A stretch of 64,000 bases of DNA, from the NCBI GenBank assembly GCA_012719035.1, contig JAAYBD010000046.1, positions 1 to 64,000 of the forward strand. Direction: 5' to 3'. Every line of letters begins with the position of its first letter. The first letter of the stretch is position 1. Below the pieces are notes generated by a model. The model worked only from the letters and a program-made list of their open reading frames with translations. It did no database searches and was not told the origin of the DNA. Positions 1 to 64,000 of the stretch are shown here, piece by piece. A program made the position numbers and the translations under genes. Source of the stretch: Clostridiales bacterium. GTDB lineage: Bacteria > Bacillota > Clostridia > Oscillospirales > Oscillospiraceae.

Positions 1-909
1 AAATAACTTAGCCAAATCAACTAACTCATCTAAACTAACCAGTCCTTGGTTACTATAGCTCACCAATACGTGCTTGTAGTTAATCTGTCTAAACAAATCT
101 TCGAAGGCACTTAATGCCTTTGTTCTCTGAGCATATAACGAGTTTTTATTACCCCTACCTCTTTTTCCACCTACACCTTTTATATCGGGTGAATCATATT
201 TAGCAATAGTATCCAACATATGATAAGCTGATACATATTGGGTTACAGTATATGGAGGGTCAATATATGCGATATCTCCTTCAATTCGCCTCACTAAACT
301 ATTCGTTTCTTCATTATAAACATCGTTTTCAGCAAAAAGTTCTTGTTCATTCATCTCAAGTGGTTCCAAGACAAAATCTTTTGTCGCCCTCGGATCCCAA
401 AATTTAAAAAATGCTTCATAAGTACCTGAAGTATTTGAAAACTTAGTGGTACTTTCAATTAAAGAAGCTAATAGAAAATAATACTCATTTTCAGAAATAG
501 TTTGTTCTCTATAAAGTTCCTCAATCTTTATTCTAATACCATCGATTTTCTTCCCATTTTCTTCTGTAAAAAACATTCTTCCGCCAATCGGGGTGTAGTT
601 ATTATAAATAAAATAATTGCTATCTGGTGTAAATTCAAGGGAATTAAGCCAATCGAAAACATTACTTTTGTATTCTTTGGTAAATTTTGAAAAAGACGGA
701 ATTCTGCTATTATTTAATTTCGCTTTGCTTATTACGTAAGAAAAATATAGAAAGTCATTAGATTGGATCTTATACCTATCTTTAAAATAATCTCCAACGC
801 AGCTAGTACCAGCAAATAAATCTCCAAACGTATATCCTTCGATATTATACTTTTCAATAACAACTTCTATCGTATTCAGCAATTTCGCTTTGCTGCCTAA
901 ATATCTCAT
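1..909 (-). CDS. DNA adenine N6-methyltransferase, D12/Dam class (3' end cut by window edge)
   Basis: Reverse-strand reading frame open from ATG at 909 to the left edge: MRYLGSKAKLLNTIEVVIEKYN...GYTFGDLFAGTSCVGDYF... with catalytic DPPY in GDIAYIDPPYTVTQYVSAYHML. Not in the ORF track because it is truncated. Confidence 0.85.
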   Translation of the reverse strand, partial: MRYLGSKAKLLNTIEVVIEKYNIEGYTFGDLFAGTSCVGDYFKDRYKIQSNDFLYFSYVISKAKLNNSRIPSFSKFTKEYKSNVFDWLNSLEFTPDSNYFIYNNYTPIGGRMFFTEENGKKIDGIRIKIEELYREQTISENEYYFLLASLIESTTKFSNTSGTYEAFFKFWDPRATKDFVLEPLEMNEQELFAENDVYNEETNSLVRRIEGDIAYIDPPYTVTQYVSAYHMLDTIAKYDSPDIKGVGGKRGRGNKNSLYAQRTKALSAFEDLFRQINYKHVLVSYSNQGLVSLDELVDLAKLF

Positions 910-931
910 CTTATCACCTTTTCTAGTTATG

Positions 932-1159
932 CTATTTTTCTTCTTCGTTGTCTGGTTGATATTCTAGTAAATCAGTTAGGTCGCAACCAAGAACCCTACA
1001 GATATTATTAAGCAAATCCAAATCAATCCTTTTTACTCTTTCATGGTACAAATCACCAATTGTATTTGGGCGCACACCTACTAATTCAGCTAGTGCTTTT
1101 CTTGTCATTTTGTTTTTGCCTAATAGTTCTGACAATTTTATTCTAATCAATAATATCAC
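932..1159 (-). CDS. XRE-family HTH transcriptional regulator
   Basis: 75 aa; KLSELLGKNKMTRKALAELVGVRPNTIGDLYHERVKRIDLDLLNNICRVLGCDLTDLLEY is a typical XRE/Cro HTH; directly upstream of the methylase on the same strand. Confidence 0.85.
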   Translation of the reverse strand: MILLIRIKLSELLGKNKMTRKALAELVGVRPNTIGDLYHERVKRIDLDLLNNICRVLGCDLTDLLEYQPDNEEEK

Positions 1160-1390
1160 CTCTAGGGTATTAAATAACGTTTATCGTTATAAATTAACAT
1201 CTTTCATTATATCATAACGATATTTGTTTCTCAATAGAATAAAAATATAATTCCAAAATCCTGTGTCTAACCTTTTTCGCTGACTAGTTTATATCTATCC
1301 TGTCTCCTCAACCTCTATAAAAAATCTATTCTGTCAACTCAACCCTATCGTATTAAGTGTAGTTGACATGTTTCCTCAAAGTATAAAAAT

Positions 1391-1458
1391 AAGGGTTTCC
1401 CGACATTAACATCCTCGACAAAGACGTCATGAGAAAAATTCAATGTCTGGAAACCCTT
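1391..1458. repeat. Inverted repeat AAGGGTTTCCCGACATT / AATGTCTGGAAACCCTT
   Basis: 17-nt arms at 1391-1407 and 1442-1458 with one mismatch and a 34-nt loop. Confidence 0.8.
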
Positions 1459-1482
1459 TATCTATCAGTGCTTAAAGTATCT

Positions 1483-2856
1483 TTATTTCTCCATCCTCGA
1501 CATCAACACCACGCACTCAACGTGGCTTGTTCTGGGGAACATATCTACGGCTGCACCTTTTAGCGGAAGGTAACCACGCTCTGCGAAGATGCGCATATCG
1601 CGGGCAAGGGTCGCGGGATCGCAGGATACATAGACTACCCGCTGGGGAGACATTTCCCCGATGGTGTCAATGACATCTACAGACAGCCCTTTGCGTGGAG
1701 GGTCGACCACAACGGAATCGGGACGAATACCTGCCTGTTCCAGCTTTTTGGCGGCAATACCAGCATCGCCGAGAATAAATTCCGCATTTTTAATTCCGTT
1801 GGTTTCTGCATTTTGGCGCGCATTTATTACGGCAGACTCAATGATTTCCGCACCATAGACAAATTTCGCCTTTGTTGCAAGACAAAGGCTTATAGTCCCT
1901 GTACCGCAGTAGAGGTCAAGAACGATTCCGTCGCAGTCGGGACTTGCGTACGAAAGCGCAAGCTCATATAATTTCTCTGCCTGACGAGGGTTTACCTGGT
2001 AGAAGCTCATAGGGGAGATTTTGAAGCGAAGACCGCAAAGCTCGTCCTCAATGAATTCGCTTCCCCACAGCGTATAGAAGTCGCCCGCAAGCACTGTGTT
2101 GCCTGCCGATTTGTTAATACAAAGCACAATACCTGTCAGTTCGGGACATTTTTCGCGCAGAAAATTTATAAGATCGTTTGTGTGCTCATGAAGACCCTTT
2201 GCTGAAACGATACAGGCAACAGACTGCGGGAATTTCATGCTGCAGCGTGTAAAAATATGCCGTATCTGCCCCTTGCCGGTTTTTTCATCGTAAGCTTCGA
2301 CGCCTGTCTTATCCATGAATTCGCGCAGAGCAGAGGCGCATCGAACGGACAACTCGGTTTGTATAAAACATTCGGGAGCGGGAACTATGCTGTGGCTCCG
2401 CTCGCGGAAGAAGCCTGTAACAGCGCCTTTGTTATTGTCCTGTCCTACAGCATAGATTGCCTTGTTGCGGTAACGCAGAGTCTGGTTTTCGTCTGCGCCC
2501 AATATTTCATTTATAGTGAAATCAAGCCCCGCGATACGATGAATTGCATCGTTTACACGCGAAAGCTTGAAGCGAAGCTCCTCTTCATAATTCATATGCA
2601 TAAGGTCACAGCCTCCGCATTTTCCGAAAATGGGACAAAGCGGGGTTACGCGCTCCGGTGAGGGCTTAACAAGCTTTATGCCCTTCCCGTAAACGGCGGA
2701 TGATGTAACTTTCAGTATCAAGATTTCCCAAATCTCACCGACAATAGCAAAATCCACAAAAACAGCCCTGCCCAGTATGCGGCAAACGCCCGCTCCTGTG
2801 CTCGAATATCCTGTAATTTCTGCTGTGTGCATCTGATTTTTGCTGAGTTCGTCCAT
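1483..2856 (-). CDS. rlmD: 23S rRNA (uracil-C5)-methyltransferase, RlmD/RumA family
   Basis: TRAM-like N-terminus, CPIFGKCGGCDLMHM Fe-S motif, VLDLYCGTGTISL SAM motif, VVVDPPRKGL and YVSCDPATLARD. Confidence 0.92.
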   Translation of the reverse strand: MDELSKNQMHTAEITGYSSTGAGVCRILGRAVFVDFAIVGEIWEILILKVTSSAVYGKGIKLVKPSPERVTPLCPIFGKCGGCDLMHMNYEEELRFKLSRVNDAIHRIAGLDFTINEILGADENQTLRYRNKAIYAVGQDNNKGAVTGFFRERSHSIVPAPECFIQTELSVRCASALREFMDKTGVEAYDEKTGKGQIRHIFTRCSMKFPQSVACIVSAKGLHEHTNDLINFLREKCPELTGIVLCINKSAGNTVLAGDFYTLWGSEFIEDELCGLRFKISPMSFYQVNPRQAEKLYELALSYASPDCDGIVLDLYCGTGTISLCLATKAKFVYGAEIIESAVINARQNAETNGIKNAEFILGDAGIAAKKLEQAGIRPDSVVVDPPRKGLSVDVIDTIGEMSPQRVVYVSCDPATLARDMRIFAERGYLPLKGAAVDMFPRTSHVECVVLMSRMEK

Positions 2857-3095
2857 TGCTGCCTCCGTGAATTATTAACAATTTATGCAGTAGAAATGAT
2901 TTTGCGGATATTTTATCATAAAAAAGGAATATTAACACTTTATTTTTTTGATGGCTATGTTAAAATAGGCACAGTTGCAGCGACAAAAAGTTACAGAATT
3001 GGCGCTATAAATAACTAATGTGTGCGTACGGGGTGAATATTTTACACTGAAAATGCCCTATAATGCACTAAAATGCTGCGCCGAAAGGGATTGTT

Positions 3096-4445
3096 ATGAA
3101 AGAGATTTGGAAGGGAATTCTGAGTATTGCGCTCGTCGTGCTTGTTGTTGGCTTGGGGGTTATAATATACGGAAATTACAATCTCCGTATGCAGGAGGAA
3201 GAAGAAAACAGAAAAGCACAGGAAGCATCTGATTCTTCCGCTATGCCGAGTGCTGATCCGTCACCATCGCCTTCCGGTGAATTGACAGAGCCTGAAAATG
3301 CCGCAAATGTTTCATTTGCGGTGTGCGGTGATATTGTATGCCACTCCGGATTGAATACCGAAGCCAAAAAAACTGATGGGACATATAACTACGCACCGAT
3401 TTTCAGTGGTGTGAGGGACTTTACGTCAAAAGCTGACTACGCTATCTGCACTATGGAAACTACTTTTCCTAATACTGCCGAGTATACGGGATATCCAAGG
3501 TTCAAATCTCCTCCCGAGCTTGCGACAGGGCTGAAAGATATCGGGATCGACTTGGTAAACACTGCAAACAACCACAGCGTAGACGGCGATAAAGGCGGTC
3601 TTATACGCACACTGGACATACTTGACCAGAACGGGCTTGACCACGTGGGAACTTACCGGAGTCAGGAAGAGCGGGACAAAAATAACGGTATTCTCGTAAA
3701 AGATATAAACGGCGTGAGATTTGCGTTTCTGAGCTTTACCTATGGTACGAATGGTATCCCCGTTACAGGTTTCGAGTATGCCGTGAACATTTTTTACAAT
3801 GATTACATGACTACACTAAGCGATATAAATTACGATCTTCTAAAGGCTGATATGGCGGCAGCGCGTGAGCTTGATACGGACATGATAGTCGTGATGATGC
3901 ACTGGGGGAACGAGTACTATACGCAGCCTGTAGATTATCAGAAAGAGCTTGCGGACTTCCTTTTTAAAGAGGGGGCGGACATTATTCTCGGAGGGCACTG
4001 CCATGTTCCGGAACCCATGGAGCTGCGCCGCGTTGAGGATAATGAGGGAAATGAAAAAACCGGATTTATTGCCTATTGCCTCGGAAACTTCGTTTCGTGC
4101 CAAGAGGACAGGTACACAGATCTTACGGCGGTCTTGAATATTGATGTTCAGAAGGACCTTGATACAGGTAAAACATATCTCAAAAATGTATCCTATGCAC
4201 CCATGTATATGGTGGATCTGTACGATGTCGGTGTTACTGCCGACTGGAGATACCGGCTTTGGAACCTTCAGCTCGCTATTGCAGAGCACCAAAAGGGCAA
4301 CAATCTGGGGGTTATCAATGACAGTCTCTATAATTCCATGATTGCAGGGCTTACTGATCTCCACAGCATAATGGGAGAACAGTTCGATTATTACAACAAC
4401 GGCGGCGTTGACGTTATCGAATGGGAGAAAGAAAACGCCGAGTAA
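3096..4445 (+). CDS. CapA-family (poly-gamma-glutamate capsule synthesis-like) metallophosphatase-fold protein, membrane anchored
   Basis: N-terminal TM, then VCGDIVCHSG..., TMETTFPNTAEYTGYPRFKSPPELATGLKDIGIDLVNTANNHSVDGDKGGLIRTLDIL, MMHWGNEY, GGHCHVPEPME: CapA pattern. Confidence 0.88.
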   Translation: MKEIWKGILSIALVVLVVGLGVIIYGNYNLRMQEEEENRKAQEASDSSAMPSADPSPSPSGELTEPENAANVSFAVCGDIVCHSGLNTEAKKTDGTYNYAPIFSGVRDFTSKADYAICTMETTFPNTAEYTGYPRFKSPPELATGLKDIGIDLVNTANNHSVDGDKGGLIRTLDILDQNGLDHVGTYRSQEERDKNNGILVKDINGVRFAFLSFTYGTNGIPVTGFEYAVNIFYNDYMTTLSDINYDLLKADMAAARELDTDMIVVMMHWGNEYYTQPVDYQKELADFLFKEGADIILGGHCHVPEPMELRRVEDNEGNEKTGFIAYCLGNFVSCQEDRYTDLTAVLNIDVQKDLDTGKTYLKNVSYAPMYMVDLYDVGVTADWRYRLWNLQLAIAEHQKGNNLGVINDSLYNSMIAGLTDLHSIMGEQFDYYNNGGVDVIEWEKENAE

Positions 4446-4451
4446 CAGCAT

Positions 4452-5426
4452 TCAAAAGAATAACGGATACGCAAACAGCGTAATGAGGGCGGACAGAACG
4501 CCGTGAAGCAGCTTTCCGAAAGTGTGCCAAGCGGGGCTTAATCCGCCCTCTCTTACTACTGCCGCCGCTTGGGCGTGTACTGAAATTCCGCCCCAACCGA
4601 TGATGAACGAGCAGAGAGCGAGATTTTCGGCATTAGTGGAAAGTCCGAGCATGGAGCTTGTTCCTGTGCCAAGCTCAAGAATCCCCGTAAGGAGGCTGCG
4701 GGAAAAATGCAGTTCAGTTCCGAAACGCGCGGAGATACTTCCCGAAAGCGAGGCAAGGGACCCATCGAGCAAACCAACGAGCACACTGAAAAAGACGACA
4801 AAGCCGCAGACGGTTACCATCGTTGCCGCGGAGCGTTTTATACTTTCCGTAAAAGCACTTGAAAAACTAACGGGATTTATCGGCAGGCTCTCCGACGTGG
4901 AGCTATCGTTTTTTTTCCTTAGCAGCATTCCGGTTAATATAGCTCCGATAATATGTGCTCCATATAGAAAAAATCCGATTTGAACACTGCCGAATACCGC
5001 ACTTCCCGCTACGGAAACAATAAAAGCGGGACCCGAATTGTTGCAGAAGCTCAAAAGTCGTTCTGCCTCGGCTTTTTTCAGCGTGCCTTTTGAATACATC
5101 TCTGAAATGCATATAGCGCCAAGAGGATAACCGCCCGCAAGTCCGAGAAAAAATGCCGCGCTTCCTGCACCCGATACACCGAACAGCTTTTTTGCAATAG
5201 GAGAAAAAATTTTTCCCAGCTTATGGGGTATCCCCATATCGAGAAAAAGATTTCCGATTACCATAAAAGGAAACAGGGAGGGTATGATAACTCCCGAACA
5301 GAGAAGAAGTCCGGTCCGAGCGCCCCCGGTCGATGCCGCGGGACAGAGAAGAAGCCCAAAAAACGCACTCAGCGCCAAAAAAACGGACAGAATAAACGAA
5401 AATTTCTTTGTCACAGCGTACACCAC
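4452..5426 (-). CDS. ylbJ: Sporulation integral membrane protein YlbJ-like (nucleoside-recognition/Gate domain)
   Basis: Multi-TM protein with SGVIIPSLFPFMVIGNLF, GLAGGYPLGAICISEMYSKG, FCNNSGPAFIVSVAGSAVFGS. Confidence 0.85.
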   Translation of the reverse strand: MVYAVTKKFSFILSVFLALSAFFGLLLCPAASTGGARTGLLLCSGVIIPSLFPFMVIGNLFLDMGIPHKLGKIFSPIAKKLFGVSGAGSAAFFLGLAGGYPLGAICISEMYSKGTLKKAEAERLLSFCNNSGPAFIVSVAGSAVFGSVQIGFFLYGAHIIGAILTGMLLRKKNDSSTSESLPINPVSFSSAFTESIKRSAATMVTVCGFVVFFSVLVGLLDGSLASLSGSISARFGTELHFSRSLLTGILELGTGTSSMLGLSTNAENLALCSFIIGWGGISVHAQAAAVVREGGLSPAWHTFGKLLHGVLSALITLFAYPLFF

Positions 5427-5533
5427 CTTTAAGTTGTTTAATATTATGTTGAGAAGGACGCGCTTTTTCCTCTTTTGTGAATACTGCTAAAACAGCTTTT
5501 TTACGCATAAACTTGTTTGAGGTGGTGAGTCAA

Positions 5534-5803
5534 TTGAAAAAAGCTGTGCGTAAGCGCCCTGTTACCGAGTTGTTTGACCTGCCCGCCGAGCTTGTTCCGG
5601 GCGTTCCTAAGCTCACATTATCGGGCGGCAGCGAGGTGCTTATTGAGAACCACGGGGGATTGAAAAGCTACTCGCGCGACTGTATAGAAGTGCGGGGCAG
5701 AGATATTGTTATGCAGATTCGCGGTGAGGATCTGGAGCTTGCCGCAATGACGAAAGCGGACATAGTGGTACGCGGTATCATTGTCGCGGTTGAGCTTTGC
5801 TGA
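5534..5803 (+). CDS. yqfC: Sporulation protein YqfC (YabP/YqfC family)
   Basis: LTLSGGSEVLIENHGGLKSYSRDCIEVRGRDIVMQIRGEDLELAAMTKADIVVRGII; TTG start after GAGGTGG; followed by yqfD. Confidence 0.85.
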   Translation: MKKAVRKRPVTELFDLPAELVPGVPKLTLSGGSEVLIENHGGLKSYSRDCIEVRGRDIVMQIRGEDLELAAMTKADIVVRGIIVAVELC

Positions 5804-5815
5804 GGGAGGGCGCCT

Positions 5816-7045
5816 TTGGAAAGACTATCTGACGAATTGAGAGGCTATGCGGTCATAAAGGCCGTGGGGGCTGAGCCGGCAAAACTGCTTGACCGATGTG
5901 CCGCGGAGCAAATTGAATTTTGGGGAGCTTATCCCGAAGACGACTTCACGCTTACGTTCTGTACGCGGCTGAAGCACGCGGACACGATTCTCGGTTTTGC
6001 CAGCAAATGCTGCTGTGAGGTAACAGTAACGGAAAAAAGCGGTGTTCCTGTATCCGTAAGGAAACTCGAAAAACGCTATGTACTTTGGGCGATGCCTTTT
6101 CTTCTGCTTGCACTGCTTATTGCATCATCGTTTTTTATCTGGAAAATCGAGATTAGAGGAAACGAAACCGTAAGTGATACGGAGATACTGAACGCACTTG
6201 AGGACAGCGGAGTTTATATCGGAAGCTTTTCTCCCGCCTTTACGAGTGATAATATCCGCAGCCGTGTTCTTGTTAAGATACCCGAACTGAAATGGATAAG
6301 TGTCAGCGTTTTCGGAAGCAGAGCGGTAATTGAGGTGCGCGAGCGGACGGAAATACCTGAAGTCATTGATGAAAATGAAGCTGTCAAAATCATTGCGGGG
6401 CAATCGGGTATAATAGATAAAATATGTGTTTATAAGGGCTATGCGCTGCTTAAAGAAGGGCAGACAGCCGCGAAGGACGATACTCTCATAGACGGCGCTG
6501 TGCCAAGCATCTTCTGCGATACGAAAATCGTCCGCGCGGATGGAAAGGTTATAGCGCGGACATGGCACGAAATATGCGCCGTTATGCCTATGGAATATGC
6601 CAAAAAAGAGTATACGGGCAAGACACACAGCAAATTTGCGCTTATAATCGGAGATAAAAGGATAAATTTTTACGGCAGCAGTAGAATTTTTGATATGGAT
6701 TGTGATAATATCATCAGTAAGAAAAAACTGGGGATAAAAGGGCTTTTTGAGCTTCCGGTTTTCATTGTGGAGGAGCGCTCGGAAGAATATGAATACGAGC
6801 AGGTAAAACAATCAGAGAGAAATGCCGAATTACAGCTTAAAGAATTGCTGGACGAAGAACTGAGATACAGGATCGGGGAAGACGGGGAAGTAGTCAGCTC
6901 CGAATTTACTTTCTGTGTTTCAAAGGGCTTCGCGGTCGGTACGCTCAGGACTGAGTGCAGACAAGATATCGCCGCGGAAGAGAAAATGACAGAAACTGAG
7001 ATAAGCGCGGCTAAGTCCGAGAAGGGAGAACAAAATACCGAATGA
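5816..7045 (+). CDS. yqfD: Sporulation protein YqfD
   Basis: Length, single TM, IRGNETVSDTEILNALEDSGVYIGSF, ISVSVFGSRAVIEVRER; position yqfC-yqfD-phoH. Confidence 0.88.
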   Translation: MERLSDELRGYAVIKAVGAEPAKLLDRCAAEQIEFWGAYPEDDFTLTFCTRLKHADTILGFASKCCCEVTVTEKSGVPVSVRKLEKRYVLWAMPFLLLALLIASSFFIWKIEIRGNETVSDTEILNALEDSGVYIGSFSPAFTSDNIRSRVLVKIPELKWISVSVFGSRAVIEVRERTEIPEVIDENEAVKIIAGQSGIIDKICVYKGYALLKEGQTAAKDDTLIDGAVPSIFCDTKIVRADGKVIARTWHEICAVMPMEYAKKEYTGKTHSKFALIIGDKRINFYGSSRIFDMDCDNIISKKKLGIKGLFELPVFIVEERSEEYEYEQVKQSERNAELQLKELLDEELRYRIGEDGEVVSSEFTFCVSKGFAVGTLRTECRQDIAAEEKMTETEISAAKSEKGEQNTE

Positions 7046-8073
7046 TTGAGAGAATTATGCCTGTTGACCGCATGGAGCAGATAATCAGCGTTTTCGGTTC
7101 CTTTGACAGGAACATCCATATCGTTGAGACAGAGCTTTCTGTAAAGGTAACGGACAGGGAAGCGGAGCTGCATATAACGGGAGAGGCGGAGAATGTCATT
7201 CTTGCCGAAAAGACGATACAGGGACTTTTGTCCCTTGCCGCACGCGGAGAGAATATTGATGAGCAAAATGTCCGCTATATCATCAAACTTGTGCGTGAGG
7301 GCGCGGAAAGCAAGATCGACAAGATAGCAGGAGATGTAATATGCATCACAAGCAAGGGCAAGCCCGTTAAGGCGAAAACGGTCGGTCAGAAGGAATATGT
7401 GGACGCTATAATGAAAAACACAATCACGCTGGGGATCGGTCCCGCCGGAACGGGCAAGACCTATCTTGCAGTCGCGGCAGCCGTTGCTTCCTTTCGTAAT
7501 AAAGAGGTCAATCGGATAATTTTGACGCGTCCTGCGGTCGAAGCGGGTGAGAGGCTCGGTTTCCTGCCCGGCGACCTGCAAAGCAAGGTCGACCCATATC
7601 TTCGCCCGCTGTACGATGCGCTTTTCGATATGCTTGGTACAGAAACATACAACAAGTATCTTGAGCGGGGCAATATAGAGGTTGCACCTCTTGCCTATAT
7701 GCGCGGAAGAACGCTGGATGACAGCTTCATTATTCTGGACGAAGCGCAGAACACAAGCCGCGAGCAGATGAAAATGTTTCTTACACGTATCGGCTTCGGC
7801 TCGAAAGTTGTCATTACAGGCGACGTTACGCAGATAGATTTGCCCGGGGACAAGCAGAGCGGTCTTAAAGAAGCCATGAGGGTTCTGAAGAACATCAATG
7901 ATATCAAGATATGCAGGCTGTCGGGCGAGGATGTTGTCCGTCATGTTCTGGTTCAGAAAATCATTGAAGCCTATGAGGAACACGATAAGAAGTTACCAAA
8001 GCCGACACCTCATACGCCTTCTTCGGGCAAAGCTCCGCAGAGGGCTTATAAGAGGAAATCAAATGAAGCATAA
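7042..8073 (+). CDS. phoH: PhoH family P-loop ATPase
   Basis: GIGPAGTGKTYLAVAAAV Walker A, RPAVEAGERLGFLPGDLQSKVDPYLRPLYDAL, FIILDEAQNTSREQMKMFLTRIGFGSKVVITGD. Confidence 0.95.
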   Translation: MIERIMPVDRMEQIISVFGSFDRNIHIVETELSVKVTDREAELHITGEAENVILAEKTIQGLLSLAARGENIDEQNVRYIIKLVREGAESKIDKIAGDVICITSKGKPVKAKTVGQKEYVDAIMKNTITLGIGPAGTGKTYLAVAAAVASFRNKEVNRIILTRPAVEAGERLGFLPGDLQSKVDPYLRPLYDALFDMLGTETYNKYLERGNIEVAPLAYMRGRTLDDSFIILDEAQNTSREQMKMFLTRIGFGSKVVITGDVTQIDLPGDKQSGLKEAMRVLKNINDIKICRLSGEDVVRHVLVQKIIEAYEEHDKKLPKPTPHTPSSGKAPQRAYKRKSNEA

Positions 8074-8560
8074 AATATATCTTTCCCGCGATAAGCGCTT
8101 TTTAGGGCAGCTTTCGGCAAGACGTATGATAAAGCAGGCAGTAAATGCAGCGCTTCATGCGGAGAACATTTTTGTTCCATGTGAGGTCAGTGTACTACTG
8201 ACCGACGACGAGGGCATACATGCGCTCAACCGCGAATTCCGGGATACGGACAGGGCAACGGACGTGCTCTCCTTTCCGGCAAACGAGTTCACAGCCGGGG
8301 GATTTAATCTTGAATCTGCGGAGCGAAATCCCAAAACCGGGCGTGTCGTTCTGGGCGATATGGCGCTTTCGCTTGAGCACGCGGTTGCACAGGGAAAGGA
8401 ATTCGGTCACGGAACAAAGCGGGAGATACAATACCTTACGGTTCACAGCGTACTGCACCTTTTGGGATATGATCACCTTGACGAGGGTGAGGACAAGCGC
8501 AGGATGCGATCCCGTGAAAAAGAAATTATGGCGCGGATAGAGGGCGTGAGAGAAGAATGA
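8063..8560 (+). CDS. ybeY: Endoribonuclease YbeY
   Basis: ATG at 8063 overlapping the phoH stop; LNREFRDTDRATDVLSFP and HSVLHLLGYDHLDEGE metal site. Confidence 0.93.
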   Translation: MKHKIYLSRDKRFLGQLSARRMIKQAVNAALHAENIFVPCEVSVLLTDDEGIHALNREFRDTDRATDVLSFPANEFTAGGFNLESAERNPKTGRVVLGDMALSLEHAVAQGKEFGHGTKREIQYLTVHSVLHLLGYDHLDEGEDKRRMRSREKEIMARIEGVREE

Positions 8561-9003
8561 AAAGCTTTAAGTACGCTTTTCGGGGCATTGCCGATACGAT
8601 AAGGACAGAGCACAACATGAGAGTACACCTGTGCTTTGCGTTCTATGTAATTATAGCCGGATTCGTGACACATATTTCACTGTTCGAATGGGCTGCTGTA
8701 CTTATATGTATTGGGGCGGTTATGGCGCTCGAGTGTCTGAACACTGCTGTAGAAAGCCTTTGTGATACTGTAAGCCCCGAAAAATCAGATGGAATAAGGA
8801 TGACGAAAGACGCTTCGGCGGGAGCTGTGCTCTGTGCCGCACTTGCTTCGGCATTTGTAGGAGGCATAATCTTTTTCAATGAACAGAAAATAGCGGCGGC
8901 AATAGATTTTTTAAAAAATCAAACTTTACTTTCAATACTTATAATACTTAGCCTTATACCTCTCTGCTTTTTTGTTAGAGGGAGAAAGAGAGAACGAAAA
9001 TGA
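8557..9003 (+). CDS. dgkA: Diacylglycerol/undecaprenol kinase (DgkA family)
   Basis: KSFKYAFRGIADTIRTEHNMRVHL, ECLNTAVESLCDTVSPEK, KDASAGAVLCAALASAFVG. Confidence 0.92.
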   Translation: MKSFKYAFRGIADTIRTEHNMRVHLCFAFYVIIAGFVTHISLFEWAAVLICIGAVMALECLNTAVESLCDTVSPEKSDGIRMTKDASAGAVLCAALASAFVGGIIFFNEQKIAAAIDFLKNQTLLSILIILSLIPLCFFVRGRKRERK

Positions 9004-9902
9004 ATCCAAATGAAAAAACCAGTTCAGCTATGATTACTATTGTGGGTCGTCCGAATGTCGGCAAATCCACGCTTACCAATACGCTTGCCAGAGAAAAAAT
9101 TGCCATAGTTTCAAACAAACCTCAGACGACCCGAAACCGCATATGCGCGATAATAAACCGCGGTGATACGCAAATAGTCCTCATTGATACTCCGGGCTTC
9201 CATAAGGCGAGGACGAAGCTTGGGGACTATATGGTAAAGATAGTAAAAGAGAGCGTTGCGGATGTAGATGCAATCGTCCTTATGGTGGAGCCCATACCTT
9301 CCGCCGGTCCTCAGGAGCTTGAGCTTATTGAAAAAATTAAAGGGAGCAAATGCCCGTCAATTTTGGTAATAAATAAAATCGACACAGTACCGAAAGAAGA
9401 ACTTCTTGAGGTTATTGCCGCCTATTCAAAGCTTCATAATTTTGACGCTGTCATTCCCATAAGTGCAAAAAACCATGACGGTACGGAAGAACTTATTCAG
9501 AAGCTTGAAAAATACGCTGTCCCCGGACCGAAGCTGTTTCCGGAAGATATGGTAACAGACCAGCCCGAAAAACAGGTCTGTGCAGAAATCGTCCGAGAAA
9601 AGCTGCTTTACTGTCTTGATAAGGAGATTCCTCATGGAACTGCTGTAGTGGTGACAAAGTTTTCGGAGCGCGAGGAGACAGAAATCATTGACCTTGACGT
9701 TACGATATACTGTGAAAAAGACAGTCACAAGGGCATAATAATCGGCAAAAACGGTGAGATGCTAAAGAAGATTGGCGCTATGGCGCGCACCGATATCGAA
9801 AAATTTATGGGGACAAAAGTGTTTTTGCAGACATGGGTAAAGGTTAAGGACAACTGGCGCGACAGCGAAAATCTGATAAGGAACTTCGGCTATAGGACTT
9901 AA
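9000..9902 (+). CDS. era: GTPase Era
   Basis: GRPNVGKSTLTN, QTTRNRICAI, DTPGFHKARTKLGDYM, NKID, C-terminal KH domain GIIIGKNGEMLKKIG. Confidence 0.96.
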   Translation: MNPNEKTSSAMITIVGRPNVGKSTLTNTLAREKIAIVSNKPQTTRNRICAIINRGDTQIVLIDTPGFHKARTKLGDYMVKIVKESVADVDAIVLMVEPIPSAGPQELELIEKIKGSKCPSILVINKIDTVPKEELLEVIAAYSKLHNFDAVIPISAKNHDGTEELIQKLEKYAVPGPKLFPEDMVTDQPEKQVCAEIVREKLLYCLDKEIPHGTAVVVTKFSEREETEIIDLDVTIYCEKDSHKGIIIGKNGEMLKKIGAMARTDIEKFMGTKVFLQTWVKVKDNWRDSENLIRNFGYRT

Positions 9903-10014
9903 CACTCACAAAAAGAGGTTTTTCAAAATTTTTTGAATGAGAAAAAATTACCGATGAATTTTGCAAATATAAGACCATTCGCGGGACATAATAAGGTCAG
10001 CGAGGTGAAGTCTT

Positions 10015-10179
10015 ATGAAGGACTCCAGTCTTTGGGGTATGTTTTGTGAAACGGGAGAACCGTTTTGTTATCTGTTATACAGGTCGGCTTTAAAAGAGAA
10101 AAAATATAAACCCGAATCTCCTCCAAAAGACGTCCTCGCTTTTGGCGGAACGGGTGAAAAACCCCGAGTCCGTTTTTGA
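10015..10179 (+). CDS. YqzL-like small protein (54 aa)
   Basis: ATG at 10015 with GCGAGGTGAAG upstream; MKDSSLWGMFCETGEPFCYLLYRSALKEKKYK...; W-xx-F-xx-TG-xxxx-YLL pattern and era-yqzL-recO position. Too short for the ORF track. Confidence 0.7.
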   Translation: MKDSSLWGMFCETGEPFCYLLYRSALKEKKYKPESPPKDVLAFGGTGEKPRVRF

Positions 10180-10184
10180 AGAGT

Positions 10185-10315
10185 GCCGTATCGGTTCGTG
10201 TGCTGCCTGCAAGCGGAATTTATTAAGTTGAGTTTCGCAACGCGGTCATTAAGAGTCGTTTTTCATCCCTAACAAGGGAGTACGAAAGAATGAATTAAGC
10301 ACGGACCGATACGGC
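10185..10315 (+). ncRNA. Candidate structured leader RNA upstream of recO
   Basis: 10185-10201 pairs with 10299-10315: 17 contiguous pairs (two G-U); internal hairpins GTTG..CAAC and TTTC.TCCCT-aaca-AGGGA..GAAA. Ends about 15 nt before the recO ATG. Confidence 0.5.
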
Positions 10316-10330
10316 CGAGGTTTACATAAT

Positions 10331-11074
10331 ATGTTTAAGAAGACAAGAGCACTTGTATTGAGAGAAACAAAATATAAGGATGCGGACAAGATACTGACAG
10401 TTCTTACGGAGGACGAGGGTAAGCTTACCGTTTCCGCAAGAGGAGTTATGCGCAGGGGCAGCAAAATTGCCGCTGCGTGTCAGTTATTGACTTTTTCGGA
10501 AATGCTTCTTTTTGAAAATCGCGGTAAGTGGTATGTCAACGAGGCGCAGTCTATTGAGCAATTTTTGGGGCTCCGCGAGGACATTGCGCGTCTATCGCTG
10601 GGAACTTATTTTGCGGAACTTTTGGAGGCCGTTTCCGATGAAGACAGCCCGAATCCTGATGTTTTGAGGCTTGGTCTTAACAGCCTTTTTGCACTCAGCG
10701 GCGGATTTTATTCTCAGGAGCATATCAAGGCGGTTTTTGAGATGAGGCTTATGTGCCTTTCAGGCTATGAGCCTTCATTAGACTATTGTCCCGTATGTGG
10801 AAGAGAGGAAGCGGATGCACCCGTTTTCAGTATTTTGGGCGGAACCATACTTTGCGGAAAATGCAGGAGCACTGAATACGGCGAAGTATTTCCCCTGTGC
10901 GAGGCATCCCTTGCCGCAATGCGCCATATTGCGGGAGCTGAAAGTAAAAGGATATTTTCATTCTCGCTTCAGGAAGCGGCGGCAAAGCGTCTTTATGCCA
11001 TATGCGAGGCATTTGTTTCCACGCAGCTTGAGCGCAGGTTTTCGGCGCTTGATTATTGGAAGAGTGTAAAGTAA
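10331..11074 (+). CDS. recO: DNA repair protein RecO
   Basis: TRALVLRETKYKDADKILTVLTEDEGKLTVSARGVMRRGS, C4 zinc site DYCPVCGRE...CGKCR. Confidence 0.93.
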   Translation: MFKKTRALVLRETKYKDADKILTVLTEDEGKLTVSARGVMRRGSKIAAACQLLTFSEMLLFENRGKWYVNEAQSIEQFLGLREDIARLSLGTYFAELLEAVSDEDSPNPDVLRLGLNSLFALSGGFYSQEHIKAVFEMRLMCLSGYEPSLDYCPVCGREEADAPVFSILGGTILCGKCRSTEYGEVFPLCEASLAAMRHIAGAESKRIFSFSLQEAAAKRLYAICEAFVSTQLERRFSALDYWKSVK

Positions 11075-11184
11075 AGCTATTGGCACTTATTTGCGATATA
11101 TCTTGAGATTGAAGATACAGTACAGTGTTTTTTTGAAAAATTGGAGCAATAGCGTAATTATACGTTTTTAAAACAAACGAAACC

Positions 11185-13581
11185 ATGACCATGGAGATAA
11201 ATATGACAGAACTATACGAAAAATCCGTTAAGACTCTTGAGCTTCCGGCGGTTCTGGAGCTTTTATCCGCCGAGGCTGTCAGTATGCCCGCTAAGGAGAT
11301 GGTTTTATCTCTGCGTCCTTCCGACAGCGAATATGAAGTGAAGCGCAGGTTGGGGGAGACAACGGCGGCAAAATCCATGATGGTGCTAAAGGGAAGCCCG
11401 TCTTTTAGCGGAGTGCGCGATGTGCGCTCATCTCTCTCCCGAGCGAATATCGGAGGTATGCTGAATACCCGCGAGCTTTTGGATATAGCCGGTATTTTGC
11501 AGTCCGCACGTACGGTGAGGGCTTATGCCGGCGGAGAAAGCTGCGGCAGAAGCGATATCGATTTTTTGTTTTCGTCTTTGATGGCGAATAAATATCTGGA
11601 AGAAAAAATAACAGGATGCATCGTCGGCGAGGACGAAATCGCGGACGGAGCAAGCTCCGAGCTTTCGACTATACGCAGGCACATGCGGGCAGCAAGTGCA
11701 AGAGTGCGTGAGGCTCTCCAAAAAATAATTTCGTCGCCGGCATATGCAAAAGCGCTTCAGGAGCCAATTATTACAACGCGTTCCGAACGATATGTCGTTC
11801 CTGTCAAAGCTGACCATAAGGGCAGTATCCCGGGGCTTGTTCATGACGTATCGGCAAGCGGGGCTACGCTTTTTGTAGAGCCTTTAGCCGCTGTCAAAGC
11901 CAATAACGAGCTTCGCGAGCTTCATGCTAAAGAAAAACAGGAAATAGAGCGTATACTGATGGAGCTGTCGGCGGAATGCGGCGACCATGCGGACGACATC
12001 ATTCGTGATTTCAATGTGCTTGTGGAACTTGACTGCATCTTTGCGAGGGCGAAGCTCAGTTATAAGCTGGACTGTCAGGAACCCGTTATTTCTGACGAAA
12101 GAGTGATTTTGAAAAAAGCGCGTCATCCGCTGCTGCCCAAGGATACTGCGGTTCCTATCGGCATCGAGCTGGGCGGTGAATTTGACACGCTCGTCATAAC
12201 GGGTCCGAATACAGGCGGAAAGACCGTTTCGCTAAAAACCCTTGGATTGCTCTGTATAATGGCGGCATGCGGACTGCATATTCCGGCTGCCGACGGAAGC
12301 TGCGTTCCCGTTTTTCACGGCGTACTTGCCGATATAGGCGATGAACAGAGCATTGAGCAGTCACTTTCAACATTTTCATCGCATATGACGAATATAGTTA
12401 AAATACTGGAGTGCTGTGATCATAAAAGCTTGCTTCTGTTCGATGAGCTGGGTGCGGGTACCGACCCTGTCGAGGGTGCAGCCCTTGCAACCGCTATAAT
12501 CGAAAACGCAAGGCACAAAGGCGCGATGATCGCGGCGACGACCCATTATGCAGAACTGAAAGTTTACGCGACAACCACAGACGGCGTACAGAACGCATCA
12601 TGTGAGTTTGATGTGGAATCACTGCGCCCGACATACAGGCTGCTTATAGGCATTCCGGGAAAATCGAATGCTTTCGCGATAAGCGAGCGTCTGGGACTGC
12701 CCCAGTGCGTTATTGATGATGCCAAGGGCAGAGTAGCATCAGAAAACGCAAGCTTTGAGGAAACCATCGAAAGACTTGAAAAGCAAAGGCAGCTTTTGGA
12801 AAAGGACAGGGAGGAAATGGAAAAAAAGCTTCGCGAGGCTGAAGAAAACGCAAAAAAGGCGGAAATGCTTCGCCGCGAATTGAGCGTGCGGCTGGAAATG
12901 GCGGATGAAAAGGCGCGCAGGGAAGCACAGCGCATTCTGGAAGACGCAAGAAAAACTGCCGAACGTACATTTGATGAACTTGACGAGATGAGAAAGCGCA
13001 GCAGCAAAGAACTTGACCACATTAGGGAAAACGAGGCACGTGCCGCGCTCCGCAGAAGCCTTAACGAAGCGGATGAGAAGCTCACAAAGCAGAAGCAGGA
13101 AGTCGGGAAATCTAAAAAATCTTCACGTCCTGTTAGAATCGGTGATACAGTGGAGATAATATCAATGGGAGTGAAAGCGCAGGTACTTGCGATTTCCGAA
13201 GATAGACAGCTTTCACTGCAGGCGGGTATAATAAAGACGACGGCGCGTGAGGACGAGGTATATCTGATCGAAGAGCGGGATAAAAAGGAAAAGCCGCCTG
13301 TTTCCTTAAAAAGCAATGTCGCACTCAGAACCGAGTCCGCAAGCTCCGAGCTTGACCTGCGCGGTATGATGACAGACGAGGCGATACCTGTGCTGGAGCG
13401 CTATATCGACAGTGCCCTGATGAGCAAACTTGAAAAGGTAACGGTAATACACGGAAAAGGCACGGGAGCACTAAGAGCCGCAGTTCAGCAGAGCCTGAAA
13501 ACCAACAAAGCGGTAAAATCTTTCCGCCTTGGGCGTTTTGGTGAGGGTGAAAACGGGGTAACGATTGTCGAACTAAGATAA
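11185..13581 (+). CDS. mutS2: Endonuclease MutS2
   Basis: MutS Walker A ITGPNTGGKTVSLKTLGLL, LFDELGAGTDPVEGAALA, C-terminal Smr domain LDLRGMMTDEAIPVLERYID...VTVIHGKGTGALRAAV. Confidence 0.96.
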   Translation: MTMEINMTELYEKSVKTLELPAVLELLSAEAVSMPAKEMVLSLRPSDSEYEVKRRLGETTAAKSMMVLKGSPSFSGVRDVRSSLSRANIGGMLNTRELLDIAGILQSARTVRAYAGGESCGRSDIDFLFSSLMANKYLEEKITGCIVGEDEIADGASSELSTIRRHMRAASARVREALQKIISSPAYAKALQEPIITTRSERYVVPVKADHKGSIPGLVHDVSASGATLFVEPLAAVKANNELRELHAKEKQEIERILMELSAECGDHADDIIRDFNVLVELDCIFARAKLSYKLDCQEPVISDERVILKKARHPLLPKDTAVPIGIELGGEFDTLVITGPNTGGKTVSLKTLGLLCIMAACGLHIPAADGSCVPVFHGVLADIGDEQSIEQSLSTFSSHMTNIVKILECCDHKSLLLFDELGAGTDPVEGAALATAIIENARHKGAMIAATTHYAELKVYATTTDGVQNASCEFDVESLRPTYRLLIGIPGKSNAFAISERLGLPQCVIDDAKGRVASENASFEETIERLEKQRQLLEKDREEMEKKLREAEENAKKAEMLRRELSVRLEMADEKARREAQRILEDARKTAERTFDELDEMRKRSSKELDHIRENEARAALRRSLNEADEKLTKQKQEVGKSKKSSRPVRIGDTVEIISMGVKAQVLAISEDRQLSLQAGIIKTTAREDEVYLIEERDKKEKPPVSLKSNVALRTESASSELDLRGMMTDEAIPVLERYIDSALMSKLEKVTVIHGKGTGALRAAVQQSLKTNKAVKSFRLGRFGEGENGVTIVELR

Positions 13582-13637
13582 AAGCACCGTCAAGTGAAAA
13601 TTTTGACTGTGCAAAATTACAAAATGAGCGAAATCGA

Positions 13638-13666
13638 TTGACGGAACGATTTTACTTTGATAAAAT
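13638..13666 (+). promoter_or_regulatory. Sigma-A type promoter for the HPr gene
   Basis: TTGACG (13638-13643), 17-nt spacer, TAAAAT (13661-13666). Confidence 0.6.
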
Positions 13667-13720
13667 GCATAAAGGAACCATGTGGATGATATGACATTTT
13701 GCCATAAGGAGTGACGATAA

Positions 13721-13983
13721 TGCTTACAAGAGAAGTAACTATCAATAATCAGGTTGGTCTGCACGCAAGACCCGCAACGTTTTTTATTCAAAAGGCCAAT
13801 GAATTCAAAAGCAGTATCTGGATTGAAAAGGATGACCGAAAGGTAAATGCAAAGAGTCTTTTGGGGGTACTGTCTCTCGGCATTGTTAAAGGCACTTCCG
13901 TTAACCTCGTAGCGGACGGAAGCGATGAGAAAGAAGCACTCAATACTTTGGCGGCTCTCATAGCATCTGATTTTACAGAATAA
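13721..13983 (+). CDS. HPr-family phosphocarrier protein
   Basis: TREVTINNQVGLHARPATFFIQKA (His-15 site GLHARPA), VNAKSLLGVLSLGI (Ser-46 region). Track ORF begins at 13711; the translated start ATG is at about 13721. Confidence 0.9.
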
Positions 13984-13998
13984 TTGATGTCCATATAG

Positions 13999-14034
13999 AA
14001 TGGGGCGTGTTTTTGCTGACACGCTCCATTTTTT
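13999..14034 (+). terminator. Rho-independent terminator after the HPr gene
   Basis: AATGGGGCGTGT-ttttgctg-ACACGCTCCATT followed by TTTT. Confidence 0.8.
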
Positions 14035-14145
14035 GCGTAGGAAGGTGCGCCGCAGATCTGTTTTGCTGTACAAAGGGATACAATAAGCTTGACCCTAAAT
14101 ATAATATAAGCTAAGATGTTCAGTATAAAAAACGGAGGTGGTACC

Positions 14146-16005
14146 TTGCTCATTGACGAATTACGCGAAAAAGCGAACCGTCTTCCGCTTTTGCCGGGCG
14201 TATACCTAATGCTTGATGAAAAGGGCGAGGTCATCTATGTAGGCAAGGCAAAGGCGCTGAAAAACCGCGTGACAAGCTATTTTCGGGGCGAACATGAACC
14301 GAAAACCGCTGCAATGGTTGAAAAAGTACGCGATTTCAACGTAATAGTCGCCGCCTCCGAATTTGAAGCGCTTGTGCTGGAAAATTCTTTAATAAAGCGT
14401 CATCAGCCGCACTATAACATCATGCTCCGCGATGACAAGACCTATCCTTTTATAAGACTGGATGTGAAAAGCGAATGTCCCCGCTTTTCGATTGTCAATA
14501 AAACTGCGGACGACGGCGCAAAATATTTCGGTCCTTTTGGGGGACGGAGACTGACCCGGGATATAATAGATACGATATCCAAGGCTTTGCTTCTTCCCAC
14601 TTGCGGGAAAAAGTTCCCGCGGGATTTTGGAAAGAGCAGAACCTGCTTGAATTATCATATGGGGAACTGCGCCGGCTACTGCGCGGGCAAAGCGGGCAAA
14701 GAAGAATACGAAGCCCGCATACGCGACGCTGAAATGCTATTGAACGGCAAATCTGCCGAATTAAAAGCTGAACTTGAAAAAGAAATGCTGAAAGCATCGG
14801 ACGAGCTGCTTTTTGAAAAAGCGGCTCAGTACCGCGACAGGCTCCGCGCGATAGAAGGACTCAACAACAGGCAGATGGTCATAGGCGGAACGGGGTCAGA
14901 TACGGATGCCGTTGGTTTTTACAGAGGTGCAAAATCTTGCTTTTCCGTTTTGCATTATACAGGAGGGAACCTTTCGGAAAAGGAATCTGAACTGACGGAC
15001 GAGCCTCTTGAGAGTGATCCCGAAGCTGTTTCCGCCCTTGTCAGGCAGTATTACTCCATGCGCGGCGCATGGCCGAAAACCCTGCTGCTTCCCTTTGAAA
15101 CAGAGGATATGGCAGAGATAGAACAAATGCTCTCGGAGGCATCCGGGCACAGGGTCTATATAGAAGTGCCGCAAAGAGGCGAAAAGCGTTTCTTGGTCGA
15201 AAAGGCTATGCTTAACGCAAAAGAGGAATGTATGCGCTTTACAACTGCGCAGCAGCGCAGGATGAAAACCTTGGAATGGCTTCAGGACGCACTCGATTTA
15301 AAAGATTTGCCTAAGCGCATCGAGGCGTTCGATATATCGAACACAGGCAATTTCGGCATAGTCGCATCAATGACCGTTTTTTTGAATGGAAAACCACTAA
15401 AACGCGACTATCGCAAATTCAGGATAAAAGGGCTGGAATCACAAGACGATTTCGGCAGCATGAGAGAAGTTTTGAAGCGCCGCTTTAACCGATATCTGGA
15501 CGGCGACAGTTCGTTCGGTGAGCTGCCCGATCTTCTGCTTGTAGACGGAGGAGCCGTTCACGCAGGGATTGCGGAGGATGTTTTAAAAGAGCTGAATATT
15601 TCGCTGCCCGTTCTGGGAATGGTAAAAGATGACCGCCACCGCACGCGCGCTCTAATATACTCAAGCGGAAAAGAGGTCGGAATAACGGGCAATACCGCAG
15701 TGTTTTCTCTCATCGGCAATATTCAGGAGGAAACGCACAGATTTGCTATAGAGTATCACCGAAGTCTGCGGAACGCGACGATAGGTTCACAGCTTGAGGA
15801 TATCAAAGGCGTCGGCGAAGTACGCCGGAATGAGCTTCTAAAGCACTTCAAAACACTGAAAGCTATAAAAAATGCCGCTTATGATGAGCTGTGTGCTGTT
15901 GTACCGAAAAATACGGCGAAAGCTGTTTTCGATTATTTTCACAGCGAAGAGCAGGGGGAAAACTCCGGTAAGCTGTCAGAAACCTACGATTTGGAGGAAA
16001 AATAA
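14146..16005 (+). CDS. uvrC: Excinuclease ABC subunit C
   Basis: GIY-YIG domain LPGVYLMLDEKGEVIYVGKAKALKNRVTSYF; UVR motif; FDISNTGN...; HhH C-terminus. TTG start after GGAGGTGG. Confidence 0.95.
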   Translation: MLIDELREKANRLPLLPGVYLMLDEKGEVIYVGKAKALKNRVTSYFRGEHEPKTAAMVEKVRDFNVIVAASEFEALVLENSLIKRHQPHYNIMLRDDKTYPFIRLDVKSECPRFSIVNKTADDGAKYFGPFGGRRLTRDIIDTISKALLLPTCGKKFPRDFGKSRTCLNYHMGNCAGYCAGKAGKEEYEARIRDAEMLLNGKSAELKAELEKEMLKASDELLFEKAAQYRDRLRAIEGLNNRQMVIGGTGSDTDAVGFYRGAKSCFSVLHYTGGNLSEKESELTDEPLESDPEAVSALVRQYYSMRGAWPKTLLLPFETEDMAEIEQMLSEASGHRVYIEVPQRGEKRFLVEKAMLNAKEECMRFTTAQQRRMKTLEWLQDALDLKDLPKRIEAFDISNTGNFGIVASMTVFLNGKPLKRDYRKFRIKGLESQDDFGSMREVLKRRFNRYLDGDSSFGELPDLLLVDGGAVHAGIAEDVLKELNISLPVLGMVKDDRHRTRALIYSSGKEVGITGNTAVFSLIGNIQEETHRFAIEYHRSLRNATIGSQLEDIKGVGEVRRNELLKHFKTLKAIKNAAYDELCAVVPKNTAKAVFDYFHSEEQGENSGKLSETYDLEEK

Positions 16006-16559
16006 TGAGGGTTATAACAGGTTCCGCGCGCGGACGCAGGCTGAAAGAGCCGAAAAATATGGATATCCGCCCCACGACTGACAAGGTGAAGGAATCTATT
16101 TTCAATATACTTCAGTTTGATATCGAAGGCAGGCGCGTTCTTGACCTTTTTGCCGGAACAGGGCAGCTTGGCATAGAAGCGCTCAGCCGCGGCGCCCGCT
16201 CTGCGACATTTGTCGATGAAAACAACGAAGCAGTGAAGATCATTCGTGAGAACCTTGAAAAATGCAATCTCAAAGGCGAGGTCGTAAGAGAGAATGCGTC
16301 TGCATTTCTTGGACATTGTGGGGAATATGACGTTATTTTTCTTGACCCTCCATATGAAAGTGGGGCAATGGATGCGGCACTGCGAAAAATTATTCAGTTT
16401 GACATATTGTCAGATGGTGGTATAATAATTTGCGAGACTGACAGCGAAACGAAGATAAAGCCTTTGGATTCACCGTATTTTGTCGGTCGTGAATATAAAT
16501 ACGGCAAGGTCAAGCTTACAGTGTGCGGCAAGGATACTGCGGAAAGCCGCAAAAGTTAG
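16005..16559 (+). CDS. rsmD: 16S rRNA (guanine966-N2)-methyltransferase RsmD
   Basis: MRVITGSARGRRL, RPTTDKVKESIFNIL, VLDLFAGTGQLGIEALSRGA, DVIFLDPPYESG. Confidence 0.95.
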   Translation: MRVITGSARGRRLKEPKNMDIRPTTDKVKESIFNILQFDIEGRRVLDLFAGTGQLGIEALSRGARSATFVDENNEAVKIIRENLEKCNLKGEVVRENASAFLGHCGEYDVIFLDPPYESGAMDAALRKIIQFDILSDGGIIICETDSETKIKPLDSPYFVGREYKYGKVKLTVCGKDTAESRKS

Positions 16560-16587
16560 CGGCCGCGAAAGGAATGGTTAAAAATCC

Positions 16588-17073
16588 ATGATAACCGCAA
16601 TTTATCCCGGCACATTTGACCCTATCACTTTGGGACACCTTGATATAATAGCCAGAGCAGCAAAAATTTTCGACAGGCTTATTGTAAGCGTTGTTATGAA
16701 TGTCGAAAAAACCCCTTTGTTTGATATTGAAGAGCGCGTGGAGCTTATTGAGAGGGTTGTAAGTGACTACCCTAATGTTGAGGTAACTTCATCAATAGAG
16801 CTTCTTGCGGATTTTGTAAAGCAATATGAAAATCCCGTGGTTATAAAGGGGCTTAGAAACCATATCGATTATGAATATGAAACCACCATGGCGGTATTCA
16901 ATAAAAAGCTCAACCCTGAGCTGGAAACCTTTTTCATTACGGCGAAGCTCGAATATACTTACGTGAGTTCTACGGCTGTAAGGCAGCTTGCTTTGTACGG
17001 CGCTGACCTTTCGGACTATGTTCCGAAAATCGTCGAGGATGAAATCCAGAAAAAATTCCTGAATGGGAGGTAA
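16588..17073 (+). CDS. coaD: Phosphopantetheine adenylyltransferase
   Basis: AIYPGTFDPITLGHLDIIARAAKIFD, KGLRNHIDYEYE, YTYVSSTAVRQLA. Confidence 0.96.
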   Translation: MITAIYPGTFDPITLGHLDIIARAAKIFDRLIVSVVMNVEKTPLFDIEERVELIERVVSDYPNVEVTSSIELLADFVKQYENPVVIKGLRNHIDYEYETTMAVFNKKLNPELETFFITAKLEYTYVSSTAVRQLALYGADLSDYVPKIVEDEIQKKFLNGR

Positions 17074-17077
17074 AGAT

Positions 17078-17611
17078 ATGGATCACGAAATGGAAAATGA
17101 AGTAACCGAATTGCTGGAAGTTCTCTATAACACCATAGCGGATGCATGGAGCGTTCCGCTTGGCAAGGATAAATGCATGGTCAACCGCGAAAGTACACTT
17201 GGCCTGCTTGACGAGATCAGAGCCCAGCTTCCCATTGAGCTTGCCGAAGCAAAACGCCTTGTTTCCGCGCGCGAAGAATTTGTCTCAAATGCCAAGCGCG
17301 AAGCGGATACTATACGCAAAGCCGCAGAGGAACAGGCAAGACGCCTTGTTGATGAGCAGGAAATTACACGCGTTGCCAAAGCTCGCGCCAATGAGATTCT
17401 GACAAATGCAGAGAACAAAGCAAGAGAGCTTATGCGCGCTGCCAATGAGTATGTTGACGATGCTTTAAGACGTACCGAGGAGGCAGTTAACGCTGCGCTT
17501 AACGAAATCAGACAGTCCCGTTCACGTTTCCGCAGCCTCGCGGGAGCACGCCCCGCTGTTCAGGTGCAGGATGTAGAAGATGCGGATACGGAAGAGTTGA
17601 CCGAGGAATAA
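17078..17611 (+). CDS. Conserved coiled-coil protein (ATP-synthase-b/DivIVA-like helical region)
   Basis: Long amphipathic helix AREEFVSNAKREADTIRKAAEEQARRLVDEQEITRVAKARANEILTNAENKARELMRAANEYVDDAL; ATG at 17078. Confidence 0.65.
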   Translation: MDHEMENEVTELLEVLYNTIADAWSVPLGKDKCMVNRESTLGLLDEIRAQLPIELAEAKRLVSAREEFVSNAKREADTIRKAAEEQARRLVDEQEITRVAKARANEILTNAENKARELMRAANEYVDDALRRTEEAVNAALNEIRQSRSRFRSLAGARPAVQVQDVEDADTEELTEE

Positions 17612-17629
17612 ATTTAATATCTTAAAATA

Positions 17630-17662
17630 ACAGCGTCCGAAGAAAAAAATCTCGGACGCTGT
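17630..17662 (+). terminator. Hairpin terminator before the dcw cluster
   Basis: ACAGCGTCCGA-agaaaaaaatc-TCGGACGCTGT then TTTCTAT. Confidence 0.75.
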
Positions 17663-17820
17663 TTCTATATATTGATAAAAAGACTTATGTAAACAATTTT
17701 CTTATACAAGCACTTGTGGAAGGTGGACATTATATATTAAAAAAGCTTGAATTTACAGGGAAAATCGACATTTTTTGCTATTGCAATTTTTTTTGTCTAC
17801 GGTTATAATGGGAACGCTCG

Positions 17821-17850
17821 TGTGGGGTAAAGTGGGAAAGAGTGTTTATA
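17821..17850 (+). promoter_or_regulatory. Putative MraZ operator (tandem TGGG-type repeats)
   Basis: gTGGGGTAAAgTGGGAAAGAgTGTTTATAG: three phased ~10-nt units about 90 nt upstream of mraZ. Confidence 0.6.
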
Positions 17851-17937
17851 GTTCCCACGAGAAAACTGAAAAGTGGACTTTAGTTCTTTCGGCGGAAAAA
17901 CTGCTTTTGCAGACAAAATGACGGGGGAGGGATAAGC

Positions 17938-18354
17938 GTGACAGGTGAATATCAGCACACTCTGGACTCAAAGGGACGCTTATCAATTCCTGCGCGGCTT
18001 CGCGAAGAACTTGGAAATGTTTTTTACGTCACTCTTTCGATGGACAAATGCCTTTCCGCATACTCCTCGGAAAGCTGGCAGATCTTTTCGGACAAGGTCA
18101 ACGCGATGCCTTATGTCAAGCAGCGCAAGATGCGTCCTCTGTTTGCCTATGCGGCAAAGTGTGAGCTGGATGCTCAAGGAAGAATACTTATACCTCAAAA
18201 TCTCAGAGATTTTGCAGGGCTTTCTAAAAACGTAACGGTCGTTGGCTGCAACAATCATGCCGAATTTTGGGACAGTGACAGTTGGAACGAAATATATGTC
18301 AAAGAGACTACACCCGAAAACATTGCGGCAGTTATGGAGGAGCTGGAGTTTTAG
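17938..18354 (+). CDS. mraZ: Transcriptional regulator MraZ
   Basis: TGEYQHTLDSKGRLSIPARLREELG and second AbrB-like half CELDAQGRILIPQNLRDFAGL; GTG start. Confidence 0.95.
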   Translation: MTGEYQHTLDSKGRLSIPARLREELGNVFYVTLSMDKCLSAYSSESWQIFSDKVNAMPYVKQRKMRPLFAYAAKCELDAQGRILIPQNLRDFAGLSKNVTVVGCNNHAEFWDSDSWNEIYVKETTPENIAAVMEELEF

Positions 18355-19286
18355 TGGAATACGGACACTATTCGGTCATGCTGAAAGAATGCATAGACAG
18401 TCTTAACATAAATCCTGACGGGATATATGTCGACGCGACCTTAGGTATGGGCGGTCATTCCTATGAAATAGCGAACAGGCTTAGAAATGGACGGCTCATT
18501 TCCATAGACCGCGATTCAAAAGCACTTGAAAGAGCGCTTATCCGCCTTGAGCCGCTGATGGATAAGATAACACTCGTACACGGCAATTTCCGTGATATGG
18601 ACGCTATCCTTGGTGACCTTGGCATTGAAAAGGTAGACGGGATGCTATTTGATTTGGGAGTATCCTCTCCGCAGCTTGACGAATCGGAAAGAGGCTTTTC
18701 CTACATGGCAGATGCACCCCTCGATATGAGGATGGATCAGAGCACTGCCGTTACAGCGGCAGATGTGGTCAACACATGGTCCGGAGAGAAAATAAAACGA
18801 ATACTCTATGATTTCGGTGAGGAGCGTTATGCGCCGCGAATAGCCGATGCGATAGTCCGATACCGGGAAAATAAAAAGATAGAAACGACATTACAACTGG
18901 TCGATATCATAAAGAGCGCAATGCCGGGCTCTGCCCTGCGCGAAAAGCAGCATCCGGCGAAAAGAAGTTTTCAGGCGATACGCATTGCCGTCAACGAGGA
19001 GCTTGAAGCAATATCGGAGGTTTTGTCAACAGCTGCGGACAGGCTGAAGCCCGGCGGAAGGCTTGCCGTTATAAGCTTCCATTCGCTGGAGGACAGGATT
19101 GTAAAAAACGCAATAACCTCAAGAGAAAACGGGTGTATATGCCCCAGAGATTTTCCTGTCTGCACCTGCGGCTTCGTCCAGACGCTGAGAAGCGTTTCGC
19201 GAAAGCCCTATGTCCCTCAGGATGAGGAAATTTCCGAAAACCCAAGGTCAAGAAGCGCAAAGCTTCGTGTTGCCGAAAGAGTATAG
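18354..19286 (+). CDS. rsmH: 16S rRNA (cytosine1402-N4)-methyltransferase RsmH
   Basis: YGHYSVMLKECIDSLNINPDGIYVDATLGMGGHSYEI, FDLGVSSPQLDESERGFSY, HPAKRSFQAIRIAVNEEL; GTG start at 18354. Confidence 0.96.
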   Translation: MEYGHYSVMLKECIDSLNINPDGIYVDATLGMGGHSYEIANRLRNGRLISIDRDSKALERALIRLEPLMDKITLVHGNFRDMDAILGDLGIEKVDGMLFDLGVSSPQLDESERGFSYMADAPLDMRMDQSTAVTAADVVNTWSGEKIKRILYDFGEERYAPRIADAIVRYRENKKIETTLQLVDIIKSAMPGSALREKQHPAKRSFQAIRIAVNEELEAISEVLSTAADRLKPGGRLAVISFHSLEDRIVKNAITSRENGCICPRDFPVCTCGFVQTLRSVSRKPYVPQDEEISENPRSRSAKLRVAERV

Positions 19287-19322
19287 GTATAAGACTTATG
19301 AAATCCCGAAAGGGGGAGAAAA

Positions 19323-19877
19323 ATGGCTTCTTCAGTAAAAAATCCAAGATACGGTGCAGGTGTGACTTACGGAAGTCTTGCGTATGATTACAATAAATCC
19401 GCACGTTATCATGAGAAAATGGATAGACCTGTCGAAAGGCAGATAATTATCCCCGCTCCTCCGAAAATCCGGGAGGAAGCGTCCGCCGCGGCAAGGGCTG
19501 ATACGAAGCAGTCAGTTGCCCCGCTTGCTATAATAGGCTACATATGTGCAGCCATTTTAATTGTTTTTTCGCTTATGGCAAAAATTCAGCTTACCGCTGT
19601 TACAGATCAATCCGCAAGCTTTGAACAGCAGCTGTCGGAGCTTCGCGTTGCGCAGAACAGACTTCTTATAGACTATGAGAAAGCCTTCAACCTGACAGAG
19701 ATTGAAGAGTATGCCTCAAGGGAACTTGGTATGCACAGACCCAGAGACGAACAGGTGTTTTATTTTGACAGTGCGGTTCCCGATAAAGCGGTTATAATTG
19801 ACGGAAAGGACGCAAAGGGCGGATTTGGCGATAGAATTATGGATGCGCTCTCATCAATTGCGGAATATTTTAGGTAG
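19323..19877 (+). CDS. FtsL-like cell division protein
   Basis: Single TM followed by coiled coil, small size, position between rsmH and the class B PBP gene. Confidence 0.7.
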   Translation: MASSVKNPRYGAGVTYGSLAYDYNKSARYHEKMDRPVERQIIIPAPPKIREEASAAARADTKQSVAPLAIIGYICAAILIVFSLMAKIQLTAVTDQSASFEQQLSELRVAQNRLLIDYEKAFNLTEIEEYASRELGMHRPRDEQVFYFDSAVPDKAVIIDGKDAKGGFGDRIMDALSSIAEYFR

Positions 19878-19934
19878 TCAAGCGAGTATGATATGAAGTA
19901 AGTTCCTATTTCTGTGATACATGGAGGGAGAAAA

Positions 19935-22253
19935 ATGTCCGATAAAAAACTCAAAACTGCTTCTCCCAATACCCCTAATGCAATGATGCTTCGCCGCACA
20001 CTTTTTCTTTTGATAGTGTGCGGCATAGTTGCTTTTGCGGTACTGGGTATAAGATTGTTTAAATTACAGATTATAGACCATGATTTCTATGAAACGAGAG
20101 CTATCGAGCAGCAGGTGCGCCAGACAACGGTAACTGCCGCCCGCGGAACCATCTATGACACAAATATGAAGATACTTGCCATGAGCGCGAGCGTTGACGA
20201 TGTCTATATCAGTCCTGCGGAGATAAAGAATAACAAGGAAGACCCGGAGCTTATCGCCCAAGGGCTTTCCGAAATCCTCGACGTTGACTATGACGACATC
20301 CTTGCGAAAACCGCAAAAACCAAGTCATGGTATCAGACGGTTGCGCGCAAGGTCGAGCCGGAGGTTTCCGAGAAGGTACGAGAGTTCAAAAATAAATATG
20401 ATCTGAAAGGCGTAAAGCTTGAAGAAAGCAGTAAGCGCTATTACCCATACAGCAGACTTGCCTCTCACGTTATTGGATTTGTCGGAAGCGAGAATATAGG
20501 ATGGTCCGGAGTCGAAGACTATTACAACAGCACCTTGACCGGCGTTAACGGAAGGGTTGTCAGAGCCAAGAACGCCGCGGGTACAGATATGCTGTTTACG
20601 AGTTTCGAGGACTATTACGATGCTGAAAACGGCAAGGACGTTGCTCTTACCATAGATTCTACAATCCAATACTACATGGAAAAACACCTTGAGCAGGCGG
20701 TCCGCGACTATGCTGTAGTAAACGGTGCGGCAGCCATTGCTATGGATGTCAATACCGGCGGGATACTGGGGATGGCCAGTCTTGGGAATTTTGACCTCAA
20801 CAATTATCAGATCGTCTGTGATGATGCAAAGAGAATAATAGACGCCGAGCAGGATGAAGAAAAAAAGAAGGAGCTTTTAAATCAGGAGCTTTTTAAACAG
20901 TGGCGCAATAAGGCAATCAGCGATACCTACGAACCCGGCTCGACATTCAAAATTGTTACTCTTGCCATGGCTTTAAACGAGGGAAGCGTAAAAACCACCG
21001 ATTCATTTTATTGCGGGGGAACGACTGATGTTCCAGGGAGAGACAAACCAGTAAAATGCTGGAAAGCCGCCGGACACGGTTCACAGACGCTTACACAGGC
21101 GCTGCAGCATTCATGCAACGTAGCTTTTGTTAAAATTGGTATGAGCTTGGGTGCGGAAAAGTTCTATGAATATTGCGAAGCCTTTGGTTTATTTAATGGA
21201 TCCAATGATCCGGATGCTCGTTTGAGTGGTCAGACAGGAATTGATTTGAAGGGCGAGAGCGGAAGCCTCTGGTGGTCTAAAAAAACATTTTGCGATGTGA
21301 ACAACAAATCATCGCTTGCTGCAGCATCCTTCGGTCAGACCTTCAATATCACGCCGCTCCAGCTTGTAAGCGCGGTTTCCGCCTGCACCAACGGCGGATA
21401 TCTTATGAAGCCATATGTAGTCAAAGAAATTTTTGACCCAGACGGGGTTACCTCAACAAAAACAGAACCGACGGTCGTTCGGCAGGTGATAAGCGAGGAA
21501 ACGAGCAAGACAGTCTGCGAGATGCTTGAGAAAGTTGTAGGCGATAAGGACGGCACAGGCAAAAACGCATACGTGGCCGGTTACCGAATTGGCGGTAAAA
21601 CAGGCACCAGCGAAAAGGTTGCACAGGATGCTGCAGGCGGTGCCAAGGAGTACATAGTTTCCTTTATAGGCGTTGCACCGATTGACGACCCGAAAATAGC
21701 GCTTCTTGTTCTTCTGGATACGCCAAGCAACCCAAGGATATTTCCCAGCGGAGGACAGATGGGCGCGCCTACCGTCGGCAAGATGTTTACAGATATCCTT
21801 CCCTATATGGGCTATGAACCGCAGTACACCGAAGAAGAAAAGGCAACGGTAGATAAATCCGTTCCCGATGTCAAAGGCGTGGAGGTAAACGAAGCTTTAT
21901 CAAAAATACAGCAGGGCGGCTTTACCTCAAGAGTAATCGGAACGGGAGCAACCGTTACAGCTCAGATCCCGGCGGCTAACAGCGTTGTTGCGGCGGGAAG
22001 CCAAATTATTGTCTACTGCGGCGCGGAGCCTTCCGGAGGCATGGAAACTATGCCGGATCTTACAGACATGACCTACAGTCTGGCACGCCAGCATCTTGGC
22101 GCTTATGCGCTGTATATAAGAGCAGCAGGACCAATTACAAATCCGGAATCCGTTGTGGTAATAAGCCAGAACGTAGCACCGGGCACTCAGGTTGAACATG
22201 GTAAAGTTGTTGAAGTCACTGTTGTTGATAATAGAGATAAAGGAATATATTGA
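19935..22253 (+). CDS. Class B penicillin-binding protein (SpoVD/PBP2B-like) with PASTA domains
   Basis: RGTIYDTNMKILAMSASVDDVYISP, YEPGSTFKIVTLA (SxxK), SCNVAF (SxN), GGKTGTSEKV (KTG), C-terminal PASTA repeats. Confidence 0.94.
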   Translation: MSDKKLKTASPNTPNAMMLRRTLFLLIVCGIVAFAVLGIRLFKLQIIDHDFYETRAIEQQVRQTTVTAARGTIYDTNMKILAMSASVDDVYISPAEIKNNKEDPELIAQGLSEILDVDYDDILAKTAKTKSWYQTVARKVEPEVSEKVREFKNKYDLKGVKLEESSKRYYPYSRLASHVIGFVGSENIGWSGVEDYYNSTLTGVNGRVVRAKNAAGTDMLFTSFEDYYDAENGKDVALTIDSTIQYYMEKHLEQAVRDYAVVNGAAAIAMDVNTGGILGMASLGNFDLNNYQIVCDDAKRIIDAEQDEEKKKELLNQELFKQWRNKAISDTYEPGSTFKIVTLAMALNEGSVKTTDSFYCGGTTDVPGRDKPVKCWKAAGHGSQTLTQALQHSCNVAFVKIGMSLGAEKFYEYCEAFGLFNGSNDPDARLSGQTGIDLKGESGSLWWSKKTFCDVNNKSSLAAASFGQTFNITPLQLVSAVSACTNGGYLMKPYVVKEIFDPDGVTSTKTEPTVVRQVISEETSKTVCEMLEKVVGDKDGTGKNAYVAGYRIGGKTGTSEKVAQDAAGGAKEYIVSFIGVAPIDDPKIALLVLLDTPSNPRIFPSGGQMGAPTVGKMFTDILPYMGYEPQYTEEEKATVDKSVPDVKGVEVNEALSKIQQGGFTSRVIGTGATVTAQIPAANSVVAAGSQIIVYCGAEPSGGMETMPDLTDMTYSLARQHLGAYALYIRAAGPITNPESVVVISQNVAPGTQVEHGKVVEVTVVDNRDKGIY

Positions 22254-22278
22254 TTCGTAGGACAATGGGGGTAAAAGA

Positions 22279-23733
22279 ATGAAACTCAAAGAATTGCTGA
22301 CAGATGTTGAAGCGGTGGAAATAAATGCTGACACAGAGACAGAGATAGCAGACATCAGTTACGATTCGCGAAAAACCCGCAAGAATGATTTCTTTGTTGC
22401 AATCAGAGGTTTTGAAAGTGACGGACATAAATATATCGGTGCTGCTGTAAATGCCGGAGCGGCGGTTGTTCTCTGCGAGGAGAAGCCGGAAGAAGATATA
22501 CCGTATGTCTTGGTTCGCAATTCAAGAGAGGCCTTAGCACTTGTTTCAAGAAATTACTTTGGGAACCCCGCTTCAGAAATGACGCTTGTGGGCGTTACCG
22601 GTACAAACGGTAAGACGACGACTACTATGCTTATTAAACATGTTCTTGAGGACTGCACCGGAGAAAAGGCGGGTCTTATCGGCACAAACCAAAATATGAT
22701 AGGCGAAAGAGTTCTGCCCACAGAGCGCACAACCCCAGAATCATACGAGCTTCAGAAGCTGTTTCGTGAAATGGCGGATGAAGGCTGCAAATATGCCGTA
22801 ATGGAAGTGTCGTCGCATTCTCTCGTGCTTGACAGAGTTTCGGGACTGCGCTTTGAAGTAGCTGTATTCACTAACCTGACGCAGGATCATCTGGATTTCC
22901 ACAAAAGTATGGAAGAATATGCTGCCGCAAAGGCATTGTTATTTGAGCGCTGCAATAAGGCTGCGATAAACATAGATGACGAGTGGGGCGGATATATGCG
23001 CGAGCACGCGAAATGCCCTGTATTTACCTACTCGGAAACGAAGCTTGAAGCAGATCTTATCGCAAAGGATATAAGGCTTTCCTCAACGAACGTCAAGTTC
23101 TGCGCACTTGCAATGAACAGTTTGGAAAGAGTAAGTCTTGAGATACCTGGCAAGTTTTCGGTCTATAATGCTATGTCTGTTATTGCGGCGGCACTTCTTC
23201 TTAACGTTCCGCTGAACAGGATATGCGAATCATTAAAATCTGCTAAGGGAGTTAAAGGCAGAGTGGAGGTCGTTCCAACTCCGGAGGATTATACGATCCT
23301 TATCGATTATGCCCATACTCCCGATGCGCTTGAAAATGTTATAAAGTCAATGAAAGAGGTTGCCCCGGGCAGAGTAGTTGTACTGTTCGGCTGCGGCGGA
23401 GACAGGGACAAAACAAAGCGCCCAATCATGGGTGAGATAGCCGCCGCCCTTGCCGATTTCGTGATCATCACATCAGATAATCCCAGAACGGAAGTTCCCG
23501 GAGACATCATTGCAGATATTTTAGCGGGAGTAAAAGCTCCGAAAAGCCGCTATAAAATAATTGAAGACAGAAGCGAAGCAATTGCTTATGCGATTGACAA
23601 CCATATGGAGGGTGATGTTATAATACTTGCCGGCAAGGGACATGAAACGTATCAGATCATTGGCAAAACAAAGCAGCACATGGATGAGCGTGAAATTGTA
23701 GCCGAGCATATAAAAAGCAAAATCAAGGCATAG
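22279..23733 (+). CDS. murE: UDP-N-acetylmuramoyl-L-alanyl-D-glutamate ligase MurE
   Basis: VGVTGTNGKTTTTMLIKHVLE, EVSSHSLVLDRVSGLRFEVAVFTNLTQDHLDFH, SDNPRTEVPGDIIADI. Confidence 0.95.
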   Translation: MKLKELLTDVEAVEINADTETEIADISYDSRKTRKNDFFVAIRGFESDGHKYIGAAVNAGAAVVLCEEKPEEDIPYVLVRNSREALALVSRNYFGNPASEMTLVGVTGTNGKTTTTMLIKHVLEDCTGEKAGLIGTNQNMIGERVLPTERTTPESYELQKLFREMADEGCKYAVMEVSSHSLVLDRVSGLRFEVAVFTNLTQDHLDFHKSMEEYAAAKALLFERCNKAAINIDDEWGGYMREHAKCPVFTYSETKLEADLIAKDIRLSSTNVKFCALAMNSLERVSLEIPGKFSVYNAMSVIAAALLLNVPLNRICESLKSAKGVKGRVEVVPTPEDYTILIDYAHTPDALENVIKSMKEVAPGRVVVLFGCGGDRDKTKRPIMGEIAAALADFVIITSDNPRTEVPGDIIADILAGVKAPKSRYKIIEDRSEAIAYAIDNHMEGDVIILAGKGHETYQIIGKTKQHMDEREIVAEHIKSKIKA

Positions 23734-23764
23734 TCTTATATAGCAGAGACGGAGGAAGCAACCG

Positions 23765-24781
23765 ATGATAGAGAAGCTTATTTTGGCTTTCGTAATAGCA
23801 TTTTTAACAGCCGCGATTGTAGGAAAAGTTCTGGTTCCGTGGCTTCGCAGAATCAAGGCAGGTCAGGCGATAAAGGAAAACGGTCCGGTATGGCACATGT
23901 CAAAGGCGGGAACACCCACTATGGGCGGCATAATTTTCATTACGGCTACAGTAGTGGTGTGTCTGACCGTTGGCTTTTCCAACATGATGGGGGGAGATTA
24001 CGGACATATTTTTGTTCTTTTCCTTTCACTTGCTTTTGGAGCCATAGGGTTTCTTGACGATTATGAAAAACTGAAGAAAAAGCAGAATCTTGGCTTGACT
24101 GCGGGAAAAAAGTTTTTACTTCAGGTAGCTGTTGCGGCTCTTTTTGTGTTTTTGCTCCGCAACTTCGGATATCTTACCCCTAACCTTTATGTTCCGTTTT
24201 TCAATGTGGATCCAATAATAATGCCGGAATGGTTTTACTTTGCATTTGTGATTTTTGTCATTGTCGCAACGGTCAACGCTGTCAACATTACGGACGGAGT
24301 AGATGGACTTGCAACGGGGACATCACTTCCTGTATTCTTTTTTTACACAGCTGTCGCATACGCATGGGGGGAAAGATTCCTTTCGCTCGGAATTTTTGCA
24401 TCAGCTCTTTTGGGCGGGCTTCTGGGATTTTTGCTTTATAACTTCAATCCCGCCAAAGTTTTCATGGGCGACACAGGTTCGCTGTTTTTGGGCGGAGCCG
24501 TTGCAGGAATGGCTATCGCGCTCGATATGCCGTTAATTATAATAAGCATCGGCATCCTGTACATTCTTGAGGTGCTTTCCGACATAATTCAGGTCGGATA
24601 CTTCAAGGCGAGCCACGGAAAAAGAGTTTTTAAAATGGCGCCTTTCCACCACCATCTGGAGATGGGCGGCTGGACAGGCAAAAAGTGGACCGAGAAAGAG
24701 CTGTTCGCTCTTTTCACCGGAATATCAGCCGTATTTGCGTTCATATCATTTTTTGGAGTATACGGCAGATACGGAACATGA
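23765..24781 (+). CDS. mraY: Phospho-N-acetylmuramoyl-pentapeptide transferase MraY
   Basis: HMSKAGTPTMGGIIFI, GFLDDYEKLKKKQNLGLTAGKK, NITDGVDGLATG, FMGDTGSLFLGG, HHHLEMGGW. Confidence 0.96.
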   Translation: MIEKLILAFVIAFLTAAIVGKVLVPWLRRIKAGQAIKENGPVWHMSKAGTPTMGGIIFITATVVVCLTVGFSNMMGGDYGHIFVLFLSLAFGAIGFLDDYEKLKKKQNLGLTAGKKFLLQVAVAALFVFLLRNFGYLTPNLYVPFFNVDPIIMPEWFYFAFVIFVIVATVNAVNITDGVDGLATGTSLPVFFFYTAVAYAWGERFLSLGIFASALLGGLLGFLLYNFNPAKVFMGDTGSLFLGGAVAGMAIALDMPLIIISIGILYILEVLSDIIQVGYFKASHGKRVFKMAPFHHHLEMGGWTGKKWTEKELFALFTGISAVFAFISFFGVYGRYGT

Positions 24782-24822
24782 GAATATAATTCTGCCCGTA
24801 TAAGTGAAAGGAGGCCGCTTCG

Positions 24823-26007
24823 GTGCAAAGCAAAAATACAGCATTGAAAGACCACAGCCGCGATTTGAGCATCTCAAGGGGAACTGTGGATATACCGTTT
24901 TTGCTCTTAACGCTGCTTCTCCTTTCGATCGGCGTAATAATGGTCCTATCCGCCAGTTATGCAAGCGCGTATTATGACACAAAAGAAACGGGCGGAAACG
25001 CTACATACTATTTTTCAAGGCAGCTTGTCTTTGCGCTGATGGGTGTTGCCGCAATGCTTATAGCATCCCGCCTGCCGATGACATTTTACCGGAAATTCTC
25101 GTTTTGGGTGCTTGCGGCTGCAATCGTGCTGCTTTTGGCAGTGCTCGTGGTCGGTACGGAAAGTAACGGCGCAAAACGCTGGATTTTGATTGCGGGCATA
25201 AGCGTTCAGCCTTCGGAAATTGCAAAAATCGGAGTTATTCTATATTTTTCAACTATGATCTGCCGGTATAAAAACTATATGGGCACATTCAAATACGGTG
25301 TTTTGCCATTTGTTATTATTCTCGCTGTAATTGTTGGGCTTCTTTTTCTTGAGCCTCATCTTTCGGCTTCAATCATAATAATTGCAATCGGCGCCATAAT
25401 GATGTTTATCGGAGGAGCAAGACTGTTTTGGTTTGTCGGCGGAGCTATCGGTGTGACAGGGCTGTTTGTCGTTGCCGTCACTGTTCTGCAATATTCGTCG
25501 GACCGTATTTCCGCTTGGCGCGATCCTTTTGCCGATACGGGAGATACGGGATATCAAATCGTACAGTCCTTATATGCGATAGGAAGCGGGGGGCTTTTTG
25601 GACTGGGTCTGGGACAGAGCCGGCAAAAATACCTTTATCTTCCCGAAGAACACAACGACTTCATTTTCTCTATTATCTGTGAGGAGCTGGGACTTATAGG
25701 GGCCGCGCTTATTCTGATACTTTTTGCACTGCTTATAATTCGCGGCTATTGGATTGCGCTTCATACGAGGGACAGGTACAGTTTCCTCGTATGCACCGGA
25801 ATTACATCCCTGATGGCTATGCAGGTTATTCTAAATGTCGCCGTCTGCACAAACCTTATCCCGTGCACGGGAATTTCGCTTCCGCTATTCAGCTACGGCG
25901 GTACCGCATTGCTTATGCAACTGGCGGAATTGGGGATAATATTGAGCATTTCCCGCGATATCCCCATAAAAAGAGCTGCAAAAAAGCGAAAACAAGAAGA
26001 TTTGTGA
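24823..26007 (+). CDS. ftsW: SEDS-family glycosyltransferase FtsW/SpoVE
   Basis: Multi-TM; VGTESNGAKRWILIAGISVQPSEIAKIGVILYFS, LPEEHNDFIFSIICEELGLIG, GISLPLFSYGGTALLMQLAELGIILSI. Confidence 0.94.
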   Translation: MQSKNTALKDHSRDLSISRGTVDIPFLLLTLLLLSIGVIMVLSASYASAYYDTKETGGNATYYFSRQLVFALMGVAAMLIASRLPMTFYRKFSFWVLAAAIVLLLAVLVVGTESNGAKRWILIAGISVQPSEIAKIGVILYFSTMICRYKNYMGTFKYGVLPFVIILAVIVGLLFLEPHLSASIIIIAIGAIMMFIGGARLFWFVGGAIGVTGLFVVAVTVLQYSSDRISAWRDPFADTGDTGYQIVQSLYAIGSGGLFGLGLGQSRQKYLYLPEEHNDFIFSIICEELGLIGAALILILFALLIIRGYWIALHTRDRYSFLVCTGITSLMAMQVILNVAVCTNLIPCTGISLPLFSYGGTALLMQLAELGIILSISRDIPIKRAAKKRKQEDL

Positions 26008-26064
26008 TATCGGAAGCGGTACTGCTTTCCTCAACAGTGCCGGAGAGGAGATACTAAAACTATT

Positions 26065-27189
26065 ATGAAATTTTTATTTACCTGCGGCGGAACTGCCGGT
26101 CATATTAATCCCGCTCTTGGAGTAGCCCAAAGACTCAAGGAGCTGATGCCCGACTGCGAAATTCTTTTTGTCGGTGCGGAAGGACATATGGAAACCGAGC
26201 TTGTACCTCGCGAGGGCTTTCCAATCAAAACTGTTACTATCACAAACATCAGCAGAAGCATAAATATGGAGGGGCTCAAGCACAATGCGAAAACAGTAAA
26301 AAATGTTTTTACCTCCATTGCGCAGGCAAAGGTGATAATACGCGAGTTTCAGCCCGATGTTGTCATAGGTACGGGCGGATATGTCTGCTACCCGGTCTTA
26401 AAAGCGGCTCATTCTTTAGATGTTCCTACGGCGGTTCATGAAAGCAACGCCGTTCCGGGGCTTACTACAAAGATGCTTGCGGGTGTGACCGATAAGATAC
26501 TCGTAGGCTTTGAGGAAAGCAGACAATACTATAAGCACAAGGAAAGAGTAGTAGTTACGGGAACGCCTGTAAGGCAGGATTTCCGCAATGCGGATAAAAT
26601 AGCGGCGAGGGAAAAGCTTGGACTTGAGCCGGATAAACCGCTTGTCGTTTCTGTCTGGGGATCGCTCGGCGCGGCATTCATGAACAAGACTATGGTAGGG
26701 TTTATAGGAAAAGCCCTTGGAAATCCTTTCTTTGGACTTATTCATTCCGCAGGCAGGGGTGGATACTCGAAAATGCTTGAGGACATGGAAAAAGCGGGAC
26801 TTAAAAATGTTAAAGAGCGTGGAATGGATGTCCGCGAATATATTTATGATATGCCCCTTGTTATGGCGGCTGCGGATTTGGTCGTCTGCCGGAGCGGAGC
26901 TTCGACACTGAGCGAGCTTGCTGTTCTGGGCAGACCTGCCATTTTGGTTCCCTCGCCGAATGTAACGAACAACCATCAGGAAAAAAATGCACGCGTGCTT
27001 GAAAAAGCCGGAGCGGCGGTCGTGATTCCTGAAAGTGATATAACAGAGGATAAACTTCTTGGTTCAGTCTCACTGCTTCTAAGCCGCCCCGACACTCTGG
27101 AGGCAATGGCTGAACAGATGAAAAAAATAGGAGTTGGTGACGCAACAGAGAAAATTGCGGATATTGTACTTGATTTGGCGAAAAAGTAG
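26065..27189 (+). CDS. murG: UDP-GlcNAc:undecaprenyl-PP-MurNAc-pentapeptide transferase MurG
   Basis: FTCGGTAGHINPALGVA, VIGTGGYVCYPVLKAA, HESNAVPGLTTKML, CRSGASTLSELAVLGRPAILVPSP. Confidence 0.96.
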   Translation: MKFLFTCGGTAGHINPALGVAQRLKELMPDCEILFVGAEGHMETELVPREGFPIKTVTITNISRSINMEGLKHNAKTVKNVFTSIAQAKVIIREFQPDVVIGTGGYVCYPVLKAAHSLDVPTAVHESNAVPGLTTKMLAGVTDKILVGFEESRQYYKHKERVVVTGTPVRQDFRNADKIAAREKLGLEPDKPLVVSVWGSLGAAFMNKTMVGFIGKALGNPFFGLIHSAGRGGYSKMLEDMEKAGLKNVKERGMDVREYIYDMPLVMAAADLVVCRSGASTLSELAVLGRPAILVPSPNVTNNHQEKNARVLEKAGAAVVIPESDITEDKLLGSVSLLLSRPDTLEAMAEQMKKIGVGDATEKIADIVLDLAKK

Positions 27190-27217
27190 CAAAAAAATTT
27201 CACTTCGCAAAAACTAA

Positions 27218-27324
27218 GCCATACATAACGGAAAAAGTGAATTACAGGGCGTTATGCATCTGTAAACAAGCATAATCTAAAGATTCTGACATTATCACAT
27301 TTCACCGTTTCCGCATAGTATGGC
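27218..27324 (+). ncRNA. Candidate structured leader upstream of murA
   Basis: Outer arms GCCATAcataaCGGAAAaaGTGAA / TTCACcgTTTCCGcatagTATGGC; inner hairpins TTATGC..GCATAA and ATCTaaAGAT. Confidence 0.4.
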
Positions 27325-27352
27325 ATAAAATCCACTGTGCGGAGGGGTAAAC

Positions 27353-28630
27353 ATGAGCGTTTGGAAAGTTTCGGGCGGGAAAAAGCTTTATGGCGACCTT
27401 AGGATTCAAGGTTCAAAAAATGCGGTGCTTCCAATAATGGCAGCGGCAATAGTTACAGGCTGCGAAACGGAACTCATAAACTGCCCGCGGCTCAGCGATG
27501 TAGAAGCAGCCATGAGCATTCTGCGGCATTTAGGTTGTAAAGCAGAGCGCGAGGGCGACACCGTTAATATCGATTCAAGGGGGATGAACAGAACAGACAT
27601 CCCTCATGACCTGATGCGCGAAATGCGTTCGTCCGTTATTTTTCTTGGTGCAATTTTGGCACGTGCCCATGAAGCAAAGCTTTCATATCCGGGAGGCTGC
27701 GAGCTTGGTCCGCGTCCCATTGACTTACACTTGGAGGCTCTGAGGAGTCTGGGTGCCGAAATAAGCGAGCAGGGCGGAAGTCTTTACTGCCGCGACAACG
27801 GGCTGAAAGGTTCAAGAATAAATCTTTCATTCCCCAGCGTCGGGGCAACCGAAAACGCTATGCTTGCCGCCTGCGGAGCTAAAGGGGAAACAGTTATTAC
27901 AAATGCGGCGAAGGAACCTGAAATAGTTGATTTGCAGGAATTTCTGCGCAAGCTCGGTGTATCGGTCAGCGGTGCGGGAACATCTACTATAACGATTTGC
28001 GGTTTTGTGCCCCAAAAAAGAGTGGGTCACAGGATAATGACAGACCGAATTGCTTCAGCTACGGCGCTGTGCTGTGCCGCATCGGCGGGCGGAAGCATAA
28101 CTTTGAAGAGTGTTGCACCGTCGGACTTTGAGACTGTGACATCGGCTCTTGAGAGCATGGGCTGTGAAGTTGAACGCAAAGCCAGCTCAGTAAAAATAAG
28201 CGTCAGCCGCCCTCTGCGTGCGCCGAGGCCTATAGTTACGCGCCCGTATCCGGGGTTTCCGACCGATGCCCAGCCGCTGCTTATGGCGGCATGCCTCAGG
28301 GCGGAGGGGACAACAGTATTTACAGAGAATATATTTGAAAATCGCTACCGCCACGCCGTTGAACTGTGCAGACTCGGCGCGGACATAAGCGTAGTTGGAA
28401 GAGTCGCTGTAGTGACAGGAGTCAACGAGCTTATCGGTGCACCCGTTTCCGCCACCGACCTTCGCGGCGGTGCGGCGCTTGTTGCGGCGGCTCTGGGAGC
28501 AAACGGAGACACGACGATTTATGATGCGGGACATATTGCGCGCGGATACGAAGAATTTGATAAAATGCTTATGAGTCTGGGTGCAGATGTCAGCTATGAA
28601 AGTGAGCAGCATTTAGCTACCGTCGTTTAG
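27353..28630 (+). CDS. murA: UDP-N-acetylglucosamine 1-carboxyvinyltransferase MurA
   Basis: GDLRIQGSKNAVLPIMAAAI, MRSSVIFLGAILAR (EPSP-synthase fold), PGFPTDAQPLLMAACLRAEGTTVFTENIFENRYRHA. Confidence 0.95.
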   Translation: MSVWKVSGGKKLYGDLRIQGSKNAVLPIMAAAIVTGCETELINCPRLSDVEAAMSILRHLGCKAEREGDTVNIDSRGMNRTDIPHDLMREMRSSVIFLGAILARAHEAKLSYPGGCELGPRPIDLHLEALRSLGAEISEQGGSLYCRDNGLKGSRINLSFPSVGATENAMLAACGAKGETVITNAAKEPEIVDLQEFLRKLGVSVSGAGTSTITICGFVPQKRVGHRIMTDRIASATALCCAASAGGSITLKSVAPSDFETVTSALESMGCEVERKASSVKISVSRPLRAPRPIVTRPYPGFPTDAQPLLMAACLRAEGTTVFTENIFENRYRHAVELCRLGADISVVGRVAVVTGVNELIGAPVSATDLRGGAALVAAALGANGDTTIYDAGHIARGYEEFDKMLMSLGADVSYESEQHLATVV

Positions 28631-28747
28631 CGAAAAGGCTGTGCATGAAGGCGTTTGCCTGTACTTATACGCGGATATATAGATGCGGAAAGCTCTCCGA
28701 ATCGGGTAATCCGATAACGCCTTCCCGGGAAGGCACAGGAGGTTTAA

Positions 28748-29506
28748 ATGTCCACAAAACAAAAGAACAAAAAAAAGAAAAGCCGCGGGGGTGGGGGATT
28801 TATTTTCAGCACCCTCTCGTTCATAATCATCTGCGCTGCGCTGGTGTTTGGCATGAGCGTTTTTTTCCGCGTGTCTAATATCCAAGTTGTCGGCGCAGCT
28901 CGCTATACGGAAAGCGAGATAGCAGAGGCTTCGGGAATCAAAAACGGGGACAATCTGATGTTTATCAACAGGGAAATCACAGCTGAGAAGATATATACAA
29001 AACTGATTTATGTCGGAGAAGTAAAGGTCAGCAGAAAGCTTCCCAACACTGTTGTGATAGATGTTAGCGAGAGCGGAACTGTTGCACGCATCGAAACCGA
29101 CTCCGGATTCTGGCTCATTGATAAAAACTGCAGGCTTCTGGAAGAAAGTTCTATCGAGGATGATGAATCGCACTTGAAGGTTCTGGGAATTTCGGGTGTT
29201 AAGCCGAAAAAGGGAGAGACTTTGAACGTCAGCGATGAGGACAAGCTGAAAGCGCAATACCTAAAGGATATTTTGACATCCATAGTAGGGCGCAGTATGA
29301 TAGCGGATGTAGGCTCCATTGACATCAGCAATGCGGCAAACGCCGAATTCAGCTATAAGAATAGATTCAAAGTCAAGCTCGGCAAAAACGAGAATATTGA
29401 CTACAAGCTCGAAATGCTGCTGGGAGTTGCAGCAGAACTTGAGCCGGAGGAGACAGGAACAATCGACCTTTCACAGAGCAAAAAAGCACAGTTCAGCCCT
29501 TATTGA
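28748..29506 (+). CDS. ftsQ: Cell division protein FtsQ/DivIB
   Basis: Single N-terminal TM plus POTRA FRVSNIQVVGAARYTESEIAEASGIKNGDNLMFINRE and VSRKLPNTVVIDVSE. Confidence 0.88.
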   Translation: MSTKQKNKKKKSRGGGGFIFSTLSFIIICAALVFGMSVFFRVSNIQVVGAARYTESEIAEASGIKNGDNLMFINREITAEKIYTKLIYVGEVKVSRKLPNTVVIDVSESGTVARIETDSGFWLIDKNCRLLEESSIEDDESHLKVLGISGVKPKKGETLNVSDEDKLKAQYLKDILTSIVGRSMIADVGSIDISNAANAEFSYKNRFKVKLGKNENIDYKLEMLLGVAAELEPEETGTIDLSQSKKAQFSPY

Positions 29507-29640
29507 CGAAAAAGCGGCATGCGCAAAAAAACTTTGGAAGTATACGTAATAAAATATTGGTTCACATAATATATTTTCAAAGAACACTTGACCAATTGCT
29601 GAATTCGTTATAAAATAAAGCGGATAGTTAGATTATTAGC

Positions 29641-29665
29641 CTGGACTTTTTTAGAAAAAGTTCAG
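29641..29665. repeat. Hairpin CTGGACTTTTT-tag-AAAAAGTTCAG upstream of ftsZ
   Basis: 11-bp stem (one G-U), 3-nt loop, about 30 nt before the ftsZ start. Confidence 0.65.
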
Positions 29666-29694
29666 ATTTATGAAAAATATGGGAGGCTATGAAT

Positions 29695-30831
29695 ATGTCG
29701 TTTCAGCTTGAAACCGGTCCCGAAAATGTTGTAACAATTAAAGTTGTCGGTGTTGGCGGTGCGGGAAACAATGTTGTAAATAGAATGGTGAAATCTGGCA
29801 CAAAAGGAGTAGAGTTCATTGCTATAAATACAGACAAGCAGGCTCTCTCTGTTTCCAGCGCTACGCAGAAGATACAGATAGGCGAGAAACTTACTCATGG
29901 ACAGGGCGCAGGTTCTGACCCTGAAATCGGAAAGCGCAGTGCGGAAGAAAGCAGAAATAATATCGCCAAGAGCTTTGAAGATGCCGACATGGTATTTATT
30001 ACTGCCGGTATGGGCGGAGGAACGGGTACGGGTGCCGCACCTATTGTTGCGGATATTGCCCGTGAGTCCGGAATACTTACAGTAGGCGTTGTCACGAAGC
30101 CTTTCAGCTTCGAGGGCAAGCGCAGAATGGATCAGGCGAAGCAGGGCATAAACGAGCTTCTCGGCAAGGTTGATTCTTTGCTCATCATACCCAATGACCG
30201 CCTTAAATTTGCGACAGACCAGCGCGTGACCTTTGCTAACGCATTTGAAATTGCGGATGATGTTCTCCATCAGGCAGTTACAAGCATTTCTGACCTCATT
30301 AAGAATACCGGCTTCATTAACTTGGACTTTGCCGACGTTACGACCATTATGAAGGATGCGGGCTTTGCACATATGGGCGTTGGTCATGCGGCGGGCAAGG
30401 GCAAGGCAGAGGACGCAGCGCGCATGGCGGTTGCAAGTCCTCTTATGGAGACTTCCATTGACGGTGCAAGAGGAGTGCTTATAAACATAACAGGCTCTAT
30501 GGACATGGGACTTGAAGATGTTGAAGCCGCTGCAAACCTTGTTCAGGCTGCGGCGCATCCCGAAGCAAACATTATTTTCGGTGCTACCTTTGATGATACA
30601 ATGGACGATGAAATTCGCGTAACCGTAATCGCAACAGGCTTCGATGATGGTCCTGTTAAGAAAGCAAGCGATGCGAAGAAGGAGCACGAACCGGAGAAGT
30701 CTCACGGACTTTTTACTGCCGCCTCTGAGATGGCTGGAGCAAATGCAAACAAAATACAGGCACAGCCCGAAGCGCAGAAGAAGGAAGAAGACCCTTTCGA
30801 CAGTATTTTTAAGATATTCAACTCAAAATAA
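29695..30831 (+). CDS. ftsZ: Cell division protein FtsZ
   Basis: [37 protein letters not shown] tubulin signature, TLGVVTKPFxFEGKRR-like region; C-terminal [13 protein letters not shown]. Confidence 0.97.
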
Positions 30832-30839
30832 TTTCAGTT

Positions 30840-30891
30840 GAATTAAGACAATTCCCTCTGTCTCAGGTGGCGGGGGGACTTGTCTTAATTC
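30840..30891 (+). other. Long near-perfect hairpin just downstream of ftsZ
   Basis: 30840-30860 pairs with 30871-30891: 21 positions, one mismatch, 10-nt loop; no poly-T follows. Confidence 0.65.
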
Positions 30892-30905
30892 TGCAAAAAT
30901 TCTGA

Positions 30906-31784
30906 ATGGGGAGATGTTTTTTGAAAAAGACTCGAAAAGAGGGTCTCGTTTTAACCTGCTCAAAAGAACTGATTGAAATATATCTTAGAAATCATGTTTC
31001 CCGCTCGGCTGCCGAACTTTCTTATTTTATAACATTATCTGTTTTCCCCATGCTCATCTGCCTTCATGCAATGCTTATAAAGTTCCTGCCGGGCATATCT
31101 TTAACACTGGATGAGCTTAGCGGTATTATACCTCACGAGACTTTGAGGACGATAACAGATTATCTTGAATATGTTGCAGCCCATAACAATAAGGCTCTGC
31201 TGACGGCAGGAATTCTCGGTATGGCAACGACCTCTGCCGCATCTTTTAGATCTATCCACAGCATTATGGGGGAAATACAGGGTGTTTCGCGCTTCCGCGG
31301 CATCTTTACACTGCTTTTTAGCTTTGTGTTTTCTCTGATTTTCCTTGCAGCTTGTTATTTTGCAGCGATAGTTATGGTTACAGGTAACTGGCTGGTAAGG
31401 TTTATAGGCAGAATATTCCCAATGGTGGCGGGCTTTGCCGTATGGAACTGGCTCCGCTTTCCGTTGATGCTTGTATTATTTATATTCATAATTTACGGAA
31501 TTTATAGAATAACCGCACCTGCATATATAAACGGAACGTTTTTCCCGGGTGCAATTTCCGCTGCGATTATTCTTGTTCTTGTCAGTATTCTGTTTTCGTG
31601 GTTTATCAGTATGTCAACTAAGTATCCGCTTATTTACGGATCGCTCGCGTCTATTATCATTTTTATGCTGTGGATATATATCTGCGGTCAAATACTGATT
31701 ATGGGCAACGCTCTGAATGTGGTGCTGCGGCGGCATAAACCTCAAATATCAAAAAACACGGAAGCTGATAAAAATAATAAATAA
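30906..31784 (+). CDS. YihY/BrkB-family integral membrane protein
   Basis: RSAAELSYFITLSVFPMLICLHAML, STTSAASFRSIHSIM-type region, PGAISAAIILVLVSILFSWFIS, YGSLASIIIFMLWIYICGQILIMGNALNVV. Confidence 0.88.
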   Translation: MGRCFLKKTRKEGLVLTCSKELIEIYLRNHVSRSAAELSYFITLSVFPMLICLHAMLIKFLPGISLTLDELSGIIPHETLRTITDYLEYVAAHNNKALLTAGILGMATTSAASFRSIHSIMGEIQGVSRFRGIFTLLFSFVFSLIFLAACYFAAIVMVTGNWLVRFIGRIFPMVAGFAVWNWLRFPLMLVLFIFIIYGIYRITAPAYINGTFFPGAISAAIILVLVSILFSWFISMSTKYPLIYGSLASIIIFMLWIYICGQILIMGNALNVVLRRHKPQISKNTEADKNNK

Positions 31785-31798
31785 AACTTATATATAAA

Positions 31799-31830
31799 AA
31801 GAAGCCGGTAAGTAAAACCGGCTTCTTTTT
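31799..31830 (+). terminator. Rho-independent terminator
   Basis: AAGAAGCCGGT-aagtaaa-ACCGGCTTCTTTTT. Confidence 0.85.
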
Positions 31831-31929
31831 GTTTTTAAAGCATCAAAATATTGTTCCTAACAGATATACAGCATTTGGACTTGCAGAGCCTTCATAAAAT
31901 GTACAAATAAGCGATGGGGGGACGAATAA

Positions 31930-32625
31930 ATGCTGTCGAGCGCTTTCATGTTGTTGGTGAGCAGTGCGTTTTTGATGTTGCGTTTGGGTAAAAACTCGGG
32001 TTCCTTTCCCAAACCGCTGAGTGCCCGTGACGAGAAAAAATATCTTGAGCTTTGGGCAGAGGGAGATATTGAGGCCAGAAATAAACTCATAGAGCATAAT
32101 CTCCGTCTTGTAGCACACATAGTAAAGAAATACTACACTCAGTGCGCGGAACTTGATGACCTAATCTCAATAGGTACGATTGGGCTGATAAAGGGCATAT
32201 CATCGTATAAACCGGATAAGGGGGTTCGTCTGGCAACATACGCAAGCCGATGTATCGAAAACGAAGTGCTAATGTATTTTCGCTCGGCGAGAAAATCAGC
32301 ATCGGATATTTCTTTGTCGGAATCGATAGAAACAGATGGGGCGGGCAGCTCGCTCTGCCTTATGGATGTTGTATGTTTTGAAGAGGATATGCTGGAGCAG
32401 ATCAGCAGAAACGAGATGTCCCACACTATAAACAGATTGGTAAAAGATGTTCTTGACGCGCGTGAAAGTGAAATAATACGTCTGCGTTATGGACTCGGGG
32501 GAGATGTGCCGAAGACTCAGCACGAAGTGGCACAGATATGCGGTATCAGCCGCTCGTATGTTTCGCGTATAGAAAAACGGGCGCTGGAAAAATTAAGAAA
32601 AGCCTTTGAAGAAGAGGGAAATTAA
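31930..32625 (+). CDS. sigK: RNA polymerase sporulation sigma factor SigK (intact gene)
   Basis: KYLELWAEGDIEARNKLIEHNLRLVAHIVKKYYTQCAELDDLISIGTIGLIKGI, LATYASRCIENEVLMYFR, region 4 HEVAQICGISRSYVSRIEKRALEKLRKAF. Confidence 0.93.
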   Translation: MLSSAFMLLVSSAFLMLRLGKNSGSFPKPLSARDEKKYLELWAEGDIEARNKLIEHNLRLVAHIVKKYYTQCAELDDLISIGTIGLIKGISSYKPDKGVRLATYASRCIENEVLMYFRSARKSASDISLSESIETDGAGSSLCLMDVVCFEEDMLEQISRNEMSHTINRLVKDVLDARESEIIRLRYGLGGDVPKTQHEVAQICGISRSYVSRIEKRALEKLRKAFEEEGN

Positions 32626-32982
32626 TTGTCAGAAAGGCTTATAAAGCGAAAAGCGCAGTATATTTTCACTGAAGCTTTCAAAACCGCAGAGCCGCTGAGT
32701 CCGGAGAATGTATATCATAGATTTTCAATAAGGGTGTGACGGTCAAAGTTGCGCTCTTTTTTGTTTGCCTAATTTATTATTTAATTTGATATATTTATCA
32801 AAGCCAATATGGTCTTTTATCCATATTTGGAATTATGAGCCTACATATGGATACCATTTACTAAAATATTAATTATACTGCACAAAGAATGTAGCATTTT
32901 GACGAATAATGTTGTATAATCAATAAAAATAGAAAAATTTGTCGATTTATTAACGGGGGATTGAGAGAAAGGGTGCATCTAA

Positions 32983-35565
32983 GTGAATTGGATTAAAAAG
33001 AGCATCACAAGAAAAATCGGTCTGTCTATTCTTCTGGTCGTTTTTGTTCTGTTTTCTATCTATTACTTTTTTATAAATGTGCAGTTCAAGAACTACTATG
33101 AACAGCAAAGCAAGGAACTTTTGATGAATGATTCTGAATACATTTCTTCCGGAATAGAAATATTTCTTCAGAAATTCATTATGATAGTTGAGCAAGGCAA
33201 AATGAACCCGGATTTCCTCGAATTTGCGGGAGAAGTAAACGACATTAATACGATGAAGGATAACCGCCTGTTCGGCAGAATAAAAAGTCAGCTTATAGAC
33301 ATAAGCGGGTTGGACAAAAATATCGCTTTGTCATATATCGCTGTGTCGGAAGCAAATGATTTGATTACGAGCGATTATGATGGTGTTGCTATTCCTGATT
33401 ATGATTTAAATAACAGAGAGTGGTACACATCAATACTCGAAGAAGGAGACACGACCGTAACAGCTCCATATCTCGATTTGGTTACAGGGCAGATAACGGT
33501 AACAATAGCGGCGCCTTTAACCGACCAAGAGAAAGTTCTCGGTGTTTTTGCGTTGGATATCATGATAGAAGATTTGAGGAAGATGATGCTCGACCATAAA
33601 ATCGGCAAAAGCGGTTATGCTGTACTGGCTTATAATGATGGCCGTATCTTATATCATCCCGATTATAATATTAAGGATGTTGTATATGTCAAAGACATAG
33701 TGGGTGATAAATCGGAAGAGCTGTTGTCGGGAAAAAGCGGGATAACAAACTGTGTTTACAAGGGAAAAGAGAAATTTGCCGCGCATCTCCCTATAAAAAA
33801 TACGAATTTGATTGTCTTTACTATAATATCGAAAGAGGAGGTATATTCGCAGCTAAATTCATTCCTGCTGACGAACCTTTTGATTCTGGTAGGAATTCTG
33901 GCATTGAGCTATATCATGATAGCAGCGCTTAGAAATCTTATCTCCGCTCCGGTCATTAATATATCCAGAGAAATCGAAAGTTACAGCAAGAATAAAAAAG
34001 AGATTTGCCTGCCCGGGGAATATCTGGACAGAGAAGACGAACTGGGTGTTTTATCAAGAGGACTTGCTCTCATGGTACAGGAAATCTCAAATTATGTTGT
34101 TGAAACCGAGTATAAAAATCAGGAACTGATACGTGTAAAAGAGAAAATCAGCATGGAGCGCTCCTTATTCAAAACAACGATTCATTCTTTGGCCGATGGA
34201 GTCATTGCCACAGATGAATTTGGAATAATACGTATCATGAATAACGTTGCAGAGGATCTTACGGAATGGCCTGTAGAACAGGCGTACGGAAAAGGAATTG
34301 CCGAGGTTTTCCGCATTAAAATAAACGGAATAAAATTATCTGATTTATATGATGAGGTGTATATGCTCGGTCATGTTTTTCGTGCGGAAGATATACTGCT
34401 GACCAAAAGAACAGGCGAAGAACTGCTTATTGAAGGAAATGTTGCTCCCATTAAAGATGAAGAAGGCAATATTTCGGGTGCCGTTATTGTATTCAGGGAT
34501 TTTACTGAGAAGAAGCAAAAACAGGAGCAGATATTATATTTGAGCTATCATGACCAGCTTACCGGACTGTATAACAGAAGATTTTTTGAAGAAGAGTTGG
34601 AGCGTTTGGATACGGAGGAGAATTTGCCCCTATCCATAGCTATGGTGGATGTTAATGGTCTGAAGCTTACAAATGATGCCTTCGGGCACATGACAGGGGA
34701 CAAGCTTCTTATTCGAGTGGCGAAAATCCTTTCAACCGAATGCAGAAAAACAGATGTTGTTGCAAGGATTGGCGGCGATGAGTTTGTAATAATACTGCCA
34801 AAAACGACGGACACAGAGACCGGGAAAATCGTCAGCCGTATTTATAAAGCGATTGCCCGGGAGAAGATGGATAATATCATTATTTCAATCTCTATCGGGT
34901 ATGACACAAAGATAAGGAGTGATGAGCGTATTGAAAATGTAATGAATAAAGCGGAAGAGCAAATGTACATGAAAAAGCTCACCGAAAGCAAAAGCATGCG
35001 AAATAAGACGATTCAGGCCATACTAAATACTTTGCGGGAAAAGAACCAGAGGGAAAGGGTACATTGCGAAAGAGTGAGCAGGATCTGCAAAGAGATAGCA
35101 AGGCAGATGAACATGGATGAGGAAACAGCAAAGGAAATCGAGTATGCCGGACTTATGCATGATATCGGGAAAATAGCAGTTTCAGATGATATACTTAACA
35201 AGCCCGGAAGGCTGACGGATGCGGAATATCAAGAGATGAAAAGGCATACAGAAAGCGGTTATCAAATTTTAAGATCAGTGGATGCTTATACCTCATTGGC
35301 TGAAATCGCTCTTTCACATCATGAGCGCTGGGATGGAAAAGGATATCCGCGGGGCTTGGAGGGGGAGGAGATCCCTTTAATTGCGCGTATCATAACTGTG
35401 GCGGATGCATATGAGGCAATGACGGAAAACAGACCGTATAAAAAGGCGATGACCAAAGACGCGGCGATAGAAGAACTGATAAAAAATTCCGGAACACAGT
35501 TTGATCCGGAAATCGTCCGCGTGCTAATCGAAAAAGTATTTGGATTCCCAGGAAAAGACCTTTAA
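32983..35565 (+). CDS. Membrane sensor with dCache-like, PAS, GGDEF and HD-GYP domains (cyclic-dinucleotide signalling)
   Basis: Extracellular dCache-like segment between two TMs, PAS, RIGGDEFVIIL, and HDIGKIAV...HHERWDGKGYPRGL. Confidence 0.92.
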   Translation: MNWIKKSITRKIGLSILLVVFVLFSIYYFFINVQFKNYYEQQSKELLMNDSEYISSGIEIFLQKFIMIVEQGKMNPDFLEFAGEVNDINTMKDNRLFGRIKSQLIDISGLDKNIALSYIAVSEANDLITSDYDGVAIPDYDLNNREWYTSILEEGDTTVTAPYLDLVTGQITVTIAAPLTDQEKVLGVFALDIMIEDLRKMMLDHKIGKSGYAVLAYNDGRILYHPDYNIKDVVYVKDIVGDKSEELLSGKSGITNCVYKGKEKFAAHLPIKNTNLIVFTIISKEEVYSQLNSFLLTNLLILVGILALSYIMIAALRNLISAPVINISREIESYSKNKKEICLPGEYLDREDELGVLSRGLALMVQEISNYVVETEYKNQELIRVKEKISMERSLFKTTIHSLADGVIATDEFGIIRIMNNVAEDLTEWPVEQAYGKGIAEVFRIKINGIKLSDLYDEVYMLGHVFRAEDILLTKRTGEELLIEGNVAPIKDEEGNISGAVIVFRDFTEKKQKQEQILYLSYHDQLTGLYNRRFFEEELERLDTEENLPLSIAMVDVNGLKLTNDAFGHMTGDKLLIRVAKILSTECRKTDVVARIGGDEFVIILPKTTDTETGKIVSRIYKAIAREKMDNIIISISIGYDTKIRSDERIENVMNKAEEQMYMKKLTESKSMRNKTIQAILNTLREKNQRERVHCERVSRICKEIARQMNMDEETAKEIEYAGLMHDIGKIAVSDDILNKPGRLTDAEYQEMKRHTESGYQILRSVDAYTSLAEIALSHHERWDGKGYPRGLEGEEIPLIARIITVADAYEAMTENRPYKKAMTKDAAIEELIKNSGTQFDPEIVRVLIEKVFGFPGKDL

Positions 35566-35695
35566 TGCATCGTGCAGCAACGAACCGCCAAAGACGCTGA
35601 GAAACTTCATTAATTAACAAAAAGCTAACAGTAAGTACCCGCTCTTTTTCAGGACAGCACAGGTGCTTACTGTTAGTTTATTTTGGCTTATATGT

Positions 35696-36571
35696 TTAGC
35701 GCTCCGTATCTGTATGGGAAATCATTTGGCGCTCCTTGGACTTCCGACCGTTCTGCCCGAAGACCAGAAGCCCTGTAAGACCGGAGCCGCTGCCGACCAT
35801 CAGCATTACCCATAACAGCGGATTGCTGCTGTCTCCGGTTTTGGGGATGTCTTCAATCGGAACAGGTTTGCCGGAAGGCAAATCTCCCCCCGGAATCTCA
35901 TCATCGGGAATATCTGCATCAGGCAAATCTCCCGCAGGAGTGTCATCATCGGGGATATCTATTGGCGGATCATCAGGCGATGGTTCGGGGGTAGGGTAGG
36001 GTCCCTCTCCGCCGCCGCTGTTTATTGATTGCTCCGCATATAAATACCAATCAACAAAGCTCTTTGCATTTTGGAAGCTGTTGTTCATCTCAATCGGAAG
36101 TGTAAGGGAAACTGTGAGAATCTTGCTGTCACCGGGATGAAAAGTCCCAAGAAGCACCCCCTTGGCATACGGATTTTCTACGCCGCTTTCCTTATAGGCG
36201 TCCATCACGTTAAGTTCTGTTCCGCCACTTAAAACTTTCAGCGTCATACTCTTCAAAAAATCTGGAACAGTCTCCTCACCGGGAGCGGCATAGAGATAAA
36301 TCCTGAATTGCCCGCTGTTGCCCCGGGCTGACTCTACGGTAATTGTTTGCGTAAGAGTATCTCCGGGCATGACACCGCTGAAATTGTCAAACAGATTGCC
36401 GTCGTCCCTGTTGAAAGTGAAATTAGCTTGATTGCCGCTGGCCACTAAAGTGATTGTAGGATTTTCATTTTCCTCGGTTGCCAGAGTTCCGAGGGCACCT
36501 ATGCTGCAAATAAAGAGTGCGGCAAGAATGAGTACGGATGTAAGGAACAGTTTGCTCTTTTTCATATTCAT
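35696..36571 (-). CDS. Secreted surface protein with Asp/Pro-rich stalk and IPKTG sortase-like C-terminus
   Basis: N-terminal signal; PDDDTPAGDLPDADIPDDEIPGGDLPSGKPVPIEDIPKTGDSSNPLLWVMLMVGSGSGLTGLLVFGQNGRKSKER: motif, hydrophobic helix, basic tail. Confidence 0.8.
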   Translation of the reverse strand: MNMKKSKLFLTSVLILAALFICSIGALGTLATEENENPTITLVASGNQANFTFNRDDGNLFDNFSGVMPGDTLTQTITVESARGNSGQFRIYLYAAPGEETVPDFLKSMTLKVLSGGTELNVMDAYKESGVENPYAKGVLLGTFHPGDSKILTVSLTLPIEMNNSFQNAKSFVDWYLYAEQSINSGGGEGPYPTPEPSPDDPPIDIPDDDTPAGDLPDADIPDDEIPGGDLPSGKPVPIEDIPKTGDSSNPLLWVMLMVGSGSGLTGLLVFGQNGRKSKERQMISHTDTER

Positions 36572-36580
36572 CCTCCTCCG

Positions 36581-37162
36581 TCACTTTGAAGCCAACTGGC
36601 CGCCGTTTACCTGTACTGCATTCCAAGCATCTGCAACAGCCGATTCCGGTTCTGCTTGAATTGCCTCGCAGAGTATTTGCAGATTCATCTTGTATCCATC
36701 GCTGGAAGTTTTGACTGCTGCACTGTTTATCAGTACGGGGGTAAGAGCATTAGGTGCGATTTTGCTCTTGCAGTAATAGTAGCCATCGGAGCCCTTGAAC
36801 CAGGAACCTGTGCTGATTGAAATAGACAGATCATTTAGACTTGCGGTTTGGTTGACTACATTGCCGCTTCCGTCTTCCCACGTGGGGATTACTGCAACTC
36901 GAATCCATGCGTCAATATCGCCGGTGTTCCGGATTTTAACATTGCTTTTGGTTGTGTTGTTAAATGTTTCCTCAACTTTGCTGGTCACAGCAACCGTCTT
37001 GAAGCTGTTTCCTATAGTGCCGGATGAAACTGCGAGCAATGCAAGGGTGCCGCCTGCGGCAACACCTAAGATAAGGAGCAGTGACAGCAGCAGAGCCGCA
37101 GACCTGCCGTTGCCCCGTCTATTATACCTGCGGATTTTTATTAGGCGGTCACCTCTTTTCAT
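36581..37162 (-). CDS. TasA/SipW-cognate-type secreted protein (paralogue 4)
   Basis: AALLLSLLLILGVAAGGTLALLAVSSGTIGNSFKT; SNVKIRNTGDIDAWIRVAVIP; LQILCEAIQA. Confidence 0.72.
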   Translation of the reverse strand: MKRGDRLIKIRRYNRRGNGRSAALLLSLLLILGVAAGGTLALLAVSSGTIGNSFKTVAVTSKVEETFNNTTKSNVKIRNTGDIDAWIRVAVIPTWEDGSGNVVNQTASLNDLSISISTGSWFKGSDGYYYCKSKIAPNALTPVLINSAAVKTSSDGYKMNLQILCEAIQAEPESAVADAWNAVQVNGGQLASK

Positions 37163-40113
37163 TTAAATTTGTTTTCCATATAGTTGGATCCGCTGAGCCA
37201 CGCTTTATTTATGAGGGTGTTGCTAATGCTTATGGTATTCGAAGGATTGCTGCAGTTCAGTGTTACGGATGTTGTGCTTGCCGCCGCATACCGCCAAGAC
37301 CAATTGCCCTCCTCTTGGACCGAGTAGACACCGATGGGAAGACCTATGATGATTTTACTGCCGCTTCCTTTTACCACAACGGTCAGGTCGACTTCGTCGG
37401 CATAGTCGCAGCCGCTCAGATTGCTGCCTTTTATGCGGAGGACGAAAGTTTGACTGCTTCCGTAGGACTCCTTGCATCCGCTCTTTGAAACGGTCAAAGT
37501 GCAGGTTTTGACATTGACGGCAAACTCCTTATCTGATGCCGATCCCGCGTGACTGGTGCCGTTATTTACGAAAGTAACATACTGGGTGATATCCCAGTCT
37601 CCAGCTTTTACGGTTACATCCACGGGCGTGTCGCTTTTGAAGCAGGAGGACTCAGGACCATATGTGTAAGTAAGCTCGGGGGCTGTACCCTGCACATTGT
37701 CCGAATCCGCTGTTACCGCGCCATGCTTCCAGCTTAAAGAGCCGACATTCTCTGCGTAGTCCGCCTTTTCACCGAGATATATAGTGCTGTCGCTGAACGT
37801 GATCTCGGGTTTGTAGACGGTGATGCTTGAGACGGCAGTTTCAGTCTTATTTGCGATGCTTCCGCTATGAAGCGGGGGAACTGTTGCGGTCACAGTTATA
37901 TTTGCTTGATCATCTGTAGGCTTTGCCGTAAATGTGGCAGAATAAGTGATTTCGCTTACATCCACGAAGTCAGCTTTCCAACTGTCTTCACCTGAGGGCG
38001 TGGTGATTGGAAGATAAAGATTCTCTATGGACACCGTATTGCCCAGATAAATAGAAGTATTTTTGCCTATGAATGGAACATTAATAGGCACATCTGCTGT
38101 TATCATTTCAAAACTCTCTACAAGATTGTCACCTTCGTATATGCCCGATGAGATATTGTTGGTGGGCACTTCATTGCCGCCCCAGAATCCGTCCTTAGGT
38201 TTTACATCAAAGCTGACGACAAGCTTCTTCCCATGACCTTTGTCGGGTTTTTTGTTTTCCGATACAAATTCCTCGTCATAGGAAAAGCCTTTTACTGAAA
38301 TGGTTTTTGTGCTCCGGTCGATCGAAACCTGCGCGTCGCTGAAAGAAATTTCATCATCCTCCCAAGTATATATACCGCCTGTTTTGCCTGTGCAGGCTAT
38401 AGTGGAAACATTGATGTTGCTTTCATCGTGTATATCGAAATAATCTGAAACGATGTCGCGCACCTCGGCATTGCTTCCAAGTGTAGTGGTAGGCGCACCG
38501 ATTTGCTCGGAAATCCTTTGGAAAATATCATTCAGCGAGGATGTATCGCTCGCAGACAGATAGTAGTTGTGCGTTGAAAGAGCAGTCCGAGTAAAGTTCT
38601 GGGTAATCATATAGCCGTTGCCGCCCATCATATGATTTCCCGGGTTGTAATATCCGTTTGCAATCCCAACATTATCTGCACCCGCATAGTTGCTGGAAAG
38701 ATAATTGAGAAAGCGGTTTCCTGCCGCAATGTCGATAAACCTTACATCTCCGAACCATCCTTTAAAAAAGCTTGCGCCCCACACACTTCCCACTGCTCCG
38801 CTGCAAGGTATGTCGCTGTAAAGACTGTAGTCAAACTTTTCTCCATGCAGCTCATTGGGATTGGCACCGCTGAAGATACCAATGGTATATACGGTTGCAC
38901 CATTTTGCTTCATGCGTTTGGCAGTGCTTATCGCATTGCTTGCCATAGTCGTATTGAAATCCGATTGCGATGTGGGTACTCCGTCGGTAAAAACAACAAC
39001 AACCTTGTTTCGGCCGGAATTGCCTTCAACACTATCGAAAAGCTCCTTTGCCCGATTCATGCCTGCCTCGGCGTTAGTTGCCCCTTGTGGATTTTGAGGC
39101 AAATCGTTGATAGAATTTTTAAGGCTGTTGTAATCGTTTGAAAAGGTACTGAGTGTAGCCGCGTCATCTGCGAAAGTTACAATTGAAATATAATGATCCG
39201 CACCGTACCCCGCGGCATCTGCCGCTACTGCGTCAATAAATTTTGCGATAGAGTCTTTCATCGCCTTTTGTCGGCTTTGTGCGTATCCGCCGCTGTTTCC
39301 TTCAAAATCATATGCCATACTGCCGGATTGGTCTAAAACAAGTATGATATCGGCGGGAACACCTGTGGTTTTTGTGACTACCGCGCCGGTGGTGTAGGAT
39401 TCAAGGCGTATTTTATATGTTCCGTCAGAGTTAGGACTAACGGACTTGTGCACTTCCACTCCCTCGGTATCCTTTGCTTGAAACTGGGAACGGAAATTCA
39501 TCATATGCCTGCCTTGGGAATTTGACTGCATTGCGTCCGAAGCTGTGACAGGTGACACCAAGGGGCCGGCTCTGGTTACGGGTACTGTCGACACTTCAAT
39601 ATTTTTGGAATACAAAGCTGCCACATATTCCTCAAGTGCCAAAAGCTCTTCGGGGCTGAGAGATTGGAGAAATTGCTCTATCTCAGTGTCATCGGTCAGA
39701 GAGATAAAAATCTCATAGAGGGCTTCGGGATCGATTTGTTTTTCCTCGGGCTTTTCCGAGCTTTTTGGTTCCTCTTCATCTTCAGATCCTTCGGAGTTTT
39801 TCGGTTCTTTTGCATCTTCAGAGTCTTCGGAATCGGAAGAATCCTCCGATTCGCCAGAGCCCTCTTTGTTCTCAGAGTCGTCTGGATTTTCAGGATTTTG
39901 AGAAGCTTCGGGCTTTTCAGGTTCTTGGGAAGCTTCGGGTGTTTCTTGACTGCCTGAGCCTCCGGGATTTTGCTGATTATCCGTTTCTTCTATATTGGTG
40001 ATATCTTCTGCTGCGGCTTCCGGCGTTTTTATTTCCTCCGCCTTTGTTATTATGGGAGAGGGCGCGGACAGCAGCAGGCAAAATGCCAACAGCAAAGTTA
40101 AAGATTTTTTCAT
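37159..40113 (-). CDS. Large VWA-domain surface protein with acidic low-complexity N-terminus
   Basis: Signal peptide MKKSLTLLLAFCLLLSAPSP; E/S/P-rich region; MIDAS ADIILVLDQSGSMAYD...VVVVFTDGVPT; pilin-like C-terminal beta domains; start taken as the second Met (track ORF starts at 40152). Confidence 0.88.
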   Translation of the reverse strand: MKKSLTLLLAFCLLLSAPSPIITKAEEIKTPEAAAEDITNIEETDNQQNPGGSGSQETPEASQEPEKPEASQNPENPDDSENKEGSGESEDSSDSEDSEDAKEPKNSEGSEDEEEPKSSEKPEEKQIDPEALYEIFISLTDDTEIEQFLQSLSPEELLALEEYVAALYSKNIEVSTVPVTRAGPLVSPVTASDAMQSNSQGRHMMNFRSQFQAKDTEGVEVHKSVSPNSDGTYKIRLESYTTGAVVTKTTGVPADIILVLDQSGSMAYDFEGNSGGYAQSRQKAMKDSIAKFIDAVAADAAGYGADHYISIVTFADDAATLSTFSNDYNSLKNSINDLPQNPQGATNAEAGMNRAKELFDSVEGNSGRNKVVVVFTDGVPTSQSDFNTTMASNAISTAKRMKQNGATVYTIGIFSGANPNELHGEKFDYSLYSDIPCSGAVGSVWGASFFKGWFGDVRFIDIAAGNRFLNYLSSNYAGADNVGIANGYYNPGNHMMGGNGYMITQNFTRTALSTHNYYLSASDTSSLNDIFQRISEQIGAPTTTLGSNAEVRDIVSDYFDIHDESNINVSTIACTGKTGGIYTWEDDEISFSDAQVSIDRSTKTISVKGFSYDEEFVSENKKPDKGHGKKLVVSFDVKPKDGFWGGNEVPTNNISSGIYEGDNLVESFEMITADVPINVPFIGKNTSIYLGNTVSIENLYLPITTPSGEDSWKADFVDVSEITYSATFTAKPTDDQANITVTATVPPLHSGSIANKTETAVSSITVYKPEITFSDSTIYLGEKADYAENVGSLSWKHGAVTADSDNVQGTAPELTYTYGPESSCFKSDTPVDVTVKAGDWDITQYVTFVNNGTSHAGSASDKEFAVNVKTCTLTVSKSGCKESYGSSQTFVLRIKGSNLSGCDYADEVDLTVVVKGSGSKIIIGLPIGVYSVQEEGNWSWRYAAASTTSVTLNCSNPSNTISISNTLINKAWLSGSNYMENKFK

Positions 40114-40135
40114 TGTTTTTTGCTCCTCTCCTTCG

Positions 40136-40723
40136 TTATGTCGCCGGAGCATCGGACGGTTTACCTGTTTCCTCTTTTGGCCAGCCCTTTACACACAAAA
40201 TTGAATCGGGTTCTGAATCATAGCTGTTGTTGGCTGCCTGCACAGCTTGAGCGCTGACACTGATATGGAAAACCGCATTTTGATATTCGTTGCCCATTGA
40301 TGCGTCAAACAGGATGCCTGTCAATAAGTTAGAGGTCTTATCTCCGGGAGCAAGCTTTTTAGCATAGCGCCAGAAACCCTCTTCATCCTGTATCCAATAT
40401 TGCTTATCAAAGACAAAGACGATATTTTCTTTACTTGTCAGAGGAATGTTTGCGGCAGATTCAAAGGCTACCTCCAGTTTTACTCGGACAAAGCAGTCAT
40501 TTGCACCGGTATTTTCCACAATTACAGCTTGATGCTCCTCATCGGCGGGCATGACCTTGAATGAGTCCGGCTCTTCGTTAAGTTCAATCAGCTTGATTTT
40601 AACATTTCCGACTGTTATAACATTGTGTGCCGTTCCCCGGGCGGTAAGATAGGCATAAGTGCCATAGCCCGTGAGCGCAAGCAAAAGTATAAAAGCGGAT
40701 ACAAATGCGATTTTTTTCTTCAT
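40136..40723 (-). CDS. TasA/SipW-cognate-type secreted protein (paralogue 3)
   Basis: MKKKIAFVSAFILLLALTGYGTYAYLTARGTAHNVITVGNVKIKL; VIVENTGANDCFVRVKLEV; HISVSAQAVQAANN. Confidence 0.8.
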   Translation of the reverse strand: MKKKIAFVSAFILLLALTGYGTYAYLTARGTAHNVITVGNVKIKLIELNEEPDSFKVMPADEEHQAVIVENTGANDCFVRVKLEVAFESAANIPLTSKENIVFVFDKQYWIQDEEGFWRYAKKLAPGDKTSNLLTGILFDASMGNEYQNAVFHISVSAQAVQAANNSYDSEPDSILCVKGWPKEETGKPSDAPAT

Positions 40724-40861
40724 TCGATTACCTCCCTTCCCGCGTTCGTCTATGTTTCGGGCTTTTGATTCGGCGCCTTCCGCGTAAAGCGGGCCGCCTA
40801 AAGGCTGAAAGATAAGATAATCGGATGAGGAAGCTGCTCCCCCATCCGATTTGGGGGTTTT

Positions 40862-41554
40862 CTACGCAGGTACGGGATTAGACTGTTGTTGGGTCAGCGC
40901 AGCAAAAGCATCGCCGGCAGAGTTAAAGCCTGTAGCCTGTATGGCTTCTGCGCTTATATTCATAGTGAATTCGCCGCCGTTTCCTCCGATCGCGCTCATT
41001 TCAGCGTTGTCAAATAATGTAGGAATGTTGATGCTGGTAAACAGGGCGCCTGTTTCAGCACTTTCAGCCAAAATTCCATTATAGTTGTAGACATATGTAA
41101 TGGTATCCTCATCCCGGTTTTCGATGACAGCCGCACGAGTCCATTTTGTTTCATCATGTCCTCCAAAGATTGATGAAAGATCATGGGAGACAACGCTTTC
41201 TTTCCATGCGACGGCATTGCTGAGCGTGACCTTCATTCGGACATAGGCGGGATTTTCGCCGGTATTCCGAATAGTGGGATCTTTAGGGAGTACGGCGCCG
41301 GGGTATATGCCATCATACCTGTTCTCAATAACTTCGATTTTTGAATCTCCGTTAAGCACATATTCCCATATTGCATGACCGCTTGCATCCGTTTTCTTCT
41401 CAACTTTGTGCTCATATAGCTCGATTGCAACGCTGCCGACGGTGAAGGTCTTTTTTGCAGCATCAGTGTTGGTGAAGTAGGCAAGAGTGCCCCCGACTGC
41501 CGCTGCTGCAAGCATCAAGAATGTGGAAAACAGTATCATGCCTTTCTTTTTCAT
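40862..41554 (-). CDS. TasA/SipW-cognate-type secreted protein (paralogue 2)
   Basis: MLAAAAVGGTLAYFTNTDAAKKTFTVGSVAIELYEH; KDPTIRNTGENPAYVRMKVTL; MNISAEAIQATGF. Confidence 0.85.
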   Translation of the reverse strand: MKKKGMILFSTFLMLAAAAVGGTLAYFTNTDAAKKTFTVGSVAIELYEHKVEKKTDASGHAIWEYVLNGDSKIEVIENRYDGIYPGAVLPKDPTIRNTGENPAYVRMKVTLSNAVAWKESVVSHDLSSIFGGHDETKWTRAAVIENRDEDTITYVYNYNGILAESAETGALFTSINIPTLFDNAEMSAIGGNGGEFTMNISAEAIQATGFNSAGDAFAALTQQQSNPVPA

Positions 41555-41612
41555 TCAATTTCCTTTCAGCATGGCGTCATGTTTTTTCGGTTTAAGAATG
41601 CTGTTAACAGAA

Positions 41613-42263
41613 TTAAGAATTGGCGGGGAAGAAGTGTTCAATAACTGCGTCCTTAGCCGTTTCATAGGAAACATTAGCAGACGCCTGATAGGCGTAAGCC
41701 TGCACATTGATTCTTCCTTCGGCACCTTCGGCAATATCTTCTATATTTAAGGTGGGATCTATAGTAATCGTGTTGAACACAGCGGGAAGCGTCTCGTTAT
41801 CCTGTGAAGTTGGAACAATCTTATCCTGGGTTGCGGAATAGACATAAAGACCGGGATATTTTGTACTGTCGACGAGAGTCCAATTGGAATCAATTTGACC
41901 GGTTGCTGCGACATCTTTACCATTCATCTTGGCTGCGTTTTCTACATAGACGAATACATAGCAGGGAGAGCTGTCTGCTAAAACGGTGACGGTGGGGTCT
42001 TTATCCATGGTTGCCCCGGGAATGACAGGGTATTCGTTGGCTGTTATACGAGCCGCTTTGGCGCCTGTGAGCTCCAAACCTGTTTTGGGATCAACTTTTG
42101 CCTCATCCAAGGCAATGGCGAGCTTACTTCCTGCTGTGCTTGTGGTAAAGGTGTTTTCCAGATTTGTCCCGTTTGCGTTAGAGGACAGATACGCCAGAGT
42201 TCCTCCGATGGCAAGTGCCGTGATCAGTGCAATTGAAATAACGATGGTCAAAACTTTTTTCAT
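41613..42263 (-). CDS. TasA/SipW-cognate-type secreted protein (paralogue 1)
   Basis: MKKVLTIVISIALITALAIGGTLAYLSSNANGTNLENTFTTSTAGSKLAI; KDPTVTVLADSSPCYVFVYVE; INVQAYAYQASAN. Confidence 0.85.
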   Translation of the reverse strand: MKKVLTIVISIALITALAIGGTLAYLSSNANGTNLENTFTTSTAGSKLAIALDEAKVDPKTGLELTGAKAARITANEYPVIPGATMDKDPTVTVLADSSPCYVFVYVENAAKMNGKDVAATGQIDSNWTLVDSTKYPGLYVYSATQDKIVPTSQDNETLPAVFNTITIDPTLNIEDIAEGAEGRINVQAYAYQASANVSYETAKDAVIEHFFPANS

Positions 42264-42302
42264 GCTTTTCCTCCTAAAATATAAAATAATACTATGTATA
42301 GC

Positions 42303-42848
42303 TTATTGTTTTTTCATGGATGACTTTCTGTTTCCGGTGTCCGCAGATTCCAAAAGATTGGGGAGTAACACAAGAATCAATAAGACGATACAGGCACAGA
42401 TTCCAATGTACATTCCCGGGGGAGAAGCGATCCAATTTGAGAAATATCCCAGATACGGTATGGAGAACACCGCCTTACCGATTAGGTTCTCATACGGGAC
42501 AGGAGAACCGTCTGCCGCATCGTTGGCATCGCCTTTCGTAATGAAGCGGTGATTTCCTGAATCAACCTCCGTTACCCGATGGGTTACTGCCACCATAGCT
42601 TCGTTCAAAACAAATGTTATGGGGTCTCCCGGCTCAATGTTTTCTGGAGGAACTTTTTTGACATAAATAATCGAGCCTACATGATAAGTTGGTTCCATGC
42701 TTCCGCTAAGTACCACATAGGGTGTGAGTCCTGCCAAGCGTATACCTGACAGAAGCACTGCCAGCACCGCCACGCAGAAAACCAGAATCCAGGTAATCGC
42801 ATTCCACGTTTTTCTTAATGTTTTGTTCATTGTACCGATCCCTCTCAC
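42303..42848 (-). CDS. sipW: SipW-like (ER-type) signal peptidase I
   Basis: PYVVLSGSMEPTYHVGSIIYVKK catalytic Ser region; VTHRVTEVDSGNHRFITKGDANDAADGSPV; C-terminal TM. Ser-His pattern of the SipW/ER-type family. Confidence 0.9.
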   Translation of the reverse strand: MRGIGTMNKTLRKTWNAITWILVFCVAVLAVLLSGIRLAGLTPYVVLSGSMEPTYHVGSIIYVKKVPPENIEPGDPITFVLNEAMVAVTHRVTEVDSGNHRFITKGDANDAADGSPVPYENLIGKAVFSIPYLGYFSNWIASPPGMYIGICACIVLLILVLLPNLLESADTGNRKSSMKKQ

Positions 42849-43110
42849 AAAGACAGTTGATAGCTAAAGTGAAATATTCGTATCGAATGTTAAAGATGCG
42901 TTTTTATTGCATATCACCTCCCAAAGAATCATAGAGTATGGATACTTTATATATGTTGTTTTCCGGCGGGTATTTCTCTGAGAAGATGCGTATCTGAATG
43001 AGCGGATCTAACTAACATACGCACTATACCATTCCGCGGTTATATGAAAGTTATATTCGCAAATTACGATGCCGTTCTCCGAATTGTTATATAATCTTAC
43101 TTCCCAAGAT

Positions 43111-43143
43111 AAAGTCCTCCCTTGTTTGACAAGGGAGGACTTT
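43111..43143. terminator. Perfect hairpin AAAGTCCTCCCTTG-tttga-CAAGGGAGGACTTT
   Basis: 14-bp perfect stem, 5-nt loop between the sipW promoter region and the next genes. Confidence 0.7.
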
Positions 43144-43250
43144 CTGTAAGCCGCTGCAATCTCCGGCATGGTGAAAACCGCAATGCAGCTATACTTAAGT
43201 AATAGATTTTTACAAGAGATTTGTAAGTATTTCCATCAACGCATAAAGAC

Positions 43251-43661
43251 CTATTTTGAAGTGCTGGCAGGAAAGCTGTGTATTGCGAAATATTCGGGAT
43301 TATCTGAGGATATTTTGTTGTTGATAGACTTGTTTCTAATAACGGTGCTTATGTCTTCGTTCATGATTTGTTTGAGCTTTTCAACTACGTTGAGGAAGTA
43401 TTTTGCTATCGGCTCCAACAGTATTCCGCTTATATACTCGATTCCGTTTATGTAGTCATTTGCATAATGCGCAGCAAAAGCGATTGCGGCATATCCGCCC
43501 AGTGTCGTCAGCAGTTTCCATGCACCGTATTTTAATTTACTCCAGCTAAATCCGTCTTTGAAAGCGCCGTAACTTATTCCAACGAGCTGATTGGCAATCA
43601 TTAGAACAAATAATACGGCAATTAGTTTAATACTCATTTCAAACATCCTCCAGTTTTTCAT
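43251..43661 (-). CDS. Small membrane protein (holin-like, tentative)
   Basis: Two to three hydrophobic helices: SIKLIAVLFVLMIANQLVGISYGAF, LLTTLGGYAAIAFAAHYANDYI; polar tail. Confidence 0.4.
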   Translation of the reverse strand: MKNWRMFEMSIKLIAVLFVLMIANQLVGISYGAFKDGFSWSKLKYGAWKLLTTLGGYAAIAFAAHYANDYINGIEYISGILLEPIAKYFLNVVEKLKQIMNEDISTVIRNKSINNKISSDNPEYFAIHSFPASTSK

Positions 43662-43827
43662 TAGTAATGGGGCTGCGGGTTGACTACGCTCGTATTATAT
43701 AATTTTATGTTTTCGCAATCAGTCTAATCGTGTCAGCGCAAAGATATAACGGCAAAAATAAGAAACAAAATGCAAAGTGACGTATTATTAGGCGCATTGC
43801 AAAATGATTATCAAGCAGGATAAAAAA

Positions 43828-43861
43828 CTCCGGAAGTATTGATTTATCAATACTTCCGGAG
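43828..43861 (-). terminator. Rho-independent terminator (minus strand)
   Basis: CTCCGGAAGTATTGA-ttta-TCAATACTTCCGGAG, 15-bp perfect stem, followed on the minus strand by TTTTTTA. Confidence 0.85.
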
Positions 43862-43905
43862 CGGTTGGACAGGGCGTGAAATAAAAATAATTGTACCGGG
43901 TTAAT

Positions 43906-44538
43906 TTAATCGATTCCGCTGAATGCGTTATTCATGGTTTCTGAAAATGAACTGATGCCGCCAAGCATAGCGTCGACAGCGTCTGCGCTTGGATTGATTA
44001 CCCATTGATTGTCACGCAGCGAAAGTGTTATATCAACTGTATTGGTCACTTTAGGGTTATCTTCCCGTTCCAACAGATTGGTCAATATATCATTGCTCAT
44101 TTTGTTCATATCTTCGTCAGTCGGACGCTGTTCCTCGGGAAGAAATGCATAGGAAAGCGCTTCTTTAAAAGCTTCGGACATAAACTCGGACATTATGCTG
44201 CTCATATCAAGATTAGTGATTTGCACCTTTACCGTTGCGGTTTCCTTTTCCTCATTAGACTCTATAATTTGGTAGTCAAGGTTTTTAACGAATAAGGTCA
44301 TCATTGACAAGGATTCGTCGTCAGATTCCGCATCAGCCCCCGAGTTGTCTATGTCTTTGAATTGGTCGTTGCCCCAATAGCTCTGCATTGTTTCAACATC
44401 CATGGTTTTTACAGAGTCGATTGCCTTCTGCACAACAGACTGTGCAGATTCTCTTTGAGCACATCCGGCAAGCCCTAAAGCCATTGCGATTGCAAGCCCT
44501 AAGCACAGCGTTTTCTTCATTTTATTTTCCCCTCTCAA
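43906..44538 (-). CDS. Hypothetical lipoprotein
   Basis: Lipobox signal MKKTLCLGLAIAMALGLAGCAQ; acidic polar domain; terminator directly downstream. Confidence 0.7.
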   Translation of the reverse strand: MRGENKMKKTLCLGLAIAMALGLAGCAQRESAQSVVQKAIDSVKTMDVETMQSYWGNDQFKDIDNSGADAESDDESLSMMTLFVKNLDYQIIESNEEKETATVKVQITNLDMSSIMSEFMSEAFKEALSYAFLPEEQRPTDEDMNKMSNDILTNLLEREDNPKVTNTVDITLSLRDNQWVINPSADAVDAMLGGISSFSETMNNAFSGID

Positions 44539-44826
44539 TATAAAGTATGCCGTCTGCCGGTCAAGCCGAAAAATATCTTGACCGTTATTGCCGCCAATAA
44601 AACTATATTAACAAAACAGCATAATTTGTTCAACTGTTATGAGGGAGCGAATGTACTTTTGTGTATTTGCACAATGTGCAGTAGAAATAATTGGAAATTG
44701 CATCTATATAAATGCCGATGGAGATAGAGCTGCGGGACTAAATGACTAAATTATAAGCAATATTTACGACAAAGATGAATAGACTTTAGAGCATTGCTTT
44801 TTTAGCAGACAAATAGTAAAGACGAT

Positions 44827-45474
44827 TTGGAGGTAATCATGAGCTATAAGCAATTGTTTCGAAAGCCTGTTTATGCGCTGATAGCAGTAGTCCTTGCAGT
44901 TATGCTTTTGCCGGTCACTGCCTTTGCGGCGGATACGTGGACTCAAAAACAGATAAGAGCACATGAAATTGCAAATATGGCAAGAAGCCTTAATCTGCCT
45001 GAGGATAACCCTATAATAGTCGAAGCGAAGCGGCTTTGGCATGAGGACTACGGTGTTTCTTCGGACACACAAAATGAACCGCCGGCATATACCGATGATG
45101 ATGCTACAATGTTAGCGAAAATCATTTACAGCGAAGGGAGGGGAATACCAAGCGATACGGAAAAAGCCTGCCTTGTGTGGGTCGTACTTAACCGAGTGGA
45201 TGCCGGATATGGAAACACGATTGCTGAAGTAGCGGCGGCTCCGGCGCAATTTGGGTATAGGGCGAGCGCACCTGTATGGGATAATCTATTGCTGATCAGT
45301 CATGATGTACTCAGCAGATGGCAAAAAGAAAAGAACGGAGAAACGGAAGTCGGAAGAGTACTGCCAAAAGATTATCTTTGGTACAGCGGAGACGGCGTAC
45401 ATAACTATTTCCGTAATTCTTATAAGGGAGGTACACGCTGGGATTACAGCCTGCCTACCCCTTATGAGAGCTAA
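44827..45474 (+). CDS. Secreted cell wall hydrolase, SleB/Hydrolase_2-like
   Basis: Signal peptide ending AFA; TMLAKIIYSEGRGIPSDTEKACLVWVVLNRVDAGYGNTIAEV and C-terminal Trp/Tyr-rich segment. Confidence 0.75.
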   Translation: MEVIMSYKQLFRKPVYALIAVVLAVMLLPVTAFAADTWTQKQIRAHEIANMARSLNLPEDNPIIVEAKRLWHEDYGVSSDTQNEPPAYTDDDATMLAKIIYSEGRGIPSDTEKACLVWVVLNRVDAGYGNTIAEVAAAPAQFGYRASAPVWDNLLLISHDVLSRWQKEKNGETEVGRVLPKDYLWYSGDGVHNYFRNSYKGGTRWDYSLPTPYES

Positions 45475-45491
45475 GTTTAAAGTCAATAGTA

Positions 45492-45518
45492 AAAAGGGAC
45501 GGGTTTACCGTCCCTTTT
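45492..45518. terminator. Bidirectional terminator
   Basis: AAAAGGGACGG-gttta-CCGTCCCTTTT between convergent hydrolase genes. Confidence 0.85.
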
Positions 45519-45535
45519 GCTTTGGAAATGCTTTA

Positions 45536-46345
45536 CTACGCATAAAATGAGTGATTGCCTATTGTAGTGACAAAAGTGCAGTTTTGAACAATCCAAAAAC
45601 TGCTGGCTTTCGACGGATTGAGGAAGTATAAACTATTGCCGGCAACAGAGGCTCCGTCGAGGCAAAGTTTAGCCGCGAGTATACTCTCCTCTGAAGGTGT
45701 GTTGTAGATTGTTCCGTTTGAAATGGGCTGGAATTGCACGCCCCACTTGTCGTCGAAAATGACGTCATAAATGGTGTTAGGATAATTTGGGTTAGCTACT
45801 CGATTAAGGATAACATTTCCGACTGCTATTTTGCCTTTGAGAGATTCGCCGCCGCTTTCGGAGTTTATAATACGAGACAGCCAGTAAACGGAATTACTGT
45901 CGTAATATTTGTCTCCGGATTCAATCGTACCGCTGCCGCTCTTTACAGTCACTTTCTGTGTATTGCCATCCCATGTAACCGAAGCAGCGCCGAGAGCTTT
46001 TGCAAGTGCCCTAATAGGAACCAGAGTGGTCCCGTTGACCAATTTAACACCATCCTGCACATAAAGCATTCGTCCGTTTGCCTCAATATAGCAGTTTCCC
46101 GGACGGGCAATAATAGTGAGGTTTGATGTTCGAACAACAGCCTGTCCGTTTTCCCAAGAGATATTAGCCCCGGGGCTGAGGAGCAGGGTAGTGGCTCTAA
46201 TCGGAACATACGTAGTAGAGTTTTGCAGCGAAACATTGTTTGTTATCGTTGTGCCGTTGACTAATAAGGAAACGGCATTCGCGCCCGGCACGACTGCTGT
46301 AAGCAGGCACACAGTCAGAAGCGCTGTAAGAATCCTTTTTCTCAT
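45536..46345 (-). CDS. Copper-amine-oxidase-N-like domain plus SleB-like cell wall hydrolase
   Basis: VSLLVNGTTITNNVSLQNSTTYVPIRATTLLLSPGANISWENGQAVV and second stalk repeat; C-terminal YWLSRIINSESGGESLKGKIAVGNVILNRVANPNYPNTIYDVIFD. Confidence 0.88.
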   Translation of the reverse strand: MRKRILTALLTVCLLTAVVPGANAVSLLVNGTTITNNVSLQNSTTYVPIRATTLLLSPGANISWENGQAVVRTSNLTIIARPGNCYIEANGRMLYVQDGVKLVNGTTLVPIRALAKALGAASVTWDGNTQKVTVKSGSGTIESGDKYYDSNSVYWLSRIINSESGGESLKGKIAVGNVILNRVANPNYPNTIYDVIFDDKWGVQFQPISNGTIYNTPSEESILAAKLCLDGASVAGNSLYFLNPSKASSFWIVQNCTFVTTIGNHSFYA

Positions 46346-46537
46346 AAATCACACTCCTTGTCCTTTTAAGTCATATTGTAACTATTTGTTACATTTAAGA
46401 CAAGAAGTAAGATATTCCAATTGACTGTGACCGAATTACGGAGAACATCGCTAATCTGAATAAGCTGTAATAGCCCATGTGGCAAATCAGTCCGGAACAG
46501 CATAATTTGTTATAACAATTAACAAAGAGGTGCAGGA

Positions 46538-46699
46538 ATGAAACTCATAAGATCAATATTTACATCATGGTATTGCAGACGCGGCGGAGAATTTGATGCG
46601 CTATTCCTTCCTGTTTCTAATAAAAACTATATTTGGGAATTGTGGAGCCCCGTAAAATGCGCTGCGTTTGCAAGTCAGGATTTGGCAAAAGACTTATAA
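46538..46699 (+). CDS. Small hypothetical protein (53 aa)
   Basis: ATG preceded by AAAGAGG; MKLIRSIFTSWYCRRGGEFDALFLPVSNKNYIWELWSPVKCAAFASQDLAKDL*; terminator-like hairpin follows. Confidence 0.45.
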   Translation: MKLIRSIFTSWYCRRGGEFDALFLPVSNKNYIWELWSPVKCAAFASQDLAKDL

Positions 46700-46714
46700 C
46701 AAAATAATAATAGT

Positions 46715-46744
46715 GAAAAGGATAGCTAAAAAGCTATTCTTTTG
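46715..46744. terminator. Terminator hairpin GAAAAGGATAGCT-aaa-AAGCTATTCTTTT
   Basis: Stem with short loop and T-tract. Confidence 0.6.
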
Positions 46745-46812
46745 CATTGCGATGATTCGCGGGGCGGCTGTCTGCTGCGTTCCAATTATACTCTCCAGTT
46801 AACGGCTTTAAC

Positions 46813-47213
46813 TTGCGTGTCCAATTCACGGAAACTGTGCGGCAGGCTATTATTTCAAATGCAGCTGTAATGCTGAAGGCATTTGCCGCTGGCAGTCCTC
46901 TTATAAAAGAGGAAATGAAGCTTCTAAGACTCAAAATACTCAAAGCCAGTTATCTCAGTGGACGATACACCTTAGAGGATAGGATTATTAAGTATTTTCC
47001 GAGCGTATTGCCGATAATCCAAATATTCTATGGATATTGTCGATGTACTGGCTCTACTTTTTTGCAAATGCAGGTTTTATCTATTTTTCTAATGAAGCGG
47101 CTCGAGATTTTTTTGAACATCCCTCAAAATACGATGAAAGTTTGAGCGAAGAGCCGTCTTATGATTACATAGAGTTTTACAACTCGAATTGGGCATATAT
47201 TAAATTGTATTGA
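46813..47213 (+). pseudogene. Frameshifted hypothetical coding sequence
   Basis: Frame of ORF 46813.. (…SGRYTLEDRII) appears to continue in another frame as VFSERIADNPNILWILSMYWLYFFANAGFIYFSNEAARDFFEHPSKYDESLSEEPSYDYIEFYNSNWAYIKLY*. Confidence 0.45.
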
Positions 47214-47550
47214 TTGCAAGTGAATACTATAAAAGGGATTATTCTCGAAAAGTGCAGAAAGCACCTGTTTAAACTTCACTTTATTGCGTATGGACTCATG
47301 TTATCCGCACATGATGAATTTTTTCCGGCAAGGTAGCCGAATGTCGACTGCCTTGCTTTTTGTTATGAATTATTCAGTTAGATTTGAATTAGCCTACTTT
47401 TTTAAGGTAGAAACCTTATCCATCGTGCGGGGTAGCAGAAGCGGTACAAGGATACTCCTCTCGAACCAATAATATTTGTTTAACCATTTTAGCAACCTAA
47501 AATGTAAAAAATGCATTTTGGGCTATCATCAGCCCCATATAAATAAAAAC

Positions 47551-47597
47551 AAAGCAGTCCAGAAACCTTGTGTTATCAATGGTTTCCGGACTGCTTT
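47551..47597 (-). terminator. Terminator downstream of tRNA-Gln
   Basis: AAAGCAGTCCAGAAACC ... GGTTTCCGGACTGCTTTT, 17-nt arms with one mismatch. Confidence 0.7.
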
Positions 47598-47601
47598 TCA
47601 G

Positions 47602-47675
47602 TGGCAGCGGGAGAAGGATTCGAACCCTCACAAACAGAGTCAGAGTCTGTCGTGCTACCTTTACACAATCCCGCT
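47602..47675 (-). tRNA. tRNA-Gln (anticodon CUG), CCA encoded
   Basis: Reverse complement AGCGGGATTGTGTAAAGGTAGCACGACAGACTCTGACTCTGTTTGTGAGGGTTCGAATCCTTCTCCCGCTGCCA folds as a cloverleaf; loop C-U-CUG-A-C. Confidence 0.93.
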
Positions 47676-47811
47676 ATGATTTTTTATCATTTCAGACGCA
47701 AGAGTAATTATACTATATTATTCGTCAATGTCAAGACATTAATGCGTAAAAAACACAAAATCTGCGCTCTTGTGATAAGAGCGCAGATTCTGATGTAATA
47801 TTCCCGTCAAC

Positions 47812-48054
47812 TTACTTTTCCAAATAGCTCATAACAAGCTCGTGTAAAAGCTCGTCCCGATCAATACGGCAAATAAGGCTGCGGGCATTATTGTAATTCG
47901 TGATATAAGTGGGATCCTCTGAGAGGATATACCCGACGATTTGGTTAATGGGGTTATAGCCCTTCACAACGAGAGAGTTATAGACAGAGGACAGGATCTC
48001 TTTCATTTCCGTCTTGTTGTCGATAACGTTAAATTTGCGTGTTGCATCCTCCAT
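47812..48054 (-). CDS. ireB: IreB family regulatory phosphoprotein
   Basis: [60 protein letters not shown]. Confidence 0.93.
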
Positions 48055-48157
48055 TTATATAGCCTCCCTTCAACTTTATATCCTTATTATAACAAATATA
48101 TTCTTGTAGTAAAGCGGTTTAATATTACTATTCAGTTACATTTTAGCGCAAAAAGTG

Positions 48158-50536
48158 CTATCTTATTACAGCCCCATGCACTTTTTCGAGATTTGTTAAG
48201 ATAGACTTAACGATTTCGTCGGCATGTTCATCGGTTAAAGTCTGGTCTTTTGCGCGTATTGTCAGTGAAAAAGCAACGCTGCGTTTGCCCTCGGGAATCC
48301 CTATTCCGGTATATACGTCAAACAGCCGGCAACTTTCAAGGTAGTCTCCTCCGGCGGAATACATGGTGTCTGCAAGCTCTGCAACCGTTACCATTGTGTC
48401 GCAGACGACCGCTATATCGCGCGTCATTGCAGGGAAACGGGGCAGGGGAACATAGCTGGGTTCGCCGGAGATACAGGACATCATCGCGGAGACGTTCAGC
48501 TCGGCGGTGTACACGCTTACATTCAGTCCAAATTCGGGGCAGACAGAAGGGTGGATCTGACCCATGACGCCAAGCAAGGTATCTCCGCAGGTAATTTCCG
48601 CGCAGCGCCCCGGGTGATAAGCGGAGTTGCCTGAAATAGCCGCAAAGTGGACATTCTTTATGCGCAGTGCTGACAGAATTGCCTCAACGCAGCCTTTCAG
48701 CTCAAAGAAACCGGCATCCTTGCCATACGAACCGAGAGTTAAAATCGTCTGTTCGTCGGCAAGCTCCTCACCTTCAACGGGAAGATAAATTGTGGCAAGC
48801 TCAAATAACTTTACGTCCATATTCCGCTTTGAAAGGTTTGTGCCGAGGACGTCCAGCATAGACGGCAGGGATGTTGTCCGCATTACGCTTGTATCCTCAC
48901 CAAGCGGATTTTGTATAGTGAAAGCTTTACGCAGAGCGCTGTTTTCGGGAAGACGGATTTTGTCCCATGCGCTTTTGCTTCCGAATGAATAGGTCATGAC
49001 TTCAAAGAACCCCATTCCGCGGCAAAGGGAATTTATTTCATGTTCAAACTTCTGTCTGGGCGAGAAGCCGCCGCGGGTCGCAGTTCCGTTGAAAACCGTA
49101 GGTTCTATCTTATCATATCCATAGAAGCGCCCAATCTCCTCCGCGATATCCGCGTAATGTTCGATATCGGAACGGAATGACGGAACACAGATGATGTTGC
49201 CATCCATGGTAAAGTCGAGTTTTTCAAGGACTTTGACCATGAATTCGCGGTCGATGTCCGTGCCAAGAAGTGCATTTATGCGCTCAGGTTCCAAGGGGAG
49301 GCTGACTTTCTTCGGTTCAACCGCCACAACATCGATGACGCCGTCAAGAACCTCTCCAACACCAAGCATTTCGATAAGCTCGCAGGCGCGCTCCGCTGCG
49401 GGGATGGTATTCATTGGGTCAAGACCTTTTTCAAAGCGCCCCGACGCATCTGTGCGCATTCCGAGGGATATTGCTGTTTTGCGGATGGATGTCCCATTGA
49501 AGTTTGCGGATTCAAAGACGATGGTGTTGGTTTTATCTGTTATCTCGCTGTTGCCGCCGCCCATAACTCCTGCGAGACCGATGGGGTCATGCTCGTCTGC
49601 AATTACAAGCATATCTTTAGTAATAGCACGATCCTTGTCGTCCAAGGTTTTGAGAACCTCGCCTTCGTTGGCACGCCGGACAACAATTTTTCCGCCCTTT
49701 AAGCAGGAATAATCGAATGCGTGCATAGGTTGACCGTACTCAAGCATAACATAGTTTGTAATGTCCACTATATTGTTGATGGGACGGATGCCGGAAGCGC
49801 GGAGCCTGCGGCGCATCCATGCCGGAGAGGGGGCTATTTTAATGTTCTTCACCATTTTCGCGGTATAGCGGGGGCAAAGTGCGGGATCGGCGATTTCAAC
49901 CTTTAGATAATCCGCAATATTACCGGCGCCGCCTTTGACAACGGGGCTGCGGAGTTTAAGCTTTGTATCGAAAGTTGCCGCGCTCTCGCGTGCAAGACCT
50001 ATGACTGAAAGGCAGTCCGGGCGGTTGTTTGTAATTTCAAACTCAACGACGGTGTCGCCAAGTCCGAGAACGTCCTTTATATCATCACCCGGTCTGCATG
50101 GCTCCTGCATGATGAAAATGCCGTCTTCAATGGCATAAGGATAGTCGTGTATATCAAGCCCAAGCTCCTTGAGGGAGCAGAGCATACCCTGTGATTCAAC
50201 GCCGCGGAGAGTACCTGTGTGAATGGAGATTCCGCCGGGGAGAACGGCGCCGTCGACGGCAACGGGAACAAGGTCACCCGCGCAGACGTTCTGGGCGCCT
50301 GTTACGATCGTTACCGGAGCCTCCCTGCCAACGTCAACGGTACATACCCACATGTGGTCGGAGTTTTCATGCCGAACGATCTCCAAAACCTTGCCGGCGA
50401 CGACATTGGAAATTCCGTCTCCTGTTTTTTCCCAGCCTTCGACTTTTGAACCTGAGAGGGTCATTGCGTCGCAGTATTCCTTATCTGTAGCTTTGATGTC
50501 CGTAAATTCAGACAGCCATTCGCGTGATAGTTTCAT
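48158..50536 (-). CDS. pheT: Phenylalanyl-tRNA synthetase beta subunit
   Basis: MKLSREWLSEFTDI..., tRNA-binding domain, IRPINNIVDITNYVMLEYGQPMHAFD, C-terminal ferredoxin-fold anticodon-binding domain. Confidence 0.96.
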   Translation of the reverse strand: MKLSREWLSEFTDIKATDKEYCDAMTLSGSKVEGWEKTGDGISNVVAGKVLEIVRHENSDHMWVCTVDVGREAPVTIVTGAQNVCAGDLVPVAVDGAVLPGGISIHTGTLRGVESQGMLCSLKELGLDIHDYPYAIEDGIFIMQEPCRPGDDIKDVLGLGDTVVEFEITNNRPDCLSVIGLARESAATFDTKLKLRSPVVKGGAGNIADYLKVEIADPALCPRYTAKMVKNIKIAPSPAWMRRRLRASGIRPINNIVDITNYVMLEYGQPMHAFDYSCLKGGKIVVRRANEGEVLKTLDDKDRAITKDMLVIADEHDPIGLAGVMGGGNSEITDKTNTIVFESANFNGTSIRKTAISLGMRTDASGRFEKGLDPMNTIPAAERACELIEMLGVGEVLDGVIDVVAVEPKKVSLPLEPERINALLGTDIDREFMVKVLEKLDFTMDGNIICVPSFRSDIEHYADIAEEIGRFYGYDKIEPTVFNGTATRGGFSPRQKFEHEINSLCRGMGFFEVMTYSFGSKSAWDKIRLPENSALRKAFTIQNPLGEDTSVMRTTSLPSMLDVLGTNLSKRNMDVKLFELATIYLPVEGEELADEQTILTLGSYGKDAGFFELKGCVEAILSALRIKNVHFAAISGNSAYHPGRCAEITCGDTLLGVMGQIHPSVCPEFGLNVSVYTAELNVSAMMSCISGEPSYVPLPRFPAMTRDIAVVCDTMVTVAELADTMYSAGGDYLESCRLFDVYTGIGIPEGKRSVAFSLTIRAKDQTLTDEHADEIVKSILTNLEKVHGAVIR

Positions 50537-50551
50537 TAGTTTCAGCCCCCT

Positions 50552-51577
50552 TTAAAACTGGTTCAAAAATCTTACGTCGTTTTCGTATATCAGACGAAGG
50601 TCACTGATATCGAACCTTCGCATGGTTATACGCTCAAGACCTACGCCGAAGGCGAAGCCCGAATAAATATTACTGTCGATTCCGCAGTTTTCAAGCACTT
50701 TGGGATGAACCATGCCCGCACCGAGAATCTCTATCCAGCCCTCGCCTTTGCAGATGCGGCAGCCTTTTCCTCCGCATTCAAAGCATTGAACGTCTACTTC
50801 GCAGGAAGGCTCCGTAAATGGGAAGTGGTGAGGGCGGAAGCGCGTTACCGCACTTTCACCGTACAGGCGGCGTACAAGAGTGTTCAATGTCCCTTTCAAG
50901 TCGCCCATGGTTATGCCCTTGTCAACGACAAGACCCTCGATTTGATGGAACATCGGGCTGTGGGTCGCGTCCACTTCGTCCTTGCGGTATACTCTGCCGG
51001 GTGAAATAACACGTATAGGCAGAGACTGCGTTTCCATTACGCGTATCTGAACGGGAGAGGTTTGCGTGCGGAGCAGAAGCTTATCGTCATCCGTGAAGTA
51101 AAAAGTGTCCTGCCTGTCACGCGCCGGATGCCCCTCCGAATGGTTTAGCTTTGTAAAGTTGTAGTCGGCATATTCAATTTCGGGACCCTCTGCAATCGTG
51201 AAGCCCATGCCGATGAATATTTCAATGACCTCGTCCAAAACGGTGCTCAGCGGATGCTTTTTGCCGACTGTTACGGGTTTCCCGGGAATGGTAACATCTA
51301 TTTTTTCGGAACGCAGCTTCATTTCGAGCATCTTTTCGTTAAGCTCTGCACGCCTTTCCTCAATCGAAACGGTCAGAGCCTCACGAACCTCGTTGGCAAG
51401 CTGACCTATGACAGGCCGCTCATCTTCGGAAAGCTTGCCCATCTGCTTTAAAATTGCCGTAAGCTCACCTTTTTTGCCGAGGTATTTTACTCTCAGATTT
51501 TCGAGAACATCAATGCTTTCCGCTCCCTGAATCGAGGACAGAGAGCTGTCCTTTAATTCCTGCAACAGCTTTTTCAT
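50552..51577 (-). CDS. pheS: Phenylalanyl-tRNA synthetase alpha subunit
   Basis: GFTIAEGPEIEYADYNFTKLNHSEGHPARDRQDTFY, LLRTQTSPVQIRVM, HSPMFHQIEGLVVD, GFAFGVGLERITMRRF. Confidence 0.97.
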   Translation of the reverse strand: MKKLLQELKDSSLSSIQGAESIDVLENLRVKYLGKKGELTAILKQMGKLSEDERPVIGQLANEVREALTVSIEERRAELNEKMLEMKLRSEKIDVTIPGKPVTVGKKHPLSTVLDEVIEIFIGMGFTIAEGPEIEYADYNFTKLNHSEGHPARDRQDTFYFTDDDKLLLRTQTSPVQIRVMETQSLPIRVISPGRVYRKDEVDATHSPMFHQIEGLVVDKGITMGDLKGTLNTLVRRLYGESAVTRFRPHHFPFTEPSCEVDVQCFECGGKGCRICKGEGWIEILGAGMVHPKVLENCGIDSNIYSGFAFGVGLERITMRRFDISDLRLIYENDVRFLNQF

Positions 51578-51631
51578 GGATAACTACCCCTTCTTATATT
51601 ACAAATGATTACAAATAAATAAAAGCATAAA

Positions 51632-51860
51632 AAAAGCCCCTCATCCCAAGCCAAAGGGACGAAAGGTAATTCTTCCGCGGTACCACCCGAATTCGGCGCA
51701 GTGCGCCGCACTCATCCCGCCTTTAACGGTGCGGCTCCGCCGGGGATTAGCCGGTTGCTCCGGGGCGAACCAAATGTATATCCCGCGGGGCGCTTTCAGC
51801 CGATGACAGCCCCTCTCTTTTGCGGAATGGCGACATTATTTTCCCCATCACTGCATTTGT
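51632..51860 (-). promoter_or_regulatory. T-box riboswitch for pheST
   Basis: Minus strand contains GGGTGGTACCGCGG (T-box) and AGAGAG-type stem I element, candidate UUC specifier near 51767-51769, terminator ending GGGATGAGGGGCTTTTTTT. Confidence 0.88.
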
Positions 51861-51998
51861 ATATTTGTATATTATAACTGTTTATACCACAAACTGAACA
51901 AATAAGCAAGAATAAATTTGACTAATTATTTTAACAAGTCTATAATAATATTACTATAGAGCAGGAAAAGAGGCAAGTCATAGCTGGAGGAGAAGCAA

Positions 51999-53516
51999 AT
52001 GCGACTTACTAACTCAAAGGCCATGCGAGACGCGGATAGCCGGGCTATCCACGTTCTGGGCGTCCCTTCAACTATTCTTATGACAAACGCGGCGAAAGAG
52101 CTTGCAAAGACGGCGCTTGAACTTGCGGGAGGAAACAGGAGCGCTGTGATATTCTGCGGAAGCGGAAACAACGGCGGAGACGGAATAGGCGCTGCATTTT
52201 TTCTTCTTCGACGGGGGATACGTGTTCATTGTTATCTTGTCGGTGAGCGCTCCAAGATGACGCCGGACTGCGCTGAAATGGAGCGCAGGCTGATTGAACT
52301 CGGCGGCAAGCTTGAGGATTTTGACCCGAATGATGAAAGCATAAAAAAACTGACCCATGAAGCGGGTGTGATAATAGACGCACTGTTCGGAATAGGTCTG
52401 AACTCTGAGCTGAGCGGGAAGGCGCTTTCTGCCGTAGGTCTTATTAACGGCTCCAAAGCTCCGGTGGTTTCCGCAGATATAGCAAGCGGAGTAGAAGCCG
52501 ATACGGGACGCATTCTGGGGGAGGCTGTCATCGCCGATGTAACTGTTACATTCTCAATGGCGAAAATAGGACATTTCGCGGAGCCGGGCTGCACCTGCTG
52601 CGGAAGGCTTCGCATAGCGGATATCGGAATACCGGCGGAAGCTCTGCAGGATGCAGGAACCGAGGTATTCGTCATCGGCGCGGAGGATGTTTATCTTCCG
52701 GCAAGACCGAAAATAAGTCATAAGGGCGACTACGGAAAACTTCTTATTCTTGGAGGAAGCGTGGGATATACTGGTGCGCCTCTGCTATGTGCGAATGCCG
52801 CCGCCAAAAGCGGAGCCGGACTTATATCGCTTGGCGTGCCGGAAGAAATATACGGGATTACCGCCGGCAGGCTTTTTGAGCCAATGCCTTTTCCCCTTGC
52901 GGGCGACGGAAACGGCAGAATGAGCCTTGGCTCACTTCCCGTTATTCTTGAAAAGCTTTCATCCTGCGATGTCTGCGTTATCGGCTGCGGTCTTTCGCGT
53001 TCCGAAGATTTGAACGAGCTTACAAGGTCGATAGTGAGGGCAAGCGCGAAGCAGCTTGTCATTGACGCCGACGGGCTTTTTGCCTTGGGCGATGACCCCG
53101 GGATAATCAAAGAGGCACAAAAACCGCCGGTTTTGACGCCGCATGAGGGAGAGTTTTTAAGGCTTGGCGGTACGCTTACAGGAGATAGAGTGGCAGATGC
53201 ACGTATATTCGCGCAAAGCCGCGAGTGCGTTCTGGTTCTCAAAGGTCACCGTACGATATGCGCTTTTCCCGATGGAGAGGTTTACATAATATGCGCGGGA
53301 AATCCCGGAATGGCAAAAGGCGGAAGCGGAGATGTGCTTGCCGGCGTTATGGGGGCCCTTTTGTGCCAGATGCCGCAAAAACAGGCGGTAATAACATCCT
53401 GCGCTGTTCATGCACTGGCGGGTGACCTGTGTGCAGAGCGTTTTGGAGAATACTCCATGCTGCCGACGGATATTATCAAAACGATTCCCGAAATAATGAA
53501 ATCATTGACGAGGTGA
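51999..53516 (+). CDS. nnr: Bifunctional NAD(P)H-hydrate epimerase / ADP-dependent dehydratase
   Basis: N-terminal YjeF epimerase VIFCGSGNNGGDGIGAAFFL; C-terminal carbohydrate-kinase-like GDYGKLLILGGSVGYTGAPLLCANAA, PVLTPHEGEFLRL, GNPGMAKGGSGDVLAGVMGAL. Confidence 0.94.
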   Translation: MRLTNSKAMRDADSRAIHVLGVPSTILMTNAAKELAKTALELAGGNRSAVIFCGSGNNGGDGIGAAFFLLRRGIRVHCYLVGERSKMTPDCAEMERRLIELGGKLEDFDPNDESIKKLTHEAGVIIDALFGIGLNSELSGKALSAVGLINGSKAPVVSADIASGVEADTGRILGEAVIADVTVTFSMAKIGHFAEPGCTCCGRLRIADIGIPAEALQDAGTEVFVIGAEDVYLPARPKISHKGDYGKLLILGGSVGYTGAPLLCANAAAKSGAGLISLGVPEEIYGITAGRLFEPMPFPLAGDGNGRMSLGSLPVILEKLSSCDVCVIGCGLSRSEDLNELTRSIVRASAKQLVIDADGLFALGDDPGIIKEAQKPPVLTPHEGEFLRLGGTLTGDRVADARIFAQSRECVLVLKGHRTICAFPDGEVYIICAGNPGMAKGGSGDVLAGVMGALLCQMPQKQAVITSCAVHALAGDLCAERFGEYSMLPTDIIKTIPEIMKSLTR

Positions 53517-53519
53517 AAG

Positions 53520-54083
53520 ATGAAGCAGGCAAAATTGCTTGCACTTATGATAACCCTCATGATATTGTGCGGCTGTTCCAAAAGCGCACAGAACGAGGCG
53601 GCTTTTTTGGCTTGGCGGCAGAATTATCTTAGCACCGGGCAACACGAGATTGAAGCTGTTGTAACAGCCTCAGACGATGAAAAAGTCTGCGAATATACGC
53701 TTCTATACAATATAGGCGAAGAGGGAGAAACTGTCGAGGTACTTGCTCCCGAATTGATAGCAAAGATTAAAGCTCATATTGAAGATAAGGAAACGCGGCT
53801 TTCCTATGACGGAGCAGTGCTGGAAACGGGAAGCACGCTTTCCGAGAACCTTTCACCGCTCATGGCTCTTCCAAAATTTATGGGGATAATAAAGGAGGGG
53901 CATGTGGAAAACTGCTGGCGTGAAAAAAAGGACGATACCGAATATCTTGTAACAGAGCTTGAAATGCCTGACGGTATGATAATGACCCTCTGGCAGGAAA
54001 GCGGAGACATGACTCCTGCTTATGCTGACGTGAGGAGCCATGATAGAGTTGAGGTAAAGATAATCATTACAAGATTCATATGA
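53520..54083 (+). CDS. Hypothetical lipoprotein
   Basis: MKQAKLLALMITLMILCGCSKS lipobox; start follows the nnr stop immediately. Confidence 0.75.
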   Translation: MKQAKLLALMITLMILCGCSKSAQNEAAFLAWRQNYLSTGQHEIEAVVTASDDEKVCEYTLLYNIGEEGETVEVLAPELIAKIKAHIEDKETRLSYDGAVLETGSTLSENLSPLMALPKFMGIIKEGHVENCWREKKDDTEYLVTELEMPDGMIMTLWQESGDMTPAYADVRSHDRVEVKIIITRFI

Positions 54084-54098
54084 TACAGAGGGATAAAA

Positions 54099-55229
54099 AT
54101 GTTAGAAAACACAAAGAGAACGTGGGCGGAGATAAACCTTTCGGCAATAAACTGCAATTACCGTTCGATGCGTGAAAAGCTTCCGGAAAACTGCAAATTC
54201 ATGGGCGTTGTCAAGGCGGATGCTTACGGTCACGGCGCGGTTCCGATAGCGGGATTTCTTGAGAAAGCGTACTGCGATTATCTTGCTGTCGCTTTCATAG
54301 ACGAAGCGGAGGAGCTGAGAAACGCCGGAAACAAGCTTCCTATTCTGATTCTTGGAGCAACGCCTGTTGAATTTGTGGAAAGGCTGACAAAACTCAATGT
54401 TACTCAGACGGTTTCAAATCTTGAGACTGCAAGAGAATATTCCGAAGCTCTTTCAAAACTGGGAGAAAAGCTTAAAATACATATTAAGCTCGAAACAGGT
54501 ATGGGCAGGCTCGGCTTCAACGTCAAAAACGGGGATGTAAACGAGGTCGTGTCGATGCTTTCTTTTCCGAATTTAGAAGCGGAGGGTATTTATACCCACT
54601 TTTCCGTATCGGACGAGCCTTCAAAGGATGAATACACACATAGACAATTCAGGGTTTTTTGCGAAGCGGTAGATAAAATTGAGAAAGAAGCTGGTGTAGA
54701 TTTTGCAATCAGGCATTGCGTAAACAGCGGAGCTATGGTAAACTATCCTAAAATGTACCTTGATATGGTTCGCCCGGGACTTGCGCTGTATGGTATGTAT
54801 CCCGGCGCTGAGAAAGGTGATATAAGTTTGTCTCCCGCGATGGAGCTTAAATCGCGCATCGCAGCCGTTACAGAGCATGAAGCAGGCGACTGCATAAGCT
54901 ATGGCGCTGCCTTTACCGCAGATAAAAAGATGCGTATTGCCGTTCTGCCTATAGGATATGCGGACGGTCTGCACAGAGTTTTGTCCAACAAAATCGACGT
55001 TCTTATACACGGACGCCGGTGCAGGCAAATCGGTCGTATCTGTATGGATATGTGCATGGTCGACGTTACCGAAGTGCCGGATGCGAAAGCAGGCGATGTG
55101 GCTACCATTTTTGGACAAGACGGTGAAGAATCGATTTCCGTCAATGAGCTGGCGGAGAAAGCGGGGACGATTTCGTATGAGCTTGTATGCGCTGTTTCCC
55201 AGCGTGTTCCGAGAGTGTATATCGAATAA
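54099..55229 (+). CDS. alr: Alanine racemase
   Basis: FMGVVKADAYGHGAVPIA PLP-lysine motif, HIKLETGMGRLGF, RPGLALYGMYP, GRICMDMCMVDVT. Confidence 0.96.
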   Translation: MLENTKRTWAEINLSAINCNYRSMREKLPENCKFMGVVKADAYGHGAVPIAGFLEKAYCDYLAVAFIDEAEELRNAGNKLPILILGATPVEFVERLTKLNVTQTVSNLETAREYSEALSKLGEKLKIHIKLETGMGRLGFNVKNGDVNEVVSMLSFPNLEAEGIYTHFSVSDEPSKDEYTHRQFRVFCEAVDKIEKEAGVDFAIRHCVNSGAMVNYPKMYLDMVRPGLALYGMYPGAEKGDISLSPAMELKSRIAAVTEHEAGDCISYGAAFTADKKMRIAVLPIGYADGLHRVLSNKIDVLIHGRRCRQIGRICMDMCMVDVTEVPDAKAGDVATIFGQDGEESISVNELAEKAGTISYELVCAVSQRVPRVYIE

Positions 55230-55334
55230 AAATCTGAGTCCGTAAATGTATATTTTTCACTCCGAAGTGAAACAATGTTAGTACGCTCCTACATAGAATG
55301 TAGCGGGCAATCTATCATCGGAGTGTGAAACGTA

Positions 55335-55685
55335 GTGAGCACAGTTAGACGCGGAGATATCTATTATGCCGACCTTAGTCCCGTCGTCGGCAGCGAGCAA
55401 GGGGGAATGCGCCCCGTGCTCATCGTTCAAAATGATACGGGCAATAAACATAGCCCGACGGTTATAGCCGCCGCGATCACCTCTCAAGTAGGAAAAGCAA
55501 GACTTCCGACCCACATTGAGCTTTCGGGACAAAGTTGCGGGCTGAGCCGTGACAGTGTAATTCTGTTGGAGCAAATAAGAACAATTGATAAGTCCCGTTT
55601 GCGTGAGCGAATGGGGAGGCTGGATGATCCGCTTATGAACGAGGTTGACAACGCGATAGCAGTTAGCTTCGGCTTAGAGGGATAG
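55335..55685 (+). CDS. mazF: MazF/EndoA-family mRNA interferase
   Basis: [48 protein letters not shown]...LPTHIELSG...[17 protein letters not shown]. Confidence 0.94.
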
Positions 55686-55762
55686 GGCTATTGCCGCGAT
55701 ATATGCGGGTCGGCTCTTGTCGGCCCGCAGTACAAAAGATTCTAAGGAAGGTAGTACATACT

Positions 55763-56245
55763 ATGAAAAACAAAAAATTTTTAACAGTATTGGCAGCAGT
55801 TTTGGTTTTAGCTGTCGGAATCGGCGTGGGAGCTTATGCCGCCTCAAATTTTGGAACACAGTCTGATCCTCTTGTGGCAAAAAGTTATTTGGACAAGACG
55901 GTGACACCAAAACTTCAGGAGGAGTTCCAATCAAAGCTTAACGAACAGGTTAAAATATTGGAACAGCAGATTGAATCTTCCTCATCGGGACAGAATTTCA
56001 CAGCAGTGAACCTAACCAATGGGCAAATCTTGAAAGGCAATGCCGGCTGCGAGATAATCCTGCGTTCGGGAACTGCAGTCAGTAATGGAACTTCAGGTCT
56101 TTCGGACGTCACAGACGGCAAGCTTATCTCAAGCGGCACAGCATTGACGGCAAACCACCTATGCATGGTAAGTACTGATGGGGACGGAGTAAAGGCAAAT
56201 TCTTCAGTTACGCTCCTTGTCCGCGGGAGCTACACAATCGCATAA
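55763..56245 (+). CDS. Hypothetical secreted protein
   Basis: Signal peptide KNKKFLTVLAAVLVLAVGIGVGAYAA; coiled-coil stretch; LTNGQILKGNAGCEIILRSGTAVS...DVTDGKLISSG. ATG at 55763 after GGAAGG. Confidence 0.7.
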   Translation: MKNKKFLTVLAAVLVLAVGIGVGAYAASNFGTQSDPLVAKSYLDKTVTPKLQEEFQSKLNEQVKILEQQIESSSSGQNFTAVNLTNGQILKGNAGCEIILRSGTAVSNGTSGLSDVTDGKLISSGTALTANHLCMVSTDGDGVKANSSVTLLVRGSYTIA

Positions 56246-56252
56246 ATGTTAT

Positions 56253-56292
56253 ATGTCACCGTAAAGCTTCGCGCTTTACGGTGACATTTTTT
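56253..56292 (+). terminator. Rho-independent terminator
   Basis: ATGTCACCGTAAAG-cttcgcg-CTTTACGGTGACATTTTTT. Confidence 0.88.
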
Positions 56293-56301
56293 ATATCCTG
56301 C

Positions 56302-56580
56302 TTACATCTGAGTGCTGAATTTCTGTTTGACCTGCTGAAGCTGCTGCTGGTCCGCAGGCTGTGTCTGATACCAGCCGTTTGAGCTCATATCGTTGAAAAT
56401 ATCCGCCTGGATACGGTGTTCGTCATCAAGAATATTAAGAAAAGCACTTCTGAGCTGCTCGTTTACACATTCTCCGGCGAAAGTGTTGTAACTGGTGGTA
56501 ATATACTTTTGGCTGGAGAGGCAATCTTGCAGTATCTCCTTTTCCGTCAACATCTGTCCATTTTGTCCTTGAACTTGCAT
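56302..56580 (-). CDS. Spore coat protein, CotF-like
   Basis: LTEKEILQDCLSSQKYITTSYNTFAGECVNEQLRSAFLNILDDEHRIQADIFNDMSSNGWYQTQPAD. Confidence 0.85.
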   Translation of the reverse strand: MQVQGQNGQMLTEKEILQDCLSSQKYITTSYNTFAGECVNEQLRSAFLNILDDEHRIQADIFNDMSSNGWYQTQPADQQQLQQVKQKFSTQM

Positions 56581-56595
56581 TGCAATTTCCTCCCC

Positions 56596-56781
56596 TTATT
56601 GTAAGAATGAAACAAGTGTGTTGTAGTGTGCACGATGCTTACTTGCAAAATTATTCAGATCCTGCTGAATTTTTGTGTCGCTGCAAAGATTGGCCATTGC
56701 CTGATACTTCTTTACAAGGTTCTGCTCGTAATTGATCTGGTCTTCAAGAGCGGTAAGCTCCTTTGATGTCAGATTTGCCAT
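56596..56781 (-). CDS. Small spore-coat/ferritin-like helical protein (61 aa)
   Basis: MANLTSKELTALEDQINYEQNLVKKYQAMANLCSDTKIQQDLNNFASKHRAHYNTLVSFLQ; ATG at 56781 with AGGAGG upstream (track ORF over-extended). Confidence 0.8.
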   Translation of the reverse strand: MANLTSKELTALEDQINYEQNLVKKYQAMANLCSDTKIQQDLNNFASKHRAHYNTLVSFLQ

Positions 56782-56975
56782 GGGTGTACCTCCTTTTTGT
56801 TTTAAACACTGGGCTGCACCGAAAAACAACCTACAAATACAGAAACTTATACTGAAACACTTATAACGCGTAATTATTATCAGCGCGTCAATCAAATCTG
56901 CATTTTTCAGTTGTTTTTCGATGCATTTATAGTATTTCGCGGATGAAAAAAAATATTCGGAGCAAAGACAAAATG

Positions 56976-57692
56976 TCAAAGCTCCGAAACGGATTTTCCC
57001 TGATCGATTGCACAGATGAGGTAAATACTGTCAGAAAATTTTATTTTATCAATAAAATGTATGGCGTTGCTTATTGGAAGTTCTAAGGCGACGTTTTCCG
57101 GAACTGCAAGAAGAAGGCGATTTCCTTCCTGTGCGGAAAAAGCACCCGTTATGTAGCTGCAAACTTTCTTTTCTTCAATCCCTGTAAACAGCGAGCAGGG
57201 GCAGGGACATGGCCGCCATATCAATTCTCCGAGTTCGATTTGTGGGAGTTCGCAATCTGCTGAGGGAGGTTTGTTGTCATCTGGTGGGATATCATTGACG
57301 TTTGAACCGTCATATTCGTAAGCAGGTGGGGATGAACAATCATCTTCGGCGTTGGCGGGATTCTCGCTGGATTCTTGTTCTTTATCCGTTCCAATATACT
57401 CCGACTTTCCTTGCCGCCCGCCGTGGCTTATAGTTTTCGGAAAGGAGTTAAGCGCTGTTCGGCTTAGCTTTTTTGTCAGCTTGAGCATATCTCCGTCCGG
57501 CTCCATGACACCAAGATAGCCTTCCTCCCCGTCTCCGAAAACCGAAAGACGAACGATTTCATCACGCATTTCGCATTTTGCCGCGAATGTCCAGAAGAGC
57601 CCTTCACGCGTAATTGCAATTTCACCGACTGTCATGTCATCAAAAATAATGGGATAGATTCCCGTAATTTCGTTTTCCATATAGCCTCCCAA
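56976..57692 (-). CDS. Conserved hypothetical protein
   Basis: MENEITGIYPIIFDDMTVGEIAITREGLFWTFAAKCEMRDEIVRLSVFGDGEEGYLGVMEPDGDMLKLTKKLS; likely ATG a few codons inside the track ORF. Confidence 0.65.
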   Translation of the reverse strand: MGGYMENEITGIYPIIFDDMTVGEIAITREGLFWTFAAKCEMRDEIVRLSVFGDGEEGYLGVMEPDGDMLKLTKKLSRTALNSFPKTISHGGRQGKSEYIGTDKEQESSENPANAEDDCSSPPAYEYDGSNVNDIPPDDNKPPSADCELPQIELGELIWRPCPCPCSLFTGIEEKKVCSYITGAFSAQEGNRLLLAVPENVALELPISNAIHFIDKIKFSDSIYLICAIDQGKSVSEL

Positions 57693-57861
57693 ACAAGTAA
57701 TATCGGTTCTCTGTTTGATTATATGTATTCCTCGGCGGCTTATGATACAAATACGCTTTTAAATTGGCTGTTCAGATGTTAAAATAAGGACAGAGCTTTT
57801 TAACCTTTGTTTTTTAAATACAAGTGCATGCAAAAACACTGTCTGCATCGGGGGTAATATT

Positions 57862-59166
57862 ATGAACACATATGAACTTATTATAAAAAAACGAAACGGC
57901 GGCGAGCTTTCGGAAAGAGAAATAGCCTATCTCGTTGACGGCTTTGTCCGAGGCGATATTCCGGATTATCAGATGTCCTCTTTTCTAATGGCAACGTATT
58001 TTATGGGCATGACCGAAAAAGAAACTCTTTACCTCACGCAGGAGATGATAAAGAGTGGCGATACACTTGATTTAAGTGCTATAAGCGGCATCAAGGCTGA
58101 CAAACATTCTACAGGAGGAGTGGGCGACAAAACATCTTTGATACTCTGTCCGATGCTTGCTGCGGCGGGTATAAAGGTGGCGAAAATGTCAGGGCGCGGT
58201 CTTGGACACACAGGAGGAACAATCGATAAGCTGGAGAGCTTTCCCGGCTTGACAACGGTCATTGACGGCGAGAGATTTATAAGACAGGCAAACGAAGTGG
58301 GCTTTGTTATAGCGGGACAGACGGCACATCTTGTTCCTGCCGATAAGAAGCTGTATGCACTTCGTGATGTTACAGGAACGGTTGACATAATGCCGTTGAT
58401 AGTCAGCAGCATCATGAGCAAAAAGCTTGCCTCAGGAGCGGATGTAATAGTTCTCGATGTAAAAACCGGCAGCGGGGCCTTTATGAAGAAAGAGGAGGAT
58501 TCCTTTGAACTTGCGCGCCAGATGGTGGCTCTTGGGAAAAATTCGGGCAGGAAAACGGTTGCCGTAGTTTCGGATATGGATGAGCCTTTGGGCTTTGCCG
58601 TAGGAAATGCACTTGAGGTAAAGGAAGCAATAACTGTTCTTAACGGTGAGAATGTAGGTAATTTGAGAGAACTTTGCCTTACACTCGGCGTCTGTACACT
58701 AATGGAAGCAAACATGGCGGAAAGCGAAACGGAAGCAAGAAAAATACTTGAAAAGGGCATTGAAGACGGTTCGGCATTGAAGAAGCTTGCGGAATTCGTT
58801 AAGGCTCAGGGAGGGGATGAAAGGGCGGTATATGACACGTCGCTGCTTCCGTCTGCGCCGTTAAAAGTGGATCTAAAATCTCCGGTAAGCGGATATGTTT
58901 CAATGCTGCAGGCCGACGGTGTCGGCAGGGCGTGCATAGCTCTGGGCGGCGGACGTGAAACAAAAGACAGCAAAATAGACCTATCTGTAGGCGTCGTGCT
59001 GAACAAGAAAAATGGGGATTATGTAAACTTAAATGAGCCTCTTGCAACGATACACGCATCTGATGCCGAAAGAGCGGAGGAAGCAGGAAAATTGCTGTTG
59101 GAGTGCTATAAATTCAGTGAAACTGCGCCCGAGCGGGCTCCGTTTATTAAGGGCATAGTCCGATAA
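57862..59166 (+). CDS. pdp: Pyrimidine-nucleoside (thymidine) phosphorylase
   Basis: DKHSTGGVGDKTSLILCPMLAAAGIKVAKMSGRGLGHTGGTIDKLES signature. Confidence 0.95.
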   Translation: MNTYELIIKKRNGGELSEREIAYLVDGFVRGDIPDYQMSSFLMATYFMGMTEKETLYLTQEMIKSGDTLDLSAISGIKADKHSTGGVGDKTSLILCPMLAAAGIKVAKMSGRGLGHTGGTIDKLESFPGLTTVIDGERFIRQANEVGFVIAGQTAHLVPADKKLYALRDVTGTVDIMPLIVSSIMSKKLASGADVIVLDVKTGSGAFMKKEEDSFELARQMVALGKNSGRKTVAVVSDMDEPLGFAVGNALEVKEAITVLNGENVGNLRELCLTLGVCTLMEANMAESETEARKILEKGIEDGSALKKLAEFVKAQGGDERAVYDTSLLPSAPLKVDLKSPVSGYVSMLQADGVGRACIALGGGRETKDSKIDLSVGVVLNKKNGDYVNLNEPLATIHASDAERAEEAGKLLLECYKFSETAPERAPFIKGIVR

Positions 59167-59292
59167 TATTATGTAAACTAAAGCACTTCAACTTATTCGT
59201 AAGTAAAAGGGCTTTTATATTGATTTGCCAAATTGTACAATTATCGCCTGATTTTCTATATTAATTCGGTAACAAATTAGCGCAGTAAAGCA

Positions 59293-59321
59293 TTGACGCT
59301 CCTTACCGGATAGTGTATACT
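59293..59321 (+). promoter_or_regulatory. Sigma-A type promoter for the his operon
   Basis: TTGACG (59293-59298), 17-nt spacer, TATACT (59316-59321). Confidence 0.7.
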
Positions 59322-59367
59322 ATGCAGCATAGAATCAGTGCAGTTATCCGAAAGGGGATCGACCTCA

Positions 59368-60492
59368 TTGAACATAATTAATTCCGAGCTTCGCCGCGAG
59401 GAACGGGCAATTTTTGTTTTGCGCGAACTTTACGAGCAGTATGGCTACAAAAAATATAAAATGAGCAAGTTTGAGGAATATGACCTCTATCTTGAAAATA
59501 AAAGTTTTCTGCCCAGTCAGCAGGTGATAACATTTACTGACCTAAATGGAAAGCTTATGGCTTTAAAGCCGGACGTAACTCTTTCAATTGCGAAGAACGT
59601 GCCATCCTCCCCGAAGGAGCCCGAAAAGCTTTACTATAACGAGAACGTATACCGCACGCCGCACGGCTCAAACGAATGCAGGGAGATTATGCAGGTTGGG
59701 CTTGAGTGCCTTGGAGATGTTGACCTTTACAGTCAGTGCGAGGTTATAATGCTTGCCTGTAAAAGCCTGCAGAAACTCAGCGATGATAGTCTGATGGTCG
59801 TATCGCATATGGGGTTTGTCTCGGGACTTCTCGAAAGCTGCTGTCTGCCGCGCGCCCTCGAGGAAAAAATATTGAAATGCATAGGGCATAAAAACTCCCA
59901 CGAAATAGTGCGCCTTTGCGGTTTGGCAGGTGTGTCCTCGGGAATGAGGGAGGCCCTTGTAGCGTTGACGACGCTTTACGGAACATTTGAAGAGACACTC
60001 GACAAGGCGGAGAAGCTAATAAAAAACGAGAAAATGCAAAATTCTCTTATGCAGCTTCGCGAACTGTCAAATGTACTTTCAGCAGAGGAATGCTCCTGTA
60101 TGAGGCTTGATTTTTCCGTGATCAATGATCTTACATATTACAATGGGCTTATATTTCAGGGCTTCATTGACGGGGTTCCAACTGCGATATTATCGGGAGG
60201 ACGCTACGACAACCTCATGGAAAAGCTTGGCAAGGAAACCCAAGCTATAGGCTTTGCAGTTTATATTGACCAGCTTGAGCACTGCGACGTCGAAGACGAA
60301 TGCTTCGATACGGATGTTCTTCTGCTCTATGAACCGAACGCCGATATCGCAAAGCTGACAGCAGCCGTAAAAATGCTGACTGCGAATGGACAGCGTGTTC
60401 GGGTCCAAAAGACCAGATCGGAAAAACTGAGATATAAGCAACTGCTCAAATTAGGAGATGGGGGGCTTGAAATTCTTGAAACAAATGATTAG
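59368..60492 (+). CDS. hisZ: ATP phosphoribosyltransferase regulatory subunit HisZ
   Basis: HisRS-like: DLNGKLMALKPDVTLSIAKN, YYNENVYRTPHGSNECREIMQVGLECLG, SGGRYDNLMEKLGKETQAIGFAVYIDQL; adjacent to hisG. TTG start after AAAGGGG. Confidence 0.92.
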   Translation: MNIINSELRREERAIFVLRELYEQYGYKKYKMSKFEEYDLYLENKSFLPSQQVITFTDLNGKLMALKPDVTLSIAKNVPSSPKEPEKLYYNENVYRTPHGSNECREIMQVGLECLGDVDLYSQCEVIMLACKSLQKLSDDSLMVVSHMGFVSGLLESCCLPRALEEKILKCIGHKNSHEIVRLCGLAGVSSGMREALVALTTLYGTFEETLDKAEKLIKNEKMQNSLMQLRELSNVLSAEECSCMRLDFSVINDLTYYNGLIFQGFIDGVPTAILSGGRYDNLMEKLGKETQAIGFAVYIDQLEHCDVEDECFDTDVLLLYEPNADIAKLTAAVKMLTANGQRVRVQKTRSEKLRYKQLLKLGDGGLEILETND

Positions 60493-61120
60493 CGTTGCAC
60501 TTCCTAAAGGACGCCTTGGAGAAAGCGTTTATAAGCTGTTTGCCGAAATAGGATACGATTGCCCGGAAATCCTTGAAAACAGCCGTAAGCTGATTTTTGA
60601 AAACAAGGAAAACTGTGTGCGCTATTTTTGGGCAAAGCCCTCGGATGTTGCGATTTATGTGGAGCGCGGAGCGGCGGATATAGGCGTTGCCGGATTAGAT
60701 ATTCTGCTTGAGCAGGAACCGGATGTGTTTGAGCTTTTGGATCTGGGCTTGGGAAAGTGCAGGATGGCAGTTGCCGGTAAGAAGGGGGCCCTTTCAAGTA
60801 CCGGAAAAACACTTCGTGTTGCTACGAAGTTCCCAAATATTGCAAGAAACTACTACTCTGAGCAGAGCAGGGAAATCGAGATAATAAAGCTAAACGGATC
60901 TATAGAGCTTGCACCTATCGTCAGACTGTCAGAGGTAATCGTTGATATAGTAGAGACCGGAAAAACACTGAAGGAAAATGACCTTGAAGTCCTTGAGGAA
61001 ATATGTGATGTAAGCGCAAGGCTCATAGCAAATAAGGCATCCTTCAGATTTAAAACAAGGCAGATTGAGGATATTTGCGACAAGATGCGCCATTATGTGT
61101 CGGCGAATGTGAAAGGATAA
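60485..61120 (+). CDS. hisG: ATP phosphoribosyltransferase (short form) HisG
   Basis: MISVALPKGRLGESVYKLFAEIGYDC, ERGAADIGVAGLDILLEQ, RVATKFPNIARNYYSEQ, IVDIVETGKTLKENDLEVLEEI. Confidence 0.96.
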   Translation: MISVALPKGRLGESVYKLFAEIGYDCPEILENSRKLIFENKENCVRYFWAKPSDVAIYVERGAADIGVAGLDILLEQEPDVFELLDLGLGKCRMAVAGKKGALSSTGKTLRVATKFPNIARNYYSEQSREIEIIKLNGSIELAPIVRLSEVIVDIVETGKTLKENDLEVLEEICDVSARLIANKASFRFKTRQIEDICDKMRHYVSANVKG

Positions 61121-61124
61121 ATAT

Positions 61125-62399
61125 ATGATTAAGATAATTGAATCCGATAAAGTGTCGCCTAAGGATATATTCTTGAGAAACAGATTAATGCCTGATGTAT
61201 CGGCTGCTGTAGCGGAAATAATCAGTAATGTGCGGGAGAATGGTGATTACGCTCTCTTGGAATACTGCCTGAAATTTGACGGGGTGCGCCCCGACCCGCT
61301 TGAGGTTTCGGACGAGGAGCGCAGGACAGCGCTTGGATCGGTTGAACCCGAATTTATAGAAATCCTCAGAGAAGCAGCGGAAAATATAAAAGATTACCAC
61401 GCCAGACAAGTTAAAAACAGCTACATTATAAGTGATAAAGACGGTATAGTGCTGGGACAGAAGGTTATTCCTCTTGAGCGCGCGGGTCTTTATATTCCCG
61501 GCGGAACCGCAAGCTATCCCTCATCTGTCTTGATGAACTGTATACCAGCAAAAATTGCGGGTGTGAGTGAAATCGTCATAGCTACGCCGCCGGACAGAAC
61601 AGGAAATATAAATCCGAACATCATTGCCGCCGCCGAGATTGCGGGAGCTGACCGTATCATAAAATGCGGCGGTGCGCAGGCGGTTGCGGCGCTGGCTTTC
61701 GGAACTGAGAGCGTTCCTAAAGTTGATAAAATCGTTGGACCCGGAAACATCTTTGTAGCAGAAGCAAAGCGTCAGGTTTTCGGGGCTGTGGCTATAGACA
61801 TGATAGCGGGACCAAGCGAGATTTTAGTCATTGCCGATGAAAAGAGCGACCCCGCCGTGCTCGCCGCCGATATGCTGTCGCAGGCAGAACATGACAAGCT
61901 TGCCAGCGCCGTTCTGGTGACCTACTCAGCAGAGCTTGCACAAAAGGTTGCCAAGGAAATTGAGATGCAGCTCACTGAGCTTCCAAGAGAGGAAATCGCA
62001 AGAGCTTCAATAGAAAATAACGGCAAAATCATTATTACAAAAAATATTGAAGAGGCAATTGAAATCGCAAATGGAATTGCACCAGAACATCTCGAATTAT
62101 GCGTAGATGAGCCATTTGAGTATCTTAATAGGATAACAAATGCGGGTTCGATTTTCCTTGGACGCAACTGCCCCGAAGCGTTGGGTGACTATTTTGCCGG
62201 CACGAATCACACACTGCCGACTAACGGCACAGCAAGATTTTCAAGTCCGCTGTCTGTTGATGATTTTGTCAAAAAGTCCTCATATATGTATTATTCGAAG
62301 GATGCGCTAAATGCGGTAGGAGAAAAAATTGCATATTTCGCTGAAAAAGAGGGTCTGCATGCACACGCATTAAGCGCAGTCATAAGGTCTAAAAGATAG
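61125..62399 (+). CDS. hisD: Histidinol dehydrogenase
   Basis: PLERAGLYIPGGTASYPSSVLMNCIPAKIAGV, VDKIVGPGNIFVAEAKRQVFG, AGPSEILVIAD, LSQAEHD. Confidence 0.97.
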   Translation: MIKIIESDKVSPKDIFLRNRLMPDVSAAVAEIISNVRENGDYALLEYCLKFDGVRPDPLEVSDEERRTALGSVEPEFIEILREAAENIKDYHARQVKNSYIISDKDGIVLGQKVIPLERAGLYIPGGTASYPSSVLMNCIPAKIAGVSEIVIATPPDRTGNINPNIIAAAEIAGADRIIKCGGAQAVAALAFGTESVPKVDKIVGPGNIFVAEAKRQVFGAVAIDMIAGPSEILVIADEKSDPAVLAADMLSQAEHDKLASAVLVTYSAELAQKVAKEIEMQLTELPREEIARASIENNGKIIITKNIEEAIEIANGIAPEHLELCVDEPFEYLNRITNAGSIFLGRNCPEALGDYFAGTNHTLPTNGTARFSSPLSVDDFVKKSSYMYYSKDALNAVGEKIAYFAEKEGLHAHALSAVIRSKR

Positions 62400-62415
62400 G
62401 GATGGGGTGGATTAA

Positions 62416-63477
62416 ATGAGTAGGTTTTTAAGCGGAAGATTTGCAGGGCTGAAGGCATATGTTCCGGGGGAGCAGCCGCAGGACTGCAATTACATCAAAC
62501 TCAACACAAACGAATCTCCTTACCCTCCCGCACCTCAGGTTCTTGAAGCGCTAAGCAGTGAGGAAATCAAAAAACTTAGGCTCTATGGAGACCCGGAATA
62601 CAGATTCCTCCGTGAAACCCTTGCCGCCTATTATAAGGTTCTGCCGGAAAATATAATGATGGGAAACGGTTCGGATGAAATACTGTCGTTCATCTTCATG
62701 GCATATTGCGACAAAATAACAGGTGTCTCCTATCCGGATATCAGCTATGGCTTTTATTCGGTATATGCGGATTTATACGGCATCGCAAAAAACGAGATTC
62801 CCCTTCGTGATGATTTTACGATAAACGCGGATGACTACTGCAGCGCGGGCACAACAGTTGTAATAGCAAACCCGAATGCACCGACGGGGTTATGTCTTTC
62901 CGTTGAGGACATAGAAAGAATAGTCAAGTCTAATCCGAATAATATGGTCGTTATAGATGAGGCATATGTGGATTTCGGCGGTGAAAGCTGCATACCGCTT
63001 ATCGGAAAATACGACAACCTTCTTATTGTTCAGACCTATTCCAAATCGCGAAGCCTTGCCGGAGCGCGTTTAGGATACGTCATTGGACACGAATCTCTGA
63101 TTGCCGATTTGGATAAGCTGCGTTATTCCACAAACCCATATAATATTGACCGTTTGACTATGCTTGTCGGTAAAGCCGCCATTGAGGGGCAGGCGTATTA
63201 CGATAAAAATAATGACGAAATTGTCCGAATAAGAGAATATACTGGCGTTGAACTTAGAAAAATGGGTTTTGAATTAACAGATTCTAAGACAAACTTTATT
63301 TTTACAAGACATCCGAAGCTTGAGGGCAGCAGGATTTATGAGGGGCTGAAAGCGCGCGGTATCCTTGTCCGACACTTCAATAAAGCGCGGATTTCGGATT
63401 ATGTACGCATAACCATCGGAACAGAAGAGCAGATGGACGCGATGATGACCGCCTTAAAGGAGATGCTTTGTTTATGA
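62416..63477 (+). CDS. hisC: Histidinol-phosphate aminotransferase
   Basis: KLNTNESPYPPAPQVLEAL, GNGSDEILSFIF, ANPNAPTGLCLSVEDIERI, YSKSRSLAGARLGYVIG. Confidence 0.96.
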   Translation: MSRFLSGRFAGLKAYVPGEQPQDCNYIKLNTNESPYPPAPQVLEALSSEEIKKLRLYGDPEYRFLRETLAAYYKVLPENIMMGNGSDEILSFIFMAYCDKITGVSYPDISYGFYSVYADLYGIAKNEIPLRDDFTINADDYCSAGTTVVIANPNAPTGLCLSVEDIERIVKSNPNNMVVIDEAYVDFGGESCIPLIGKYDNLLIVQTYSKSRSLAGARLGYVIGHESLIADLDKLRYSTNPYNIDRLTMLVGKAAIEGQAYYDKNNDEIVRIREYTGVELRKMGFELTDSKTNFIFTRHPKLEGSRIYEGLKARGILVRHFNKARISDYVRITIGTEEQMDAMMTALKEMLCL

Positions 63478-64000
63478 GAAAATATGAGCTTGACCGCAAG
63501 ACCTTGGAAACGGAAATATCGCTTTCACTCAGCCTTGACGGAGGCGGATGCGCGATCGATACCGGTTGCGGATTTCTTGACCATATGCTGGAGCTGTTTG
63601 CCAAACATGGACGGTTTGGTCTTAACCTTTCCTGTATGGGAGATATCCACGTTGACTATCACCACACTACAGAAGATATAGGAATCTGCCTTGGAACAGC
63701 CTTTTCAAAAGCACTCGGCGACAAGTCGGGGATTATCCGATACGGAGATATTATACTTCCTATGGACGAAGCGCTCATTCTCTGTGCCGTTGATATTTCA
63801 GGACGCGCATATCTTTCCTATGAAGTATATCCGCCTTCGGGAAAAGTGGGTGATTTTGATACGGAACTCGTCAAGGAGTTTCTTTTGGGCTTCGTACGTA
63901 CGGCAGGCATAACGCTTCATTTGCGGCAGCTCGCGGGTGAGAATTCGCATCATATTATTGAGGGAGTTTTCAAAGCTCTGGGCAGAACACTTTCAAAAGC
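63474..64000 (+). CDS. hisB: Imidazoleglycerol-phosphate dehydratase (3' end cut by window edge)
   Basis: ATG at 63474 overlapping the hisC stop; TGCGFLDHMLELFAKHGRF, DYHHTTEDIGICLG, GENSHHIIEGVFKALGR. Confidence 0.95.
   Translation, partial: MRKYELDRKTLETEISLSLSLDGGGCAIDTGCGFLDHMLELFAKHGRFGLNLSCMGDIHVDYHHTTEDIGICLGTAFSKALGDKSGIIRYGDIILPMDEALILCAVDISGRAYLSYEVYPPSGKVGDFDTELVKEFLLGFVRTAGITLHLRQLAGENSHHIIEGVFKALGRTLSK

Follow-up and report, generated by a model that had tools for sequence, protein, structure and literature searches.

A conserved SipW operon of gut Clostridia predicted to encode a surface fibre with an exchangeable adhesin tip

Fibres made of several subunits processed by the signal peptidase SipW are already known (TasA, CalY, BsaA), as are VWA tip proteins on sortase-built and type V pili. 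In the TasA systems cleavage frees an N-terminal strand and a heteropolymer is formed with accessory proteins (PMC9674648, PMC13082335); the donor strand of TasA consists of precursor residues 28-38, directly after the site of SipW cleavage (PMC9674648). The sipW-bsaABCRSD operon of Clostridium perfringens makes filaments without sortase B (PMC7395162). Mfa5 is the VWA tip protein of type V fimbriae (PMC7835359), which assemble by donor-strand exchange (PMC9674648). We found no description of a SipW system joined with a tip adhesin or a VWA protein in the accessible literature, which is weak evidence since subscription journals lie mostly outside it.

We analysed a 64,000-nt stretch of DNA from a Clostridiales bacterium (hereafter the window; contig JAAYBD010000046.1), in which an initial annotation had described seven collinear minus-strand genes at 35696-42848. 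All seven open reading frames are present in the sequence, in the order SipW-A-B-C-VWA-D-E, and the features of the locus are as follows:

43111 to 43143, strand not given: perfect 15-bp inverted repeat ahead of the operon, probably the terminator of the gene before it.
42303 to 42848, minus strand: SipW-like (ER/archaeal-type) signal peptidase (TIGR02228).
41613 to 42263, minus strand: subunit A, signal GGTLAYL; a candidate for the major fibre subunit, with orthologues in most tip loci and profile homology to D.
40862 to 41554, minus strand: subunit B, signal GGTLAYF, candidate major fibre subunit; TIGR04088 above cut-off, profile homology to D.
40819 to 40851, minus strand: perfect 15-bp hairpin 10 nt past the B stop codon, then ATCTTATCTTT (fold z -4.4); site of the conserved intercistronic RNA in relatives.
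40136 to 40723, minus strand: subunit C, signal GTYAYL, candidate base-proximal adaptor to E; TIGR04088 above cut-off, adjacent to E in tipless loci.
37159 to 40113, minus strand: tip protein with ordinary signal peptide, acidic linker, VWA domain with MIDAS, beta domains and a C-terminal connector with a WLSG..Y..NKF tail.
37162 to 37527, minus strand: C-terminal connector domain of the tip protein (DUF5979/DUF7601/SpaA-like) with its tail, the constant part in an alignment of 49 tips.
36581 to 37162, minus strand: subunit D, signal GGTLALL, candidate tip adaptor; predicted beta-sandwich, partial BsaA match.
35696 to 36571, minus strand: E, wall anchor with ordinary signal peptide, TasA/BsaA-related domain, Pro-rich linker, IPKTG, TM helix and basic tail; profile match to C, tails compared in 44 loci.
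35624 to 35676, minus strand: terminator-like hairpin and T-run at the operon end, after E (fold z -4.5).

The intergenic gaps from SipW to E are, in order, 39, 58, 138, 22, -4 and 9 nt, and the start of D overlaps the end of the tip gene (ATGA), an arrangement of translational coupling. Two starts are amended here: the VWA gene most likely begins at 40113 and not at 40152, given a good ribosome-binding site and an ordinary AxA signal peptide, and the ATG at 42830 is a more likely SipW start than the GTG at 42848. Because a hairpin follows E and an inverted repeat precedes the operon, the seven genes are likely to form one transcription unit. Further upstream the window holds a lipoprotein with sub-threshold similarity to DUF5105 (43906-44538), a further secreted protein of no recognised family (44827-45474), a cell wall hydrolase (Hydrolase_2) with a copper amine oxidase N-terminal domain (45536-46345) and a tRNA gene on the minus strand (47605-47675).

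In good agreement with its initial description as a SipW-like peptidase, the product of the first gene scores 114.8 bits against TIGR02228, the ER/archaeal-type signal peptidase I family (cut-off 51.85, E 3.4e-33); against the Bacillus SipW equivalog NF046067 it reaches 93 bits (E 1.6e-26), below the cut-off of 190. It is the sole ER-type (SipW-type) signal peptidase above cut-off in the 2.29-Mb genome, and SipW-type signals above cut-off occur nowhere else in that genome than in this operon. The four short proteins had been credited with such signals: B and C exceed the cut-off of TIGR04088 (SipW-dependent signal peptide), A falls just under it (15.8 against 19), and D, which has the motif GGTLALL, is not among the matches listed. 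Across the tip loci of relatives described below, SipW-type signals were found in 190 of 194 A-D proteins, in 0/49 tips and in 0/44 E proteins, the motif pattern used for A-D being looser than that used for tip and E; on inspection, tips and E carry ordinary signal peptides of the AxA type.

A tyrosine recombinase gene (Phage_integrase) adjoins sipW, 16-1900 nt away, in about ten related loci (L033 at 13871-15013, L034, L036, L039, L091, L120, L121, L128, L130 and L131); none was seen close to the window operon. Phase variation through an invertible promoter, which the recombinase brought to mind, was rejected after no convincing inverted repeats were found round the promoter regions.

Profile comparison shows A, B, C and D to be homologous to one another (B-D 6.5e-28 by hhalign, A-D 8e-22). 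Their relation to the named fibre families is more distant. B and C score 17.3 and 16.6 against the TasA/CalY family PF12389 (Peptidase_M73), under its gathering score of 22.5, and the same family has no match at 1e-3 genome-wide; D matches the BsaA family TIGR04090 in part, with 42.5 bits (6e-11) against a cut-off of 60, and the best BsaA-family score among relatives, that of C in L120, is 52.7 bits, again under the cut-off. The sequence profiles of B and C found no match to the solved TasA in the PDB. Since the curated cut-offs are missed, we do not claim A-D as members of the TasA/CalY or BsaA families. Profile searches thus bore out the SipW-dependent signals of B and C and left the TasA/CalY, BsaA and SipW-equivalog cut-offs unreached. 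Structure prediction, applied among the subunits to D, gave a beta-sandwich (AlphaFold, pLDDT 91); Foldseek of this model against the PDB returned no significant match, the best being SafA at E 0.01, and TasA was absent from the top 50. Donor-strand pilins recur below significance (SafA, Csu, Caf1). Of the original label 'TasA-like subunits', we keep the SipW-type signals and the beta-sandwich of D and make no claim of TasA orthology.

To follow the operon beyond the window we queried 295 genomes of the order with the VWA protein, retrieved the surroundings and compared the genes one by one; the order SipW-A-B-C-tip-D-E recurs in several families. A second survey used C as query and added further regions and a scan of a genome collection, which gave 77 loci, Pseudoflavonifractor sp. 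Marseille-P3106, Clostridium porci and Merdimmobilis hominis An559 among them. Together these make 98 distinct loci of gut Clostridia, about 40 of which have the gene order of the window and 49 of which have a tip gene. The next gene after the tip is D in 45/48 cases, the gene preceding it is C in 39/45, and E follows D in 37/41; where C is present and the tip is not, C is followed directly by E in 39/39. The tip followed by D and, when the tip is missing, C followed by E thus point to two linked pairs, tip-D and C-E.

Note that the use of C as bait skewed the sample towards C-containing loci, and for this reason we added a class-wide survey with D and the connector domain. Of 391 genomes of the class, D was matched strongly (E <= 1e-24) in 18; in 16 of these a connector domain lay on the same strand within about 750 nt upstream, the two exceptions being G548 and G552. 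Five genomes (G000, G132, G082, G050 and G018) had contributed to the D and connector profiles; setting them aside leaves 11 of 13, and these 13 may partly overlap the named loci. Four related genomes (G484, G640, G419 and G657) show strong connector matches with no adjoining D match. The operon is a conserved feature of gut Clostridia. That genes for secreted proteins stand together here by chance, the objection raised at the outset, or through some loose functional link is exceedingly improbable, given an order kept in dozens of species and a SipW that, like its substrates, is single-copy in the genome.

Several loci depart from the common plan. A second, tipless variant (L096-L107 and L151-L182) has two SipW-like peptidases, C, E, a D-like protein with the signal GASLAWFTDT and very large proteins with GSTFAWFTD signals, up to about 2000 aa. 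In L150 a run of subunit genes, about nine of B type and two of A type, comes before C, E and a tip. L135, a complete tip locus, lies in a MAG whose label, Eggerthellaceae, places it outside Clostridia, which may reflect horizontal transfer or a binning error.

We then turn to the large protein. In the window its VWA domain is recognised with E 6e-19, and the residues of the metal-dependent adhesion site (MIDAS) are conserved among VWA-type tips. We modelled 780 residues with AlphaFold (pLDDT 82; the conserved tail is of low confidence in the monomer) and compared the model with the PDB by Foldseek. The best seven matches are all pilus tip adhesins: PitA (4e-25), three chains of SpaC (3e-23 to 3e-21), Mfa5 (1e-17), RrgA (3e-16) and GBS104 (8e-14). 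Global TM-scores are low (0.18-0.30), probably reflecting a differing domain arrangement, and the tip-pilin match spans nearly the whole protein. The protein thus combines a MIDAS-bearing VWA domain with a multi-domain beta architecture that matches solved tip pilins, and is best read as a pilus-tip adhesin, with fold homology suggesting its place at the tip; it may instead be a VWA adhesin associated with the surface elsewhere than at a filament end.

In an alignment of 49 tips, the shared part is confined to the final ~110 residues. This SpaA-like connector domain is matched in relatives by Pfam DUF5979/DUF7601 and carries a WSWRY motif and a WL-G...N tail (WL..N in 45/49 tips). The heads differ, and the tips range from 508 to 2168 aa. 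A VWA head with the MIDAS motif DxSxS is present in 26/49; some loci have the Pfam domain 'Tip pilin GBS104-like Ig' in the tip slot, at times together with VWA, and others have GH20 with SHIRT, MucBP or Listeria-Bacteroides repeats, SH3_3, PMP-like repeats or beta-helix heads. The VWA domain was accordingly dropped as the defining part of the system, other heads sitting on the same C-terminal domain in L046, L050, L091, L092, L043, L093 and L132: what had been seen as a locus built around a giant VWA protein has the connector domain as its constant part, with VWA as one of several exchangeable heads. In one tip (L091:6073-10209) the head is a GH20 glycosidase followed by SHIRT, possibly a glycan-degrading enzyme shown on the fibre.

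At the other end of the operon, E of the window does have the IPKTG tail first reported for it, followed by a TM helix and KK. In most loci the end of E is made up of PxTG, a TM helix and basic residues; by a strict pattern the PxTG motif is degenerate or absent in 18/44 tip loci. The domain of E matches C by profile (1.6e-12), and the distance from the mature N-terminus to the PG motif has a median of 37 residues in E versus 54 in C. Sorting-type tails (IPKTG here, PPQTG/LPxTG in many loci) and tip heads that resemble those of sortase-pilus tips could be taken to mean that the operon encodes a sortase-built pilus, with E or another subunit cross-linked and SipW a mere secretion accessory. We regard this as quite improbable because no sortase is found among the seven genes, the genome's two being on other contigs outside the operon, and because sorting signals are missing from tips and shaft subunits, with LPXTG in 0/49 tips and none seen in the window's A-D. 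One of the two sortases adjoins a protein ending in MPKTGD, which resembles the IPKTGD of E.

The sole long gap of the operon lies after the last A/B gene, with a median of 145 nt versus 12-60 nt elsewhere. Compared with shuffled sequence this gap folds much more stably: its median z is -5.4 where the locus has a tip gene and -5.3 where it has none, versus -1.6 for the gaps between A/B genes. Sequences from thirteen loci could be aligned to a structure of two tandem hairpins; 17 of its 25 pairs have changed on both sides, and none of 500 shuffles was as good. These sequences had been trimmed by hand from predicted hairpins, which may bias the alignment somewhat towards structure. A covariance model built from them recognises the element in 17 held-out loci (E < 0.001), in most cases 13-40 nt past the last A/B stop codon. 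Loci with the RNA include L033:11791-11943, L118:3079-3240 and L121:9860-10000. Rfam has no family for this RNA (window and seven related loci searched). The window's own gap (40724-40864) was considered as a member of the family and set aside, since the covariance model does not match it; its equivalent is a different hairpin, the perfect 15-bp one listed above, followed by a T-rich stretch. CCTGC/GCAGG is repeated three or four times in the RNA, whose strands could pair in two alternative ways. In C. perfringens a terminator with read-through follows bsaA (PMC7395162), and the likely role of the RNA, by analogy, would therefore be to keep shaft subunits in excess; it may set subunit stoichiometry.

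Taken together, we think it probable that the operon builds a surface fibre of the TasA/BsaA type, tipped by an exchangeable giant adhesin and polymerised without sortase. SipW would strip the signal peptides of the four homologous beta-sandwich subunits A-D, exposing their N-terminal strands. A and B would polymerise as the shaft, probably by donor-strand exchange like TasA; C would link the shaft to E, whose PxTG-TM-basic tail would keep it in the wall or membrane; and the far end of the shaft would be joined through D to the large protein at the tip, which would dock on D by its C-terminal domain and WL-G-N tail. Binding of the target would fall to the N-terminal head and, in this species, to its VWA domain with the metal-dependent adhesion site, and the hairpin element after A/B would hold shaft subunits above tip and base parts. 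Since the donor strand of TasA lies just past the SipW cleavage site, only the expected chain-end proteins, tip and E, would lack such an N-terminus.

The main rival to this tipped fibre is a biofilm matrix, in which A-D are secreted BsaA/TasA-like fibres and the large protein is a co-expressed, separately secreted matrix adhesin. BsaA is mainly extracellular and self-polymerising (PMC7395162) and the tip protein has no anchor of its own, which is what this reading would lead one to see; we nevertheless consider it unlikely in view of the strict tip-D and C-E linkage, a tip-pilin fold across nearly all of the large protein and the membrane or wall anchor protein E in most loci. The heteropolymeric fibre with adhesin tip and wall base proposed in the initial annotation is thus well supported by synteny, signal partition and tip fold, once its VWA-centred and TasA-orthologous parts are taken away. 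On a broader reading we are evenly divided: that these operons represent a separate class of Gram-positive adhesive pili, with SipW-processed, TasA/BsaA-related donor-strand subunits, an RNA-set subunit ratio and a plug-in tip slot formed by connector domain and adaptor D, where unrelated heads (VWA, glycosidase, mucin-binding, beta-helix) replace one another.

Oscillospirales and their relatives among the Clostridia are a dominant group in the guts of mammals and birds; most have not been cultured, and descriptions of their attachment structures are poor. If true, the proposal gives many uncultured gut bacteria a previously unrecognised means of attachment, and a recognisable operon with a variable tip offers a handle for predicting the binding target of each species. 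These genomes also encode many 'SipW-dependent-type signal peptide-containing proteins' and orphan VWA proteins, for which the proposal would suggest a role, and it joins two fields kept apart, those of TasA matrix fibres and tip-bearing pili. Cultured isolates carry the operon, which opens it to testing now.

Among known systems, type V fimbriae of Porphyromonas gingivalis (Mfa1 with Mfa5) share the VWA tip protein, and Mfa5 is among the top structural matches of ours; they follow a Gram-negative assembly route without SipW. The tips of sortase pili (PitA, SpaC, RrgA, GBS104) are alike in combining VWA and beta domains, and GBS104-like Ig domains occur in relatives of the window's tip; however, that tip has no LPXTG, the shaft subunits are unrelated and there is no pilus sortase at the locus. 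With tapA-sipW-tasA of B. subtilis and TasA-CalY-CapP of B. cereus the operon shares SipW processing and, as proposed here, an N-terminal strand released by that cleavage and a heteropolymer that includes accessory proteins (PMC9674648, PMC13082335); it differs in its larger number of subunits, its tip adhesin and its PxTG anchor, and D has no significant TasA fold match. The sipW-bsaABCRSD operon of C. perfringens is alike in placing SipW first and in encoding a SipW-dependent BsaA-type subunit with further secreted proteins; there, too, a terminator with read-through follows the first subunit, and polymerisation is SrtB-independent (PMC7395162). The window operon differs in having no two-component system inside it and subunits under the curated BsaA cut-off, and to a plan in which a giant tip adhesin is undescribed it adds a tip, the adaptor D and the anchor E.
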